Assembly: GCA_900208305.1 (NCBI GenBank)
Contig: OAPG01000016.1
Span: forward strand, 496,001 to 560,000
Direction of reading: 5' to 3'
DNA: 64,000 nt
From: Melanopsichium pennsylvanicum
Taxonomy: Eukaryota; Basidiomycota; Ustilaginomycetes; Ustilaginales
The translations under genes were made by a program, and so were the position numbers. A model generated the notes under the pieces. It was not told where the DNA came from and ran no database searches. It worked only from the letters and a program-made list of their open reading frames with translations. This document shows positions 1 to 64,000 of this stretch, piece by piece. The number at the start of each line of letters is the position of its first letter. The first letter of the stretch is position 1.

Positions 1-2986
1 CCTTGACCAGGTACGAAAAGCAATCGCGCATACGCTTCTTGCCTTCCTCGCTCTGTACGGTGCATTCAGCCAGACCGACGTTGTAAATGGAGGCCATGTC
101 GCTTGCATAGTACGGATCGACCGCCTTGGGATGCACTTCTGACTTGCATGCGAGCATGACAGTGCTGAGGTTGGCGACGGCGAAGTTTTCGAGCAGCTCG
201 GACATGCCTCGGAAGGAAACGATCTCTGAAGCGTCGTAGCATAGAATGACAGCGTCGATTTGAGGCAAGAATTTGGGCCAGGCAAACCGCTTGCTTGGAC
301 CATTGAGCAACACCGATGCATCGATTTCGAGCACTTCAATGGTTCTTTGCTCCTGGTGGACGACGCAGACTGTCGAATGCGACGTGACTTTCTCGGACAA
401 CACGTGCGGCTTGGAGAGGCCAAATTGTCGAAGACCCTTCTTGATCACGGTGGACTTGCCAGAGTGCGCATGGCCGACCACAGCGATGACAAAGCTGGCG
501 TGCGATTTGGGTTGCGCGTTGACCTGTTGCAGCAAACTGGCGCTGCTTCCGCTGCGGCTGCGACCTCCAACGCTTGGCCGACGATCGCCGCTGTCCGGGG
601 CTAGTCTCTCGCCGTTGCCGCCTTGGCTATCTCGTTCGCCCGCAGACGTTGCCGAGGGGCCTCGAGCGTTACCAAGTCCAGCTGCATTTCGGAAAGTGGA
701 CGTATTGGAGCTCAAGGACGACCCTCGGCGATCGATGTCCATGCTGTAAGTCTTGCGGCTGTCTTCTTGGTCCCTGCCAGACTTTGACTTGTATCGCGGC
801 TCAGCGAGGTCGAGCGGGAAAATCTCGTTGGATAAAAGCGATCTTGGTCTAGCTTTGGCTGGAGCTTGCATGGGAGCGCCTCCACGTAAAGTGCCGGGGG
901 GGCCGGGTACTGCGCCGACGGTGAAACCTCGCGGCCTACCCACGGAAGGCGCTTTGCTGGATGTGGAGTGAGACGGTGTCGCAGCTGCATGGGCCGATGA
1001 GCTGACAGGAGCGTTTGATCTTGCGCTCCTAGATGCAGCTTCAACAGCTTCCCGGTCCTTGCGCTGCAGCGAGTTGCTGCGTTGTCGAATTATGGGAATC
1101 GCAAGAGTTGACGCTGGGATTGCATCACCAACCTCTCTCGTCGCAGCTGTCATCCGTATCTCGGCTGGACTCGCGGCTGTCGCAGGTTGTGAAGCCATAT
1201 GTTTGTTCTGTTCGTCGGCCGAGGCAACTTCTCGCTCCAAGCTGTAGCTTTGTGAGCGTAGACTTCCACCACCACCAAAGACATCAGGCTCTTCTTGGGA
1301 GGACCGAGCCGAAACATGGTTGCGAATGGAGGTGCTGCGCACCGATCGTTCCGTGGCAGCAGCAGCGCCCGAGAGGCCAGGAGAGATGCGCGAGCCGGAC
1401 GATACGGTGGATGAGGCTGCAGAAGGCGGTGGAGGCAGAGGCGCTTGCGGAGTGGGGCGAGGTGGCGGCAGCTTAATGTTGCGGTGGGTGCGAGGATGGG
1501 AGCCTCCGGTGGGCGATTGGATGGCGAGATACGAAGACGCGGGAGCATGTCCTGGTGGCGCGGTGAAGCCGAGACCCGTAGGCGAGATGGGAGAGTCGCT
1601 CTGAAGAAGGGAGGCTGAGTTAGATCGAGAGGGGGAAGGTATCATACTTCCGGCGGTATTTGAATCTGTTGGACCGCTGCTTTGACTTGTGGATGCGCTC
1701 ATCTCAAATGAATCGGACTGATGGAGAAGTGCAAAACTGGGCGCATGTGCTTTGTCAGGACTTTCGAGTAGTTCACTATCTGGTAGCAACGGGCTGAACT
1801 CGAGCCAGGGTCGCGTGTCTTCGAAGGATGGTGGTCGGCCTGCGCCGTGCCGTGCGGCTGTTGCTCTATCGGCTCCTGACGGCGCTGTTGCTGGCTTGGA
1901 CGGCGTGACTAGCCGCGATTGCGCATCGTGGAAAGCATCTGATTTCGTGCCACTACGAACTTGATCGTGGGAATTCGACTCGGAGGCGATACGTGTGGTT
2001 TGCGACGAGGATGACGATGTTCTGGTGTGCGTCAGACGAGACGGCGCTTCGGGCGGTTGAGCCGAGGGTGTTGAATAATCGACAGCGGGAGTGAATACCT
2101 TTGCTGCGTCTTCATCGTCGGATGAATGCGTGAACGATGTGCCGACTTCCATGCCGCCGCCTGCACTCCGCCTCTTGCTGTTTCGCTTGCGCAGTTGCTC
2201 CTGCAACAGGCGACGACGCCTTCTCGCTTTCTCGGCATCCGTCTCCTTGCTTGTATCCGTCTGTCTACCCTTGCTGATGTCCATCTGAACATGCTCTTGA
2301 TGCTGGGATGCTGATGCTGCGGTAGAAGCTTGCGTTACAGAGGCTCTACGCGCAGGTGGAATTGCTTGACTAGCATCAGGCTCTTTAAAAGCCGCGTGGG
2401 CAGCAGAAGGATGCGAGACGGGCGGTTCGCTGCTCAAAGCTTTGGACGGTTGTTCCGAAGAGGACGAGGGTATTGGTGACTGGGTTTGTGAGGCGTTCTC
2501 AGCGGAAGTAGCTCTGATCGGTGGGCCTTGGGCTCTGAGGTGTGGACGCAACGTCTCGCCTCGAGCGGCGAGCTTTTCACTGCCGGATGAAACGATTCGA
2601 CTAGATGGGGAGGATGCGCCGGTGTTGATGCGTCGACCGGAGGAAGAACGGTCGAGCGCAGTTGAGCTCGAAGTGGGTGCATCAGCGGAGCCAGACTGAG
2701 AGTATTGCTTTATCAAGCGCTGCACTCCGCTGAGACCAGATCTTGAGCTTGACTCTGTTTGTTGTGATGAGGCAGCGTGGTGTGTTGAAGGCGAAGCCGA
2801 TGTTTCTCGTTGGAATGGATCATAACGAGATGCGGTGGACGCTGCAGACGAGGTGGATGAGGTTGTGATGGGTGGTGGTGGTGCTGGATCAGTGTTGATG
2901 GCAGACGAAGTGCTGTCCTTTCGTTGCCTCTCCCAAAAGGCAAATGCAGGCTTCTTCTTGCTCGCATGATTGACGGGATCCTCCAT
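1..2986 (-). CDS. P-loop GTPase-domain protein, possibly a RasGEF-type regulator (partial, C-terminus outside window)
   Basis: The reading frame is open without a stop from the ATG at 2984-2986 to the left edge, about 995 residues. Residues 1 to about 815 are low-complexity Ser/Pro/Ala-rich sequence with basic patches, including an Arg-rich stretch near residues 250-265. A Ras-like nucleotide-binding fold then begins: a P-loop GHAHSGKST at about residues 838-846, a LEIDAS strand, a CYDAS strand, and ACKSE where a Ras protein has NKxD, so the guanine-specificity motif is degenerate. Some basidiomycete RasGEF proteins, to my knowledge, have a long disordered N-terminus and a P-loop domain before the RasGEF domains; that region would lie beyond position 1, so the identification is inference. 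No intron is needed in the visible part. The start is the first ATG of the open frame and is followed by a Lys-rich N-terminus. Confidence 0.72.
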   Translation of the reverse strand, partial: MEDPVNHASKKKPAFAFWERQRKDSTSSAINTDPAPPPPITTSSTSSAASTASRYDPFQRETSASPSTHHAASSQQTESSSRSGLSGVQRLIKQYSQSGSADAPTSSSTALDRSSSGRRINTGASSPSSRIVSSGSEKLAARGETLRPHLRAQGPPIRATSAENASQTQSPIPSSSSEQPSKALSSEPPVSHPSAAHAAFKEPDASQAIPPARRASVTQASTAASASQHQEHVQMDISKGRQTDTSKETDAEKARRRRRLLQEQLRKRNSKRRSAGGGMEVGTSFTHSSDDEDAAKVFTPAVDYSTPSAQPPEAPSRLTHTRTSSSSSQTTRIASESNSHDQVRSGTKSDAFHDAQSRLVTPSKPATAPSGADRATAARHGAGRPPSFEDTRPWLEFSPLLPDSELLESPDKAHAPSFALLHQSDSFEMSASTSQSSGPTDSNTAGSMIPSPSRSNSASLLQSDSPISPTGLGFTAPPGHAPASSYLAIQSPTGGSHPRTHRNIKLPPPRPTPQAPLPPPPSAASSTVSSGSRISPGLSGAAAATERSVRSTSIRNHVSARSSQEEPDVFGGGGSLRSQSYSLEREVASADEQNKHMASQPATAASPAEIRMTAATREVGDAIPASTLAIPIIRQRSNSLQRKDREAVEAASRSARSNAPVSSSAHAAATPSHSTSSKAPSVGRPRGFTVGAVPGPPGTLRGGAPMQAPAKARPRSLLSNEIFPLDLAEPRYKSKSGRDQEDSRKTYSMDIDRRGSSLSSNTSTFRNAAGLGNARGPSATSAGERDSQGGNGERLAPDSGDRRPSVGGRSRSGSSASLLQQVNAQPKSHASFVIAVVGHAHSGKSTVIKKGLRQFGLSKPHVLSEKVTSHSTVCVVHQEQRTIEVLEIDASVLLNGPSKRFAWPKFLPQIDAVILCYDASEIVSFRGMSELLENFAVANLSTVMLACKSEVHPKAVDPYYASDMASIYNVGLAECTVQSEEGKKRMRDCFSYLVK

Positions 2987-3842
2987 GGCTGTGAGAGTTG
3001 TCGCCGCTGGGCGGTTCGTGTCCAGAGGTGAGGCTGAGCGATCAGGATCTGCAATGAAGGGTTTGAATGTGCGTGGTACAAGACGGTTTCAATGGTGGTA
3101 ATTGTGGTGCTGGGACCCACTGTGAGTTTATAGACGAAGCAGTGTGAGAGTTGACATGGGTCCGTGTCCTAGGTTTGCATGTTGTTGATGGGATGCTGAT
3201 GAAGCCAGTGTCGAGTTGGAAAGAAAATCGCAATCGGTAACTCATCCAGCGTTGAATGTATGCGGAGCGAGCGCGTTAGTGCACGCTGACGTGATGTTGC
3301 TCGTTGATCAAGGCGTTGAGGTGATTGGAAGTATGCAGTCCACAGGAGGGAGCAGGTCAAGCTTTAAGCGAAGGATGGATTAGCTGTGCGCTGTGAGAGG
3401 GTCGCACAAGATCTGAGCGTGCAGTCGTATTCGTGGCCTAGCGGTGGTGGAACCAAGCCAGAGAGGATGTCGAAGAAGCAAGTTGTTCAAGCGTTGGTGT
3501 CGTCAAGGGATGGCGGTCGGGTCAAGATTGCAACTGCGAGGGCGCAAAAGAAGGGCGGAATGTAAGAAGAGTGAGAGAGAAAGAGAAGGCCTTGTATGCG
3601 GTTGGTCGATTAGTAAGGTGGAGTGGTCGCAAAGAAGCAGCAGTAATATAACCTAGCAGAAGTGGGTCTAGTCCATCAGCCACAGGTGATTCGGGCTGCA
3701 CTGTACTGTAGTTTGAAAGCAACAAGTCAAAAGGATGTCAACTCGTCTATGTCTGGGAGGATCATGTAAGTATACAAAGAGCGAGCAAAGCAGACGCGGC
3801 TAGCGGAGATGTCGACTCAAGTCGCAAGCTGTCTCTCCACTC

Positions 3843-3862
3843 TGTGTGTGTGTGTGTGTGTG
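3843..3862. repeat. TG dinucleotide microsatellite
   Basis: Ten consecutive TG units, upstream of the P-loop protein gene. Confidence 0.95.
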
Positions 3863-4001
3863 TTGTACTTGCGTGGCTGTTCTGTACCTGTGTATCCCAA
3901 CAACCGTTGGCGTAGCTTGTTTTTGGCAGAGGACGACTGTATGAGCGTGCGCATGCGCGTACAGCTGTGTTGAAGAGGGTGTACGCCAAATTTAAAAGGA
4001 C

Positions 4002-4004
<3 letters not shown>

Positions 4005-4046
<42 letters not shown>
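4005..4046. repeat. 42-nt poly-A tract
   Basis: Uninterrupted A run in the divergent intergenic region. It could be a nucleosome-depleting tract or a retroposed tail; no target duplication was found around it. Confidence 0.95.
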
Positions 4047-4051
<5 letters not shown>

Positions 4052-4250
4052 GTGGGACAGTGGGACAGTAAATTTACAGTTGGGTTTCGGATCTCTTTGT
4101 GTACCTTTCTCGAAAAGGGAAGGGAAAGAACACACACGTGCCCGTACTGTTTTGTTCTGCTTGGGAGATGAGAATGAAAAAGAGAAATAGAGGAATTATT
4201 CCTACGCTTCTGTGACTTTTTGTCGTTGTGCTTGCCGTGCCAAAAGCAAC

Positions 4251-4285
4251 AACACAACACAACACAACGCAACGCAACGCAACAC
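4251..4285. repeat. Pentanucleotide repeat AAC(A/G)C
   Basis: Seven consecutive units, the first three and the last AACAC and the middle three AACGC. Confidence 0.9.
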
Positions 4286-6366
4286 AACCCTCTGGGTAAT
4301 GTACTGTGGCTGCGCCGCATGTCGCTGTCAACGCTCCTTGATGGCACACACTCTCTCCACATTCAATTGAACGACGTGAGATGAGCCTTTCCTCTTTGCA
4401 ACCAAAGCTCCATCCTTCTGCAAGCGTTTGTTGTCGGGCATGAGCAAATAAGCATTTCAGACCCTGCGAAGCATGCAACCGCGTCCTCGCTTGCTTCTCT
4501 GCAGTATATACAGTAAATTTGCAACCCTCTCCGCCCCCCCCGACCACCTTTCTTTCTTTTTCCCTCTAGTCCGAATCGCATCAACGCCTCTAATGCCAAA
4601 GAGAGGAGCTCTCGCCATTCAGGGGTTCAATTCATACCTTCGGTTGACGCGAGCTTAGATTTCCGTTTACAATAATTTACACAGACACATGAGAGTTGGT
4701 CCATTGGTTTCGTGGTCCCTGCCAGCGCCGTCGTTGTGAAACTTTGGGAAAGAGTAAAAGCAGATCGGGTTTGGTCCGACCGATTTCACACTACAAATTC
4801 TCACCTTGCTGCCTTGCCTTGGCTGGCCCACTCATAGTCACAGAGTGCACTCGCCTCGTCAACGCTCATTCAGCAGTATAGTAATTGAAAAGTTATCCTT
4901 AGTTTCGGCAGCCGACCCCGCATACCAGAAAGTATGGCTTGCAAGCCTCTTTTTCTCACAGCCGCGGTATCCGACACCAAAGTACTATGGTACTGTACAC
5001 TCCTGAGTGTGAGACCCGAAACACGAGTCTGAAGATCCAACCGGAAAAGAGTAGAGTCTGAGTGTCGTGTTATCATTTGCCACGCCTGTCCAGCGCCATT
5101 CACGCTTGAAGACCAGAGAGATCCGACAGCAAAAACTTATTGTACCCTACACTTTGAGCGCATGCTGTAAAATCGCTGCATGACTGTAACGCTCAAGTCG
5201 CAATCTCTTGCGCTCGAGCGCAACATCGCGGCCAGTGCATTGCAAGCGACTTTTTGTAGACGTGCAAGGTCAGAATTGACAGCACTTTAGAGGAGTGACC
5301 TCGTTCGGCGGGTCCAGAATCTGGTCTCAGCGTAAATAGCACACGATCGCGATACCGGTATCCTGTGCAGTACCCAAAGCAAAAGCTAGAACGACGTGCA
5401 ATCGGCGCGGGCGGCATGGCAGCACCGCTCTGGACGCGAAAAGAGAGCAGTCAACATACCTTCTTACACTCTTCAGTGTCACTTCCCTTGCATCGGTGCC
5501 GCAAGACTCAGGCTCAATTGCTCTCACGCGGCACCCGATTGAATTGGATTGTAGTTTTTTTTGTAATCGAGATTAGAGACCAGCCTTTTCTCAATGAAAA
5601 TGCCGATTTGAAAATCTGTATATGTCACGTGCAAAGATTTGGTTGAATTAATCGATTGCTGCTTCGGATCGGTCGAATCGGATTTGGAGCACCTGGTCAC
5701 CCTTTTTCCTTCAAATCAGTGAAATCGGCGGATCAGCAGCCATCCAAATGCAGATTTCAAAAGGACCCAAATCACTAAAGGGAATTTGCTTCCGGATCTC
5801 GCGTTTGGCCGTTACCTGCTGTGCCTTCTGTGAAATCACAAAAACACCCCGCGATCGGGCGCTCTCGAAGCCTCTGAATCCAGTGATCCCGCCTCTTCCC
5901 TTCTTAGCCTCCTCCCACTCATCGTTACCTCGTTAGGTTCTTCTTCGGGATTGCCTACATCTTTTGTCGCCTTGGTCGCTTCTTGGCTCTCAATCCCATC
6001 CGCCAAACGTCTCATCCGATCCATCGCTTTTTCTCGGCGGCAATACGTCGCGCCTCTCTCTATCTCTGTCTCTCTCTCGTCTCTCTGACAAAGTCGCGTC
6101 ACTCACCGAGTCGTTGGTTTTGTCAAGGATTGCCCAGGGTTGATCAGTGAAACCCTTGCCGAACCATCTCATCTCCGACAGCTTGATCGCAACTCGCATC
6201 AAGTGCTGAATTCTACTTATTTTCAGCGTTTTGCGCATCCATTATCGACCACTTTCAGCCGGAAATCGACGTGTTCACACGCGACATCCGTCACGCGTCG
6301 GATCTAGCCTAAACTTCTTCTCTCTTGTTCTCACACTCTTTACGAATACCTACAAACTACCACGCA

Positions 6367-8121
6367 ATGTCCAGCGAAGCCACTGCACCCGTCACTGCAG
6401 CTGCTGCTGCTCCCGCGTCGGTCGGATCCGCCGACCAGACTGCACCTCCATCGGATTTCGAAGCGTCCATTCTTGGAAACAAGGATATTACTGCTTCTGA
6501 AGCCGTCGTTGAGCAACAACAACAACAAGAACCACAACAATCACAACATCAACAAACTTCTGAACCCGACAATTCTGCCCCTACAGACACCACCGAACAG
6601 GATGCTGCCGCTGTAGCTGCTGCCGCCGCCGCCGCTGCTGCTGCTGCTGCTGCCGACGCGTCTAGCGCTGCTCAGACCATCACCGAACTGGCCACTGCCG
6701 CTACCAACGCGGCCAATAGCGTGTCCGGCGAGGTCTCTACGACCGAACAGCCTATCGCTGAAGCTGCTTCTTCTGCCACGCAACATCCAGACCAAGCTGC
6801 TATCGCGCAAAACGCATCTGCTGCTAACACGATCAATGATGCTGACAAGGCTCAAGTTGTAGCTGAGGTTACGACTGGCGAGCCTAATGCCGAAGCAAGA
6901 ACTTCCGCAACTGAGCAAGACGGCGTGACCGCTCCTGCTGCTGCCGCTGCTGCGGAAGAGACTACATTCGGCCTTCCCCGTAGCATCGAGTCCGAGCTGC
7001 GTGACATTTACTCTGTCTCGAGCGCCATTGCGAACTTCTGTGTCGCCCACGTTAATCAGGTTAACGTCCCCACGCCCCAAAAAGTGCGCACCATCATTCA
7101 AAAGGCTCTCAAGCTTACCTCTTCGCTCAGTATGCTGCTCGCACAGCCCGAGGTCGCTCTTCGCCAGCTCGACGCCGACGAGCACGGCAAGCGTCCCGCC
7201 GAGTCCAAGCTCGACTCTGCGCGCAAGCGTCAACGCTCTTCGGACTGGGATGGTAACAAGGTGGGGCCTGGTACCCCTGGTCTTCCCATGGCTCCCTACA
7301 CTCCCAACTCTGGACTTCGTGTGTTCCCTGATGGCTCGCTTCCAACTTCGTTCCCCTCGGCTGGGTTTGACGGCGATGGCAAGGGTCCGCAGTATAAGAA
7401 GCGCAGTCGTGCTCCTGCGCCTGGTTCCTGCCAAGCTTGCGGTACTAGCGAGACGCCAGAATGGCGAAGAGGTCCCGATGGCGCGCGTACGCTGTGCAAC
7501 GCTTGCGGTTTGCACTACGCCAAGCTCGTTCGCAAGCGCATGCAGCAGGAGGGTGTGGAAGAGCCTTCTCCCAGTCATGCACAAGCTCAGGTCAGCTTGG
7601 TGAGCTTGGAGGAACTTCGCGCTTCGACCAAGAGTGCCGAAGCGGCTGCGGCTGCCGGTTTGACCTCGTCAGGTTCGTCTAGCTCTCTCAATGGTACTCC
7701 TATCAAGGGTGGCCGTAGTGGTGGTGGTGGTGGTGGTGATGCATGGAATACTCCGAGTAAGCCACCCCGTGTGCCTTCTAGCCTGAGCACGAGTGTTCTT
7801 GCTTCCAGCTTTGATGCAAGTAATGAAAAGCAGCAAGAGCACCAGCATCAGAATAGCAATGGTGACGAGATGGCTCCTCCTCCGCCTGCGCCAGAGACGA
7901 GTGCGGCTCAAACTTCAGGGATTGTTGAGCCCGGCCCAACTCCCGCTATTGCTGAGGCTCAGCAACATGAACAACAGCAGCAGCCGGAGCAACAGGAAAT
8001 TCCGGATTCGGTAATTGCTCCTGAACTTGCTAACGAATCGGTTCCAGCTACAATCACAGCTACGGCTGCTGCTAGTGTCGGTGCGGCGGGTGATGAAAGG
8101 CCGATGGAGACCGATCAATAG
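6367..8121 (+). CDS. GATA-type zinc finger transcription factor, NsdD-like
   Basis: Predicted 584-residue nuclear DNA-binding regulator. The GATA finger is C355-x2-C358-x18-C377-x2-C380 with [15 protein letters not shown] and [11 protein letters not shown], the form found in the NsdD/SUB-1 group, which controls sexual development in ascomycetes. About 150 residues upstream (residues 203-260) lies a helical block beginning [13 protein letters not shown], which also resembles a region preceding the finger in NsdD proteins. The N-terminus is rich in Ala and Gln, with poly-Ala near residues 80-97. The C-terminus is Ser/Gly/Gln-rich and disordered. The start at 6367 was chosen over the in-frame ATG at 6325 because MSSEAT matches a normal hydrophilic N-terminus and follows a CACGCA context. 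No intron is needed. The role in smut mating or development is inference. Confidence 0.88.
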
Positions 8122-8670
8122 ACGTGAAGAAGGGTATGACAGGAGAGGTTGGCTTAACGATGGTTCTTCTAGCCTTTCGGTACTTGTTTTTTGTTTTTTT
8201 GTTTTTTTTTTTTTTTGTTTTTTGTGTTAGGGAATGCCTTTAATTTTTATTTATTTATTTATTTATCTTTTGTGTTTGTTTTTGTTTTGTGATTTGTATG
8301 TCACTATGTTATATAATCACGAATACAGGTATGTCCAGTTTTTTCTTATTTTACAGTAGATGTAGAGTGATATTTTTTGATGATGCTAATTGGATAACGT
8401 TTCTTTAAAGGGGGAGATGCCAGGTTGCGCATGATGAAGAAAATAAAAGAAAAGGAAAAAAAAAATCAAGATTGCGGTGCAAGGTGTAAAAAGCATAGCT
8501 AGAAAAAATGATTTCAGAGGTGAAGAATGCGATGTTTTTGGGTGAGATGGTAGAGTATAAATTGATATTTTTTTTCTTCTTCTTTGGTTCTTTCGGTTTA
8601 CTACTAGATGAGGAAAAAATGTGTTAAGAAAATAGTGGTTCTCAAAATGAAAAGGGTAAGGTGCGGTTAA
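8122..8670. other. AT-rich intergenic region between convergent genes
   Basis: Holds T-rich runs (about 8185-8225), an ATTT repeat near 8245-8265, and likely the 3' UTRs and polyadenylation signals of the convergent GATA and SDR genes. No gene seen. Confidence 0.7.
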
Positions 8671-9639
8671 TTAAGGCTTCCAATCGTATTTAGGTTGCCA
8701 ACCAAGAACCTTTTTAGCTTTTTCGTTACTAAGCACAGTGACGTTGGGATCATCGTTCAAAGGTTTGTAAGGTACATCTGGGAACACTTGTTGTACCAAA
8801 TCCTTTGATGATGTTTTCATGACCGTATTGTTGTTAGCAATAATAAATGCGTGATGACCTTTCAAATCTTTTTTCTCCAGTGCCAATTTGATAGCTTCTG
8901 CACCATCTCTAGCATCAATATAACCCCAACAGTTCCAGTATCTTTTCTTGACATCATCTTGCCATGATTCAAAAGTTGCATATTCCTCCTCTAACATGAC
9001 ATTTGAAAATCTCATACTGACGATTTTCATTTCACCACCCGTGGGATTACGATGCGATTGTTTTGACCAACGACAAAATTGTTCTGCCAAAGTTTCACCC
9101 ACAAGTTTCGAAAGCGAATACGCACTTTCTGGTAAGAGCGGCGATTCCTCGGTAATGGGCAAGGAACTAGGTTGAATATCTAATGGGATACCAATCAAAG
9201 TTTCGCTACTAGCAAGCACTAGATTTGTAATACCAAGCTTTCGTGCTGCTTCCAGAACGTTGTACGTAGAAGAAACATTGGTGTTGAACTGTTTCGAAGA
9301 CGAACTCTGACCAGGACTAGGCATAGCCGCAAGGTGAACTATGGCGTCAATTCCTTTATAGGCCATATCTACCTCCATGAGTGCTTCGAGCACTTGACCC
9401 ATATCGCTAAGGTCGATCTCTACAAGTCGATAAGCACCACCAATTCCGGTTTTGCCATCTTCAGAGGCGGTTTTGGGTCGAACTCGATCAAAGTTGATAA
9501 CTTCGTACCCGGAAGCCGCAAGGTGTGCAACGGTGGCTCGTCCAAGTTTACCACTTCCGCCAGTAACGACGACGCGTGGCTTGACGCATCTAGTAGATTC
9601 ACCAAGCGCAAGGGGGACAATTTGATTCGTAGAGGACAT
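8671..9639 (-). CDS. NAD(P)-dependent epimerase/dehydratase, extended SDR family
   Basis: 322 residues. A Rossmann dinucleotide-binding motif TGGSGKLG lies at residues 26-33 after a short N-terminal extension. The downstream acidic residue D51 in NFDR suggests NAD preference. The extended-SDR catalytic set is present: SSE near S144-S145, Y174 and K178 in YSLSK, with the HLAAMP strand at 102-107. The C-terminus ends in an LGWQPKYDW substrate-domain motif typical of UDP-glucose 4-epimerase-like and uronate-dehydrogenase-like enzymes. The substrate, presumably a sugar or sugar nucleotide, cannot be told from the sequence. The codon usage is more AT-rich than that of the neighbouring genes, which may reflect low expression or transfer. 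Cytosolic, since no signal or membrane segment is seen. Confidence 0.85.
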   Translation of the reverse strand: MSSTNQIVPLALGESTRCVKPRVVVTGGSGKLGRATVAHLAASGYEVINFDRVRPKTASEDGKTGIGGAYRLVEIDLSDMGQVLEALMEVDMAYKGIDAIVHLAAMPSPGQSSSSKQFNTNVSSTYNVLEAARKLGITNLVLASSETLIGIPLDIQPSSLPITEESPLLPESAYSLSKLVGETLAEQFCRWSKQSHRNPTGGEMKIVSMRFSNVMLEEEYATFESWQDDVKKRYWNCWGYIDARDGAEAIKLALEKKDLKGHHAFIIANNNTVMKTSSKDLVQQVFPDVPYKPLNDDPNVTVLSNEKAKKVLGWQPKYDWKP

Positions 9640-10716
9640 TTTGATGATGAAGCGATGGATCGTATCAAGTGTGATGGAACAATGTTAAAACCAAATTAGA
9701 AAGTGTGGAGTACTTATAGAATTGCAGCGTCAACACTACGTCGACCCGTCTCTGTGGCACACGAGAAGATGTTCAAGATAAAAAAAATATGTAAGAGAGG
9801 AGACTCGCATGAAGACCGCCAGTGGACCGGGAACCTTGGCAAAACAAACACCCCAACAGTAACTTACTCTGCTCCAGATTCATGGATGGCACGAGGCGGC
9901 GCATCACAACATGCACGAGGCTCAAAACACCCAAAGTGGAATTAGAGTAGGTGACTATGACGGCAAACTGAAGGGGGGGAACGATTCCTGAATAGATTGC
10001 CGAAGCTGAAGGTTTCACGAACTTTCACACACATAATTAACGGTACAGATTGGGATTGTGTCTTTTCCGAGGAAGCAAGTGGAAGCAATTCGAGTATTGG
10101 TCGGAGCGATGGTCACCATGACTGCATTGTGAATGTTTGTGGAGAGTCGCCGGTCTGAAACGGATGACACCGCTCTTGCCCTGTACAGTCTATGTGGAGA
10201 ACAAGTAGGCGTCAAGGCGTAAGAAAATGGGCAGAAAAGAGTAACGTCATTTTGCGCACTCCTGACAAAGCGTTTGCCGAGAGTTACAGTATAAGGCCCA
10301 TACCAACTTGAGGCGGACAAATTTGATTGATTTGAAAAAACAAAATTAATCGGGATCTAACATAAAATTCCAAAAGAAATAAAATCAGGGTTGAGAGTGG
10401 CCAATCACCCAATGAGACCACCATCAGACACTATATTGGTAGTTGGACAAAACACAGATCTTTTATCATACTGTCACCGATTAAGGATGTTCTCCTGTTG
10501 AGACTCAAAGCCCCAACCATCCATTGAGCTCTATTGTCTCTTCAGATTACAGTTCCCCATGTATTATGTGTCCTGTGAGAGATCTGCATACAAGAGCAAT
10601 GTGAGATTAAGAGCTTGACAAAACCAGAATGCATCTCCAGGCTCAAAACAAACCAGCTGTTTTTGCTGGTGTGCTGGCAGTCATTGTGTTGATTTCTGTC
10701 TATGCAAGTGAGTGAG
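9640..10716. other. Intergenic region ending at the retrotransposon insertion; short signal-peptide-like ORF at its edge
   Basis: The first 200 bp are presumably the SDR promoter. No recognisable gene follows until an ATG at 10629, whose 28 codons read like a secretion signal: a polar start, a hydrophobic core VFAGVLAVIVLISV, then YAS. A consensus donor GTGAGT lies at 10708-10713 and a TGA at 10713-10715. The retrotransposon begins two bases later. This could be exon 1 of a secreted-protein gene broken by the insertion; see findings. Confidence 0.45.
10712..10716. repeat. Target site duplication GTGAG (left copy)
   Basis: Five bases directly before the left LTR. The identical GTGAG follows the right LTR at 18328-18332. 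A 5-bp duplication is usual for Ty3/gypsy integrases. Confidence 0.92.
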
Positions 10717-11146
10717 TGTTAAGGCTGTAGGGTCTAGATACCGCGGGCGGCTACAGCCGGGATGGAGGCTACGGGTACGGAGAGGTCGTAGGCGGGGCAA
10801 CACAGGCGGTCGGGGGTCAGAGCACACTACTGCGTTGCTATAGAGCTAACTAAGTAATACATGCGACGAGGTCCGGAGGCAACCTCATGTCAGGCGGGGG
10901 CGGGGTGGTAAGGTACAGGAACTATCGGTCACTTCCCACCGCGGCGTTACAATGTTAGGTTGCCGACGGTCGTATCCTACGTACGGAGGGGCCAGCCGCG
11001 GTTGGGCGGTAGGAGGATCATGTCAGGCCGACCGCTCCGCTGCGAGGGGTCCGGAGAGGGTCGGTCGGGGCCCGATCACGACGATCGCTCAATCGGGAGG
11101 GAGGCCGAGCACCCCCTCTTTGGACTCCGGTTGGTAGGCACTAACA
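10717..11146 (-). repeat. 3' LTR of the chromovirus (left copy)
   Basis: 430 bp, TG...CA ends (TGTTAAGG...CACTAACA on the plus strand). Differs from the right copy by four transitions. In the plus orientation it sits upstream of the antisense gene's TATA box and could contribute to its transcription. Confidence 0.95.
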
Positions 11147-11155
11147 TTACCCCCC
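11147..11155 (-). promoter_or_regulatory. Polypurine tract (plus-strand primer site)
   Basis: On the element's sense strand GGGGGGTAA abuts the 3' LTR. A purine run at this place is the usual primer for plus-strand synthesis. It is short, so the call rests on position. Confidence 0.6.
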
Positions 11156-11380
11156 GGTTCAGGCCGACTGGTCCCCAGGCGGCTGATAGGACAGGAGGGC
11201 GAGGGGGGTCGTACTCCCTCAACCTTAATCCGCGCCAGGGGCGCCTCTCTGTACAAGTTGCGACGCTCGTCTCGGCAATTTAATCGCGGATGCGCAGCAA
11301 TGAGGCAATACCACCCACAATGCCTTGGACCGGCGGAATTGACTGTGCGCCATTGCTCGTGCGTAGCTATCGAGGAGGGA

Positions 11381-11386
11381 TATAAG
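11381..11386 (+). promoter_or_regulatory. TATA box of the antisense passenger gene
   Basis: TATAAG in a GGGATATAAGG context, 69 nt upstream of the ATG at 11450 and followed by a pyrimidine-rich leader (TTCCTTCTCGATTTCCCCC). It lies inside the element and is directed opposite to gag-pol. Confidence 0.55.
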
Positions 11387-11449
11387 GATGGGGTTTGACG
11401 GGTCTTCCTTCTCGATTTCCCCCATTCTTCCCCATTCTTTTTTTTCGCA

Positions 11450-12904
11450 ATGTCGTCGCCACCAGCAGACGCTTCCTTGGATTGTCTTTTTTTTGCAATG
11501 TCGTCGTCACCAGTAGACGCTCCCATGGATTCCCCGGCCGACAACCCGTCGGCCGGTGTCAGTACCGTTCCCCCTCCATCGCCTACGTCCGCGACGGCGG
11601 CAGCGTCGGCAACAGCAGCAGCAGCAACAACAACAACAGCACCAACAACAACAACAACGTTACCCGCTTCCGGAGGTGAGTCGATCGTGGTTCCGTCGTG
11701 ATTCGGTTGCGGATGGGGGCCCAGAGGGCCTGACAACCACCGGTCGGTGCCGTGGAATGGGTTACTGACGTTTGTTCCCTCCCCCTTGTTTCGATTACGA
11801 CAGATTGGCCGTTGGAGACCTCCGCTGGTCCCGTCCGGGGGGTGCGCCGTTCTCCGCGCGCTCACCTTTCCCGGGGGGCCAACTCGGGCCGTCGCGAGCG
11901 CGCCGTGCGTCAACAGTCTGCCGATCCGTCGGCCATTCCTTCCTCTGCATCGACCAACACTTCCCTCGTCCTGGCGCCCCGGAATTTCATGCCGTGGTCG
12001 CGTCCTTCGGTTCCCATCGAGATCACTCCGGAACTCGTTGGTGATGGTAAGTATTTGTTCCATTGCTGTGTTGATTGGGATCGCTACTGACGTTTGTGTT
12101 TCCGTGGCCGATACGACAGACCTTGCCCCGCTATGGGCCGAGACGTGGGACGATTGCTACGCCTGCGTATGCGCCGGCGTTGCCTGTGAGCGGGCAGGAG
12201 GCGATCTCCGCTGCCGTCGGTGTCAGGGGCACCACGGGCAACCCTGCGACGCGGATATGCGCGGTAAGTATTTCCGTCGGGCGTCTGTCGCGATGTCTTG
12301 GGTGGTCGGCTGACTCTTGTTCCTCCTTTTGTTTTCCTCGACAGTCCCACCACTTGGCGGCGCCCAAGGTCCCCTCCGAATGAGGGTTTACGCGTGCTTG
12401 CTTGAGAGGTGGAGGTCCGGAGGGGTCGGTCGGCGTCGCCGCCCCCACCCCAACGTCAGGTTGTCGCTGAGGACACTTGGCGAGATCCCGGAGGAGGAGG
12501 AGGAACTGAGGGAGGAGGTGGCTCGGGTGGGCGCGGTGGGTCGGGAGCGGGAGGCGGCTCGCAAGCGAGCTAGGTCCCGCCCCAACCGTCCAGCCGAGGC
12601 TGCCCGAGAGCGGCGCCGCACTCGGGCGCGGGCCCAAGGCCAGCCGGAGGAGTCCGCTACGGGCCTGGGGGATCTGGGTGCGGCCGTAAGGCGTGCCAAG
12701 TCCCTCTTCCACGGGGTGCAGGAGGGGACTGAGTTATTTCAACAGGGGCTGGCCAACGTGGCTGCGCTGTTGCTGACAGAGTCGCTGAGGACCGGCGGCG
12801 AGCGAGAGCTCCGCCGGATCAGCGAGATCCAGCAACTGTCGCAGAACACGCGACAGCAGGTGGACGTGGTCTGGGCGTGGTTGGAGGGCTTCCTGAGGGA
12901 CTAG
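11450..12904 (+). CDS. Antisense four-exon passenger gene of the retrotransposon; zinc-cluster-like protein with helical C-terminus
   Basis: Exons 11450-11675, 11804-12046, 12120-12263 and 12345-12904 join in frame to 390 residues. Introns of 128, 73 and 81 nt have GTGAGT/GTAAGT donors, CTGAC branch sites and CAG acceptors, and all are phase 1. Residues 1-75 are Ser/Pro/Ala/Thr-rich; 76-156 are basic and disordered. Exon 3 encodes C169-x2-C172-x6-C179-x8-C188-x2-C191-x7-C199, the spacing of a fungal Zn(II)2Cys6 cluster, but without the usual basic residues in its first half. Exon 4 encodes Glu/Arg-rich helices, likely coiled coil (about residues 240-300), and a C-terminal helix around LFQQGLANVAALLL. 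Transcribed against gag-pol and convergent with pol (183 bp between stops). Function unknown: DNA binding or control of the element are inferences. An alternative start is 11498. Confidence 0.72.
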
Positions 12905-12952
12905 CCCCGGGGCCCCTCCTCGAATGCACTTGTTTTCTTTTCTGTCGCTTGC

Positions 12953-12978
12953 GTGTGTGTGTGTCTGTGTGTGGGAGT
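12953..12978. repeat. TG-rich microsatellite between convergent passenger gene and pol
   Basis: Imperfect TG repeat after the passenger gene's stop, before the pol stop. It probably lies in the overlapping 3' UTRs. Confidence 0.8.
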
Positions 12979-13087
12979 GGGGGTGAGGGGAGCCCGACCG
13001 GGTCTCCTACCCCAGAGGTCGGGGACCGGAGGGGTTTTGGCTCCGGCGGGGGGGTCTCCCGACGGCGACCGTCGCTCGTAATCGTGC

Positions 13088-16000
13088 CTAACGCCGGGTA
13101 GGGGCCGGCTTGGTCGGGTTCGCGGCGTGGTACGCAGCGACCAGATCCGGGGCGCGGTCCACGTCTTCCGCCGGGACCCAGCTTGGGGGGTACCCTACCC
13201 AGGAGACCTTGTACTGTAGGCGTCCGGCGCGGCGGCGGGAGTCCAATACGCCCTCGACTTCGAAATCGGCGTAGTCGTCCTCCAGAGTAGTCGGTTGGGG
13301 GGCGTCGCTGGACTCCCTGACTCCGTCGGGGTATGGCTCCAGCATCTGTACGTGAAAGACGGGATGGACCTTCCACGACGGAGGCAGGAGGAGTCGGTAG
13401 GCTCGGTCGCTAATCACCTCGTCGACTTTGAACGGGCCGGCGAGGGGGTTGGAGAGCTTGTGGGAGGGTCGGTCGCTGCGGAGGTGCTTGGTACGGAGGA
13501 GCACCAGGTCCCCCCGGCGGAACAAGACGTCGCTCCTGCGACGGTTAAACCACTTCGCAACGGCAAGGTTGGCTTTGGCGATGGCGTCCTGGCACACCCG
13601 CACTTTATCCGCCGACGGAACGTTGGAGGTGGCCGGGGGGATGGAGGGGTGTGCCCGAGGTGCAAATGTGAAGCAAGCTATAGCCGGGGCGATGGTTGTG
13701 GTCGCCGACGGTCTTTGGTTCAGCGCGAGCTGGGCTGTCGGCAGGAGGGTTGCCCAGTCGCTGTGGTCGTAGGCCGTATAGAAGCGGAGGAACAACTCCA
13801 GCGTCTGGTTGGCTCGCTCGGTCTGGCCATTTGTTTGAGGGTGGTAGGCCGACGAGTAAGACCCTTTAATCCGGAGGGCCCGGAGGAGTTCCGTCCAAAC
13901 GGAAGCTACAAACGTGGTTCCTCGGTCAGATACAATGGTGTCCGGGAGGCCAAAGTATGAAAAGACGTAGCGGTGGAGCTGGTACGCCAAAGTCTCCGCC
14001 GTATCGGTTTTGTTTGCAGGAATGAAGACCACAAACTTGGTGAGGCGGTCGACGACTACGAGAATGGAGTTGTAGGTGGTGCCGTTGGCAAGGGAGGGCG
14101 GGAGGTCAGTGATGTGGTCCATGGTAATAGTGGACCACGGCCGATCGGGAGGGACCGACGGGAGAAGGTAGCCGTGGGGTTTGTGACGGGGGTGTTTTGC
14201 CCTTCGGCAGGCCGCGCAAGAGGCGACATAGCTGTCGGTGTCCTGCACCATGGTTGGCCAGTAAAAACGTTGACGCATGAGATGGAGGGTCGTCTTGCGG
14301 CCAGGATGTCCCGCCGTAGGGTGGTCGTGCAGTAGGTGGAGTGCCTTGTCCCGTAATTGGGGTGGCAGGTAGACGTGACCCTCTGTGGTGTACGGGACAC
14401 CATCGCGGACGGCAACGTTTGGGGGGAGGTTGGCCGCTTTCCGGAGGGTTTTGATCCACTCCGTAGGCAGGGGGTCCGAGGAGTGTACGCCGGCTGCCCT
14501 TGCGAACAAGTTTGCAGGGAGGAGAGTGGCTTGGTTGGCGGGATCTGGGCGCGACGGTCCGTCGGGGAACAAGTCGTGCCGGCGACTCAGAGCGTCGGGG
14601 CGGACGGCCTCCTTACCCGGACGGTAGTGGAGGACGAAGTCAAACTCAGCCAGGTCGGCTTGCCAGCGGGCTTGGCAACGGTTGAGTTGTCGCTTCGTCT
14701 GAAAATACTGGAGCGCTTGGTGGTCGGTGTAAATGAGGAACGGTCGGGTGAGGCCATGGAGGTAGTGTCTCCAAGCGCCGCAGGCGTCTACGATAGCCAG
14801 GAGTTCCTTGTCGTGGATTTTGTAGTTACGCTCCGCCGGGATCATCTTTCGCGACCAGTATGCCACAGGATGGAGGGTATGCGAGCGGCTGTTGGGCTCG
14901 GCGCTCGCGTCGGCGCCCAGCTGTGGGTGCCACTGCGACAGCACGGCGGCTACCACAGCATCGCTCGCGTCTGTTTCGACGACGGTGTAGAGCGTTGGAG
15001 AGAAGTGCCGGAGGATAGGGGCAGAGGTGAACGCTTCTTTCAGCCGGTTGAAGGCTGCCGTTGCTTCCGGGGGCAGATCTACCTTTCTGGAGGCTCCTCC
15101 TTTCAGGAGCTCGGTGAGGGGGGCCGCTACACGAGAATAGTGGCAGATGAAGCGACGGTAGAAGTTGGCAAATCCGAGGAAGACTTGGATCTGTCGGATC
15201 GACTGTGGTGGCGGCCACTCCAAGACTGTACTGACCTTGGTCGGGTCCATGGAGAGGCCGTCGGGACTGACGAAGTAGCCGAGGAACTCGACGGAGTCGG
15301 TGTGGAATTCGCATTTGTCCGGAGCGCAATACAGCTGATGCTTCCGTAATTGATCCAACACTTGGCAGACGTGGTGGTGGTGGTCGGCCTCGTTGTCGGA
15401 GAAGACTAGGATGTCGTCCAGATATACGATGACGGACACGTCTAAGAGATCCGACAGCACGTGGTTCATGAGCCGTTGGAAGGTCGCCGGAGCGTTGCAG
15501 AGGCCGAACGGCATGACGAGGTATTCGTAGCTGCCGTAGCGCGTGCGGAATGCGGTCTTCCATTTGTGGCCGGGGGCGATCCGGAGGAGGTTGTAGGCAC
15601 CCTTCAGGTCAAATTTAGTGAAGATCTTGGCCGTCGCCAGCCGATCAAGGTGTTCGGAGATGAGGGGGATCGGGTAGCGATCCTTGACGGTGATGGCGTT
15701 GAGGGCGCGGTAGTCCACACACGGCCGGAGGCGACCGTCCTTCTTTGGTACAAAAAGAAGGGGCGCGGCAGCTTGGCTACTTGACGGTCGGATGAAGCCA
15801 ATGGCCTGCATCTTCCGGAGGTAGTTCCGGAGCTCCTCTTGTTCGCGGTGCAACAGGGAGTAGAGTGCGCCGTAGGGAGGGGTTTTGCCAGCCTCCAGGT
15901 TGATCTCGTGGTCGTGTGGGCGGTGGGGAGGCAATTGGTCGGCCCTCTCGGCGTCGAAGACGTCGGCGTACTCGCGGTACTCTGGCGGTAGGACGGCGAG

Positions 16001-16657
16001 GTCGGTCGCGGAAGCTTGGAGGGGCAGTAGCTCCTCTTCCGGTTCTGGGAGGACCAGCAGGTCCTCCTCAGTGGAGACCAGCTGTCGCCGGCCGACCAAG
16101 TTGTGGAGTTTGTTCTTTTCGATTTTGGGGTTGGAGGGCACCGTGACGGTGTGGGGGACCCGGAGGTCCCACGTATGGAGGGTATAGTTTGGCTCCGGCC
16201 TGGCGGCCTCGATCCAATCCATCCCCAACAGCACGTCGTGGGAGGTCATGGGGGTGATGAAGAGTCGGTGGCGTGAGGTGATGCAGTGGTTGTTGATGAT
16301 GATATCCACCACCGCGTGGCGACTGATGGCGGCCGACATGCCCTGGAGGAATGTGGCGTGGACGGATTTACGGAGGGAGTGGGTAGGAATGTTGGCCGTC
16401 GCGACCATTTCGGGAGTAATGAAAGAGGCGGTGGCGCCGGTATCGAGCAAGGCAAGGCCTTGCGTGTCGCCGACGCTTACCAAGCATTCGTAGGTTGGTA
16501 AGGTAGGGTGTCGATGGATCCGGAGAACGGATCCCTCTTGCTCCACGACGGGAGTGTCGGTCCGGTGGGCTGCCCAGAATGCTGCGGCGAGCACCCGGAG
16601 CTGGCTTAGGTTGTCGATGGGTTCGGACCGAAGGAACCCATCGACCCTTAGTTTCCC
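13088..16657 (-). CDS. pol: Pol polyprotein: protease, reverse transcriptase, RNase H, integrase, chromodomain
   Basis: Open from the frameshift site to the stop at 13088, about 1,190 residues. In order: aspartic protease (LLDTGATASF); reverse transcriptase with the FVPKKDGRLR and YLDDILVF catalytic motifs; RNase H (ETDASDAVVAAVLS); integrase with an HHCC zinc domain (H..H and CAAC) and a DDE core (MDHITDLP, SDRGTTF, then NGQTERANQ containing the glutamate); a GPY/F-like module (PLAGPFKVDEV); and a C-terminal chromodomain (EGVLDSRRRAGRLQYKVSW with WVPAEDV). The chromodomain, which directs integration to marked chromatin, places it in the chromoviruses. There is no in-frame ATG near its start; translation is expected by -1 shifting from gag at GGGAAAC. 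No stop or frame break seen, so the enzyme set may be functional. Confidence 0.93.
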   Translation of the reverse strand, partial: GKLRVDGFLRSEPIDNLSQLRVLAAAFWAAHRTDTPVVEQEGSVLRIHRHPTLPTYECLVSVGDTQGLALLDTGATASFITPEMVATANIPTHSLRKSVHATFLQGMSAAISRHAVVDIIINNHCITSRHRLFITPMTSHDVLLGMDWIEAARPEPNYTLHTWDLRVPHTVTVPSNPKIEKNKLHNLVGRRQLVSTEEDLLVLPEPEEELLPLQASATDLAVLPPEYREYADVFDAERADQLPPHRPHDHEINLEAGKTPPYGALYSLLHREQEELRNYLRKMQAIGFIRPSSSQAAAPLLFVPKKDGRLRPCVDYRALNAITVKDRYPIPLISEHLDRLATAKIFTKFDLKGAYNLLRIAPGHKWKTAFRTRYGSYEYLVMPFGLCNAPATFQRLMNHVLSDLLDVSVIVYLDDILVFSDNEADHHHHVCQVLDQLRKHQLYCAPDKCEFHTDSVEFLGYFVSPDGLSMDPTKVSTVLEWPPPQSIRQIQVFLGFANFYRRFICHYSRVAAPLTELLKGGASRKVDLPPEATAAFNRLKEAFTSAPILRHFSPTLYTVVETDASDAVVAAVLSQWHPQLGADASAEPNSRSHTLHPVAYWSRKMIPAERNYKIHDKELLAIVDACGAWRHYLHGLTRPFLIYTDHQALQYFQTKRQLNRCQARWQADLAEFDFVLHYRPGKEAVRPDALSRRHDLFPDGPSRPDPANQATLLPANLFARAAGVHSSDPLPTEWIKTLRKAANLPPNVAVRDGVPYTTEGHVYLPPQLRDKALHLLHDHPTAGHPGRKTTLHLMRQRFYWPTMVQDTDSYVASCAACRRAKHPRHKPHGYLLPSVPPDRPWSTITMDHITDLPPSLANGTTYNSILVVVDRLTKFVVFIPANKTDTAETLAYQLHRYVFSYFGLPDTIVSDRGTTFVASVWTELLRALRIKGSYSSAYHPQTNGQTERANQTLELFLRFYTAYDHSDWATLLPTAQLALNQRPSATTTIAPAIACFTFAPRAHPSIPPATSNVPSADKVRVCQDAIAKANLAVAKWFNRRRSDVLFRRGDLVLLRTKHLRSDRPSHKLSNPLAGPFKVDEVISDRAYRLLLPPSWKVHPVFHVQMLEPYPDGVRESSDAPQPTTLEDDYADFEVEGVLDSRRRAGRLQYKVSWVGYPPSWVPAEDVDRAPDLVAAYHAANPTKPAPTRR
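16613..16657 (-). promoter_or_regulatory. Programmed -1 ribosomal frameshift signal (slippery heptamer plus hairpin)
   Basis: On the sense strand the heptamer G GGA AAC (16651-16657) is in the gag frame and is followed at once by the gag stop TAA (16648-16650). The pol frame is -1 relative to it. After a 5-nt spacer a perfect 12-bp hairpin follows: arms GTCGATGGGTTC and GAACCCATCGAC, 9-nt loop (16613-16624 and 16634-16645). Heptamer type, spacing and stem fit the canonical retroviral -1 signal; GGGAAAC is a known slippery sequence. Confidence 0.82.
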
Positions 16658-17858
16658 TCCGGGGGATCCTCCGAATCCGATAGGTCACTGTTGGGGTTGG
16701 AGGCTGACCCGTCATCCATGGGGTTGACGAGTATAGTCCCGGAATCGTTGTCAAATGAAATAGCATGTGCCCGGAGAGTTTGTGTTTGGGGTGCCTTTGG
16801 GCAGTCACGGGCCAAATGGTCGCTGCCACCGCAGCCGAAGCACTGCCCGTTGGTCCGTCGGTGCTGGCGGAGGCGTTCCGCCGCATCACGCGTAGGGTCC
16901 TTGGCCGGTAGTGGAGGTCGTTCCATTTTGCGGGGTCCCTCCGGAGGCTCTTGTTTGGCCGTCGCAGCTGTGACTCCAAGGGTCTTGTCGTGGCCTCCTG
17001 TATCACCTGCATCCGGCGCTCCGTGACAATGGCGGCGTTGATGAAGTCACGGATGTCGGTCATCGGCACGTGGGTGAGCTTTTCCCGTAGGCGCGGCCGG
17101 AGGCTTTGTTCGAACAGCATCAACGCCTGCTGCTGGTCGGTCAGGTGCGATTTGGCCGTCAGCGACATGAACTCCGCCGCGTGCTCCAATACTGATCCCT
17201 TCTGGCGGAGGGCATTCAGTTGGAGGCGTGCGGTGTAGCTGGGGTCGGGATCGCCATGGACGCGACGGAGGTTGGCGCAGAAGGCCCTCCAGGAGCTCAT
17301 CCAGGGCGGATCCTCCCCCTCCTGTTGTCGCACATTGCGGATGCGGGTTCGTGGTTTGCCCGTCATGTTGCCAATGGCAAACATGATGCGACAGGCATCC
17401 GTCGGAAACTTGGAGGGATTAGCCTCGAAGTTGAGTTCGCATTGATCCAAGAAGTCCTCCAGTTTGTCTTGGCTGCCGTCCCATTCCGGAGCCTGGAGTC
17501 GAATCTCTGGCTTGCGGGGCGCGGCCTCCACGTAGACGGGGGCTACGGTTGGCGGGGGGACCTGGGCAGCGGTTGCTCCTTGGTAGTGCTGGGAAGACTC
17601 CGGTCTAGGTTGATCCTCCCTGGGGAAGAAGGCGGCCTCTAGCAGAGCGGTAATGCGCCGCTGTTGTTCAGAGGTTTCATGCAGAAGCGCCAGGATATCC
17701 ACTTGCCCTTGGACCAAGGTGGTCAGGGCGGCGGGCGGTTCGCCCGAGGGTGCAACAACGCTGGCGGGCTCGTCTCCGCTGGGGGAGATGGTGGGAGCGT
17801 CTCCCTCCGCTTGGGGGGAGGCGTCCGTTTGGTTTTGTCGGTTGGAGCGTGTACTCAT
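16648..17858 (-). pseudogene. gag: gag with CCHC zinc knuckle, apparently broken by an internal frameshift
   Basis: Starts with ATG at 17856-17858, 39 bp inside the 5' LTR. The first ~290 residues read as a normal Gag: a disordered Ser/Pro N-terminus, then a capsid-like retrotransposon gag domain (WDGSQDKLEDFLDQCE, SWRAFCANL) ending near IQEATT at about 16,990. The zinc knuckle CFGCGGSDHLARDC (CX2CX4HX4C) and the acidic tail that meets the frameshift signal are in a different frame (-1 relative to the first part), entered between about 16,995 and 16,940. The N-terminal frame stays open to 16,368 but gives non-Gag-like sequence there. No slippery heptamer lies in the overlap, so a small indel or an assembly error is more likely than a second programmed shift. 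Confidence 0.8.
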
Positions 17859-17886
17859 CTTGGTTACGACGTCGTCCCGTGGGGAG

Positions 17887-17897
17887 GTCGCATGTAA
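17887..17897 (-). promoter_or_regulatory. Primer binding site, probably for self-priming
   Basis: Directly inside the 5' LTR the sense strand reads T TACATGCGAC. It does not begin with TGG as tRNA-primed sites do. The ten bases TACATGCGAC are exactly complementary to GTCGCATGTA inside the LTR (18039-18048, sense direction 18048 to 18039), the arrangement used by self-primed elements of the Tf1/Skippy type. Confidence 0.65.
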
Positions 17898-18327
17898 TGT
17901 TAAGGCTGTAGGGTCTAGATACCGCGGGCGGCTACAGCCGGGATGGAGGCTACGGGTACGGAGAGGTCGTAGGCGGGGCGACACAGGCGGTCGGGGGTCA
18001 GAGCACACTACTGCGTTGCTATAGAGCTAACTAAGTAATACATGCGACGAGGTCCGGAGGCAACCTCATGTCAGGCGGGGGCGGGGTGGTAAGGTACAGG
18101 AACTATCGGTCACTTCCCACTGCGGCGTTACAATGTTAGGTTGCCGACGGTCGTATCCTACGTACGGAGGGGCCAGCCGCGGTTGGGCGGTAGGAGGATC
18201 GTGTCAGGCCGACCGCTCCGCTGCGAGGGGTCCGGAGAGGGTCGGTCGGGGCCCGATCACGACGATCGCTCAATCGGGAGGGGGGCCGAGCACCCCCTCT
18301 TTGGACTCCGGTTGGTAGGCACTAACA
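17898..18327 (-). repeat. 5' LTR of the chromovirus (right copy)
   Basis: 430 bp, should contain the promoter for gag-pol. The sequence GTCGCATGTA at 18048-18039 would lie at the transcript 5' end if self-priming is used. Four transitions separate it from the left LTR. Confidence 0.95.
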
Positions 18328-18332
18328 GTGAG
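18328..18332. repeat. Target site duplication GTGAG (right copy)
   Basis: Matches 10712-10716 exactly. Confidence 0.92.
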
Positions 18333-20500
18333 ACCAGATTGGCTATGACGCCCATCAGAAATTTCTGCTGCAATCCTTCAAGCATGAGCATGGTTGGATG
18401 ATCTAACTGCAAGCATGAATGGACGCGAGCTTCGCACCAATGATGAGGCCGCAATGAAAGTTTACGCCAGTCATCCTTCCAACAACCATGCTGTAGATTT
18501 ATACATTGGTATATGCAGTTATACAGTGGTTTTTGTGAGTGTGTGCTCTGTGAGAGCAAAAGAGAGGGAGCTGCAGTATGGGTCTAAGCGATGCTTCCAA
18601 CCTGCAGACATCCGAGAGAGAAAACCACGCTAAACGTCTTGGCTGCGCATTTTGGTGCAATGCCAAGACTTTCTCTTTGCAATCCAACAATGCAGACCTA
18701 AGCATCAGTCACATAAAATCAACATCGCTATTTTTACTGACCACGCTCTCCGATCCGGTTGCATGTCAAAGACGGCACAACTACAAATGTTCCGTCTCTT
18801 CTCACGCTCACAAGGCATGGTTGCGCTTGCATCCAACGGTGACCCAACACCTTCACCCACCGAAAGTGACAGCAAAAAAGACAGATAACAGTTGCCATGC
18901 ATCGCTTCAAAGGAAAACGTCGTTCCGGTTAGAAAGAGAAGTTATCCATGCTGAAGCGAGACCGAACTCACTTCAACCTAAGGCACTGTATCTCTTGCTA
19001 TATTGGGCAAATGTATGCCAGAATTGAATTCTCTGCGTTGGGTTGTGACTGCTTTCCGGAACGTCGGATGAACTTAACCGTCGCAGCAGTGTTGGACCCC
19101 GATTCCATGTGCGGCATTCAAGCACTACTTCTTCATAGCCTAGTTGTCGACTGAAACTCCGCCTAGTGGAATTATACCCCCGCTCATACAGCTCTTCGTC
19201 TTAGTAAAGTGATAGTAATTTCCCTCATCTTTCCGCCCTTTGAATTTTAGCATATTGGATATCAGTGCAAAGTCCAGCCGCTGTTGGTCGGGAGATTGAT
19301 GACAACCAAGCTAGCGTAGATCCGATTTGAGCCCAAGTGTACGGACGTTGGTCTTCCGTTGAGCCTATCTTCCATCCTTGCTAACAGCCATTGGACTGCT
19401 TGCCATCGAAACAACGATCCTTCTGTCGCTCTTCTTTGACACGAGTATTCTGAACAGATCTGCTTTGGGGTGTCCATTGGTCTCAACGCCTTGTTAGCAG
19501 AGCATCTTTGACTCAAACTACGCGCGTAGTCCTTCTTGCCTTCAACACGGAATAAGGCTATCTTGGCTTCAAAACAAGCGGCGCTTCGTCTCGCCCGGCA
19601 AGACAAGGTGCTGTTGCCAAGGGTCCACTTCGTAAGCGAAGCTGCTCGCAGGATACTCTCCGGATTACCATCGTCTGTTCTCCACAAATGACCGATACAA
19701 ATGCTGGGGGCGGTTAAGTACGGATGAGACCATTCCGACGTGCTTCCCAACTAACCCTCTTCGCACGAATGCAAACCAACACCATCTAAGACGACCGATA
19801 AGCTCAGGTTGCTACGTTAATGTACACATGTCGTGACCACTCACCCAACCTAGGCTGCATATTTACCGAGGTTATTCCAATGTTTTTCTTCTAGGCTTTG
19901 TGTGTATCGCTACTCTTGTAATGGTATGTCGGCTTTGTCATCAAGTGTGCACATTTAAAGTGGATGTCTGATGAAAAGTGCTGCCGAAGGAGAGCTCGTC
20001 TATAGAATGGTTGCGTGCGGAGGATGGATCGCCGGACTTGGATGTGTGGCGCCACGTTTTCCGTTGCTCGCTATGTAGACCGTAGTGCAAATTTGTCTAT
20101 GTGTCAAACGATATCCAGGGCGGCTGATACCGAGCATAGTACACGAGAAGCCTCTATAGTAGCACACGAGAAATTGCTTCCATCAACAGAGGCGCTCACA
20201 CCCCCATGTCAGACTCTGGGACGGAAAGATCAACAGTCGAGTCTGAGCCACACAGGTGTCAAAGATGTCTCACTTGTCCACTTACCAGAAGATCTGATAC
20301 TGTACCGGGTCTAGCTCCCCATGCTCAAGTATCAAGTGACATAGAGATCATCGTTGAGTAGCGCAAAGATATAAGATGAGACATGCTTGACGATATCTTT
20401 CTCCTAACCCCATCTCACCCTCCAACACACTCTACTTCGCCACCCAATTCCGGAAACCCCTGTAGAACTCGAACTTTTCCCTAGAATCAATATCTAAAAG
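18333..20500. other. Intergenic region right of the retrotransposon, no clear gene
   Basis: A 70-codon frame starting near 18418 contains a hydrophobic stretch (YIGICSYTVVFVSV) but no family resemblance. It could be the remainder of the gene split by the insertion. A minus-strand open frame of 162 codons at 19262-19750 lacks an ATG at its start and was not recognised. The last 150 bp before 20501 are the pyrimidine/AC-rich leader of the metalloprotease gene. Confidence 0.5.
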
Positions 20501-21423
20501 ATGCAGTTCAGGTTCCTCGCACTCTTTGTCGTCGTCGCACTAGGCTTTGCCGCCCCTTCCCTCGCAGCTCCCTCTGGCCGTATATGTGGTAATCACGACA
20601 CTGCGCCTGCTGCTGTTGAGCAAGCACTTAGCCTCAAGGTTGCTTCTGCTCGTGTCGCCAAGACTGACTCGAGCGCCGCTTTCACCTCTGCTTCCATCCC
20701 TGTGTACTACCACGTCATCACCGATGGAACCAACGGTAAGCTTACTTCCACTCAGATCAACAATCAGATCTCGGTTATGAATCAGGCTTACTCTGGCACC
20801 GGACTTTCATTCTACCTCGCCGGAAGTGAGACCACCACCAACTCGAACTGGTTCAACAATGTGAATCAGGGAACTTCGGCTGAGGCTTCGATGAAGAACA
20901 CACTCCGAAAGGGCGGAGCCAACGCTCTCAACGTTTACACTGTCAATTTTACCGGTGGTCTTCTTGGTTACGTAAGTATACTATTTACTCTTACTTGAAT
21001 GAGTTGGGCGCTGACCTGAATCCAAGCCCATTATATATCGTAAAATCGTAGGCTACCTTCCCATGGAGTTACAAATCGGCTCCTGAGAACGACGGTGTGG
21101 TGCTTCAGTGGACAAGTTACCCTGGTGGACCCATTACTAACTACAATGGTGGAAAGACTTTGGTTCACGAGGCTGGTCACTGGGCTGGTTTGTACCACGT
21201 TTTCCAGGGAGGTTGCTCAGGTAACGGTGACTACGTAGATGACACTCCTCCTCAAAGCACCGCAACTCAGGGTTGCCCCTCTTACCAGGACTCTTGCTCC
21301 GGTGGTGGTCCCGATACTATCAACTCTTACATGGACTACTCTTACGATAGCTGTTTGACCAAATTCACAAACGGTCAGATTGCACGTATCGGCGCCGCTA
21401 TGGACACCTACCGTCTCGTCTAG
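20501..21423 (+). CDS. Secreted zinc metalloprotease, M43 (pappalysin/MEP1-like)
   Basis: Two exons, 20501-20971 and 21052-21423, joined in phase 0 give 280 residues. The 80-nt intron has a GTAAGT donor, a GCTGAC branch site and a TAG acceptor. Residues 1-22 form a signal peptide ending in SLAAPS. The mature part contains the metzincin zinc motif HEAGHWAGLYH (residues 196-206) and the Met-turn SYMDYS downstream, with paired cysteines in the C-terminal half. This is the set expected of fungal extracellular metalloproteases such as MEP1 of Coccidioides. It would digest host or environmental proteins outside the cell. The catalytic residues are intact. No partner genes nearby. Confidence 0.92.
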
Positions 21424-21425
21424 AA

Positions 21426-21427
<2 letters not shown>

Positions 21428-21456
<29 letters not shown>
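21428..21456. repeat. 29-nt poly-A run after the protease stop
   Basis: An A run begins five bases after the stop codon and continues in A-rich sequence to about 21,475. It is in the 3' UTR. Confidence 0.9.
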
Positions 21457-21459
<3 letters not shown>

Positions 21460-22124
21460 GAAAGAAAAAAAAAAGTAGAGATCAAGATACACCGTCCTCC
21501 AAAAGCGTCACAGAACAGCACACGATTTGAAAGAGTTAAACCAGCAGCCTGAACTGTCCTCAACCTTTGCCCCGAATGTTTTCCTTTGCTCCCTTTCACC
21601 TTGATCTAGCCAAGCCGCAGTTCCTTGTTTATTTGTTTCTTCTTCCTCCTTTTGCAATGGTTTTTGGCAATGCAAACATCAGGATTCTTTCTCTTCGAGT
21701 TCCGGTGCGATAGGTCTTGCATTCGCGCTTGTCAAGACTGAGGTATTGAAAAAGAAAGGCGGATTGACTTAGAGAGCACCACTGCTCAGACTTGATAGCA
21801 GCATGTACGGTTGGATCGAAACTAAGCCTCTCATGGTTCAATTCGGCATGCGCACGCTCTGAAGATCAGATCATCCCGCCGAATCTGACTATGCACAAGC
21901 CATTCTCGCAACATATGGCATGGCATCCGTTCCAACAATTGTTTCGGTGCTACTTGCTCTGTTTTCTGCCCCGACGCTCGACTCATTCCACGCGCCACGA
22001 TGGTATCCAAAGGATGAAATAGTGCGTAGAGCAAGTATGCCATGTCATGTCAACACAGACGTTTCGAATAGCTGGGAACATTGTAAAATTGCAAATCGAG
22101 CCTGTGGGAGATTCGTGAGAGCTT
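21457..22124. other. Intergenic region between convergent genes
   Basis: No gene or repeat recognised beyond the 3' UTRs of the metalloprotease and the complex I subunit. Confidence 0.6.
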
Positions 22125-22724
22125 TCAGTGATGGGCAGAGTGGTCGAGTTCGAATCGAATGCCGCTATAGAACAAAGAAAGTGAATTCATTGTCAGTGTG
22201 AGTAGGTGATTTGATGAAGCCAACGCGGGCGATGTTGGATTACATGTATATTGAACTCACCAGTAGGGGCAGGGCTTGGGACCAGGTTTGTCAAGGTTGA
22301 TGAAAACCTTTGGGTGACCGAGAGGACCTCCACCACCATCACAAGCAGCAATACGTTTGCTGGAAAGACGGATAGGTTCTCTCTGAATCATTTCAATAGC
22401 CGCAAGGGGTTGGGGTTGGAAGCGCAAATCAAGCTGTTCGAAACGAGGACCTTTCATAGCATTTTGCCTTGGGTTCTGAGACTCGGACCAGGTTGTTGGG
22501 AAGTTGGGAGACTGTTGAGCAGGTACGTGTGGGGGTGTATGAGGTTGTGCTACGGGTCGAACAGGTTTAGGCTGAGGTGCGGTTGGCGAGTTGGAAGAAG
22601 TGGGTGCATTGGAAGGGCGGACAAAGAAGCCGTTCGAGGCTCGAGTCACAATGGAAGTGTGAAGAGTGCGACGTGCGGCGACAGCGACAGTTGTCGACAC
22701 GGCGGTCTGGCAAGTAGCGATCAT
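22125..22724 (-). CDS. Mitochondrial complex I zinc-binding subunit (NDUFS6-like, 13 kDa)
   Basis: Exon 1 is 22724-22261 and exon 2 is 22164-22125; the 96-nt intron (GTGAGT donor, CTGAC, CTATAG acceptor) splits the codon of the last zinc cysteine. Joined length is 167 residues. The N-terminus is a mitochondrial presequence (Arg/Ala-rich, ARRTLHTS). The conserved C-terminus has [19 protein letters not shown] and CPYCGIRF: one Cys, one His and two Cys bind zinc in this family. NDUFS6 is needed for assembly of the peripheral arm and Fe-S cluster N4 of NADH:ubiquinone oxidoreductase. Without splicing the frame ends at CPYW and loses a zinc ligand, which is strong support for the intron. Starts 675 bp from the divergent NFS1. 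Confidence 0.93.
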
Positions 22725-23399
22725 GCTGTGTGTCTGATATAGAGCAAGAAGATGACCTTGATGATGTAAAAAGATGATGTTGAGTATGAAATGTCAATGT
22801 TGTCGATTCGTTACTTGGCAGCTGTTCAAAGCGCACGATTGCCAATTTTTAGAGTCTCTCTCGGCTCCGTCCCAATTATTCGACCCTCGCGTATAAAGGA
22901 ATACAGTGCCAGCTTTGGGGAAGTACAACAGCGACTCGTGCGATATGTTCTTCTACTTAAATTTGAAATTAAAGAAAGTCTAACAAAAGAAGCTGCTCGA
23001 AAATTGACTGTTGCCACTTTAACCACCTTTTCGGGCTCTTGCGGGCATTCTTAGACAGAAAAGTGATTACTCAGCAATGCGCGCCTTTTTAAAAAATCAC
23101 AATTCACCATTTTTGTGTCGACTCGAACTGAGCCTCCAACAAATTTGTTGACAAATAGATTCAGAGGCACAGAGGAAGGCAAAAAAGCTTTGCTCTCACA
23201 CACTCACATACACACAAAGAGGTTTGCACTTCTCTCCACTCGAAGCAATCGCACCCTTTACGATATTATCCATAATTGCTTTGCACTGGATCTTATCTTT
23301 ATTTCCATCATCAACCACAACGTGACTGCCTCTTACCGCAATCAAAGGTGTATCGCATCCATACGTCAATCACTCCACAGAACATATCCTCTATCCACA
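22725..23399. promoter_or_regulatory. Divergent promoter region of the complex I subunit and NFS1
   Basis: 675 bp between two divergent ATGs. No third gene fits. It holds AT-rich stretches (about 22,960-23,110) and pyrimidine-rich leader sequence before NFS1. Shared control of both genes is inference. Confidence 0.5.
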
Positions 23400-24953
23400 A
23401 TGACAAGCTCGCTGCGATCATCAGCGCCTTCCAGGCTTGCTCTCCGTGCGCTTGCACGACATGATGCCACCCACGTTCGCAACATCTCGAACAACATCAA
23501 GGTGGCTTCCTCTTCCGCATCCACATTAACCGCTTCCTTCACACCACGAGTACACTCTAGAGGCTATGTGTCTCCTTCTTCACCGGCATTTATGGCCACA
23601 CCGATTGAGGTAGCTCAGCCCGACATTCGCGCCGGTATCGGCAGTAAGATGAGTTCGGGCAAAAACCTGCTCAACGACATCATCACCAATGCACCTAAAC
23701 ACTCGACAGCAAATCGTCCAATCTACCTCGATGCTCAATCCACCACTCCCGTTGACCCTCGTGTTGTCGATAAGATGATGCCTTATATGACCAACCAGTA
23801 CGGCAACCCTCACAGCAGGACTCACGCCTATGGATGGGAGTCTGAGAAGGGCGTCGAGGAGGGTCGCGAGCACATTGCCAGCTTGATTGGAGCCGATCCC
23901 AAGGAGATCATCTTTACTTCAGGTGCTACCGAGTCCAACAACATGGCTATAAAGGGTGTCGCACACTTTTACAAGTCCAAGAAGAACCACATCATCACCA
24001 CCCAGACAGAGCACAAGTGCGTGCTCGACTCGTGCCGTCGTCTGCAAGAGGAAGGCTTCGAGGTCACCTACCTTCCTGTCCAGTCCAACGGTCTCATCGA
24101 CCTCAAGCAGCTCGAGCACGCCCTGCGACCCACCACCGCAATCGTCTCCATCATGGCCGTCAACAACGAAATCGGTGTCATCCAACCCATCAAAGAAATC
24201 GGTCACCTTCTCAAGACAAAGGGTGTCGAGCTCGCCAAGCAGAGCGGCCGGGGTGCCACCAAGCCTTTCTTCCACACCGATGCCGCACAGGCCGTCGGCA
24301 AGATCCCTCTCGACGTCAATGAACTCGGCATCGACCTCATGAGTCTGTCCAGCCACAAGCTATATGGACCCATGGGTATCGGTGCATGCTACATCCGTCG
24401 TCGACCTCGTGTTCGTCTCGAGCCCATCATCAACGGCGGTGGTCAAGAACGTGGTCTTCGATCCGGTACTCTCGCACCCCAACTCATCGCAGGTTTCGGT
24501 GAGGCCGCGCGTCTCGCCAAGCAGGAGCTCGCTTACGACCATGCACACATCAAGAAGCTCTCAGAGCGTCTACGCAACACGCTCGAGGCCAACATCACCC
24601 ACGTCCTCTTCAACGGTGACCCCAACGGATACCCTGGTTGCCTCAACCTCACCTTCCAGTACGTCGAAGGTGAATCGCTTCTCATGGCGCTCAAGGACAT
24701 CTGTCTTTCTTCTGGTTCCGCTTGTACTTCGGCGTCGCTCGAGCCATCCTACGTTCTGCGTGCGCTCGGTTTGAATGACGAAAACGCACACTCTTCGCTC
24801 AGGTTCGGTATTGGCAGGTTCACCACTGAAGAAGAGGTCGATTACGTTGCCGACAAGATTATCAAGGTTGTCAACAAGTTGCGCGACATGAGTCCGCTCT
24901 GGGAGATGGTTCAAGAGGGCATAGATATCAATTCGATTAGCTGGTCTGGATGA
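23400..24953 (+). CDS. NFS1: Mitochondrial cysteine desulfurase NFS1
   Basis: 517 residues. A pyridoxal-phosphate enzyme that takes sulfur from cysteine for Fe-S cluster assembly on the ISU scaffold and for tRNA thiolation. The start at 23400 is the first ATG of the open frame and opens a mitochondrial presequence rich in Ser/Arg/Ala. Family motifs follow: a [12 protein letters not shown] segment at the start of the catalytic domain, [15 protein letters not shown], the PLP-lysine motif SSHKLYGP (K320) and the mobile catalytic loop [10 protein letters not shown] with C442. It ends in the conserved [13 protein letters not shown] tail. No intron. Strongly biased codon usage suggests good expression. 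Next to the complex I Fe-S-assembly subunit, divergently transcribed. Confidence 0.97.
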
Positions 24954-27504
24954 TTCATATCCAATGCATTCACAGGGAAATGATTGTCATCTGTATCGCC
25001 GTGATGTTGTCGCAATGTTTCTTTCGGCAATCGTATTTATTGTACAGATAGCAAAGGTCGTGCTCGTTGCGACTCGTCCTTTTTCGCAGTTGGCACGCTT
25101 CCACACTTGATCCGCGTTTTGACTGAGAGATGTAATGTGTTGATGATGTGTGAGAGAATTTTTGCCATGATGCTCGAGGTTGATGAACGATGTTTTTGTT
25201 TGAGTATGAATGACGGACGAAAATGAAGGATCGATGCGGCTGACAAATGGAGTTGATTTGGAGTATTTACTGCAGGGAAGCGATGCATCGGAGGTATCAG
25301 CTTGTTTGGTTGTCTGTTTGCAATTTCATGGGTTGCAATACTTTATGCAACGGTGTATATATGTATACATGCGATCTGGCGCCTAGCTTTGTGTCAAGCT
25401 TTACGATCTAGGCAACTAAACTCATAGCTCATCCTGGTTCTTTTCTGCAATCCAATGGCATTGAATGTGTTGTGATGATGATTTGACATGAACCCTGATG
25501 CCTCTATTGCTTAATTCACCTTAACATTTGCATTTGGAAGACATGTCATTCACAACTTGAAATCGACAGATGCAACTAATTTTATTTTTTTGAACGAGAA
25601 AAATATAAACATGTGTAATGGATTGAGTGAGTTAAGGAAATCATGGTATTCGAGGATGATAAGAAGTGGTAAGAAGGTGGTAATTTCAGTTGGATTGAAT
25701 CGGGAGATGGCAGATCATTTTCAAAAAAAGCCTATGTGAGATTGGTTAAGAAAGTGGAGGCTTATTGTTCAAACTGTATATGTTTGAATCGGGAGTTTCT
25801 TTTCTCATTTTCTTTTTTCGAAGTCGCCGAGAGTGAGAGAGAGTGTAGTGTGTGTGTGTGTTTTTAGCGTGTGTACAGTGTGTAAGAGACAGGCGTGACG
25901 GCATTGCGCACCGCCCGAATGGATCCGCATGAGTCCTTGCTTGATTCTGCCGGGTGCATAAGACCAGAACATTGCTTTTTTTTTTTGAGAAAAGAGACCC
26001 AAGCGACATTGAAAAAAAGGAAAGCTTGTCGAGCTCTGACGGGTTCAAACCACACTCTATTGTAAATTACTGCACAGCACATGTTACTTCTGCCAGACAG
26101 TCAACAGAGCCCTAAGTAAATTACTGTACAATAAATCTATATAACGAGAAAGGTTCCATATGAGTGAAAGTTGAGCTGTGGCGGTGGACTTGGCAAAGCA
26201 TACACTCACATGCAAAGTTGAATTGGCCGCACTGCAGGAAATAATAATGCGTTTGGATAAGAAAGCTCACCTTCTCTCTCCGGCAAATTAACGGAATGAT
26301 GCATTACGATGCAATTCTTACAGTGCTTGCATGTCAGGTTGCAGAAGAAACGACAACTTTACTCATACAGTAAGTTACTGTAACTTTCCTGTAAATTAAA
26401 ATTATTGTACTGTACTTGCCAGGGTTGGTATTGGTAGTCAGCACACATTTCATGAGTCGAGCACTCTGCATCAACTCAATGCTGCCGTGGTGTGCGGCTG
26501 TGCACTGCTTGATTCCCTCCTGACGGTCCCTCCGAAACCAACACGATGAGAAAAAAGATAGACCTTGTGGTGACGAGTCGCATATTCACACGATCTCGCA
26601 AGCAGCCGAAAGTGTGACAGTAGGCGTGTGAGCAGACATCGGCAGCGGCTAAGCCCCTCTTAGAAAGCGGAGAGGGGGGAATCCGGGCGTGTGCGTGTAC
26701 ATAGTGTAACGGTGCTTTTCGGGGCTGCTTGTCCGAAGCCAACGCGTACCATTTCGTCACTCAATGCCGAGCTCAAACTAAGTCAGAGGTGGAAATTTTA
26801 TTGATAGGTGTTCGAACCTTTCAAATTCGCACATTTCTCACGCACCTCAAGCGCGGATCTCTCTGCTTGAATCGCAGAAGCCGGCATGCCAAGGGAGCAC
26901 ACGCCATTCTTCCAACTCACTTTGTCGTCGTCTTACACCGAGCCAACCAACTACAGCAAAGTATCAGACCGTCTTACTTCCTCTCATCCATCACCACCTC
27001 ATCTCGAATCTCTACCAAAAGTTTCAAATCCTGGATTAGATTCTCATCCCGCGTCAACCCACCTACTTTGACCCCCTCTTCATCCCATAGATAACGTGCT
27101 CCGCTTTGCTTCCAACATTCCACCCCAGTTTTAACAATTCGCCAAAGAAAAAAGACTTTGACCTCATCTCACCACTTCAAGTAGCCTGGAGCTGCTCAAC
27201 CAGAGGGATAGAGACTTCGACCATCTCGATCGCTGGCGAGTTCTAGACTCAACACCGTTATCTGCTCAACCTGCTCAATCCTGCCTAATTCAACTGCTCA
27301 GCCTTTCACATTCGCTTTCGCATTTCGCCTTCGCATCTCGCTGCTGGCTATTCGCATGCTCTCTTCCTGTTTCTGAGAGCAAGATCGCTCGCTCTACCTG
27401 CTGCTTCTCTTTGCAACGCGATCATCAGGTTGGTGTCAAACAGTCCCTCCCTCAAACTCGCGTCCTCTCAACAGCGGCTTGTCTGAAGCGGCACGTTCAC
27501 CAAC
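24954..27504. other. Intergenic region, with ACTGTA-type motif copies and a long leader
   Basis: No convincing gene in 2.55 kb. Three close copies of the GTAAATTACTGTA motif lie at 26061-26075, 26116-26129 and 26367-26383. From about 26,880 the plus strand is pyrimidine-rich and suggests a long 5' leader for the Prm10-like gene. Confidence 0.6.
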
Positions 27505-30500
27505 ATGTCGGACGGACACAATGCTCGTGAGGGACACTTTCCTGTATCGTCCTCATCCACAGCAGACTCGTCCACACTACCAACCGATTCTCAAGAGAAC
27601 GAGCAACATCATGCATCTTCACAATTAACAGATCCACAAATCTACATCCGAAACACCGACGCAGACGAAGCACTCGACAGCACCAGAGGTGGCCCTACAC
27701 ACACTGCTCCAACCAACGCTTCTATCTCCACCGCCCTTCCCAACGAGAATGCTGATCCTGCTGGACCATCTACAGCGGCCGCTGCGCGTCGCACCGGTCG
27801 TGTCCACTGGGACGGCACCTCCAACGCTGCCAGCTTCCGTAAAGGTGGTCAGCTGCAGATTCGTGCTGGAGGTGCTCTGGCCGGTCCTACCGTCACGGTT
27901 CGTGGCGGCGCTGCCCCTCCGCAAACACAGAACGGAAACAGTCTCAGTCTCGGATCCGTACGCAGGAATCATCACCCAGGGCCGCTCAACATCGCAGAAC
28001 GTCTCACCCCACAAGCCGAGGCTCCCACGTCCATTTCACCCCCTCACGTAGAGATACCTGCCGCTGCTGCCGCTGCTGCCGCCGCAGAAACTCAGATACC
28101 TTCTCTATCGCTGACAGGTGCTAAAGGCCTCGACGAGCAGGGCCTTGACAATCGAGCTTTTCTCGAGCTTCAACGTGAACTGCAAAGACACGAGGCTCGC
28201 AGTGAAGACGGAGCTAGCGCAGTCAGCTGGCAGGAGGCTACAGAGCCTCCCCAGGATCGCGCCGGTCGCGATCGTTTGGAGCAAGTCTTTATGGATCGTG
28301 AGCGCGACCGTGAAGCTCGAAGGCAAAGACAGCGTGCTGCTGCAGGACCAAACGGTGCTGAAACCCCTGCGATATATGGTGATATCAGCGGTGTCGCTAC
28401 CCCAGGCACTGCCACAAGCGAGAGCAGCTATGATCCCGCCAACGATTCGGACCTCGATCACGTCGATCTTATCCCCGGTGAGATTGACGGTATGCCCACC
28501 CGCATCAAGAAGCCCAAACGCGACGAAGAAGCTGACCAGCAGCCTAAAGGCTGGGCCAAGCTTCGTGGCCTCTTCGGCAAGCCTCCAACTGATGAGGAAG
28601 ATCAAGAAGAGAAGGGTCAAGCCGGACAAAGTGCTCGACCTGAGATTGACGGATCGCACGATCAGAACGGCCCCACCAATTGGAAGTCGGTCCCCGTCGA
28701 AACCTCCAGCGGTCTTCACACCGGCGATGGTCCACGGCGTCGTCCCAACAAGTTTGAACGTGAAGCCGCACGTCTCGTCAAACAGCACAAGTTGGCTCAA
28801 CAGCGCCAAGATGCCCTGGATCGTATTGATCGATCGCATCTTCCCGCTTCGGGAGCATCGACACCCGATGCAATGGACACGAGCATGAACATGGACGCCC
28901 GTCCCGTAGCTTCGGGCGGTGTGCTCGGCAATCTTCTGCGGCTCTACGAACAGCAGCAGCGCGATCTGGCAAAGAGTGCTGCCACTAGCTCCGTTGGCAG
29001 CGTGAGCGAGTACAATTTGGATGGTGAAGTTAGACCGTCCGGCACTGGTACTCCTGAAGCAGTCCGAAAGACGCTGGAGTCGTCTAGCTTTCAAAAGAAC
29101 GTGGAAAGATACGAAAAGCGTCGTAACATGTCGTTGCACTCGATCAGCTTGCCAAGCCCCAAACTCACTCAGACCTTCGCCAAAGTTGGCATCGTTGCTT
29201 TCAGCACTTCAACCAAGGTCGTTCGCGGTGTTGCCAATGAGACAGGTATCGAGGGCGCGCTGGATGAACGACCCAAAGCATCGAGGAGTGGGGCAGGCGT
29301 CTTTGGTGCCCTGGTTGCTACCACGGGCAACCTTGTTGGTGCTGTCTCTCCTCAGCATGCGCAGCTTGGTCCCAACCCCAAGCGCCCCGGCTTCTCGCTC
29401 GATCGATACCTCTTGCCAGAGATGAATGCCAAGACCTTGAAGCGCACCGCTCAGATCGTTGCAGATGCGGCTCCAGCACCCTATCGACCCAACAACGTGT
29501 CACCTTTGGCTTCGCGGTCTCATTCCTTGCCCACCAGCCCTGATGGCGATCAAGAGCATCGTGACAGCTCGACGCAGGCTAACTCTCCCACGGCTTCGGG
29601 CTATGTTACTCCTGCCAGGAAACGACCCAGCTCCATCATGCATCTCCCCTCGCGTACCGTGACTGGTGGCAGCTCTGTTGATGGAAGCGGGCCCCGCAAG
29701 AGGCACCTTCATCTGCCAGGTGCCATGACGCGCGCATGGACCCACTCGAACATCAACACTCCCGATGTCAATGCTGGGATGGGTCCCGACTATTTCGGTC
29801 CCGAAGCCGAGAAGGCGCACAGTGATTGGCACAAGCAAGAGTGGCAGCGCAAGCTCAAGAAGCGTGCCAAGGACAAAAGGCGTAAGGAAGAGATCTTCAT
29901 CACCATGCACGTTGCCGCCATCTTGCAGCGCCAGCAATTCATCATGAAGCTCGCGCGTGCCTTGATGATGTTCGGTGCGCCGACGCATCGTATCGAGACG
30001 CAGATCCAACAGACGGGTCGTGTGCTCGAGATCAACTGTCGTTGCATCTACTTGCCGAACCTCATGCTCCTTGCGTTTGGTGACGATGCGACACACACGT
30101 CCGAGACAAAGTTCATCAAGCAAACTTCGGGGCTTGACTTGACAAAACTCACCGACATGCATACGATCTACTGGAATGTCATCCATGACAAGATCGGCGT
30201 GGAAGAAGCCTCTGCACAGTTGGACGAACTTATGAGGCGCAAGCCCTTGATCGGACGATGGCCTATGGTGCTGATTGGTGGTTTCGCCTCGGCTTTCATC
30301 TGCGTCGGTCCTCAGGGTTTCAACGGAAGCTTTATCGATGCTGTCATGGCTTTCCCTCTGGGTGCATTCCTGGTCTACTGCCAGTCGATCATCACTACGG
30401 AGCTATACAGTAACGTCTTCGAGATTGTGTTTGCCACGCTCAACTCGTTTGTCGCTGCAGCTGTGCAGAGTACGGGCTACTTTTGCTATGCTGCCGTTGT

Positions 30501-31233
30501 ATCCGGTTCCATCGTGCTGATCTTGCCAGGATTCATTGTGCTCAGTGGATCGTTGGAGCTGCAATCCAAAAACTTAATTGCGGGATCGGTACGCTTGGTG
30601 TATGCTATCATTTATTCGCTTTTCCTCGGTTTTGGGATTTCCATCGGAGTCTCGTTCTGGCAGCTCTTCTCGGGCAACATAGACACGTCCGGATTCAACG
30701 ATTGTTCAAATCGTCATACAGCGCAGTGGTGGAGGTCGGATGTCTCGGAGGTCTGGGCTGTCCTCACTGCTCCGGCGTACTCGATCTGTCTCTCGTTGCG
30801 TAATCAGGCCAAGATCACTCGTAAAGAGTTCCCAGTGATGGTTTTGATCGCATGTGGTGGTTGGGCGTGTAACCACTTTGCTGCCAAGGCCGCCGCTCTT
30901 TCTCGGAGGCAGGACGTTACGGCTGCGCTGGGATCACTGGCAGTGGGCATCATGGCCAACATCTATGGGCGTATCTTTGACGGTCGAAGCTTTGTTGTTT
31001 CGGTTCCTGGTATCCTGTATCAATTGCCTAGTGGTCTCTCCAATGGGGGTGGGTTGTTGAACTTTGCCAGTAATCAGGATTCGAGTTCGGCGTTTGCGTC
31101 CGGTTTCACGGTAGCCCAGTCCTTGGTCGAGGTTGCATTAGGGTTGACCGTAGGTTTGTTTGCAAGTACAGTGCTGTCGTACTTGTTGGGAGGAAGAAAG
31201 GTTAGGAATGGTGGTGGATTGTTCAGTTTCTAA
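27505..31233 (+). CDS. Prm10-like membrane protein with ThrE (DUF1212) and ThrE_2 domains
   Basis: 1,242 residues, no intron. Residues 1 to about 790 are hydrophilic and mostly disordered, with a poly-Ala run and acidic/basic patches (RDRLEQVFMDRERDREARRQ). From about residue 800 starts the conserved cytosolic part of the ThrE family (ILQRQQFIMKLARALMMFGAPTHR), followed by about ten membrane segments (for example PMVLIGGFASAFICVG and YAIIYSLFLGFGISIGVSF) and a C-terminus near LSYLLGG. ThrE in Corynebacterium exports threonine and serine; the yeast relative Prm10 is pheromone-regulated and its transport role is not known. A vacuolar or plasma-membrane amino acid exporter is an inference. The start is the first ATG after the pyrimidine-rich leader. 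Confidence 0.88.
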   Translation: MSDGHNAREGHFPVSSSSTADSSTLPTDSQENEQHHASSQLTDPQIYIRNTDADEALDSTRGGPTHTAPTNASISTALPNENADPAGPSTAAAARRTGRVHWDGTSNAASFRKGGQLQIRAGGALAGPTVTVRGGAAPPQTQNGNSLSLGSVRRNHHPGPLNIAERLTPQAEAPTSISPPHVEIPAAAAAAAAAETQIPSLSLTGAKGLDEQGLDNRAFLELQRELQRHEARSEDGASAVSWQEATEPPQDRAGRDRLEQVFMDRERDREARRQRQRAAAGPNGAETPAIYGDISGVATPGTATSESSYDPANDSDLDHVDLIPGEIDGMPTRIKKPKRDEEADQQPKGWAKLRGLFGKPPTDEEDQEEKGQAGQSARPEIDGSHDQNGPTNWKSVPVETSSGLHTGDGPRRRPNKFEREAARLVKQHKLAQQRQDALDRIDRSHLPASGASTPDAMDTSMNMDARPVASGGVLGNLLRLYEQQQRDLAKSAATSSVGSVSEYNLDGEVRPSGTGTPEAVRKTLESSSFQKNVERYEKRRNMSLHSISLPSPKLTQTFAKVGIVAFSTSTKVVRGVANETGIEGALDERPKASRSGAGVFGALVATTGNLVGAVSPQHAQLGPNPKRPGFSLDRYLLPEMNAKTLKRTAQIVADAAPAPYRPNNVSPLASRSHSLPTSPDGDQEHRDSSTQANSPTASGYVTPARKRPSSIMHLPSRTVTGGSSVDGSGPRKRHLHLPGAMTRAWTHSNINTPDVNAGMGPDYFGPEAEKAHSDWHKQEWQRKLKKRAKDKRRKEEIFITMHVAAILQRQQFIMKLARALMMFGAPTHRIETQIQQTGRVLEINCRCIYLPNLMLLAFGDDATHTSETKFIKQTSGLDLTKLTDMHTIYWNVIHDKIGVEEASAQLDELMRRKPLIGRWPMVLIGGFASAFICVGPQGFNGSFIDAVMAFPLGAFLVYCQSIITTELYSNVFEIVFATLNSFVAAAVQSTGYFCYAAVVSGSIVLILPGFIVLSGSLELQSKNLIAGSVRLVYAIIYSLFLGFGISIGVSFWQLFSGNIDTSGFNDCSNRHTAQWWRSDVSEVWAVLTAPAYSICLSLRNQAKITRKEFPVMVLIACGGWACNHFAAKAAALSRRQDVTAALGSLAVGIMANIYGRIFDGRSFVVSVPGILYQLPSGLSNGGGLLNFASNQDSSSAFASGFTVAQSLVEVALGLTVGLFASTVLSYLLGGRKVRNGGGLFSF

Positions 31234-31851
31234 AAACATATCGACTTTTGTTTGTTTTGTTTTTGTTTGTCTTTTTTGGGGTCTCTTGGTTCGATATTCT
31301 CTCTCACACTCAGCATATACATGTCTATAGATCGACGTACACGCTCCGAATAGGGGGTTTCAGGGCGTCTTGTTTCGTTTCGTTTCGGCTCAGCTCACTC
31401 TCTTGCATACACATCTCATAGCGTCTCATCTCCAGCATACATTGCTTGGCTCTTCATGCATACTTCGTCCCAACTCATAATTCTTACCTTTTTTTCCTTT
31501 TTTTCCTTTTTTTTTTTTTGTCATCGTCAATCCATCAGTTTCGCATGTTTGCATTCGCATGTTTGCATTCGCATGTTTGCATTCGCATGTTTGCATTCGC
31601 ATGTTTGGATTCGCGTTTTTAGGTGAGAGGCTTGTGTTGCTTTGTGAGGCAAGATAGGCGGGATGGAAGCGCACAAAAAAAAAGTTCAGGCTATTTGGAT
31701 CATCAAGCGGTTTGGGTAAGGAAAGAACCAGTGGTGCAGAGAGGTAGCTTGTGCGGGTATATTGTCGAGGACGGGTCAAAATTTTGGCATGTGTTGCCAG
31801 GTTGAAGTTTGGACTTTCAAGGAGACTCTTCACCGGGTTAAAGAGTGTCGA
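31234..31851. other. Intergenic region between convergent genes with a 14-bp tandem repeat
   Basis: T-rich 3' UTR of the Prm10-like gene, then the tandem repeat at 31541-31610. No gene seen. Confidence 0.65.
31541..31610. repeat. 14-bp tandem repeat, five units
   Basis: Unit TCGCATGTTTGCAT, four identical copies and a fifth with one change (GG for GC). Confidence 0.95.
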
Positions 31852-32390
31852 TCAATCCCACTGTGAGACAAATTGAAGTGTGGATAGAAAGAAGGGAATG
31901 GGAACCGAGGGATTGATAATGTTAAAATGCTTGTCAGTCTCATAACAATTTAAGGCTAGGTTAAGTTGCTAGACGGAAAAAAAAAAGAGAAAAAGGAAAA
32001 AGGGAAGTACACCGTAACACTTACGACGACTCTCTGAACAGCGTCTTTATTTGCATCGGGCAATTCGTGGGGGTTTGCATGCTTTTGTTGTTCGAGCTGC
32101 TTACTCAATTTCCCTTGACCTGAAGGAAGTCCTTTGGTTGCTTGTTGCGACATTCTTCTCTCTGCAGCTCTTGCTCTTGTTTCTCGATCCGCATCGGATG
32201 TACTGTCACCACCACCATTTGTGTTCAAAGCTGTAGCTGTGGATGCTGGTGGTGCTGATCCGCCTAGTTTTCGACCAGGGTTGGATGCGGTGGGGTTGGA
32301 GTGGGATTGTGCAGTCCGAGCAGGAGAGGAGTCGTTGAGCGTTCTGCCTTCGCCCTGGAATGTTTTGTTCGTGCTAAGGCAGGAGCCCAT
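31852..32390 (-). CDS. Small MGxC lipid-anchor-type protein ending in VVWD, with a 9-nt last exon
   Basis: Exon 1 32390-32025 (122 codons) and exon 2 31860-31852 (TGG GAT TGA), phase 0; the 164-nt intron has GTAAGT and CAG ends and an ACTGAC branch site. 124 residues. It starts MGSCLS, a combined N-myristoylation and palmitoylation signal as in SVIP and Src-type proteins. The middle is Ser/Thr/Gly-rich, then a basic amphipathic helix (RETRARAAERR) and GQGKLSKQLEQQK, ending RVVWD. I recall small fungal proteins of this layout (MGxC start, basic helix, terminal VWD), but cannot name a family with certainty. A membrane-bound adaptor, perhaps related to the AAA ATPase partner SVIP, is an inference. 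The unspliced frame runs into poly-Phe and is not plausible. Confidence 0.68.
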
Positions 32391-32916
32391 GATGATTTCA
32401 GTCTTTTGAAGTCCTATATCCGGGTATTGGGAGGGGAATGTTGGTGGTGGAAAGGAAAGATTAGGAAGAAAGCCGAAGGTGAATATGAGTGGGATGGGGT
32501 GTGTGCCAAGAAAAAGGCAACAAGGTGGTGGGCTGTGCACGGTTTACAATTTAGGCTGGACCCTTTCTTTAGCTGCTCAAGTCCTTTGATTTTTTTATCA
32601 ATTTTTTTAGAGATGTTAAGGCGGTTTCCGGATACACTTGCTTGATGAAATCCGCATCGGCGATGACGACAAGGATACAAAACCAGCACGTGACATTTCC
32701 AATTTTGGCTCTTTTGGGAAGAATCGGAAGAGAGCGCCTTTGCTCTAAACCTTAGGAATTCTTTACTCTGACACATGATCATCCCGTTTGCATCTTGTTC
32801 ATCACCTTGACCTATCGCCACCATCAATCAAACGTATATCGCATCAACGAAGGGTAGGAAGAGTAGTAAGCGCAGCAAGCCACACTAGCAAGGTCAACCA
32901 GAGCATCGTGGATTTC
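32391..32916. other. Divergent promoter region
   Basis: 526 bp between the MGxC protein and uL22m starts. No other gene seen. Confidence 0.6.
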
Positions 32917-33976
32917 ATGTCAGCATCCAATATGGCCAACGCAGCTAATAGAGCAGCACGACAGTTGCTCCGATCTTCGGTAACAAGAACCGGTCGGGCT
33001 TCTACTTCGGCCATCATCCCTACAAAGGTCTCAACACGAGCGTAAGTGTCTCTACCCAATCTTGAGAGTGGAGTTCTGTGCACCTGTACACCATTGCTCG
33101 AAGCGACCTTGCAACAATCTTCTCAAACTCAGATTGTACTGACTCATACCTTCTGCGATTTTCCTTACTGATAATGACACGAATCGCCACAGTGTATCCT
33201 CATCAGCCCCTGCCAAATCCTTTCTATCCGACATTTCTGAACGTTTGACCAAAATTTCGTTTGGTCAGAACTACACTAAATCCAGAGAACGTGGAGGAGT
33301 GCTTCCTGAAGAACAAGCCAAACTTGACTTTGAACGTCGTCGTGATTCGGCTATGGCATCCGTCTCCCCCGACGGTCTCCCCCTCTTTGATGACGTTGAC
33401 TCACTCCCAATCTCTCAGCAGGCTGAAAGAAAGCAGCAGCGCATCTCGGCTAAAGTCGAAGCCAGACAGCTTCGAAAGCGTTTCAACCGAAAGGATCCCA
33501 TGACCGGAGAAGCTCTGGAACACAAGTACTCGACCGCAGCGTTCAAAATCAGTCCACGAAAGCTGCAGTTGCTGGCAAATCAAATTTCAGGTCAACCCAT
33601 CGACTACGCAATCCTTCAAATGCAGTTCAGTCCCAAGCGCGCCGCGAAGAGGGTACTGAGCACGTTGGCTTTGGCGAGAGATCATGCAGCTGCAAAGGGA
33701 ATGCAAGTTCCAAGATTGGTAGTGAGTGAAGCCTGGGTGGGCAAAGGGTTGTACTTGACAAGGATGGATATCAAGGGTAGAGCAAGGATGGGTAGGAAAC
33801 ATCATCCTCAGGCGAGATTGAGTGTGGTGTTGAGGTACGGAAAGACATATGACGACAAAGAAAAGGAAAAGATCGAAACAGCGAGGAAGAGGGTCAGGGC
33901 GATCGGTACGGGTGGTGTGGTAAGGACCAACAATGCGGTGGTGAACACTTTCCAGAGACCTGGTTGGGGTTGGTGA
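32917..33976 (+). CDS. Mitochondrial large-subunit ribosomal protein uL22m
   Basis: Exon 1 32917-33041, exon 2 33193-33976; the 151-nt intron has GTAAGT and ACAG ends and interrupts an alanine codon. Joined length 302 residues. The N-terminus is a Ser/Arg/Ala-rich mitochondrial presequence. The uL22 domain occupies about residues 160-285, with KISPRKLQLLANQISG, QFSPKRAAKRVLSTLALARDHA and the extended hairpin ending GRKHHPQARLSVVLRYGKT. The family lines the exit tunnel of the ribosome. A second in-frame ATG at 32932 may be the start instead. The C-terminal extension after the domain is basic and of the kind common in mitochondrial forms. Confidence 0.92.
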
Positions 33977-34316
33977 TTGCTTGAGCAATCACTGAAAAGA
34001 GACTTAGACTCAAGACCTATCCCCGAAAAAACTTGTACTATTAGCTACATTGTTCGAACATTTCACCCTACTCATCTTCCTCGACGTCGTCGAATCTGAC
34101 GAGACGTCGTGGCTTTCAGCAATGAATGCATGCATCTACACATCTAAGAACGGAAGCTCACTGTACCCAGACAAAGAGTATCGATTGAACGCCTCCGATT
34201 GGTGAGAAGTGGTTATCTTGGTCAAGCGTATTGCTAAACCGGACTGACATGCTACAGGTACTTGCAGCTTTGTTGTTGACACTGTTCGGAAAGCCTTTAA
34301 ACGTGTGTGCTTCTGG
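33977..34316. other. Short intergenic region between convergent genes
   Basis: Nothing recognised except 3' UTR-type sequence and the GACGTCGTCGAATCTGACGAGACGTCG palindrome-like stretch near 34,083-34,110, which could form an imperfect hairpin. Confidence 0.4.
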
Positions 34317-35258
34317 TCAACGACGAAGGATTTTGTTCGCAATCTCATCGAAAGGAATCACAGCATGACCCGAAGCCTTTGTGACCCCCTCCGACCAGGC
34401 CTTCCATGTTGTTTTTAACGAACGCTTGACCGCTTCCTCGTCCAACATGCCTGGATTCTCCCTCTGTAACTGCCTGGCCCAATCCTCAGCTACTGCCTTG
34501 CTCCTGAAGCCTAGCTTTGCCAATTGCTGATTTGCCATCTCTCTAGTACTCTCCTCGATCACAGTTGTGAAATCGGTTTCACCTCGCCAGCGGCTCCTAC
34601 TTCTCTGCTCCTCCAATGCTTGGTACAGGTCCTTCTCGCTTCCCTTGATACGTTTTGCATCCTGAATGAAGGTGAGTGCGTGAAAGTAATGGAGGAAGGC
34701 AAGTTTCCGAATGGTACTGTATGCATCTTCCGGCCGAGCAGAAAGTAGAACGGGTGGTTTGGCGGGATCAAAAGTAACGAGGCGGTATGCAGGTGTGATG
34801 GAATCAAGGTACTCTTGGACTCGTGGAATTGTCAAATCGAGCCAACTCGGACGGAGTTTGGAGAGTGCTGAGCCGATGCGGGGAACCTTGCGAGGAGCTG
34901 GACGGGAAGAGGAAGGCCGAACGGGTTGCGTATCAAGAAGCAGCTGAGCTTTGAAAAGCTCTTCTGGTGAAAGTTGTTCGACATGTAGAGGCTCGCTGAG
35001 GGAGCTCAGTGGTCTGTGTTCGTAATGCGAAGAGGACGCTGAGGAAGACGAGGAGGCGGAGGAGGAGGTAATTGAGCTGGAACCACCAATGACGTGCTCA
35101 AGACCGTGTGATTCAATCTGATGGGGTTCCAGCTGACCTGATGGATCATCCCACTTGACAAAGCCTGATCTGTAACGCAGGGCGTTGTTGGGATCCATTG
35201 GCGCTGCCGAAATGCAGGCGACGCGAACGCACAACACAAAAATGAACAACTTGATCAT
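34317..35258 (-). CDS. Predicted secreted protein of unknown function
   Basis: 313 residues. Residues 1-19 (MIKLFIFVLCVRVACISAA) are a clear signal peptide. No membrane segment follows. The next 100 residues contain a long Ser-rich tract (about residues 60-76), then a possibly folded, basic and aromatic region (YRLVTFDPAKPP, AFLHYFHALTFIQDAKR), ending in helical sequence with two tryptophan-rich turns (TTWKAWSEG). There are no cysteines after the signal region, so it is not a disulfide-knotted effector. No family recognised. Smut fungi secrete many such lineage-specific proteins, so an effector-like role is possible but unproven. Divergent from the secreted-protein gene at 36485. Confidence 0.75.
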   Translation of the reverse strand: MIKLFIFVLCVRVACISAAPMDPNNALRYRSGFVKWDDPSGQLEPHQIESHGLEHVIGGSSSITSSSASSSSSASSSHYEHRPLSSLSEPLHVEQLSPEELFKAQLLLDTQPVRPSSSRPAPRKVPRIGSALSKLRPSWLDLTIPRVQEYLDSITPAYRLVTFDPAKPPVLLSARPEDAYSTIRKLAFLHYFHALTFIQDAKRIKGSEKDLYQALEEQRSRSRWRGETDFTTVIEESTREMANQQLAKLGFRSKAVAEDWARQLQRENPGMLDEEAVKRSLKTTWKAWSEGVTKASGHAVIPFDEIANKILRR

Positions 35259-36484
35259 TTCTTGAGTCCAAATGATAACAATCTGTTATGGAACCAGGTG
35301 CTAGGTTGTCGGCAATCAGCCAAAACTGGGCGAATATGGCAACGATAGGATGTCTTACCTTTGGTGGATGTCGGGATTTGACAGTAGTGTCAGAAGTGAC
35401 AATGCTGCTCGTCTCACTCCCTAGTTCTTGCCGGCAAATTTTCAGCTTCCTTATATCCTCGTGGCGTACGCTGTGTCCAGTAGGATATCATCCTGTGTGC
35501 CAAGTTGCTCTGTGGGAATACCGGCCTCGAAGCGCCACCTTTTGCCAAACTGGTAAAAAGCTCGGAGTGTTTCCCACGCAATAATAGAGTCAAAGCCCAC
35601 CTTAATGTAATGTTGAGCATTCAGATTCTCTCGAAAATTTTCAATGAGGGCCACAAATTACTGTACAAAGGAACAAGATGGATCAACATCCGAGACAAGT
35701 CAGTTCAGAAGCCAACTCAGCTTGGTCGAGTCTCTACCAACGGTGCAAAAGTTGGATGATAAAGACCTCATTGCCCACAGGGATATGCTCCGACTAAGAG
35801 GTGCACTGTGGACGAGCCTTTCTAGGTCAAGCAGGGCCTGAAGAGTCACGAAAAAGCTTTACTCTGTGCATTGATCTTCCACGTATCTATCTGATGCGAT
35901 TTTGACTTGAAGAGAGATCTATGTATAGTGACTGACTGTACTGTACAGAGCTTGCAAGCTTGATTTCTTGACGACGCGATGCGACATTACGATTCTGAAA
36001 GCTGGGATCGGTGTCCCCACAAATGGCTCTGAAAAATCACGCAAGCTTCTGTATGAACCACAAAAAGACCCACACAATACCCACTGTGGCTTGACTCGTA
36101 ACATGGTTGCACATGAAAAGGAAGTGGCCTCGATGAATCGCAATCTTAGGTCGACGAAGCGTGTTCGGCTAGCGGCTTCGCAACCGCGCATGCTATGAGG
36201 CTTGCTGGAACACAACTTTGTTCTGTTCTGTCGCCCTGCCTGATCTCAGGCTTGCCTTACAATTTCGTGACCTCAAAGCTCATCTATTGCCTTAGACCGA
36301 CTTGCTCTGGAATGGTCGTTTTTGGTTTCCGTCTTTGCTCCCACAGAACAGCTTTATAAATCCACGATAGCATCGGGTACGCTTCATTGCTGTGCGGTAA
36401 CGGAAACAACACCAACCTGATCGACGGCTCAGCGAAAACTCGACTTCAATCAACAACTTGGAACGTAAAAGGCTTGTCGTCCTC
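35259..36484. other. Divergent intergenic region between two secreted-protein genes
   Basis: About 1.2 kb. It has a copy of AAATTACTGTAC at 35655-35666 and ACTGTACTGTAC near 35,937. No gene recognised. Confidence 0.55.
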
Positions 36485-37477
36485 ATGGGGAGCTATTTCA
36501 GGCTGCGTCTATCCATATTGGTGGTGTTATTGTCCGGTCTGTTCACGCTCCAATTGAAGGAAACACTGGGCTCACAAGCCAGTGCCGAACTGGACAGGAT
36601 ACTGCAAGCGGCACACGTTGAGCTTCCTTCCATTACCGAGGGTGATGTTGTGCACGATCAAGCGCGATCGTTGATAGCAGAAGCCGGGAAGGCACGTTAC
36701 GCCATCGCCGCATATGTTAGCAACTCTCCGATTCCGAAAGAGGCCGGCACAGCATCATCATGGGCTAGAGAACTGCAAGCTGAACTCATGGACAGGATTG
36801 GATCTCAGTTTTCGGGGCATCTCGATAAGATGAAGAAGGTGGAGGATGAGAAATTGTACAGGGGAATTGGAGATGGCGTGTTGAAGACAAAGTCGGTCTT
36901 GTTCGCAGAGCAGGTGCTGCAGCCGAATAAGAAGCCAATAGAGAGGGTTGCAGAGGATGCAGACTACAGGGAGCGTCTACGCGTGCTACGAATGCGCATC
37001 AAAGCTGCTCTTGGTAATTTTGACCCGATAGCAGCGTTGCGGAGGTGGAAAATCAAGCGCTTGCTAGGAAAGATGTCTGTTGAAACTGTTCACTCGTCAA
37101 CACCTCGATCAAGTTTTGGTGGGTCGGTTGGGTCCAGAGACTTGTCACCGAAGAATATAGACGAGCTCGGAGCGAGGCTGGCGGCAATCGTCGCATTGAA
37201 AAAAACGCAGAAAGAGACAGCAGCAGAGGAAGCTAAGGATGTCGAAGCGGCTCAGTTGCTAGAGAAGGCCCCGGTGATTCACTCGGACGTGATGTTGCGG
37301 AACGAGATCAAAGCAGCGCCAAAAACTCTGACCAGAATGATGATGTCTAAGAATTGGCCAGGTGCAGATCTGATGAGAGCACTACCCAAGTGGGGTCACG
37401 CAATCATCAAGGGACCGCTGCGTTATGGGAGTAAAGGGGAGATACGTGGCATGACACTTGATCAAAGACGAGCATAG
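36485..37477 (+). CDS. Predicted secreted protein of unknown function
   Basis: 330 residues. The start at 36485 (MGSYFRLRLSILVVLLSGLF) gives a signal peptide or signal anchor ending near LGSQAS. The open frame extends nine codons further upstream but without an ATG. The rest is hydrophilic, Lys/Ala/Glu-rich and likely alpha-helical (ERVAEDADYRERLRVLRMR; a charged stretch KKTQKETAAEEAKDVEAAQ), with no cysteine after the signal. No domain recognised. Divergent partner of the secreted protein at 34317-35258; I see no clear sequence similarity between the two beyond short WAR-x-LQ matches. Confidence 0.72.
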   Translation: MGSYFRLRLSILVVLLSGLFTLQLKETLGSQASAELDRILQAAHVELPSITEGDVVHDQARSLIAEAGKARYAIAAYVSNSPIPKEAGTASSWARELQAELMDRIGSQFSGHLDKMKKVEDEKLYRGIGDGVLKTKSVLFAEQVLQPNKKPIERVAEDADYRERLRVLRMRIKAALGNFDPIAALRRWKIKRLLGKMSVETVHSSTPRSSFGGSVGSRDLSPKNIDELGARLAAIVALKKTQKETAAEEAKDVEAAQLLEKAPVIHSDVMLRNEIKAAPKTLTRMMMSKNWPGADLMRALPKWGHAIIKGPLRYGSKGEIRGMTLDQRRA

Positions 37478-38881
37478 GGCAATGTGGCTTGCGATTCGGA
37501 TTAACGTGATCGTGATATCGACACACTGTTTTTACTCGACCCAAATGTCTCGCCAAATGTCTCGAAAAAGAGCGACGCAGCGTTTGAGCTTGGTAAGAGA
37601 GAGTGTGGCTGTCTAGCGATGATTGTCACAAGAGAACTCGTTGAATGTCGCATGCAGGGTCACGTCTGATTCGGGCTATCTTGGTCCCGCTCTGCATTTT
37701 AAGTCGGAAGAGTTGCATGGTGTCGTCGGTCTACTCGAAAGCTAACAGAAGCATTGTATTGATTTTAACAAAGTGATTGCTGATTCACTATTACACTGGT
37801 AATCGGACACGAAACCCTGCCAATACAAGTTACATGATTGAGCTGCCTCGCATTGATATCAGCCAAGAGCAAGCAAGAATTGGCAAATACCGTATCTTGA
37901 TCCGCCTTTCTCATATCCCCATAGCCTGAAAATGAAATTGTGAGTCAAAGAATTTAATTGAAACTCAAGACAAACGAGGCAATAATTGATCGCACCATCT
38001 CCTGTGTCTTGCTGGGCCTGTGAGTAGCTATCAGACACGAAAAAAAAAACGGAGAATAAAAGGATTCGATAGAAAAGCCCGCGGTCCCGTGCCAGCCACC
38101 AACGTGGGAATTCTTGATTGCGTCTTCTTTTTTTCTCTTCTAAGACGCCACTTTGATTCGAAATTTGGAAAAATCAAACAAGAACAAAAAAAAAACAAAA
38201 AACAAAAAACAAAAAAAGAGTCAACCAACACGACTCCGACGTCTCGGACATGTGCTTTGCTTGGGAACCAAAATTAAATTTAAAAATTTGAACAGGCTAA
38301 CGATTTCAACTTGACTGCTCAGAAGAACTGGAGCGTTTTATCGAATTCTGAGTTGAGTTCGGCCAATTTCGTTGTTTTTTTATTTTATTTTATTTATTAT
38401 TTTTATTTTAGATGCAGGGTGTGATTTTATTTATTAATAGTAATATGGCGGCACAGAAGCAGAAGCTGAGGACGGGAAAGGGAAAGGGAATTAATCGGTC
38501 ATGCACAGGTTCCGTCGAATCATGGATTTTACTTTGTCTCTGACCTGTCCTATACTGCACTTTCAAGTTAGCGCTTTAAGTCGTTCACAGCTCCACGTTT
38601 CAAGCTGCTACTAGCTCGTTCTGCTGTAGGTTTCGACTATTGGCCACTGCTGACCTACATGTTTGCATAACCCATCTGTCTCTTCAAGCAAAGCCTACCC
38701 CGATGGTGACAAGTATTGTTGGCTTTTGACGCGAGAGCGTCGTGTCACTTTGATTGTCGCTCGGATTTGTGCTTGTCCCACGTGAGTCTGTGTTGGTCTA
38801 CAAGTGTCCTATGAGCTTACTTTGTGGTCTCTCTTTTCACTTTCTCTTCTTCACCATCATCATCACCATTCCTATTTCAAG
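37478..38881. other. Intergenic region, AT-rich in its middle
   Basis: 1.4 kb without a recognisable gene. It contains an A/AAC-rich stretch at about 38,168-38,220 and an ATTTT-repeat stretch at about 38,375-38,410. The last 60 bp are the pyrimidine-rich leader of the GT90 gene. Confidence 0.6.
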
Positions 38882-40945
38882 ATGGACAAGCGCTCCACCA
38901 ACTTGAGCTTCCAAGATCAAGAGAAGCGCTCGCTTGAGCCCAGCTCGGCATCGGCATCTTCATCCACAAGTAGCTACCCGCCTTCTCCTGGCTTTGTATC
39001 AGATGAGCCTGCGTGGTCACGTCAGTCCGACGCAAATCACTCAGTGCGCCAACGCGTATTCGATCTCTTCGACACAAAGGCGTCCACGAAAAATTCAAAT
39101 GGGTATAGCCCTCTCAACGACGGATCCGGTGCTCCAGGACCCAACTTGCCTCTTTACAACTCGGCGGGCGGCAATAAGTTTCAAGAGCTTATGCGCATTC
39201 CAACCCTCAAAAAGCTTCTCAAGATCATCTGTGTGGTACTCTTGATTGGTGTACCCTTCTCCCTCTTCGCTTCTACGCCTTCGTCCGCCTCCGATGGCCA
39301 CGGCAATACTTCTGGGACAAGCAAATCCGGGTGGTGGGCGTCCCACGTCTCTGGAGAAGGCAGCTCTGCGTCCAAGTCCTCCACCGCCTTTGATCCAAAC
39401 CTCGCTGATGCTCAATGTCCTAGCATACTCCAAGGTGGTGCAGACGCGGTCGCATGCCATGTTCAGCTCGCGCAGCGCAAGTTCGAAACAATGATCAACA
39501 GCCAGTCCCAAACTTACGACAAGGCCGTAGCGCGCTACGTCGAGCAGTACCATCGTCAACCTCCACCGGGCTTTGCTGACTGGTTCAAGTTTGCCAAAGA
39601 GAACAACGCTGCTATCATTGATGACTATGGTCAACTCGAGCAGGATCTCGCTCCTTTGCGAAAAATTCCTAGTCATGTCCTGCGACAGCGTATCAAAAAC
39701 GCGAGAAAGACCAACATGTGGCTTCTGCACCAGTGGGAGTTTGTCAACGGTACCGTTACTACCACTGCTCCCGGTAATTGGGAGAATGTTGCCACTTTCC
39801 GTGAAATCATGTCACCTTTCCTCCACAAGCTTCCCGATTTCACCGTGCTGCACAGTTGGGACGATTCTCACCGTGTTTGCGGGCCAAAGGACGGGATCGA
39901 GGATGTAAATGATATGGGTGTGGTTCAAATTGGCACGACCGGTATTCCTGACTCGAAGGACCATCTCACGTACGGTTGCCCTCGTAGCACTGCTACCAAG
40001 TCGCTTGTCACCTCCGATCGCCCATCCATCGACATTTGCACGCATGCAGAGGACTGGAAGACTCGCCACGGTATCTTCCACACTCACAATGGCTGCTTCA
40101 ACTCTACGGTTCCTGTACTTTCCCTTGCCAAGGTTTCAAGCTTCCAGGACATCACCACTGCCTCTTGGTGCTATGGCTCCGAAGGCTATCGCCTTTTTGG
40201 AAATAAGAAAGACAAGCTGCCCTATTCGCAAAAGAAGCCTCACCTCTACTGGCGCGGATCCAACACTGGCTCTTTGCCCGAGAAGAAATACGCATACTTT
40301 GGTCACCGTCAACGCCTCGTCATGCTCGGACACCAAATGCGAACCAAGGCAGCTGAACTCGCCGCTCGTGCCAACACCTCGAGTGCCGCCATCACAATTA
40401 CAGAGCAGGACTACAAGCGATTCGAATTGCCCAATATGCCCACTTTCTTCACCCAATCCCAACTCTCGGCATTATCGCGCTTGAATCGAGATTCCATTGA
40501 TATGAACTTTGTCAACCTTCACAACTGCGAGCAAGAATCAACCTTCTGCAAGGAGTGGAAAGACAAGATTCCTCTCGCCCAACGACAGGACTCGTCCGTT
40601 GCTTTCCAGAACAAATTCCTGATGGACCTTGATGGCAACTCCATGTCGTGCAGGTTTTACAGATTGTTGGACAGCAACAGTCTGGTATTTAAGCAGACGA
40701 TTTATGCCGAATGGCACGATGACAGGATCATTCCTTGGTTGCATTACATTCCCGTCAGCAGAAATATGGAGGAGTTGCCGATTCTGGTCGATTTCTTTGC
40801 AAACCACAGGCGCGGTCATGAGCTAGGCCAGATGATTGCGGATGCGTCAAGGGATTGGGCAGCAACAGCGCTCAGGAAAATCGATCTTTCGATCTACACT
40901 TACAGGCAGATGATCGAGTTGGCAAACATCATCGGTCACGATTAA
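38882..40945 (+). CDS. GT90 family (CAP10-like) glycosyltransferase, type II membrane protein
   Basis: 687 residues. A short Ser-rich cytosolic tail is followed by one membrane anchor (about residues 108-128, KKLLKIICVVLLIGVPFSLF), then a lumenal catalytic part. GT90/CAP10 motifs: RQPPPGFADWFKFAKENNAAI, DDYGQ, LYWRGSNTGS and FLMDLDGNSMSCRFYRLLDSN followed by FKQTIYAEWHDDRIIPW. In Cryptococcus CAP10 relatives act in capsule synthesis and related enzymes transfer xylose or glucose; the donor here is not known. The start at 38882 is the first ATG; a GTG-started extension was ignored. First of six consecutive glycan genes and a paralog of the gene at 44047-45969. Confidence 0.92.
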   Translation: MDKRSTNLSFQDQEKRSLEPSSASASSSTSSYPPSPGFVSDEPAWSRQSDANHSVRQRVFDLFDTKASTKNSNGYSPLNDGSGAPGPNLPLYNSAGGNKFQELMRIPTLKKLLKIICVVLLIGVPFSLFASTPSSASDGHGNTSGTSKSGWWASHVSGEGSSASKSSTAFDPNLADAQCPSILQGGADAVACHVQLAQRKFETMINSQSQTYDKAVARYVEQYHRQPPPGFADWFKFAKENNAAIIDDYGQLEQDLAPLRKIPSHVLRQRIKNARKTNMWLLHQWEFVNGTVTTTAPGNWENVATFREIMSPFLHKLPDFTVLHSWDDSHRVCGPKDGIEDVNDMGVVQIGTTGIPDSKDHLTYGCPRSTATKSLVTSDRPSIDICTHAEDWKTRHGIFHTHNGCFNSTVPVLSLAKVSSFQDITTASWCYGSEGYRLFGNKKDKLPYSQKKPHLYWRGSNTGSLPEKKYAYFGHRQRLVMLGHQMRTKAAELAARANTSSAAITITEQDYKRFELPNMPTFFTQSQLSALSRLNRDSIDMNFVNLHNCEQESTFCKEWKDKIPLAQRQDSSVAFQNKFLMDLDGNSMSCRFYRLLDSNSLVFKQTIYAEWHDDRIIPWLHYIPVSRNMEELPILVDFFANHRRGHELGQMIADASRDWAATALRKIDLSIYTYRQMIELANIIGHD

Positions 40946-41310
40946 GACACCACAATTATCTTGTTTTTTTTTACTTCGGACATGGTTTCGTTTCTTTTCT
41001 CTTATCTTGTTAAAAAATCATAAAGTCTGTGATTTGATAATGTCGCATCTCCACTTTTGCCCGCCAAAAGGCCTGTGTAATAACATGCTTGGCGAGATGT
41101 TGGCGAAACGGACTGGTTAAACGAAGAGTTGCGAAAGAGCAGCCGACGAACAAGGCTACATTTCTCTGAGTACCAACGGCTTTCAGACATACCAAGAAGA
41201 AGCATAATGTAGCAAGCATTGCAGATAAAAAGTTACAGGTTGTGTAAAAAAAACATGATGACAGTGTAGGTCTAGACGAGGCAAATGGATGTTCAAATGT
41301 CCCATTTCCA
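40946..41310. other. Short intergenic region between convergent glycan genes
   Basis: 365 bp of 3' UTR-type sequence; nothing else recognised. Confidence 0.6.
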
Positions 41311-42711
41311 TTACGAAGAGGGTTTGAGCATGTGCAGATCTTGCATCTCGAGCGGCTCATCCTCTAGCTTTTTGTCCCTGTCTAGTCCGGTCGTGCTGAT
41401 GTCGAAAAAGTAGCCTGGTGGCGATCTCGGCAACGGCGTTGCCACCGATGAAGGCACGGGCGACGATGAAGAAGATGAAGGAGCAGAAGAAACCTTGGAA
41501 GCGTCGGAGTCAATCTCGAGATGCAAATCATTCCCAGACAGCTGTGAGACCTGCCGAACCTGTTCTTCGCTCTTTGATTCCTTCGGTAGATATCTGTGGT
41601 AGAGCATGCTGCACCCAAGAATCACACCGCTCCCAGCCACAACCAGCACAACATCCAAAACGCTATCCATCTTGCTGCTGGCCGGGAACAGCATCTCATT
41701 CAGTGCAAACGTAAGGACAATTGACACCGCAGAAGTAAAGTCATTTATGATGACTCCGGCCTTCTTGAGCAGAATCGCAATCATCATGCCGTTGAACGAC
41801 TGACAAAACACCACGCCCATTGGCCAAGGGCTTGTATGCAAGTCGTGCAACACTGGCCCCAGATGCGACGCGTCGCGGAAGAAGACAATGCAGGCAGCGG
41901 GCAAGATGGAGAAACAGGAGAGTTGAACGTTGCTCGCCCAAAGGTTGACAGAGCGATCTCGGAAGATGAATTCCAGAATCACTCCGGCGGTCGAACTCAT
42001 CGCAGCGGCTGCACACAGCGCGAGGGAGGCGGTGAGTGTCTTTCCGGAGCTAGCAGGGGTGATACCTTGGCCAATGGAGATGGTACGGACGGTGGTTGTG
42101 GCGGTCTTGACAAGCATCACTCCGCCAAAGATGCCGAGGATGCAAAGCCATTGAATGGGCAGAATCCGCTTCTTGAGGACTACCCAACTAAGTGTTGCGG
42201 ACATAAGAATACGCATTTGCCAAAGTGCTTGGAAAAACGCTGGGTCGAGTTCGGATGCGGCGTACAAGTAGAGATTGTTCTGCACCACGTAGATAAGAGC
42301 TGGTACGATCAGTCGAAGACCCTGGATCTGAAAAACCTGTGACAGCACGTGCTGCAACAATGAGTGTGGCACCATGTTTCCATCTGATTGAGAGGCTTCG
42401 AGCGATGAAGGAGACGTCTCCGTTATGTGTTTGTCTTGATCGACAGTGTCTTGCACTTCGAAGTCTTCAGCTTGCAGCGGCGCATAGCCATTTGACGTTG
42501 ATAGCGCAGGTGAAAAATGCAAATCTCGCCTCTGTCGATGCAAAGCCCTTGTTAGAAGGAGGAACGATGCGACTATCTTGATGCTTTCGCACAGCAATAC
42601 CGTAAGAGAAGGCGAGTAGGCTGCGTGTCTAGAAGCTTGGTGGAAAACGATGCCCGTGCTTGACTTCAAGCTGCTGATCCCGAGGATCAATGGCGTGAGA
42701 GAGCCAAACAT
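41311..42711 (-). CDS. Nucleotide-sugar transporter (SLC35A/UDP-galactose transporter type)
   Basis: 466 residues, no intron. About ten hydrophobic segments. The family signature is YVVQNNLYLYAASELDPAFFQALWQMRI, then WVVLKKRILPIQWLCILGIFGGVML, which matches the NST superfamily of Golgi transporters that exchange UDP- or CMP-sugars for UMP or CMP. A hydrophilic loop of about 60 residues follows the second membrane segment, and the C-terminal 90 residues are Ser-rich and cytosolic. The sugar carried cannot be read from the sequence. It lies between two GT90 genes. Confidence 0.9.
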   Translation of the reverse strand: MFGSLTPLILGISSLKSSTGIVFHQASRHAAYSPSLTVLLCESIKIVASFLLLTRALHRQRRDLHFSPALSTSNGYAPLQAEDFEVQDTVDQDKHITETSPSSLEASQSDGNMVPHSLLQHVLSQVFQIQGLRLIVPALIYVVQNNLYLYAASELDPAFFQALWQMRILMSATLSWVVLKKRILPIQWLCILGIFGGVMLVKTATTTVRTISIGQGITPASSGKTLTASLALCAAAAMSSTAGVILEFIFRDRSVNLWASNVQLSCFSILPAACIVFFRDASHLGPVLHDLHTSPWPMGVVFCQSFNGMMIAILLKKAGVIINDFTSAVSIVLTFALNEMLFPASSKMDSVLDVVLVVAGSGVILGCSMLYHRYLPKESKSEEQVRQVSQLSGNDLHLEIDSDASKVSSAPSSSSSSPVPSSVATPLPRSPPGYFFDISTTGLDRDKKLEDEPLEMQDLHMLKPSS

Positions 42712-44046
42712 GTCGAGAGGTCAGAGGCTTGCTCAGGAAGAGCCGAATCGCTGGCAGGTGACAAGATGCTGACCAGGTCAATATCAGGTCTATGTCTGAC
42801 TTCGTGGCTGGTGTTAAGAAGGATGAGAACGTCAGGCCAATGCGATGCGATACTATGGTGTTGATAGCGTCATTTGTGGATTAAAGAGAGCTTTGCGACA
42901 CGAGAGATCGCCCAACCGGGACCAGCTCAGGGTTCAGCTGCGAAAGCTTCCCTTGTCGGGAAAGGAAAGTCAAGCAAAGCCGCAAATCGACAGAGGTAAC
43001 TAGGTTTCCTGCCTTCGAGCGACTTGAGACGGATGTGATTCTAGATGCATTGCTTCCCGTGACAACAGAACTCTCAGGAAGACAGGCCTTGCTAGTAAAT
43101 TACTGTATCACACATTGAGCGATGCCAGGGCAAGCTTTGTTTTGGCTAAAAGGGCTCTCGGTCAGGGCAAGGCCCCTTCGGTCTTCCTTTAATCGAAAAC
43201 GCATCGTCTGCGTGTAGAGCATGAGCTACTGTTCACTCTGAGTGTCAGGTCAGGCATTCCCGATACACGAAGATCTTTATTGTCTTTCAAGACGCTTTTG
43301 GGCTAAGTTTCTATTTGAAACTTGGTGTGGTCAGATTTCTAAGGAGAAAGTCACAAGTCAGACGCACTGCGACGGCAAGAGTACCTACTTTTTGGTGATA
43401 TCGGATAATCTCTGGCCTTACCTACTGCGTCGACCTCAAGGCCATCCCAGGGTGCAGAAATGAGGATTGGCATTGGGAATCCACAGGAGGAAGAGAGTAG
43501 TGAAATGCAGCTTCGGTCGCATAGGTCAAAGATGCATGCAGCTCGGTCTCATATCTATGCAAGTTGAGGAGCCATCTCCGAATTTGCTTTTCTTTTTAAT
43601 TTATTTTCTGAGAAACAAATCACTATGCGATGCACCTTCCCCTTTTGTTCTTTTTCGTTTTCGTTTTCCTTTTTTTTTCCCTTCCCTTTCTATTTTCCTT
43701 GGAATACATTGTGATAAAATCGGCCAACCAACCTGTTGGGCCCGAGATTGCCACGTGAGATGCTATGTATGCATCCAAAGCCGACATAAAAGATCCAGTT
43801 TAGATACAGTCAAATGCCCTTGTCCATTTGCAAGACTTCAGTTCCTGGTCTTGACAACTCGTTAGTGCAAGCAAGCCCGTTGCTCATGCACCGTAAATTT
43901 ACTGTACAAATGCTGCACGGATTTGATCCTTTTTTTTTCTTTTTCGAAAGGTCGCTCCGAGATTGACACAGACTATGATGCTTCAGAGGCACGGCACACA
44001 TCTGAACCAGTACAAATACAGCGTGAGAGTGGGACGATCGGAGGGT
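42712..44046. other. Intergenic region with two ACTGTA-type motif copies
   Basis: No gene recognised. GTAAATTACTGTA lies at 43095-43107 and GTAAATTTACTGTAC at 43893-43907. The pyrimidine-rich stretch near 43,630-43,700 may be a 3' UTR or leader remnant. Confidence 0.6.
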
Positions 44047-45969
44047 CTAGACTGGTTGGTCATACAAGGCAGCAAACTCGATCAAGAGCCTAGCATAGTA
44101 GAGAGCAACATCGATCGGGCGAAGAGTAGCATCGGCCCATTTTTTGGATGCTGCCGCGATCTTTGCCGCTGTAGCCGGTCCCTGTGCATGATTGATGAAG
44201 AAGTCGAGCAGCATGGGCAGCTCGTTATTCTGAACACGCAGGTCCAAGGGCACGTAATGGATCCATGGAACAAGCCGCTCATCGTGGTATTCTGACCAGA
44301 TAGTCTGCTTGAGTACCACTGAGTTGGATGAGAGCAGCTGGTAGAAACGACATGACATCGATTGACCATCCAGGTCAAGCAAGAACTTGTGCTCATAAGG
44401 AACATTACGATCTTCTGTGCCGGTGGTCACTTGATTAGCCATCAGAGACTCCATGGTTGCATTGTCGGCCAGCACGAACATGTTCCAAGCAATATTGAAC
44501 GACTTGGCGCCTAGCCGCTTGACGGCATCAACAACAAAGCTATCAGCGTAGTCAAAAAGCGGAAGAGTATTTCCAGCGACATGTACAGAATCGCGCGAAG
44601 GCGCAATAGTCCTGTTGGATCCGTAGATTTTATCGAAAGGGTCCTTCTCGACACCTGTAGTCAGCTTGCTGGCAGCCTCGCGAAGCTGCTTGGCATACCG
44701 CAGCATGCGGTGGCGATGTCCCCGTGCCCACGTGTCTGGTGTTTGGGCCTCGCCTGTGGTAGTACCACGCCAGTATACGCTGTCCTGCTTCTGCTCCCAC
44801 GGGATGGTGTCCGGGAAACCTCGGTACATCCAGTGACCATAGCAGACGTTGGGGGCCAGAATGTCGGCAAAATTGGAAAGCTTGGACCTCGAAAGCATTG
44901 GCACGAGTTTGTTGAGCGGATGAAAGCTGATTGGAGCCTGCAAGAAGCCATGCAAGTTCCCAAGCTCGTCCGAGTCCTCCCTGCAATAATCGAGGGGAGG
45001 CTCAAATGCGTCCCACGCTCGCACCGGCGCAATGTGATTGGATGGGCATGCTCGTTGCAAGACGTCGGTTGGATCTTGGGCAGCAAGGTTGGTCGATTTC
45101 AGAGGCGAAAAAGAGGATTTTGAGTCAGGATGAGGCATCCTTGGCTCAGCATACCAGTTGAACGGTATTGTGACATCGGGGATGAGGTGCTGAACGGGTT
45201 CAAGAAGGTCAACAAGGGAGCCGGCGGAAAGTGGGCCTTGATCCGGGCCGAAAGCGACGACCTGACCACCAACGACGCTGAGTTGCCCGAATTCATACCC
45301 AGGAAGCTTATGTTTTGCTTCGAGTATTCTGGCTCTGAGTTTGGTGCCCACCAGTCCAGCTTGACGAAAAGTGTTGAGGTCAATCTCGATTTGATCATAG
45401 TCGTCAATGATGGTTGCGTTGTGCTCGAGTGCGAACTCGACCCAATCTCCAAAGCCTGGAGGAGGTGTGCGAAGATAGCGGCGCTTGTACGCACGCACCG
45501 CTTGCTGTACCGTAGTGGATTGGCGTGATCGCATCTCCGAGGCCAGCTCGGCAGCGTGATCGACCTTGCAGGCTATCGGATGAATCCCTTTGATAGCGCA
45601 TTTTGCGGTGACTTGATCCATAGATGTCATTGCCGTCTTGTACGCCGAATTCGATGACGAAAGGTAAGACGGTAGAGACGTGTAGTCGTATCGATTGACG
45701 CCATTGGATATCAAGAGGAAGAGTCCAAGTACCGCCAGACCACCTGCCACTCTCCATCCTATCTTGGTCTTGCCCCTATCCAAAGCGGATGCTATGCGAG
45801 ACGATGAAGGGTGCATGTCTTTGGCTTGGAAGGTACTGTGTTGCGGATGATGCCCGTCTCTCGCAATCTTTTCGTGACTAATGTTGGGAGAGACTACGTT
45901 GCTCCTCAATCGAGTGGACGCTTCATTTCGCTCCATTTTGATGTCGCTAAAGACAGAGCGTGATTCCAT
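44047..45969 (-). CDS. GT90 family (CAP10-like) glycosyltransferase, second paralog
   Basis: 640 residues, no intron. The cytosolic tail is followed by a single anchor (about residues 72-92, GWRVAGGLAVLGLFLLI) and the lumenal domain. It has the same GT90 landmarks as the gene at 38882: TPPPGFGDWVEFALEHNATI, DDYDQ, VYWRGTTTGEA and FLLDLDGQSMSCRFYQLLSSN with KQTIWSEYHDERLVPWIHYVPL. The two proteins align along their length, so they are paralogs, but are quite diverged. They may act at different steps on the same glycan. The start is the first ATG (45967-45969). Confidence 0.92.
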   Translation of the reverse strand: MESRSVFSDIKMERNEASTRLRSNVVSPNISHEKIARDGHHPQHSTFQAKDMHPSSSRIASALDRGKTKIGWRVAGGLAVLGLFLLISNGVNRYDYTSLPSYLSSSNSAYKTAMTSMDQVTAKCAIKGIHPIACKVDHAAELASEMRSRQSTTVQQAVRAYKRRYLRTPPPGFGDWVEFALEHNATIIDDYDQIEIDLNTFRQAGLVGTKLRARILEAKHKLPGYEFGQLSVVGGQVVAFGPDQGPLSAGSLVDLLEPVQHLIPDVTIPFNWYAEPRMPHPDSKSSFSPLKSTNLAAQDPTDVLQRACPSNHIAPVRAWDAFEPPLDYCREDSDELGNLHGFLQAPISFHPLNKLVPMLSRSKLSNFADILAPNVCYGHWMYRGFPDTIPWEQKQDSVYWRGTTTGEAQTPDTWARGHRHRMLRYAKQLREAASKLTTGVEKDPFDKIYGSNRTIAPSRDSVHVAGNTLPLFDYADSFVVDAVKRLGAKSFNIAWNMFVLADNATMESLMANQVTTGTEDRNVPYEHKFLLDLDGQSMSCRFYQLLSSNSVVLKQTIWSEYHDERLVPWIHYVPLDLRVQNNELPMLLDFFINHAQGPATAAKIAAASKKWADATLRPIDVALYYARLLIEFAALYDQPV

Positions 45970-48037
45970 CAAAAAGACTTGGTATGCCGCAGGTGCAAAT
46001 CAAGGTAAATGGTGAGGTGAAGGACGGGACGATGCAGTAGTCAGGGAAGTCGCGCGACCACAAGCGGAGTTGATCTAAGACACAGCACCGGGCTCGTATC
46101 GGATCGGGGCTTTTGGCTGCAAGCTTAACAAGTGAGCTACAGACATCTCAGTGCCCATGCTTGGGGTTCCTTGGCCTGCAAAGAGGCGTCACAGCGTTGC
46201 CTACGAGCTAATTCTGCGAGAAGAGCACGATGCTTGCATGTGTACTGAGTCAAGATGGCCGTCGAGCCCCTCAATCTTCTGTAACTGTTTTGATCTTGTC
46301 GATTTTGGCAGACTGGCGTGGCAAGGTCATGTATGAAAGCGCTCTGAAGGTGGAGTTACACGGGACAACACGTACAAGTCGGTGACGGCGGTCACATGAC
46401 CTTGATTTATCCGGATGAAAGTGTCACACTTTTGTCAGAGACCAACACATGATTGTCCAAGCTCGAATGTGCAATCGCTTCAGCCCAGCAGCAGCTTGTC
46501 GCCATCAACTACCTTTTGCACCAAATCGCCAACCGAAGCAATTGAATAGGAAGAAAAAGTCTGATTAAAAAAAAAAAATTAAGGGAAAAAGTAAAAGTAA
46601 AAGTACATCCACCAAGCAATTTGTGATTGGAAAAAGGCCGCCAAAATCGCATAAATTAAATGCAAAGAAAGATAATCAAAATGTCAAATCCGGCTTAAGA
46701 TTGTGTCTTGTTTGTGCCTTTTTAAAATAAGATGAAATCTAAGAGATACGATACGTATTTCCTTTTTCAATTAAACTTTTGCACTGTGCCTCAGACCCTG
46801 AACTGTCACTTTTCAGGTGGTGGTGGCGGGTTGTACCTCTGTCTCTTTTGCAGATTCAATGAATGTTCCCGCGCCACTCGGACATCTGTAAGGCCATATG
46901 CAACTTGGCAATGAAACTCCGAGTCTCTTGTTGATTAATTGTACCCTCTTCTCTATTTCTCCGCCATTTGACTATCACCTTTTTTTTTTTAAGAGTTCGT
47001 ATGGCCAACTTAGGGAGCGAGCTTGCCAATTTAATTCCAAAGCGTATCAACTTACACGACCTTGATGCACTCTTGGCATGTCTGGCTCCCAGGAGCTCCC
47101 CGTATTGAACCTTGGCATTCGTGGCAGACTTTGTAGCGCATCCATCTTTGTCGCTTCTCGCAGCTTGAAAGTGATCTCACAGGGAAGAAAGCGTCACAAA
47201 GGTAGTAAAGGTCCATCCCTACGCCAATGTCTTGTATCCACATCCTACAACTCGGCTAGCTGGTTTCGTACCTCCTGTACCATGTATCTTTCTTTTGTGA
47301 TTACGATAGTGGTCTTCCGCTGTTTTAGGGCTCGTGGACTTGCCCAAGTCTGAGTGCCATTCACGGCATGCATTCAAGTCGTCTTCCCTCATCAGCCTCG
47401 AGTCCCATCGCCGCGCAATGCCAAGTTTCACGTGTTTCGGTTTCAGTAGACGCTGCATTTCGGTGCTTGAATCGCTTTGTTTCCCATACTGTGATTTTCA
47501 CCTCTCCCGTCCATGCAGTGTAGATAAAAAAATGCATCTTTCCAGCTCTCCCGCTTCCTCGTCTTTGTCCAGTTTTATCAAACTGATGCGTGATGCACTG
47601 TTTTCAGCTTGTTCTGCTGCCCCTCTTTACTCGTTGATCCTCATCGAGATTCTCAATTTGTCTTCCGAGATCACCGAGTCCCGTCGTCCCATTGAGTTGG
47701 CAATGTTGCAATGAACCAGGACTTATTCCGAGTACTGTAGGCCGCCGGTTCGATCCTCACTTTTTGACCAATTGTCGCAAAAACACAAGCCACAAGCCAC
47801 TGTTCAGACTGCGAGACACAGCTCTTCCTATAACGCACTTGACAATCTCCCATCTTTCCTCCTCACCTTCGTTTCGTCTCCGCTTCCTTCCATCTCCCCT
47901 ATTCATACCTGTCGTCCCTACTCTCCTCCGCATCTTTCTCACGGGCATACCCTCTTAACTTGTTCAACAACATTATCTTTCTTCCCGACGAAAACAAACC
48001 TTTCTTTCACCTGATCAGCATTGCAAAACTAAGCAAA
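45970..48037. other. Intergenic region, small Cys-containing open frames only
   Basis: 2.07 kb. A minus-strand frame ending at 47052 contains CHECQGSIRGAPGSQTCQEC (two CxxC pairs) but could not be connected to a convincing gene; see findings. The pyrimidine-rich stretch from about 47,870 is the leader of the acyltransferase gene. A GGTTCGATCC near 47,750 is not part of a tRNA. Confidence 0.5.
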
Positions 48038-49375
48038 ATGGCCGGAAGCAGCAGCCTTCTGCGCTCAGCACGAAGTTCGGACGAAGAGGCGAGGAGGCCG
48101 AACCTCTCGTCTCCTCCTTCATACCGTTCTTCTAGCGAGACGAGCCCCGTACTCGAGTCGAAAGGCATTTCCGAGACGTCAACCATGCTGCCCCTACCTT
48201 CAGGCTTGCCAGATTCAACCTCGCAAGGCGGGTTTAAGATGCTCGGAAAGGTGGGCTTTGTTCCAGGCTGGGAAGGTCTTCGAGGTCTTGCTGTGGCACT
48301 CGTCATGGTATCTCACGTCCTGGAGAGGAAAGAAATGCTGGGTACCCTTGGCGTTGAGGTCTTTTTTGTTCTATCCGGGTTCCTTATCACGGGTGTCCTC
48401 GTGTCCCAGATCGAAAAGCAGGAACGAACACAACAAGATGCAGCACCTATTGCTCCCCGAAAATTTTCTTTCAAGCGTTTCTCTTTCCTCCCTCGCTTCT
48501 ATATGGATCGATTCGTCAGACTCACACCAGCATTGGCGCTCATGGTCGGCATCGTAGCCCGAATAGGACTTCGCCTTGGTGTTCCCAGAGAGATGCTCAA
48601 AGCTGACGCACTCTCAGCTTTCTTCTACACGCACAACATGTACCCTCTTCAGAAAGATGAGCCTCGTCTCATGTACCCAGGTCTCTACCTCAACACTTGG
48701 TCTCTGGCCGTCGAGGAGCAGTTTTACATTTTCTGGTCGCTCCTCATCCCCTTTGTGGTACCTATGTCGCTTCGAAGAAGGTCGTTGGTCTTGGGTTTCC
48801 TCATCTTTGCCGGCTTCTACATCCGACACTTTAGCGGCTGGAACTTCCTCGGCGACAAAATGTACAACATAGATTACCGCTACGCATACAGTGCGAACGC
48901 TTGGAAGATGTTTATTGGCTGCTCGGCACGACTGCTTCCGATTCCTGATGTCGCGACAAGAAAGTGGGTCGGTACTACCAGCACACTTGGCTTCTTCTTC
49001 TTGGCCTACATGTGGGGATATGGCCTGACCAACTTTGACTTTCGTACCACGGGTGTCTGGCTCGAGCTGTTGACGGCAATCGTAGTTTTGCTCATCGTGC
49101 TAGGAAGCATCAACGGAAACCCCATCCTGGAATCGAAACTATTCCGCTTTCCCGGTAGGATCTCGTACTCTTGGTATTTGTGGCAATTCCCCCTTCAGGC
49201 TCTCCACGGCTGGCCAATTGCCAATTGGGGTCCTACTGGTCTCGCCTTTATGATCGCGACTTTCACAACATTCATGATTGAGGAGCCCATCAGGAACAAG
49301 TACCATGCATGGAAGAACCAGAAGGCAGTCACTCAGAGTGAGGAGGAGAAGCATCACGCCCGACGCGAGGACTGA
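48038..49375 (+). CDS. Acyltransferase-3 family membrane protein
   Basis: 445 residues. The N-terminal 70 residues are Ser-rich and cytosolic; the rest is a multi-membrane acyltransferase-3 domain: GWEGLRGLAVALVMVSHV (the family R...H pair), GVEVFFVLSGFLITG, YMDRFVRLTPALALMV, TWSLAVEEQFYIFWSLLIP and ISYSWYLWQFPLQALHG near the C-terminus. Members (OafA, YrhL) transfer acetyl or other acyl groups from the cytosol to extracellular sugars. O-acetylation of a glycan built by the neighbouring GT90 enzymes is a reasonable inference. The start at 48038 is the first ATG of the frame. Confidence 0.9.
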   Translation: MAGSSSLLRSARSSDEEARRPNLSSPPSYRSSSETSPVLESKGISETSTMLPLPSGLPDSTSQGGFKMLGKVGFVPGWEGLRGLAVALVMVSHVLERKEMLGTLGVEVFFVLSGFLITGVLVSQIEKQERTQQDAAPIAPRKFSFKRFSFLPRFYMDRFVRLTPALALMVGIVARIGLRLGVPREMLKADALSAFFYTHNMYPLQKDEPRLMYPGLYLNTWSLAVEEQFYIFWSLLIPFVVPMSLRRRSLVLGFLIFAGFYIRHFSGWNFLGDKMYNIDYRYAYSANAWKMFIGCSARLLPIPDVATRKWVGTTSTLGFFFLAYMWGYGLTNFDFRTTGVWLELLTAIVVLLIVLGSINGNPILESKLFRFPGRISYSWYLWQFPLQALHGWPIANWGPTGLAFMIATFTTFMIEEPIRNKYHAWKNQKAVTQSEEEKHHARRED

Positions 49376-50270
49376 ACGGCACCACTGTTGCTCCTTTGGA
49401 ACCGCTTTTAAGTTGAGTTTCTGATCTATCTCTGGGACAGCCATCTCGCTAGAACCATTCTCGTGATTCAGTCGTCGCATTTCCATTCATTGCTGTTTCT
49501 CGTCTCCCTGTATCGCTCTGTTTCCAGGCTTCACACTATAAAACACCTTGGCCTTCCGCACATGTCGCTTCTTGTGAGTGTGTCACACCAAATGCGATTG
49601 TTTACCTCTTTGACTTCTTTCACAAAAAAAAAAAAAGAAGGGTGAACGTTGAGAGGTTAGCTCGCTCGTGCAAAGTGCGGCTGCTCAGCGAACAGTAGGA
49701 GCGCTTCCCACTAGACTTGGCTTAACTTGCTTGTGTGTGGAAATAGGTATTAGGGAGGTTTCGCATATCTCGCTCATTTTGCATGGCAGCCGAGCTGCAA
49801 GATAATTGTAACAATGATGGTGTTTTTGGAATAGCGTCGTCGTCGAGCTTCTTTGATTACGGCTCCGACTCAAGTGTAATGTGTTCTTCGTACCAATCTG
49901 GAACGCTTAATAAAATCCAATTGTCACAAAATTGGGTTTTAGATGTGTTGTATACAAGCCATTCTGACTATTTAGCACAAGCGAAGGGAGCATTTCTCGG
50001 AGCCGAACGAATTCTCGAGACAGTTCTCGAGACGATTTTATCGAGGTTTGTCTCGAAAATTCGGCAAGGTCGATGTTTGAACCGCATGTATGAGCTTGCA
50101 TACTCGAGCTCCAGACGGGGGTGGTGATGGCGTTGCGAGTCCTCCCTACTGTACACAGACTGCAGACAGTACCAGAACTATGACCCTTTGCATGAATTTG
50201 CGTTGCACAAGTTGGCTGGCTACCTCGAACTGAACTGTTTATACTCAAGATTTGCAGTCGTGCAGGCTGC

Positions 50271-50321
50271 AGACACGGGGCAACAGACACGGGGCAACAG
50301 ACACGGGGCAACAGAGACGGG
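50271..50321. repeat. 14-bp tandem repeat, about 3.6 units
   Basis: Unit AGACACGGGGCAAC, three exact copies and a partial fourth with a change. Confidence 0.93.
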
Positions 50322-50443
50322 ACCACGCATTGATTGTTCCTTAATTCGACTTCGTATTCACATATTCCGTCTTGATTGGTGAGCGCAAGTGACTAGGGCA
50401 AGTGGCAAGAGCCAGTTTAGCCCGAAAGTGATCCTAGACCGGA

Positions 50444-50446
<3 letters not shown>

Positions 50447-50481
<35 letters not shown>
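50447..50481. repeat. 35-nt poly-T tract
   Basis: Uninterrupted T run, followed by further T-rich sequence to about 50,520. Confidence 0.93.
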
Positions 50482-50482
<1 letters not shown>

Positions 50483-51662
50483 GAAGGAGTTTTCTGTCTT
50501 TTTTTTTTTGGTGTTGTTTTTCCGCCTTTGAATTTTCTTTGATCTTAGACGTGAGAATCGTCCTTTCTCTTCTTATTTGTTCTCATATTTTCTTTTTTAA
50601 ACTCAACACTCGAGCTGGGACAATGCCGATAAAATGCTGGGAGAACGCCGGCTAGAAAAAAGCTTGCTCCTGCCTTTGCACAGAGATCTTGGGTTACCCG
50701 GCGTCGATATAGACTGAATGAAATTGTGAGTTGGATGATTTATGGTACGATTCGGAGCCGACTTCAAGTGTGAATGAGTCGCACCGATGCACATTGTGAT
50801 TGCTCTGTCTGAGTCGATTGCTGTTGAAGCACAAAAAGCATAAACTGAAAAAGCGAGAGATAAGCTAGCGAAACAGAGCAGGCGCGATCCCTGTGCGCGT
50901 CAAACAGGATAAACATCAGAGACCGATGCCGAGTTTGGCAGCTCGCATGTAAAGATGCATGTCGCCACATGCGAGTGTCCCGACTTGAAGCCCGAGGCAA
51001 CCACGCGAACTTTTTGGTCGCAACAAGCTTTCACTTCAAGTGTAACTTACCTGTCCCCCCCCCAAGTCATCGGCAACAAAGGGCGCCAAGCTTCTGAGTT
51101 GATATCGGACTGCTCTCAGCGTGCTCTCATATTTTTCTATCACGAATTGGCGGCTGCAATGTCCACTCCGCCGACCATGTGCTGTCTTGGCTGCAGATCG
51201 GGATCTTCAAGTGTCATAGCCTCAAGACAACACCCTCAAAGATTTGGCACAGGTTGACACATAAGACTCGCAGCTGACCCAATTTCTTAGCAGCAGCATA
51301 GTGGAGAAGAGCCAAGCTTGAGATTCGCTCAGATCTGCATATTGGTGCCTGCTTCAGGTTTACCATCTCTCCTCTTGATATTTCTGTTCACGCTCAATTT
51401 GCTGCTCCCCGCCACTTGAAGCATTGCCAGTCTCCCTGTTGTGACTCATTTGCAACCGCGCTTCCCGTCGATGCCTGAGTTGCCCTTCCGTTGACCGCCC
51501 GCGCATTTCACTTTGCATTTCACCTCGACTGAAGTCGGCTCGGAGCTTGCCTCGACTACGATCGACTGCGTAACTTAAGTGTTTGCCTCGATCGTCGTTG
51601 CCAGCGCCCATACGGTCTTTTATGGGCTTTGTCGCTACGTTCCGTGCTCGAAGCCAACTGAC

Positions 51663-53252
51663 ATGACAGAGGTTATGCAACAGGGCTCAGCACCCACAGC
51701 CAGGATGCATTTTAGGCGCCCCATTCAAAATGTGCTCGTAGAGGAACAGCTTGTTGAACGTAGCGAGCCCGTTTTAGACTACGAGACAGCCACCTCTGTT
51801 CAGCTTCCAAGCCGGACATCACCAACAGATCATCAGCTTACATTGCAACGTCGACCACAACATAAACCTCAAACATCACAGCATCGTATCAGCGAGCGAG
51901 CACCAAGATTGCACGAAGCACCTTCTTCTTACAGCAACATGTCGACCTCTCGCAATGCTTTGTCATCGATCAGCAAAATACCGCTATCAACAGCGATCTC
52001 AACAGCGCCAACAAGTCCCTCGACACAGAATTCCATCACAGTTTCGCAGGAGTCAGAGCATCCCTTGCGTAAGTGGTCGAGCTTACTGGTGCTCATCTTC
52101 TTCACCACCTCGACAAGCATCGTCTCCCAGCGATCGAGGTCTGGAGTTGCGGGAGAAAGGTACTCGATTGCAACCTCAGTATTTTTATCTGAGCTTCTCA
52201 AGCTCGTGGTCGGCTTCGCCCTTGCTGTGTTAACGCGGGATGTACCATCATCAAGAACAGACAGTGCGTCTCTACCACTCTTCTCGGAAAAGGCAGACGA
52301 CTCGACTGCCGATGATCAAGTCGACTCTCCCGTCTCATCAACACGAGCTTCAGATGAACCAACGTCGATTTTAATCAAAGTGCGACAAGCCTTCAAGGAC
52401 ATCTACTGCCCATCAGCGTGGATGATGGGCATACCTGCGCTGGTCTACGTGCTACAAAACATGCTTCAGCTGGCGGCCAACTCGTATCTGAGCTCGGTTG
52501 CTTATCAAGCCCTTTCACAACTCAAGCTTGTTACAGCAGCTTTCATCAGCGTATTTCTGTTCGGCAAGACACTCTCGATGAGACAATGGTTGTGCCTTCC
52601 AGTATTGCTCACAGGAGTTTTCTTCCTCACACAAAAATTGCCTTCTCATCAGAGCGTGGAAGACGCAGCCTCTTTACTGCGTGCAAGCGAGCCTAACGCC
52701 GATTCGCCTTTCTCGCACCGCCACGCAGGTGCTTCAACAGCCTCGACATCCAAGCTGATGGCACAAGCTTTGCTGCTCGCAAGCGAGCATGCAAGCGCCC
52801 AACTCGCAATTGGAACGCTATGCGTCTTGCTAGCTTGCGTTTGCGGCGGTTTCGCGGGTGTCTTCATCGAGACCAAGCTCAAATCGAGCATGTCGGTGGC
52901 ACTTTCTGTGCGTAACGCTCAACTTGCCTCGTTCGCATTGGTCACTGCCGGTGCAGCCGTACTGACGGAAGCCATGAGCAATGGACAGTGGGCACCTTTG
53001 GCCAACTTTTCAATGTTGGCTTGGATCACGGTGCTGCTTCGCGGTGCGAGCGGGTACGTCGTATCTGCCACTCTTCGATATGCTGATACGATAATGAAAG
53101 GGTTCGCAACTAGCGTGGCCATCATCACGACGATTGCCTTGGAGAGCGTGCTGGCAGCCAGTCTGCCGTCGCTCTCGCAGCTTGTGGGCAGCGCGCTGGT
53201 GATGACCAGCACGTACAATTACGTCCGATCGGGGTCGACTTCCAAGTCATAG
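51663..53252 (+). CDS. Nucleotide-sugar transporter (SLC35A type), second copy
   Basis: From the first ATG at 51663 the protein has 529 residues; the first membrane segment (WSSLLVLIFFTTSTSIV) comes only after about 137 of them, and an ATG at 51939 (MSTSRNALSS) would give 437. The shorter form may be real. Landmarks: YVLQNMLQLAANSYLSSVAYQ, LSQLKLVTAAFISVFLFGKTLSMRQWLC, and a C-terminal membrane block (SALVMTSTYNYVRSG). Same NST family as the gene at 41311-42711, but only distantly similar to it, so the two may carry different sugars. Internal acidic/Ser-rich loop between the second and third segments. Confidence 0.85.
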   Translation: MTEVMQQGSAPTARMHFRRPIQNVLVEEQLVERSEPVLDYETATSVQLPSRTSPTDHQLTLQRRPQHKPQTSQHRISERAPRLHEAPSSYSNMSTSRNALSSISKIPLSTAISTAPTSPSTQNSITVSQESEHPLRKWSSLLVLIFFTTSTSIVSQRSRSGVAGERYSIATSVFLSELLKLVVGFALAVLTRDVPSSRTDSASLPLFSEKADDSTADDQVDSPVSSTRASDEPTSILIKVRQAFKDIYCPSAWMMGIPALVYVLQNMLQLAANSYLSSVAYQALSQLKLVTAAFISVFLFGKTLSMRQWLCLPVLLTGVFFLTQKLPSHQSVEDAASLLRASEPNADSPFSHRHAGASTASTSKLMAQALLLASEHASAQLAIGTLCVLLACVCGGFAGVFIETKLKSSMSVALSVRNAQLASFALVTAGAAVLTEAMSNGQWAPLANFSMLAWITVLLRGASGYVVSATLRYADTIMKGFATSVAIITTIALESVLAASLPSLSQLVGSALVMTSTYNYVRSGSTSKS

Positions 53253-54407
53253 TCGCAATGGATGACCAACTCTCCCACCCTGACAACATTACCCCAGCAT
53301 CTGTGTCAGCATAGCATCAACAACTCATGTGTAATTCGTCTTCGCATACATCACTCGCATTTATACTCTTAATGATCAATATACATACATCACAATCCCT
53401 AATACAAACTCTGTTGAACAGGAAATCAGCCGGACCGCTTGGAACAGCAGGAGGGACAGCACACTTAGGCTACTAATCTCGGATGTGTTGTTGATTGCAA
53501 GGTCGGCTCTCGTCACCGATTGCTGAACGCATCCACTGTATAGCGTGCCGTAGAAGTTCCTGGCTTGCTGTGGCTCAGACGGACTCGATCCTGCCAAAAG
53601 CGCAATTTCGCAATTTTTGGTTCAGGGGAAACCTTGTGTGAGCTCGGTCGCTGAAGGGCTCTAATGGAGGCCAAAAAAAAAAAAAAAAAACAAATACAGG
53701 GAATTCTCCGGACGCCAAGGCCCATCACGCGTGCCATGCAAGTCACGCGGCAAGTACCAGCATGCGCCTCGGCGAACTTTTTTTTGCGTGTTGGTGCTTT
53801 ATTGCGAAGTTTTATCCTAAAATCCAAAAGAGCAGTCTTATGTATATTTACATTACAGTAAATTAATTTTACTGTGTATCCAAATTCCGTCGAGGAGCTG
53901 TGTGTGTTGGTCTCGGAGAGCCATTTGACGTCTTCGTCTTTTGATCTGCAGAGGCCAACCGAGCACACTATGGAAACACTGTCCACGCCAGCTTTGGCCC
54001 GAATCTTTGGTCTCATAGTGGACGGAGCAACGAGACTTTACCACGGGGAATTAATGCGAGATTACCCGGATAGCTTGGATGATTTGGTTTGCCGGTGGGA
54101 CTGCGTAGGATCTCGCCATTTTTTAGAATCTGCTGAGCTTGTTTTTGGGGTGGTTTGAGCCTCGAGAGCGTGCAACTTTGCGCTACAGCGATTTCTCGCA
54201 TTCACTAAAGTCGAACTCGGGAGGAGATCCGAGTCCTTCTCCAATTTCTATGCTTTTGCTTTTGTCCATCACTATTGACTTCATAAGCACATCATCTCTT
54301 TCGAGGAACGGAGCGATCTTTTTTTTTTAAGTGGCGACGATGAAATCGTCCGCAACAGCTGGTCGCTGATCTATCGCCACAACCAGATCCACATCGAGAC
54401 CGTCATC
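53253..54407. other. Intergenic region
   Basis: No gene recognised. It has a copy of TTACAGTAAATTAATTTTACTGT at 53853-53875, an imperfect palindrome, and a 17-nt A run near 53,674. Confidence 0.6.
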
Positions 54408-56498
54408 ATGTCTATTTTGAGCTCCATGTCGGGCAATAGACTGCACATCCTTCGAAGTAGGGTGGTGCTTTTGGCAGTGCCTGGGCTGGTGGCGCTGCTC
54501 TACCTTACAGGAGCTTTCTACAAGCGCGATGTCTCCACAGAACGCGTCGGTGCGCTCCCGAACTCGCTCGACTACCAAGCGGAGCATGCGACACAGGGCA
54601 AACTCGCAGACCCGGATATCCCTTCGGATGAACAACCAGATCTGCGCGACAAATGCTGGACACAATGGTTCAGCACGGGTACCATTTGTAAGAATCCACC
54701 CGAGCAATGGACACAGCAAAGTCAGCTCGATTTGGTGTGGTCTTGGAATAACACCACATTGGGAAACAGCACAGCCTATGAAGCATCCAAAACCGCTGCT
54801 GTAAGGGCACTGACAGATTCAGACCTGCTCCGATATTCGTTCCGATCAGCACAACAACACATGCACAGTGGCTTTGGTACTGTCACGCTTCTCACTCCGG
54901 ATGTTCCGACAACCGCGCTAGGAGTTGTAGTGGGCAGCGATGTCGAGTGCACACATACCTACCAGGATGATGAAGGCATGAGTCGCAAAGGACAGCGTCC
55001 TTGCTGGCTTGCTTCGGCTGATCCCGTCTATGAGCCGCCAAGGCTGTTGCATCACCGTCAGCTTGCTTGCTCCTCCAAGTCGGCAAAGAAAATCTGCCAA
55101 GAATCCCTACTTGTTGCACCCGAAGCAGCAACAAGCACCATGCTTGCATCTCAGGCACAAGGGCTATCCGATGTCCGCCTCGTCGTTCTTCCACATCACA
55201 TCTTTGCGGATCATGTCTCTGCATCCGACTTTTGGTCGCCATTGTACGGTCCTTCTTTCCGTTTTAACTCTGATATCACTGCCGCCGGCGAGGTCAACGC
55301 AGCCACTCAAAATGACTCTGAACCTGCCGATGCTCCTCTGATTCGAGCCTCGAGGCTACTCAACCAGCGTTTCGAAAACAAGGCACGAAGAAAGCTGCTC
55401 GACCTCCCGCAGCCCCTGTCTCGCCCCATCATCCAAGAGATGCAACAGCTCTGGCCACAAGAGCTCGACATCGCTGCCACCACTCTGGACAAACGTGTCG
55501 ATTTGCCTTTCCTGGCTGCGCACTATACGGTTGAAAAGTACAGAGAAGCACTCTTGTGGTCTTTCATTGTCGCCAAGCACGATCGCGATGGTGACGGGAA
55601 TCTCTCTCCTTCTGAAGCACAAGCACTCCTGAAAGATCTCGGCGCTGATGCTGCCGGAAAGTACGTTTTCCCGCGAGTCGAAATGCCGCTTCGATCCACC
55701 ACGTCAAGGACCTCCGTCACGGAGAGCCTACGGCGTGCTAGCCTACCTGTGCGGCTGGGACACGAGGCCATACAGGCTTCCTTGGATGGCGACTCGCTCG
55801 TCTCGCCACGCAGCCCGGAAGCTTCGCCTTCAGGCATCGTCAATGATGAACACGATGGCGCAAATCCTCTGCAGGTGCATGCTCAGAACAAGCGACCCGT
55901 TGCTTCCGTATGCACGTTGGCGCGAGAGTGTTTGGAGCCGCTAATCAACATGGTCGAAAATAGCAAAGGTGAACACCCCGCAAGCATCACCGCGGAGATT
56001 TTCAAGAGAGTCGCCTTTCGAGCACCTCTTTGTGGTAACTGTATGATCATGCATCTTACATCGCAATCAGGTGCTCAGGGCCTCTCTGCCTTTTTGCCAT
56101 CTTCGGACCTGGAAATGTCCCCGAACAAGACGCCACCGTTGGACGTCAACAACTCCCAAGACGCCGATTTTGCGTTGCGTCCTGCACCAATTTTGCCAAG
56201 CATCAAGCGCATCCATGCCGTCTCTTCGCTTCTCGCGCGGTACACACACACCATCGTCTTCCAAGAGCATTTCGTAGTGCCGCAAATGCAGACCCGTCTT
56301 GAGACCAAGTTCGGCCTCACCACACTCGAATTCTTCAACACCTCATCCTTATTCTCGTTCAAGCAACACGGCAAGCACCCTGACCCAACTCAGGTCAAAG
56401 CAGAGGATGCATGGATCTGGACAAAATACGTGCGAGCTTGGCTGTCGCTGAGATACCCTTTTCCTATGCGATTTGAATCGCATACCAGAGAAATTTAG
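54408..56498 (+). CDS. Stealth-family sugar-phosphate transferase (XPT1/GNPTAB-like) with EF hand
   Basis: 696 residues, type II membrane protein: a short basic tail, then an anchor (about residues 19-38, RVVLLAVPGLVALLYLTG). Stealth landmarks: LDLVWSWNN (conserved region 1, usually VVYTWVNG), LTDSDLLRYSFRSAQQH (region 2, as in NELRYSLRS), and PLSRPIIQEMQQLWPQE with FLAAHYTVEKYREALLWSF (region 3). An EF-hand loop DRDGDGNLSPSE (residues 392-403) follows, as it does in GNPTAB. The C-terminal region has a TLEFFN segment. Animal GNPTAB adds GlcNAc-1-phosphate to mannose; Cryptococcus Xpt1 adds xylose-1-phosphate. The donor and acceptor here are not known. Last of the six-gene glycan run. Confidence 0.78.
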   Translation: MSILSSMSGNRLHILRSRVVLLAVPGLVALLYLTGAFYKRDVSTERVGALPNSLDYQAEHATQGKLADPDIPSDEQPDLRDKCWTQWFSTGTICKNPPEQWTQQSQLDLVWSWNNTTLGNSTAYEASKTAAVRALTDSDLLRYSFRSAQQHMHSGFGTVTLLTPDVPTTALGVVVGSDVECTHTYQDDEGMSRKGQRPCWLASADPVYEPPRLLHHRQLACSSKSAKKICQESLLVAPEAATSTMLASQAQGLSDVRLVVLPHHIFADHVSASDFWSPLYGPSFRFNSDITAAGEVNAATQNDSEPADAPLIRASRLLNQRFENKARRKLLDLPQPLSRPIIQEMQQLWPQELDIAATTLDKRVDLPFLAAHYTVEKYREALLWSFIVAKHDRDGDGNLSPSEAQALLKDLGADAAGKYVFPRVEMPLRSTTSRTSVTESLRRASLPVRLGHEAIQASLDGDSLVSPRSPEASPSGIVNDEHDGANPLQVHAQNKRPVASVCTLARECLEPLINMVENSKGEHPASITAEIFKRVAFRAPLCGNCMIMHLTSQSGAQGLSAFLPSSDLEMSPNKTPPLDVNNSQDADFALRPAPILPSIKRIHAVSSLLARYTHTIVFQEHFVVPQMQTRLETKFGLTTLEFFNTSSLFSFKQHGKHPDPTQVKAEDAWIWTKYVRAWLSLRYPFPMRFESHTREI

Positions 56499-57698
56499 AA
56501 TGGGTGATGAACAACCCTTTTTGTTCATGGGAATAGAGTAATTCATGATCCATCAGTGCTAGGGTGAAAGGACTATATTATGAGCTGATCTATGCAAGGT
56601 TTTGTTGTGCAGGTATATGAGGAAATATGTGGCAGTAGATTGTCTGATGTGCAGTGATATATAGCTGAAGGGTGGGCTACAGTGACCAGCCAGGTGCAAA
56701 AACATGAATGAGGTGGCTCTGCTTTGGTCTGTGCTGGGTTGACTTAGCATATTGCCAACTGAAGATCATGCAAGATGTGATTGATCAAGTCAGAGCTGGT
56801 CAAGGCTGTGGGCTGTATGTCTTCTGTTTTTGGGATTCTGAGATGTGCTTTGTACAGAACAGAACTGGTGCTTATCATTTGACCCTTCTTTGGACTTGAC
56901 TCAGCTGTCATGGGTGCCAAAAGGATGATGTCATGGGCCAATGTGCCTAACCTGGGGTTCCATTTAATATCCGATGAAACCTGGGGTTTTATTGTGTTTT
57001 GAAATAAAAGCTGCTGGAAGTGTGTGTTCTATTGTGTTATGTCCCAAGATCCGCTGGAACCGTTCCAAGTCAACTAGCCTCTGTGAACACTCCGTTCAGC
57101 AGTAGTGCGGCTTGTCTGAATGTTTGTATGACCTGCGCTATACATGAGTGTTCTTGATGCAAGCGCCAGTTGCTGTCTACAATGTCTTCTGGGAACTTGG
57201 GAGCTGTGGTTGCTGACTGATGAGGCTACGGTGTGGGCTACATTGCCACACTTGAGATTCTGCTTACAGTGGAGGTGCTGTAGTGTCAGTAGAGGTGCTG
57301 ACAGTTGTTGGTGGTGATGAACTCCTTCATTTTAGGAGGACACAGGCGCTGGGATGCTGCAATAATATGTGATTGCAGCTGTTGACAATATACTAAATAC
57401 TGAGATGTTTGGAAATGGCTTGTAAGGTAAAGATTGCGTGTATGAAAAGCAGAGTGGATGAGCTTTGCCTTTCCACAACTGAAACAACTATGTCCTTATA
57501 TACTGTGGCTGTCCTGTTGCTTATGTCCATACTAGTACCTCCTATCACTGTATACAAGCCTGGGCCTTGCACTTGCCAGTACTGACTTCCTGAGTCAGTG
57601 ACTAACAGCAACTGGGCCTCATACATGTGATCTATCTGACTGGGACTTCCATACCAGCTGGGGCCTAACATAACATACCATACCAAGGTGCAAATCCC

Positions 57699-57743
57699 CA
57701 ACCAAGTTTGGCTAGAACTCCCTATCTTATTGGAAGTCAAATT
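57699..57743 (+). repeat. Inverted repeat, left arm
   Basis: 45 bp, 43 identical with the reverse complement of 58146-58190. Core TTGGCTAGAACTCCC then TATCTTATTGG. Confidence 0.9.
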
Positions 57744-58145
57744 GAAATGCAATAAAACTAAGAATTTTATCCGGCTTGGTATTCTGCACCCTGTAACAGG
57801 CTGTTTAGGTTGCAGAAAATGTTGTCTGATGCAGCTTGTAACAAGGCTGGGTAAGAGTAAGATGGCAGAAGTGTTTTGATTTTGCTGAACTGTGTACAGT
57901 GCTTCAGCTTGCATTTCAAATTGAGGAATGTCAAAGCAAATGATGTTTTCTAGGCCAATGGAATAATTTTGTGTGCAATTTGACAAGCTACTCAAGTAAG
58001 ATAGACCCCTTTTGTCTCATGCAGCTTGTCTAATGGTACCTTGTTGTAAGACAATTTGAGCAGCATCTGATGCAGCTTGCTTGAATCACTTGCATGCAAG
58101 CCAGGCAAGATGGGCTTGCCAAGGTTGAGCCATAAGAGGGGGGAT

Positions 58146-58190
58146 AATTTGACTTCCAATAAGATAGGGAGTTCTAGCCAATCTCGGTTG
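58146..58190 (-). repeat. Inverted repeat, right arm
   Basis: Reverse complement of the left arm with two differences near its outer end. Internal distance 402 bp. Confidence 0.9.
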
Positions 58191-58347
58191 TATATCCGCC
58201 AAAAGCGACATTGGCTGATTCGGCAATCTTGACCGCCGGATACGATTAGTCCAAAATTGGTGCATCACGCACCATCAGGTGGCTTGCATCCTTATCGATC
58301 ACAATCATCATTTTCTGTCCCATGCTTCGCACCCTCGTATCGGGGCG

Positions 58348-61053
58348 ATGACAGCCCGCACCAATTCCGACAAGGGCTTTGATGATGATGATGATGCATG
58401 GCATCACAAACGCAGGAGGGTCTCATTACCTTCAAATGCCACCCGTGATGATGGTGGTGGTAACCAGCCGTTGACGACCCAAGTGATCCGCTCCGCATGG
58501 CGGCATCCCCAACCGCTCATCGCATCATCTCGACCATTGGCACCTGCACATCACAGCACACCAAAGCCTTTAAACAACAATCTCAATGAAACCGCGACGG
58601 CTCGATATGCCAATCGAGAAGCAACTCAGGCCCTTCCCAAACGCAAGTTCTCTAGGAGCCGATCGGGTTGCAACACATGTCGAACGCGAAAGCTCAAATG
58701 CGACGAGGAACGGCCTCGCTGTAGAAGATGCACTGGCAATGGAAAGGACTGCATATGGCACACAGAAGACGAGGATAAGCGTAATACAGCTACGACTTCG
58801 CCGGCATCGAGACGACCACCTGTAGCAACAGACTCGCCGATCAAGGACACACGGCCAGCTGAGAGCATTCCTTCGCTACCTCAACCACGTACCCAGCTGC
58901 AGCTCAACGTCGCGCAAAGCTTCACTCAGCCGCCTCATCCACGCCCCGAGTCACCGCAGCATCTTGACGACTGGATCGACTTGCTTTGTGCCTCGATCGG
59001 TAATCACGTACAGCAGCACAGCAGCCCCAGCACAGCAAGCACTGCCGGCAGCAATGCCTCTAGCAAGAATGCCCCGAGATGCACCGAAGGGAGATCATCA
59101 GATAGATCGAGCGGCTCGTCCAGGACAGGTCGTTTCAGTGGCTACTCGGATCCCGATTCGGGACTATCCACGCTTGCAGATGCTGCTGTGGGTGGAAACC
59201 GGTCCGCTGCCAATGACTTGAGCTGGCTACACGAAGACTGGCTGGCCCTGTTGACTGCATCCCCAGCAGTTCCAGAGCCATGGCAGACAGAGGCATTCCA
59301 GCATGCATCTGCGGCAGCTCATACAGGCCTCTCCGGTCTCGAACACATATCGGAGTCTGATCTACAGAAACGCATTCGCACTCTATGTGTCACCAAGATC
59401 CAGCTCGAGTCAGTCTCGTTCTTCTTCAATACCACGGCGCGCTGCTTCCATCTGCTCACAGCCGAGACCAATGTCTGGCGCATCTTCTTTGCTCAGCTTG
59501 CTTCCGCCTCGCCCATGATTCTTGACTTCATTGCATGCTTTGGTCTTACGCACCTCAGCGTAACTCAAGACCACTCCAAGAAAGCGCTCGCCCATGCGCA
59601 ATTCTCGCGCTGCAAGGCCGAATGGGATGTCATGGTCGGTCCCTTGGACTCGCATCAGTCTATTGAGTCGACTGTATCGCGGATTATTACCGCTCACAAC
59701 GCGCTCGAAATGATTGCTGGTGCCATCGTGATCGGACATATAGAGCAGTTCAATCGCGGATTCGCCACCTGCTCGTGCCAATGCACTGCGCTTGCCTTGA
59801 GAGTCATACGGAAAGCGCTGTCACGTTCCAATTTAGGCGAATCTTCGCTTTCGTGGGTCAAAGAGCTGGATCAAGGCCCAGGCTCCATCTTTCGCTTCTT
59901 TGTTCGCATCGTGATGTGGTGGGAGACCATGTCACTCACCTTGGGACCAGGCAGCGGGGAGGGCGACGTTCAAGACATTTTCCGACACGTCTATCAGTGG
60001 GAAGCCAAAGACGGACCCGGTCCAGATCCGATTGGATGCTCTACTCAGTGTGTGGTGGGCTGGCCCCTTGATCTCCTGGACGCTCTCCACCAGACAACGT
60101 GCCTGAGCAAGACCCCAGAGATCTCCGCCTTTCGACCGCCACCTTCACTCTCAGTGCCACTTGTGATGCCTTCAGGCACACTGTCGTATGCGCTTGAAGG
60201 CTCCATCCCGCTCGATCTGCAACATCAGATCGACACGGTCGAGACTCAGATCCGTCTGGCGAGACCTTTGCCGCTCGTACAGGATGACAGCATCGCCGCC
60301 GAGCTGCGCTATTTGCTTTTCGAATGTCTGCAATCGGCATGCCTCGTCTACTTTTGCAAGTCTTTGCTCAAGTCAACAGATGCCGTCTGGTTCGAAGTCG
60401 ACAAAGTCACGCGCTTTCTTGAGCGCAAGCAGCGCGGTCAAAGCGCCGCTGCTTCCGGCGGTGCACAGGCAGTAGACGGCACTCATGGCGCGACCACAGC
60501 AGGCTCGGCAACAGGACACATGCAACTGACCCAGGCCATGGAGATGAGAGGCAAGTGGTGGATTAGAGCCCCCGACAACGCCCTGATCTGGGCTTATGCC
60601 ACTTGTGCCGCCGAGATCTTTGGCAATTTGGACCCCTCGGTCGAAGTCGTTCAGAGCGGCCGGCCGCAAGATGGAAGATACCAGCTGGGAAAGGGCAAGC
60701 CCACCATGCTGGCACTTGGCTCACAGCTGTCCTTGGGATCGGAAGTGTACGCGGCGTACGCTCAGTCACGCTCGGAAGCGAGGCAACGGTGCAGAAGGTC
60801 CTTGTTGCTGTGGGAACGTTTTGATGAGACGCAGTGCATCTTTCTTGTTCGTCACTTTGTCAAAGCCATCTGGGACCGCCGCGACCTGTACGAGCAACAG
60901 CAGCAGCGACTAGAGAGCGAGACGCCCAGATTAGGGCATGATAGTGCCTTGGCCGAGTCAGAAGATCAGGGTGCCGTGGAGCCTTATGACCTGGCAGCGG
61001 AAGTACCGGCCATTTGTCGACAGCGCCGTTGGACCCAACCTTTGATGTTCTAG
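58348..61053 (+). CDS. Zn(II)2Cys6 transcription factor with fungal-specific domain 2
   Basis: 901 residues. The zinc cluster is C108-x2-C111-x6-C118-x6-C125-x2-C128-x6-C135 in SGCNTCRTRKLKCDEERPRC, preceded by a basic stretch. A Ser/Thr/Gln-rich linker (about residues 140-300) follows, then a long helical region (RIFFAQLASASPMILDFIACFGLTHLS, AHNALEMIAGAIVIGHIEQF) of the kind in Fungal_trans_2 regulators, to a C-terminus near RRWTQPLMF. Nuclear gene regulator. The start at 58348 is the first ATG; a GTG-started extension was ignored. It lies next to the glycan gene run and could regulate it, which is inference from position only. Confidence 0.9.
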   Translation: MTARTNSDKGFDDDDDAWHHKRRRVSLPSNATRDDGGGNQPLTTQVIRSAWRHPQPLIASSRPLAPAHHSTPKPLNNNLNETATARYANREATQALPKRKFSRSRSGCNTCRTRKLKCDEERPRCRRCTGNGKDCIWHTEDEDKRNTATTSPASRRPPVATDSPIKDTRPAESIPSLPQPRTQLQLNVAQSFTQPPHPRPESPQHLDDWIDLLCASIGNHVQQHSSPSTASTAGSNASSKNAPRCTEGRSSDRSSGSSRTGRFSGYSDPDSGLSTLADAAVGGNRSAANDLSWLHEDWLALLTASPAVPEPWQTEAFQHASAAAHTGLSGLEHISESDLQKRIRTLCVTKIQLESVSFFFNTTARCFHLLTAETNVWRIFFAQLASASPMILDFIACFGLTHLSVTQDHSKKALAHAQFSRCKAEWDVMVGPLDSHQSIESTVSRIITAHNALEMIAGAIVIGHIEQFNRGFATCSCQCTALALRVIRKALSRSNLGESSLSWVKELDQGPGSIFRFFVRIVMWWETMSLTLGPGSGEGDVQDIFRHVYQWEAKDGPGPDPIGCSTQCVVGWPLDLLDALHQTTCLSKTPEISAFRPPPSLSVPLVMPSGTLSYALEGSIPLDLQHQIDTVETQIRLARPLPLVQDDSIAAELRYLLFECLQSACLVYFCKSLLKSTDAVWFEVDKVTRFLERKQRGQSAAASGGAQAVDGTHGATTAGSATGHMQLTQAMEMRGKWWIRAPDNALIWAYATCAAEIFGNLDPSVEVVQSGRPQDGRYQLGKGKPTMLALGSQLSLGSEVYAAYAQSRSEARQRCRRSLLLWERFDETQCIFLVRHFVKAIWDRRDLYEQQQQRLESETPRLGHDSALAESEDQGAVEPYDLAAEVPAICRQRRWTQPLMF

Positions 61054-61867
61054 CTCGGATCAATCGAGCACTGCTACGTGGTCGGGCGGTTGCGATGTCA
61101 CAGCCTTCTATGCGGTAATACATTGGAGTCAGACGACACAATTGTTACCACATTACGATGATAACAGTGATGCCTTGAAGTTGAGTCTCCCTTTCTCTGC
61201 CTGTAGCCTTGGTGCTTTTGCCTTTAAATAAGGTGGATGTTTTAGGCAAAGAATACAAGGTGGGCTATGCTCGACGTGCAGGACCAAGAATCTGGCCTTT
61301 GCAATTAGGCGGGCTCGTCATTTGTCTCCCTGTTGACGGTGGAGCCCGCAACCTACCGCTAGCACAGCGCTTGCACACAACCTGCATCTGCATCAAGGTG
61401 ATTGTCACAATTGCAAAGAGAGAGTCGAAGGTCATTGTGGAAATCGCAATTGGCAACTGGGAACGGAAGCACCACTTCTGATCTTTGCAAAGCGGAAGCT
61501 TTGGCAATTTTGGACCCTTCCAGCTCTGCATTCCCCGGCCTGCTGTGTCCAATAGCCACACAGCCACTATTCCTTGCTCCTGCCCCCACACTGCGCACTG
61601 CAGACTGCATGCATGAGGCTGTCGGCACCAACAACAAGCTGCAACCAAACTACTTGTGGGCTTTGCACTGTACCCTTCCTTTTTCTGTATCTTGTACCTC
61701 TGACACACACAAAGAAAGTTCAATACAATGCACACAACGCAACTTTGTTCAATTTGCATTGATGATGCCCAAGCTGATAAGAAGCAAGTGAGAGGGTTTG
61801 CGCTGGGACACACTTCTCTGTTCAATGTTCCAAGCTTCGTTGTTCACCATCACTTGTTCAAATTGTG
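61054..61867. other. Intergenic region
   Basis: No gene recognised. Upstream exons of the membrane protein at 61868 were looked for but none was found that joins convincingly. Confidence 0.5.
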
Positions 61868-62305
61868 ATGTTTGCACTCACCACTACAACAGACTCAAGC
61901 TCAGCTCTCCAAATGGAGACCTGTTTCAATCCTAGCGCAACGGGGGATGGCGAACTCAGCAGTGACATTCACATCGGCGACTTCATCTACTGCAGTGTGA
62001 CGGTGGCGCTGCTTGCATTCTCGGCGATGCTGTTTCCCGAAACAGGAGAAAGCGATAGGAAAATCTTGGCACGAGTCTTTGTGGCGCTGTGCTTCATGGC
62101 GATCAGGGTTGCATTTTCGACTTGGCACACGTTCCAGGTTATGTTCCTGGGCGTCAATCTTTGTGGCAAAGTCGGGCTTGATTACGTCCCTGAAGTGCTC
62201 GTCGTGCTCACTCTCGTCATGATCGCTTACATTTCCCGAGAGCGGGACAGCTTTGGCTCTAGCAAGCGGTACACGTACGCTTCTACTGATCACAAGTACG
62301 CCTGA
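61868..62305 (+). CDS. Small predicted membrane protein, possibly a truncated multi-membrane protein
   Basis: 145 residues from the ATG at 61868. Three hydrophobic segments (about residues 40-58, 68-88 and 105-122: FIYCSVTVALLAFSAMLF, FVALCFMAIRVAFSTW, VPEVLVVLTLVMIAY) and a polar C-terminal tail. The IRV...STW and YVPEVLVV pattern recalls the C-terminal half of fungal seven-span RTA1/DUF7702-type proteins, so this may be the end of a larger gene, with an acceptor-like CAG at 61890-61892. I do not recognise it firmly. Confidence 0.45.
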   Translation: MFALTTTTDSSSALQMETCFNPSATGDGELSSDIHIGDFIYCSVTVALLAFSAMLFPETGESDRKILARVFVALCFMAIRVAFSTWHTFQVMFLGVNLCGKVGLDYVPEVLVVLTLVMIAYISRERDSFGSSKRYTYASTDHKYA

Positions 62306-63187
62306 ATATAATTTGACGTGGTTTGACTTCGACGGAAAGGTCACTATCGCTAAAGCTCGAGAGATTCACAGACCCACAGAGCGATGCCAATCTATGTCAA
62401 AAGCCTGGACGTCACACTAAAGGTAAAGTCGCGTGCGAGCTCGTGGTCGTAAGCGTTGCAGCTGGTCGCTTGAGAGCGTGGCGGTAGGCGTGAAATAAGA
62501 AGAGCAGTCAAACAGGGACAAGAAGAGGGCTGTCAGCAAAGCATCGACAGGAAGACATGGTGGTGGTGGGCAACGAGCAATGTTGTGAGATAGTACAACA
62601 AAGCCATCGAGCATCAAAATGAGTGCAACTCTTGCGAACGGGCGAGAGCGTCCGGGCGAGCAGAGTTTGCAAGCACTTCGTCATCACTATTCCCACCTCT
62701 TTTTTCCTCTGGCTGTCGGTTTCCCTTAGCCCCTTCTTCTTCTTCACCCTCGCTAGGTCTCGTCTAGCGGACCAGCTTTGTTTCCTTCCTCGCTGTTTGC
62801 TCTCCGTTTGTTCTTGTCGCTCGAACTTAGCTCTTGACCGGCCCCCTCACGGCGGCGGGCCCAAAGCCCCTCATCGAGCTTCAGGCCTCACAGGTCTTCC
62901 CTCGATTCATGTGTTTCTCATCAACTTGGTGAGCGATGCTCAGTCGGGACGAGGTGGAGGTGACCATGTACCTTCCACCGACTTCAAATAGCTCTGATGA
63001 ACCCAGCACCCGTATCAAGCGCTCTGCACACTTCTGTAGATACACGACTCTGGAAGCTTATCTCGTTGCAACATATTCAACGATTACAGAGCTTGCCGAT
63101 CTCCCCGCACAACACATTCCCAGCTGGTATGATGTGACCGAAAGGGCGTGCTTGCATCGTTTTCCTATTTGTGTACATATTTACATC
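62306..63187. other. Intergenic region between convergent genes
   Basis: No gene recognised. A GC-rich patch (about 62,830-62,870) contrasts with the surroundings. Confidence 0.55.
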
Positions 63188-64000
63188 TCATTTCTTGCTG
63201 CAGCAGCTCTCGCCGTTCGAGACCAATACCGACTTGTTGGCGGCTTGTGTGCTCGTAGGAATGTCAAGGATTGGGCAGGTCTCCCAGAAGTCATTGGGCT
63301 TCAGCGACATCATGAGCGACTCGATGGGCATGACAGGGAAGTCCTCGACTCGCGGGTTGTGTGTCAAGCCAAATGTGCACCACATCACTACATCCTCGTT
63401 GACGGTCGACTCCTTGTTCCTAGCGTACGTGGCAACACCGCCCTGCTTTCCGTTGGACTGGTTGGTCCACTTGCCTCCCGCCCAGAGCTCGTCATCGCGG
63501 TACTTTGTTACCCAGACGTGCTGGCGAGCGAACTCGGCTCGCGCGTAAGCAACAGACTTGGGGTGGGCCAACAAGAGCTGAGTGGCGGGCATGTGAAGTT
63601 TGTATCCAATAGGCTTCTTGGAGATAGCGTTGATCTTGTTGGGGTTGGTGATCTTGAAGGTACGATTCTTCGACGGGTCCAAGTTGGCACCGCCCTCGTT
63701 GGCAAGCACAGTCTTCTCGACAGTGTAGCCGACACCGTGAGGGTTGACGAGCTTGTCCTCCTCCGTGTCGAAAGGCATGGTGACACTGTCCTCATAGTGG
63801 ACCGTGTTGCCGTCGCCGTCGATGCGAGGATCTACGCGAACAGAGAAGATGTGTTGGTGGTTGGTACCGAGAACACCGCGAGACACGATGTTGCCGTAGG
63901 GCGAGGTCTTGCCAGCATCGATGGGCGACACCGACAAGACACCGGTAGCGCGAACTTCGAAGGAGATAGCGCCGGTCTGGTCAAAGTGCCAGAGGAAGAT
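63188..64000 (-). CDS. Copper amine oxidase, C-terminal part (partial, N-terminus outside window)
   Basis: About 270 residues of the C-terminal catalytic domain, open to the right edge. It starts inside IFLWHFDQTGAISFEVRATG. The copper site is visible: HQHIFSVRVDPR (the HxH pair) and HNPRVEDFPVMP (third histidine), together with a KPIGYKLHMPATQLLLAHP strand typical of the family. The topaquinone tyrosine (NYDY) lies upstream, outside the window. These enzymes oxidise primary amines to aldehydes, ammonia and H2O2. The C-terminus is SCCSKK; a type 1 peroxisomal signal is not clear. Ends on the minus strand with TAA or equivalent at 63188. Confidence 0.93.
   Translation of the reverse strand: MFLWHFDQTGAISFEVRATGVLSVSPIDAGKTSPYGNIVSRGVLGTNHQHIFSVRVDPRIDGDGNTVHYEDSVTMPFDTEEDKLVNPHGVGYTVEKTVLANEGGANLDPSKNRTFKITNPNKINAISKKPIGYKLHMPATQLLLAHPKSVAYARAEFARQHVWVTKYRDDELWAGGKWTNQSNGKQGGVATYARNKESTVNEDVVMWCTFGLTHNPRVEDFPVMPIESLMMSLKPNDFWETCPILDIPTSTQAANKSVLVSNGESCCSKK

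Follow-up and report, generated by a model that had tools for sequence, protein, structure and literature searches.

Organisation of the element and its antisense gene

The window, a stretch of 64,000 nucleotides (G000:C16:496001-560000) from the 21.1-Mb genome of the smut Melanopsichium pennsylvanicum (Ustilaginales), contains a 7.6-kb retrotransposon in minus orientation (10717-18327) that carries an additional gene between pol and the 3' LTR, on the strand opposite to gag-pol. The LTRs are direct repeats of 430 bp located at 10717-11146 (3' LTR, minus strand; TGTTAAGG...CACTAACA) and 17898-18327 (5' LTR, minus strand). They differ by 4 mismatches (0.93%), three of which are of the CpG type as judged by eye. 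The target duplication GTGAG is present at 10712-10716 and at 18328-18332, the latter adjoining the 5' LTR. The pol frame extends from stop to stop over 13088-16684 (minus strand), and Pfam domains for protease, RT, RNase H, integrase and chromodomain were found on 13088-16594. The LTRs with their target duplication, the order of RT-RNase H before integrase and the chromodomain identify the element as a Ty3/gypsy chromovirus. The gag region (16648-17858, minus strand) contains a zinc-knuckle-like motif, CFGCGGSDHLARDC, recognized by eye. In the window copy gag is spread over two frames and pol lies in a third, and P0007, the 1577-aa protein annotated for another copy, bridges the same places where the frame changes; the gag frame breaks in the window copy may reflect recoding, splicing or damage. 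No Rfam match at the gathering score was obtained for 10700-18400. The host neighbours of the element, at 6325-9639, are an ORF on the plus strand with a GATA-like zinc finger, seen by eye, and an NAD-dependent epimerase on the minus strand.

The antisense gene consists of four plus-strand exons which join in frame to 1173 nt encoding 390 residues and a stop, as the preliminary description of this locus had proposed. Exon 1 (11450-11675), which codes for a region rich in S, T and A, is followed by intron 1 (11676-11803, 128 nt), exon 2 (11804-12046), intron 2 (12047-12119, 73 nt), exon 3 (12120-12263), intron 3 (12264-12344, 81 nt) and exon 4 (12345-12904). Exon 3, at 144 nt, is frame-neutral and codes for a cluster of seven cysteines, while exon 4 codes for basic stretches and a predicted C-terminal helical hairpin and ends with the stop codon. 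All three introns are in phase 1, with donors of the form GTGAGT or GTAAGT, a CTGAC branch-like motif and the acceptor CGACAG, and unspliced read-through of the gene runs into stops. The antisense gene and pol are convergent, with 183 nt between their stop codons. Duplication of introns was considered and rejected, only the branch-site region being alike between them, with scores close to the highest among 200 shuffles.

A TATAAGG motif (ATATAAGGAT) at 11381-11387 on the plus strand, noticed already in the preliminary description, is kept in all 35 aligned copies of the element, with the first ATG following 69 nt downstream; it may form part of the antisense gene's promoter. Both this motif and the coding start are outside the LTR. 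The first ATG itself, at 11450, sits in a 48-nt tandem duplication found in 23 of the 35 copies, which are the young ones, and to this extent the start assigned earlier needs correcting. The start common to the subfamilies is instead the ATG at 11498, which gives a protein of 374 aa and is missing in one copy (L057).

Conservation of the gene among copies of the element

When the genome was searched at the DNA level with 11148-13080, 40 of 89 candidates were scored and at least 48 matches obtained, at least 35 of them full length. The window copy and 34 others (L033-L066) were aligned; two partial copies and one piece (L067, L068 and L072) were left out. An open spliced frame is found in 33 of the 35 aligned copies, the two broken ones containing a 5-nt deletion (L050) and a stop (L054), and for this reason the gene can hardly be a product of chance. 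The splice dinucleotides are intact throughout, with the single exception of donor 1 in L049 (GT of intron 1 in 34/35 copies; its AG, and GT and AG of introns 2 and 3, in 35/35), and the CTGAC motif is present in every copy for each intron. Changes outside the dinucleotides were seen in donor 3 of L041 and donor 2 of L049. Of the 8 indel events in exons, 7 have a length divisible by three, and several reflect triplet-repeat slippage in exon 1; the four in introns are all of 1 nt.

No intronless copy was found among the 35 aligned, all of which keep the three introns. This fits the earlier proposal that introns of an antisense gene survive retrotransposition: the genomic RNA represents the other strand and does not show their splice signals in readable form, which would be why they persist. 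This suggests that retrotransposition can spread even a gene with several introns, provided that the gene is antisense to the element. One contiguous-looking match, at C8:514327-514950, was rejected as an intronless copy; it lies among inverted fragments, and its similarity to exon 4 does not begin before residue 25. In the surrounding region (G000:C8:514123-515678) pieces of the antisense gene, annotated as belonging to the gene model MEPE_03703 (P0005), have their order inverted around C8:514783.

The linkage of the gene to pol was surveyed in 41 listed pol pieces of the element's family, from 180 candidates of which 40 were scored. In all 30 listed pieces that reach residue 1168, the end of pol, the antisense gene lies behind pol on the opposite strand, and all 19 full-length pol pieces are among them; the remaining 11 pieces are without the pol end. 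At C5:384893 the gene behind pol is split into two pieces 15.6 kb apart. As far as the listed pol pieces go, the antisense ORF belongs to most or all members of the family, and the presence of the gene in other copies, which the preliminary description had made a test of its proposal, is borne out. One of three related elements examined (L069, 56% RT identity) has a pol-LTR gap of about 450 nt with no ORF of 150 aa.

Signs of selection on the codons

Since the 21-Mb genome offers at least 35 copies for comparison, selection on an antisense accessory gene becomes measurable. Standard estimates for the gene are weak. NG86 dN/dS over 34 copies is 0.61 and mean pN/pS is 0.62 (11 copies) against 0.37 for pol (12 copies). 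Codon maximum-likelihood omega for the antisense gene is 0.83 (2 delta lnL 2.7) and 0.91, neither different from 1, while for pol it is 0.35 (2 delta lnL 85.5, 12 copies) and 0.53, both significant. The weakness arises because CpG decay after insertion swamps the signal. In the introns and UTRs, CpG transitions were found at 32/65 cytosines and 28/65 guanines, compared to 19/141 cytosines and 14/176 guanines outside CpG, so that about 45% of CpG sites have a transition in some copy versus about 10% of other C or G. Such CpG-specific decay suggests CpG methylation of the element. DNA methylase domains are encoded at C21:458902 and C13:619851 of the genome in which the copies L033-L066 show this decay.

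At CpG sites nonsynonymous transitions are no rarer than synonymous ones, neither in exons 2-4 of the antisense gene (N 65/147, S 25/72) nor in pol (N 99/410, S 46/260), and this lack of a deficit in both genes is as expected of decay. Outside CpG, transitions in exons 2-4 amount to 33/251 at synonymous and 16/442 at nonsynonymous sites (p=8e-6), a nonsynonymous rate about fourfold below the synonymous one. The same measure applied to pol as a yardstick gives S 53/927 and N 19/1819 (p=3e-12). The rate in introns (30/206) is close to the synonymous rate of exons 2-4, and the UTRs have 21/233 and 15/139. With the synonymous rate at the level of the introns and the nonsynonymous rate lower, purifying selection appears to act on the antisense protein during its ride in the element. 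The dN/dS check proposed in the preliminary description is ambiguous in its naive form (omega 0.83), and it comes out in favour of constraint in exons 2-4 when non-CpG transitions are considered. This suggests that naive dN/dS tests on genes of transposons can miss selection that CpG decay conceals.

The constraint is, in our reading of these substitutions, real but moderate and clearest in exon 2 (S 16/59, N 8/114, p=0.0008) and exon 4 (S 14/162, N 6/262, p=0.004). Exon 3 alone gives S 3/30 and N 2/66 (p=0.17), and in exon 1 no constraint was detected among the copies (p=0.2). For transversions outside CpG in exons 2-4 the deficit is not significant (N 21/1105, S 9/304, p=0.26). The other two sense frames have N/S ratios above 1; one of the three antisense frames has a ratio of 0.39 (p=0.0009), which we attribute to coinciding third positions. 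CpG variants found in two or more copies lean towards nonsynonymous (N 44/147 against S 11/72, p=0.02). When no correction for context is made, shared variants show no deficit (N 75 and S 36, with about 70 and 37 expected), and singletons do show a deficit of nonsynonymous changes (S 47, with 33 expected). Fixed differences between subfamilies comprise 7 synonymous and 2 nonsynonymous changes in exons 2-4 (P about 0.009, exon 1 having been left out after the fact), 9 and 6 in all exons (P about 0.03), and 12 and 10 in pol. Stop variants occur at 1-2 sites in the 34 in-frame copies, a count which excludes copies with a broken frame, while 6.3 were expected from the intron and UTR rates.

Features of the encoded protein

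The antisense protein has an N-terminus rich in S, T and A, followed by the cysteine cluster of exon 3, the basic stretches RKRAR, RERRRTR and RRRR, and the C-terminal helices. The cysteines at residues 169-199 are spaced C-x2-C-x6-C-x8-C-x2-C-x7-C, a spacing that none of 20000 shuffles of the protein reproduced, and all seven cysteines encoded by exon 3 are invariant in the 34 in-frame copies. The Zn2Cys6 family (PF00172) is defined by the spacing C-x2-C-x6-C-x5-16-C-x2-C-x6-8-C, with which the six cysteines agree. The PROSITE-type pattern for this family includes basic residues as well, and in that form it does not occur in the antisense protein. No Pfam model, that of the zinc cluster included, matched the whole protein at E 1 or exon 3 at E 10. 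Of the zinc cluster described earlier the Zn2Cys6 spacing stands, and membership of the Zn2Cys6 family finds no support. The protein shares the spacing of six cysteines with the fungal Zn2Cys6 regulators, but unlike them it is without a Pfam match and has its cluster in the middle of the protein.

An AlphaFold2 model was obtained for P0001, a public protein of another copy which is without exon 3, from an alignment of only 4 sequences. Helices are predicted at 248-290 and 293-325, forming a block with pLDDT of 75-88, in agreement with the helical C-terminus noted earlier; the rest of the model is mostly below pLDDT 50 (overall mean 47, pTM 0.27). No Pfam family, bZIP included, matched the whole antisense protein at E 1. 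Weak sequence matches comprise a sub-threshold one of exon 4 to DUF4192 (E 0.15), a single NCBIfam match of P0001 (E 0.13) and 12 matches in the PDB (best E 0.019), which lie mostly on the low-complexity N-terminus.

Relatives and origin

A search of about 5.8 billion proteins, in which 8000 candidates per search were scored, each 0.55-1.75 times the query length, gave six matches, all from M. pennsylvanicum, and no foreign homologue among the candidates scored. An ORF of exon 4 alone in unannotated contigs could escape a search limited by length in this way, and no viral contig with exon 4 was confirmed. Four of the public models, MEPE_05065, 05912, 04496 and 00722, represent other copies of the gene and use exons 1, 2 and 4 while skipping exon 3. 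With exon 3 being frame-neutral, the skip may be a choice of the prediction or a real isoform. Within the genome no host paralogue was found: by coordinates, all 42 matches to exon 4 up to E=10 lie in or at element sequence, and all 44 matches to exon 3 up to E=10 lie in or at element copies or fragments. The suggestion that the gene is a host-derived regulator finds no support in these results. The pol proteins closest to that of the element outside M. pennsylvanicum are P0011 and P0012 (69 and 71% identity), and the nearest named smut relatives are from Pseudozyma flocculosa (53 and 58% identity).

At one locus (L081, G000:C3:504000-508400) an element fragment holding an LTR and exons 2 and 3 of the antisense gene is immediately followed by a Tudor-SN-like gene truncated at its 5' end, and the model MEPE_01710 (P0006) joins the two. 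The 481 aa of this Tudor-SN-like sequence are 100% identical to a copy within a 1030-aa frame at C3:188751-190193.

Comparison with known antisense genes

The brtn gene of Boty-like elements in Botrytis cinerea was reportedly described by Zhao in 2011. In the accessible parts of the published accounts, Boty of Botrytis carries brtn as an antisense gene (PMC7264820), its gag-pol contains a CHROMO domain (PMC4227169), brtn is treated as an additional ORF (PMC8365987) and a Monilinia transcript is similar to BRTN (PMC5987419). An antisense gene in a fungal chromovirus is therefore not without precedent (PMC7264820, PMC4227169). Like the element studied here, Boty is a fungal LTR element with a CHROMO-domain gag-pol and an antisense gene between pol and the 3' LTR; however, its host is an ascomycete.

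Antisense ORFs of the same place and orientation occur in many copies of the plant elements Grande (GENE23), RIRE2 and PvRetro13, whose introns, if any, go unmentioned in the accessible text of the source (PMC7264820). GENE23 of maize Grande is served by a promoter of its own, and its protein is nuclear (PMC7264820). The antisense ORFs of Retand, again at this place and in this orientation, have a TRP28 domain and are predicted to bind DNA (PMC11963269), but Retand belongs to a non-chromovirus plant lineage and the smut protein is without a Pfam domain. Spliced antisense genes at the 3' end of a retroelement are known from HBZ of HTLV-1 and APH-2 of HTLV-2, both nuclear regulators of their own LTR (PMC3185765). 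These are genes of retroviruses, their transcript begins in the 3' LTR, and HBZ has a bZIP domain, in contrast to the smut protein. Antisense accessory genes at the pol/3' LTR place are thus known from Grande, Retand and Boty, and what would be new here, as read from the gene structure, are the three conserved introns and the cysteine cluster of Zn2Cys6 spacing. A literature search leaving most subscription journals aside found no spliced antisense gene in a smut or basidiomycete element. The function of antisense accessory genes in LTR retrotransposons is still unknown according to PMC7264820, as far as that text is accessible.

Possible role of the antisense protein

The codons appear constrained although the mRNA of the gene cannot be the genomic RNA, which raises the question of how a protein encoded in antisense benefits the very copy that encodes it. 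The explanation we prefer, giving it about an even chance, is that the gene serves the element and that its product is a nuclear regulator of it. Transcription of the gene would start at a promoter of its own, close to the inner edge of the 3' LTR, and run towards pol, and the transcript would be spliced from the four exons into a protein of about 374-390 aa, kept because it helps the element. The basic stretches suggest that this protein enters the nucleus; exon 3 would bind zinc and the helices a partner, and the protein would act through chromatin or the LTR on transcription or integration of the element, as has been suggested for GENE23 of Grande and described for HBZ of HTLV-1. The nuclear location and the regulatory action are conjectures drawn from composition and from analogy. 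A more elaborate form of this regulator, which we consider unlikely, would be alternatively spliced: the phase-1 flanked exon 3 would be removable and the balance of isoforms would set the activity. If so, the form with the cluster would bind DNA or chromatin and the form without it only the partner, making the gene an independently evolved fungal counterpart of the spliced retroviral antisense regulators.

The same constraint on the codons fits a protein that serves the element in a non-regulatory manner, for example by helping to assemble particles, by bringing the DNA copy into the nucleus or by counteracting host silencing. A role in nuclear import has also been raised for such genes (PMC7264820, in its accessible part) and silencing machinery is present in the genome, but neither Pfam nor NCBIfam gave a domain match to proteins of these kinds, and we regard this possibility as open to some belief, though on the unlikely side. 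The antisense transcript could instead act as RNA, by convergent transcription, dsRNA, silencing or control of copy number, with the protein being secondary. The convergence of the gene on pol, with 183 nt between the stops, and the Piwi, RdRP and RNase III domains in the genome are in favour of this; it leaves unexplained, however, why the constraint is specific to the frame and differs between introns and exons, and why the splice sites are retained. As the main role it seems quite improbable to us; convergent transcription may act through RNA alongside the protein.

Introns of the host type and a promoter-like region of its own would suit a captured host gene that travels as a passenger and benefits either the host or no one. 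Against this are the constraint seen among copies, the confinement of the exon 3 and exon 4 matches to element sequence (44/44 and 42/42), with no paralogue in the genome, and the lack of a homologue in other species among the candidates scored, and we hold such an origin to be very improbable. An open frame with splice sites arisen by chance might be envisaged, since the region is GC-rich with other long ORFs on both strands and naive omega is near 1. The maintenance of frame, splice sites and cysteines over 35 copies, the codon-specific constraint and the use of exons 1, 2 and 4 in public models of other copies make it scarcely credible.

The Piwi, RdRP and RNase III domains are encoded at C13:453475, C22:390054, C2:820476-822256, C6:582118 and C23:98944; judging from these domains, parts of an RNA silencing pathway are present in M. 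pennsylvanicum.
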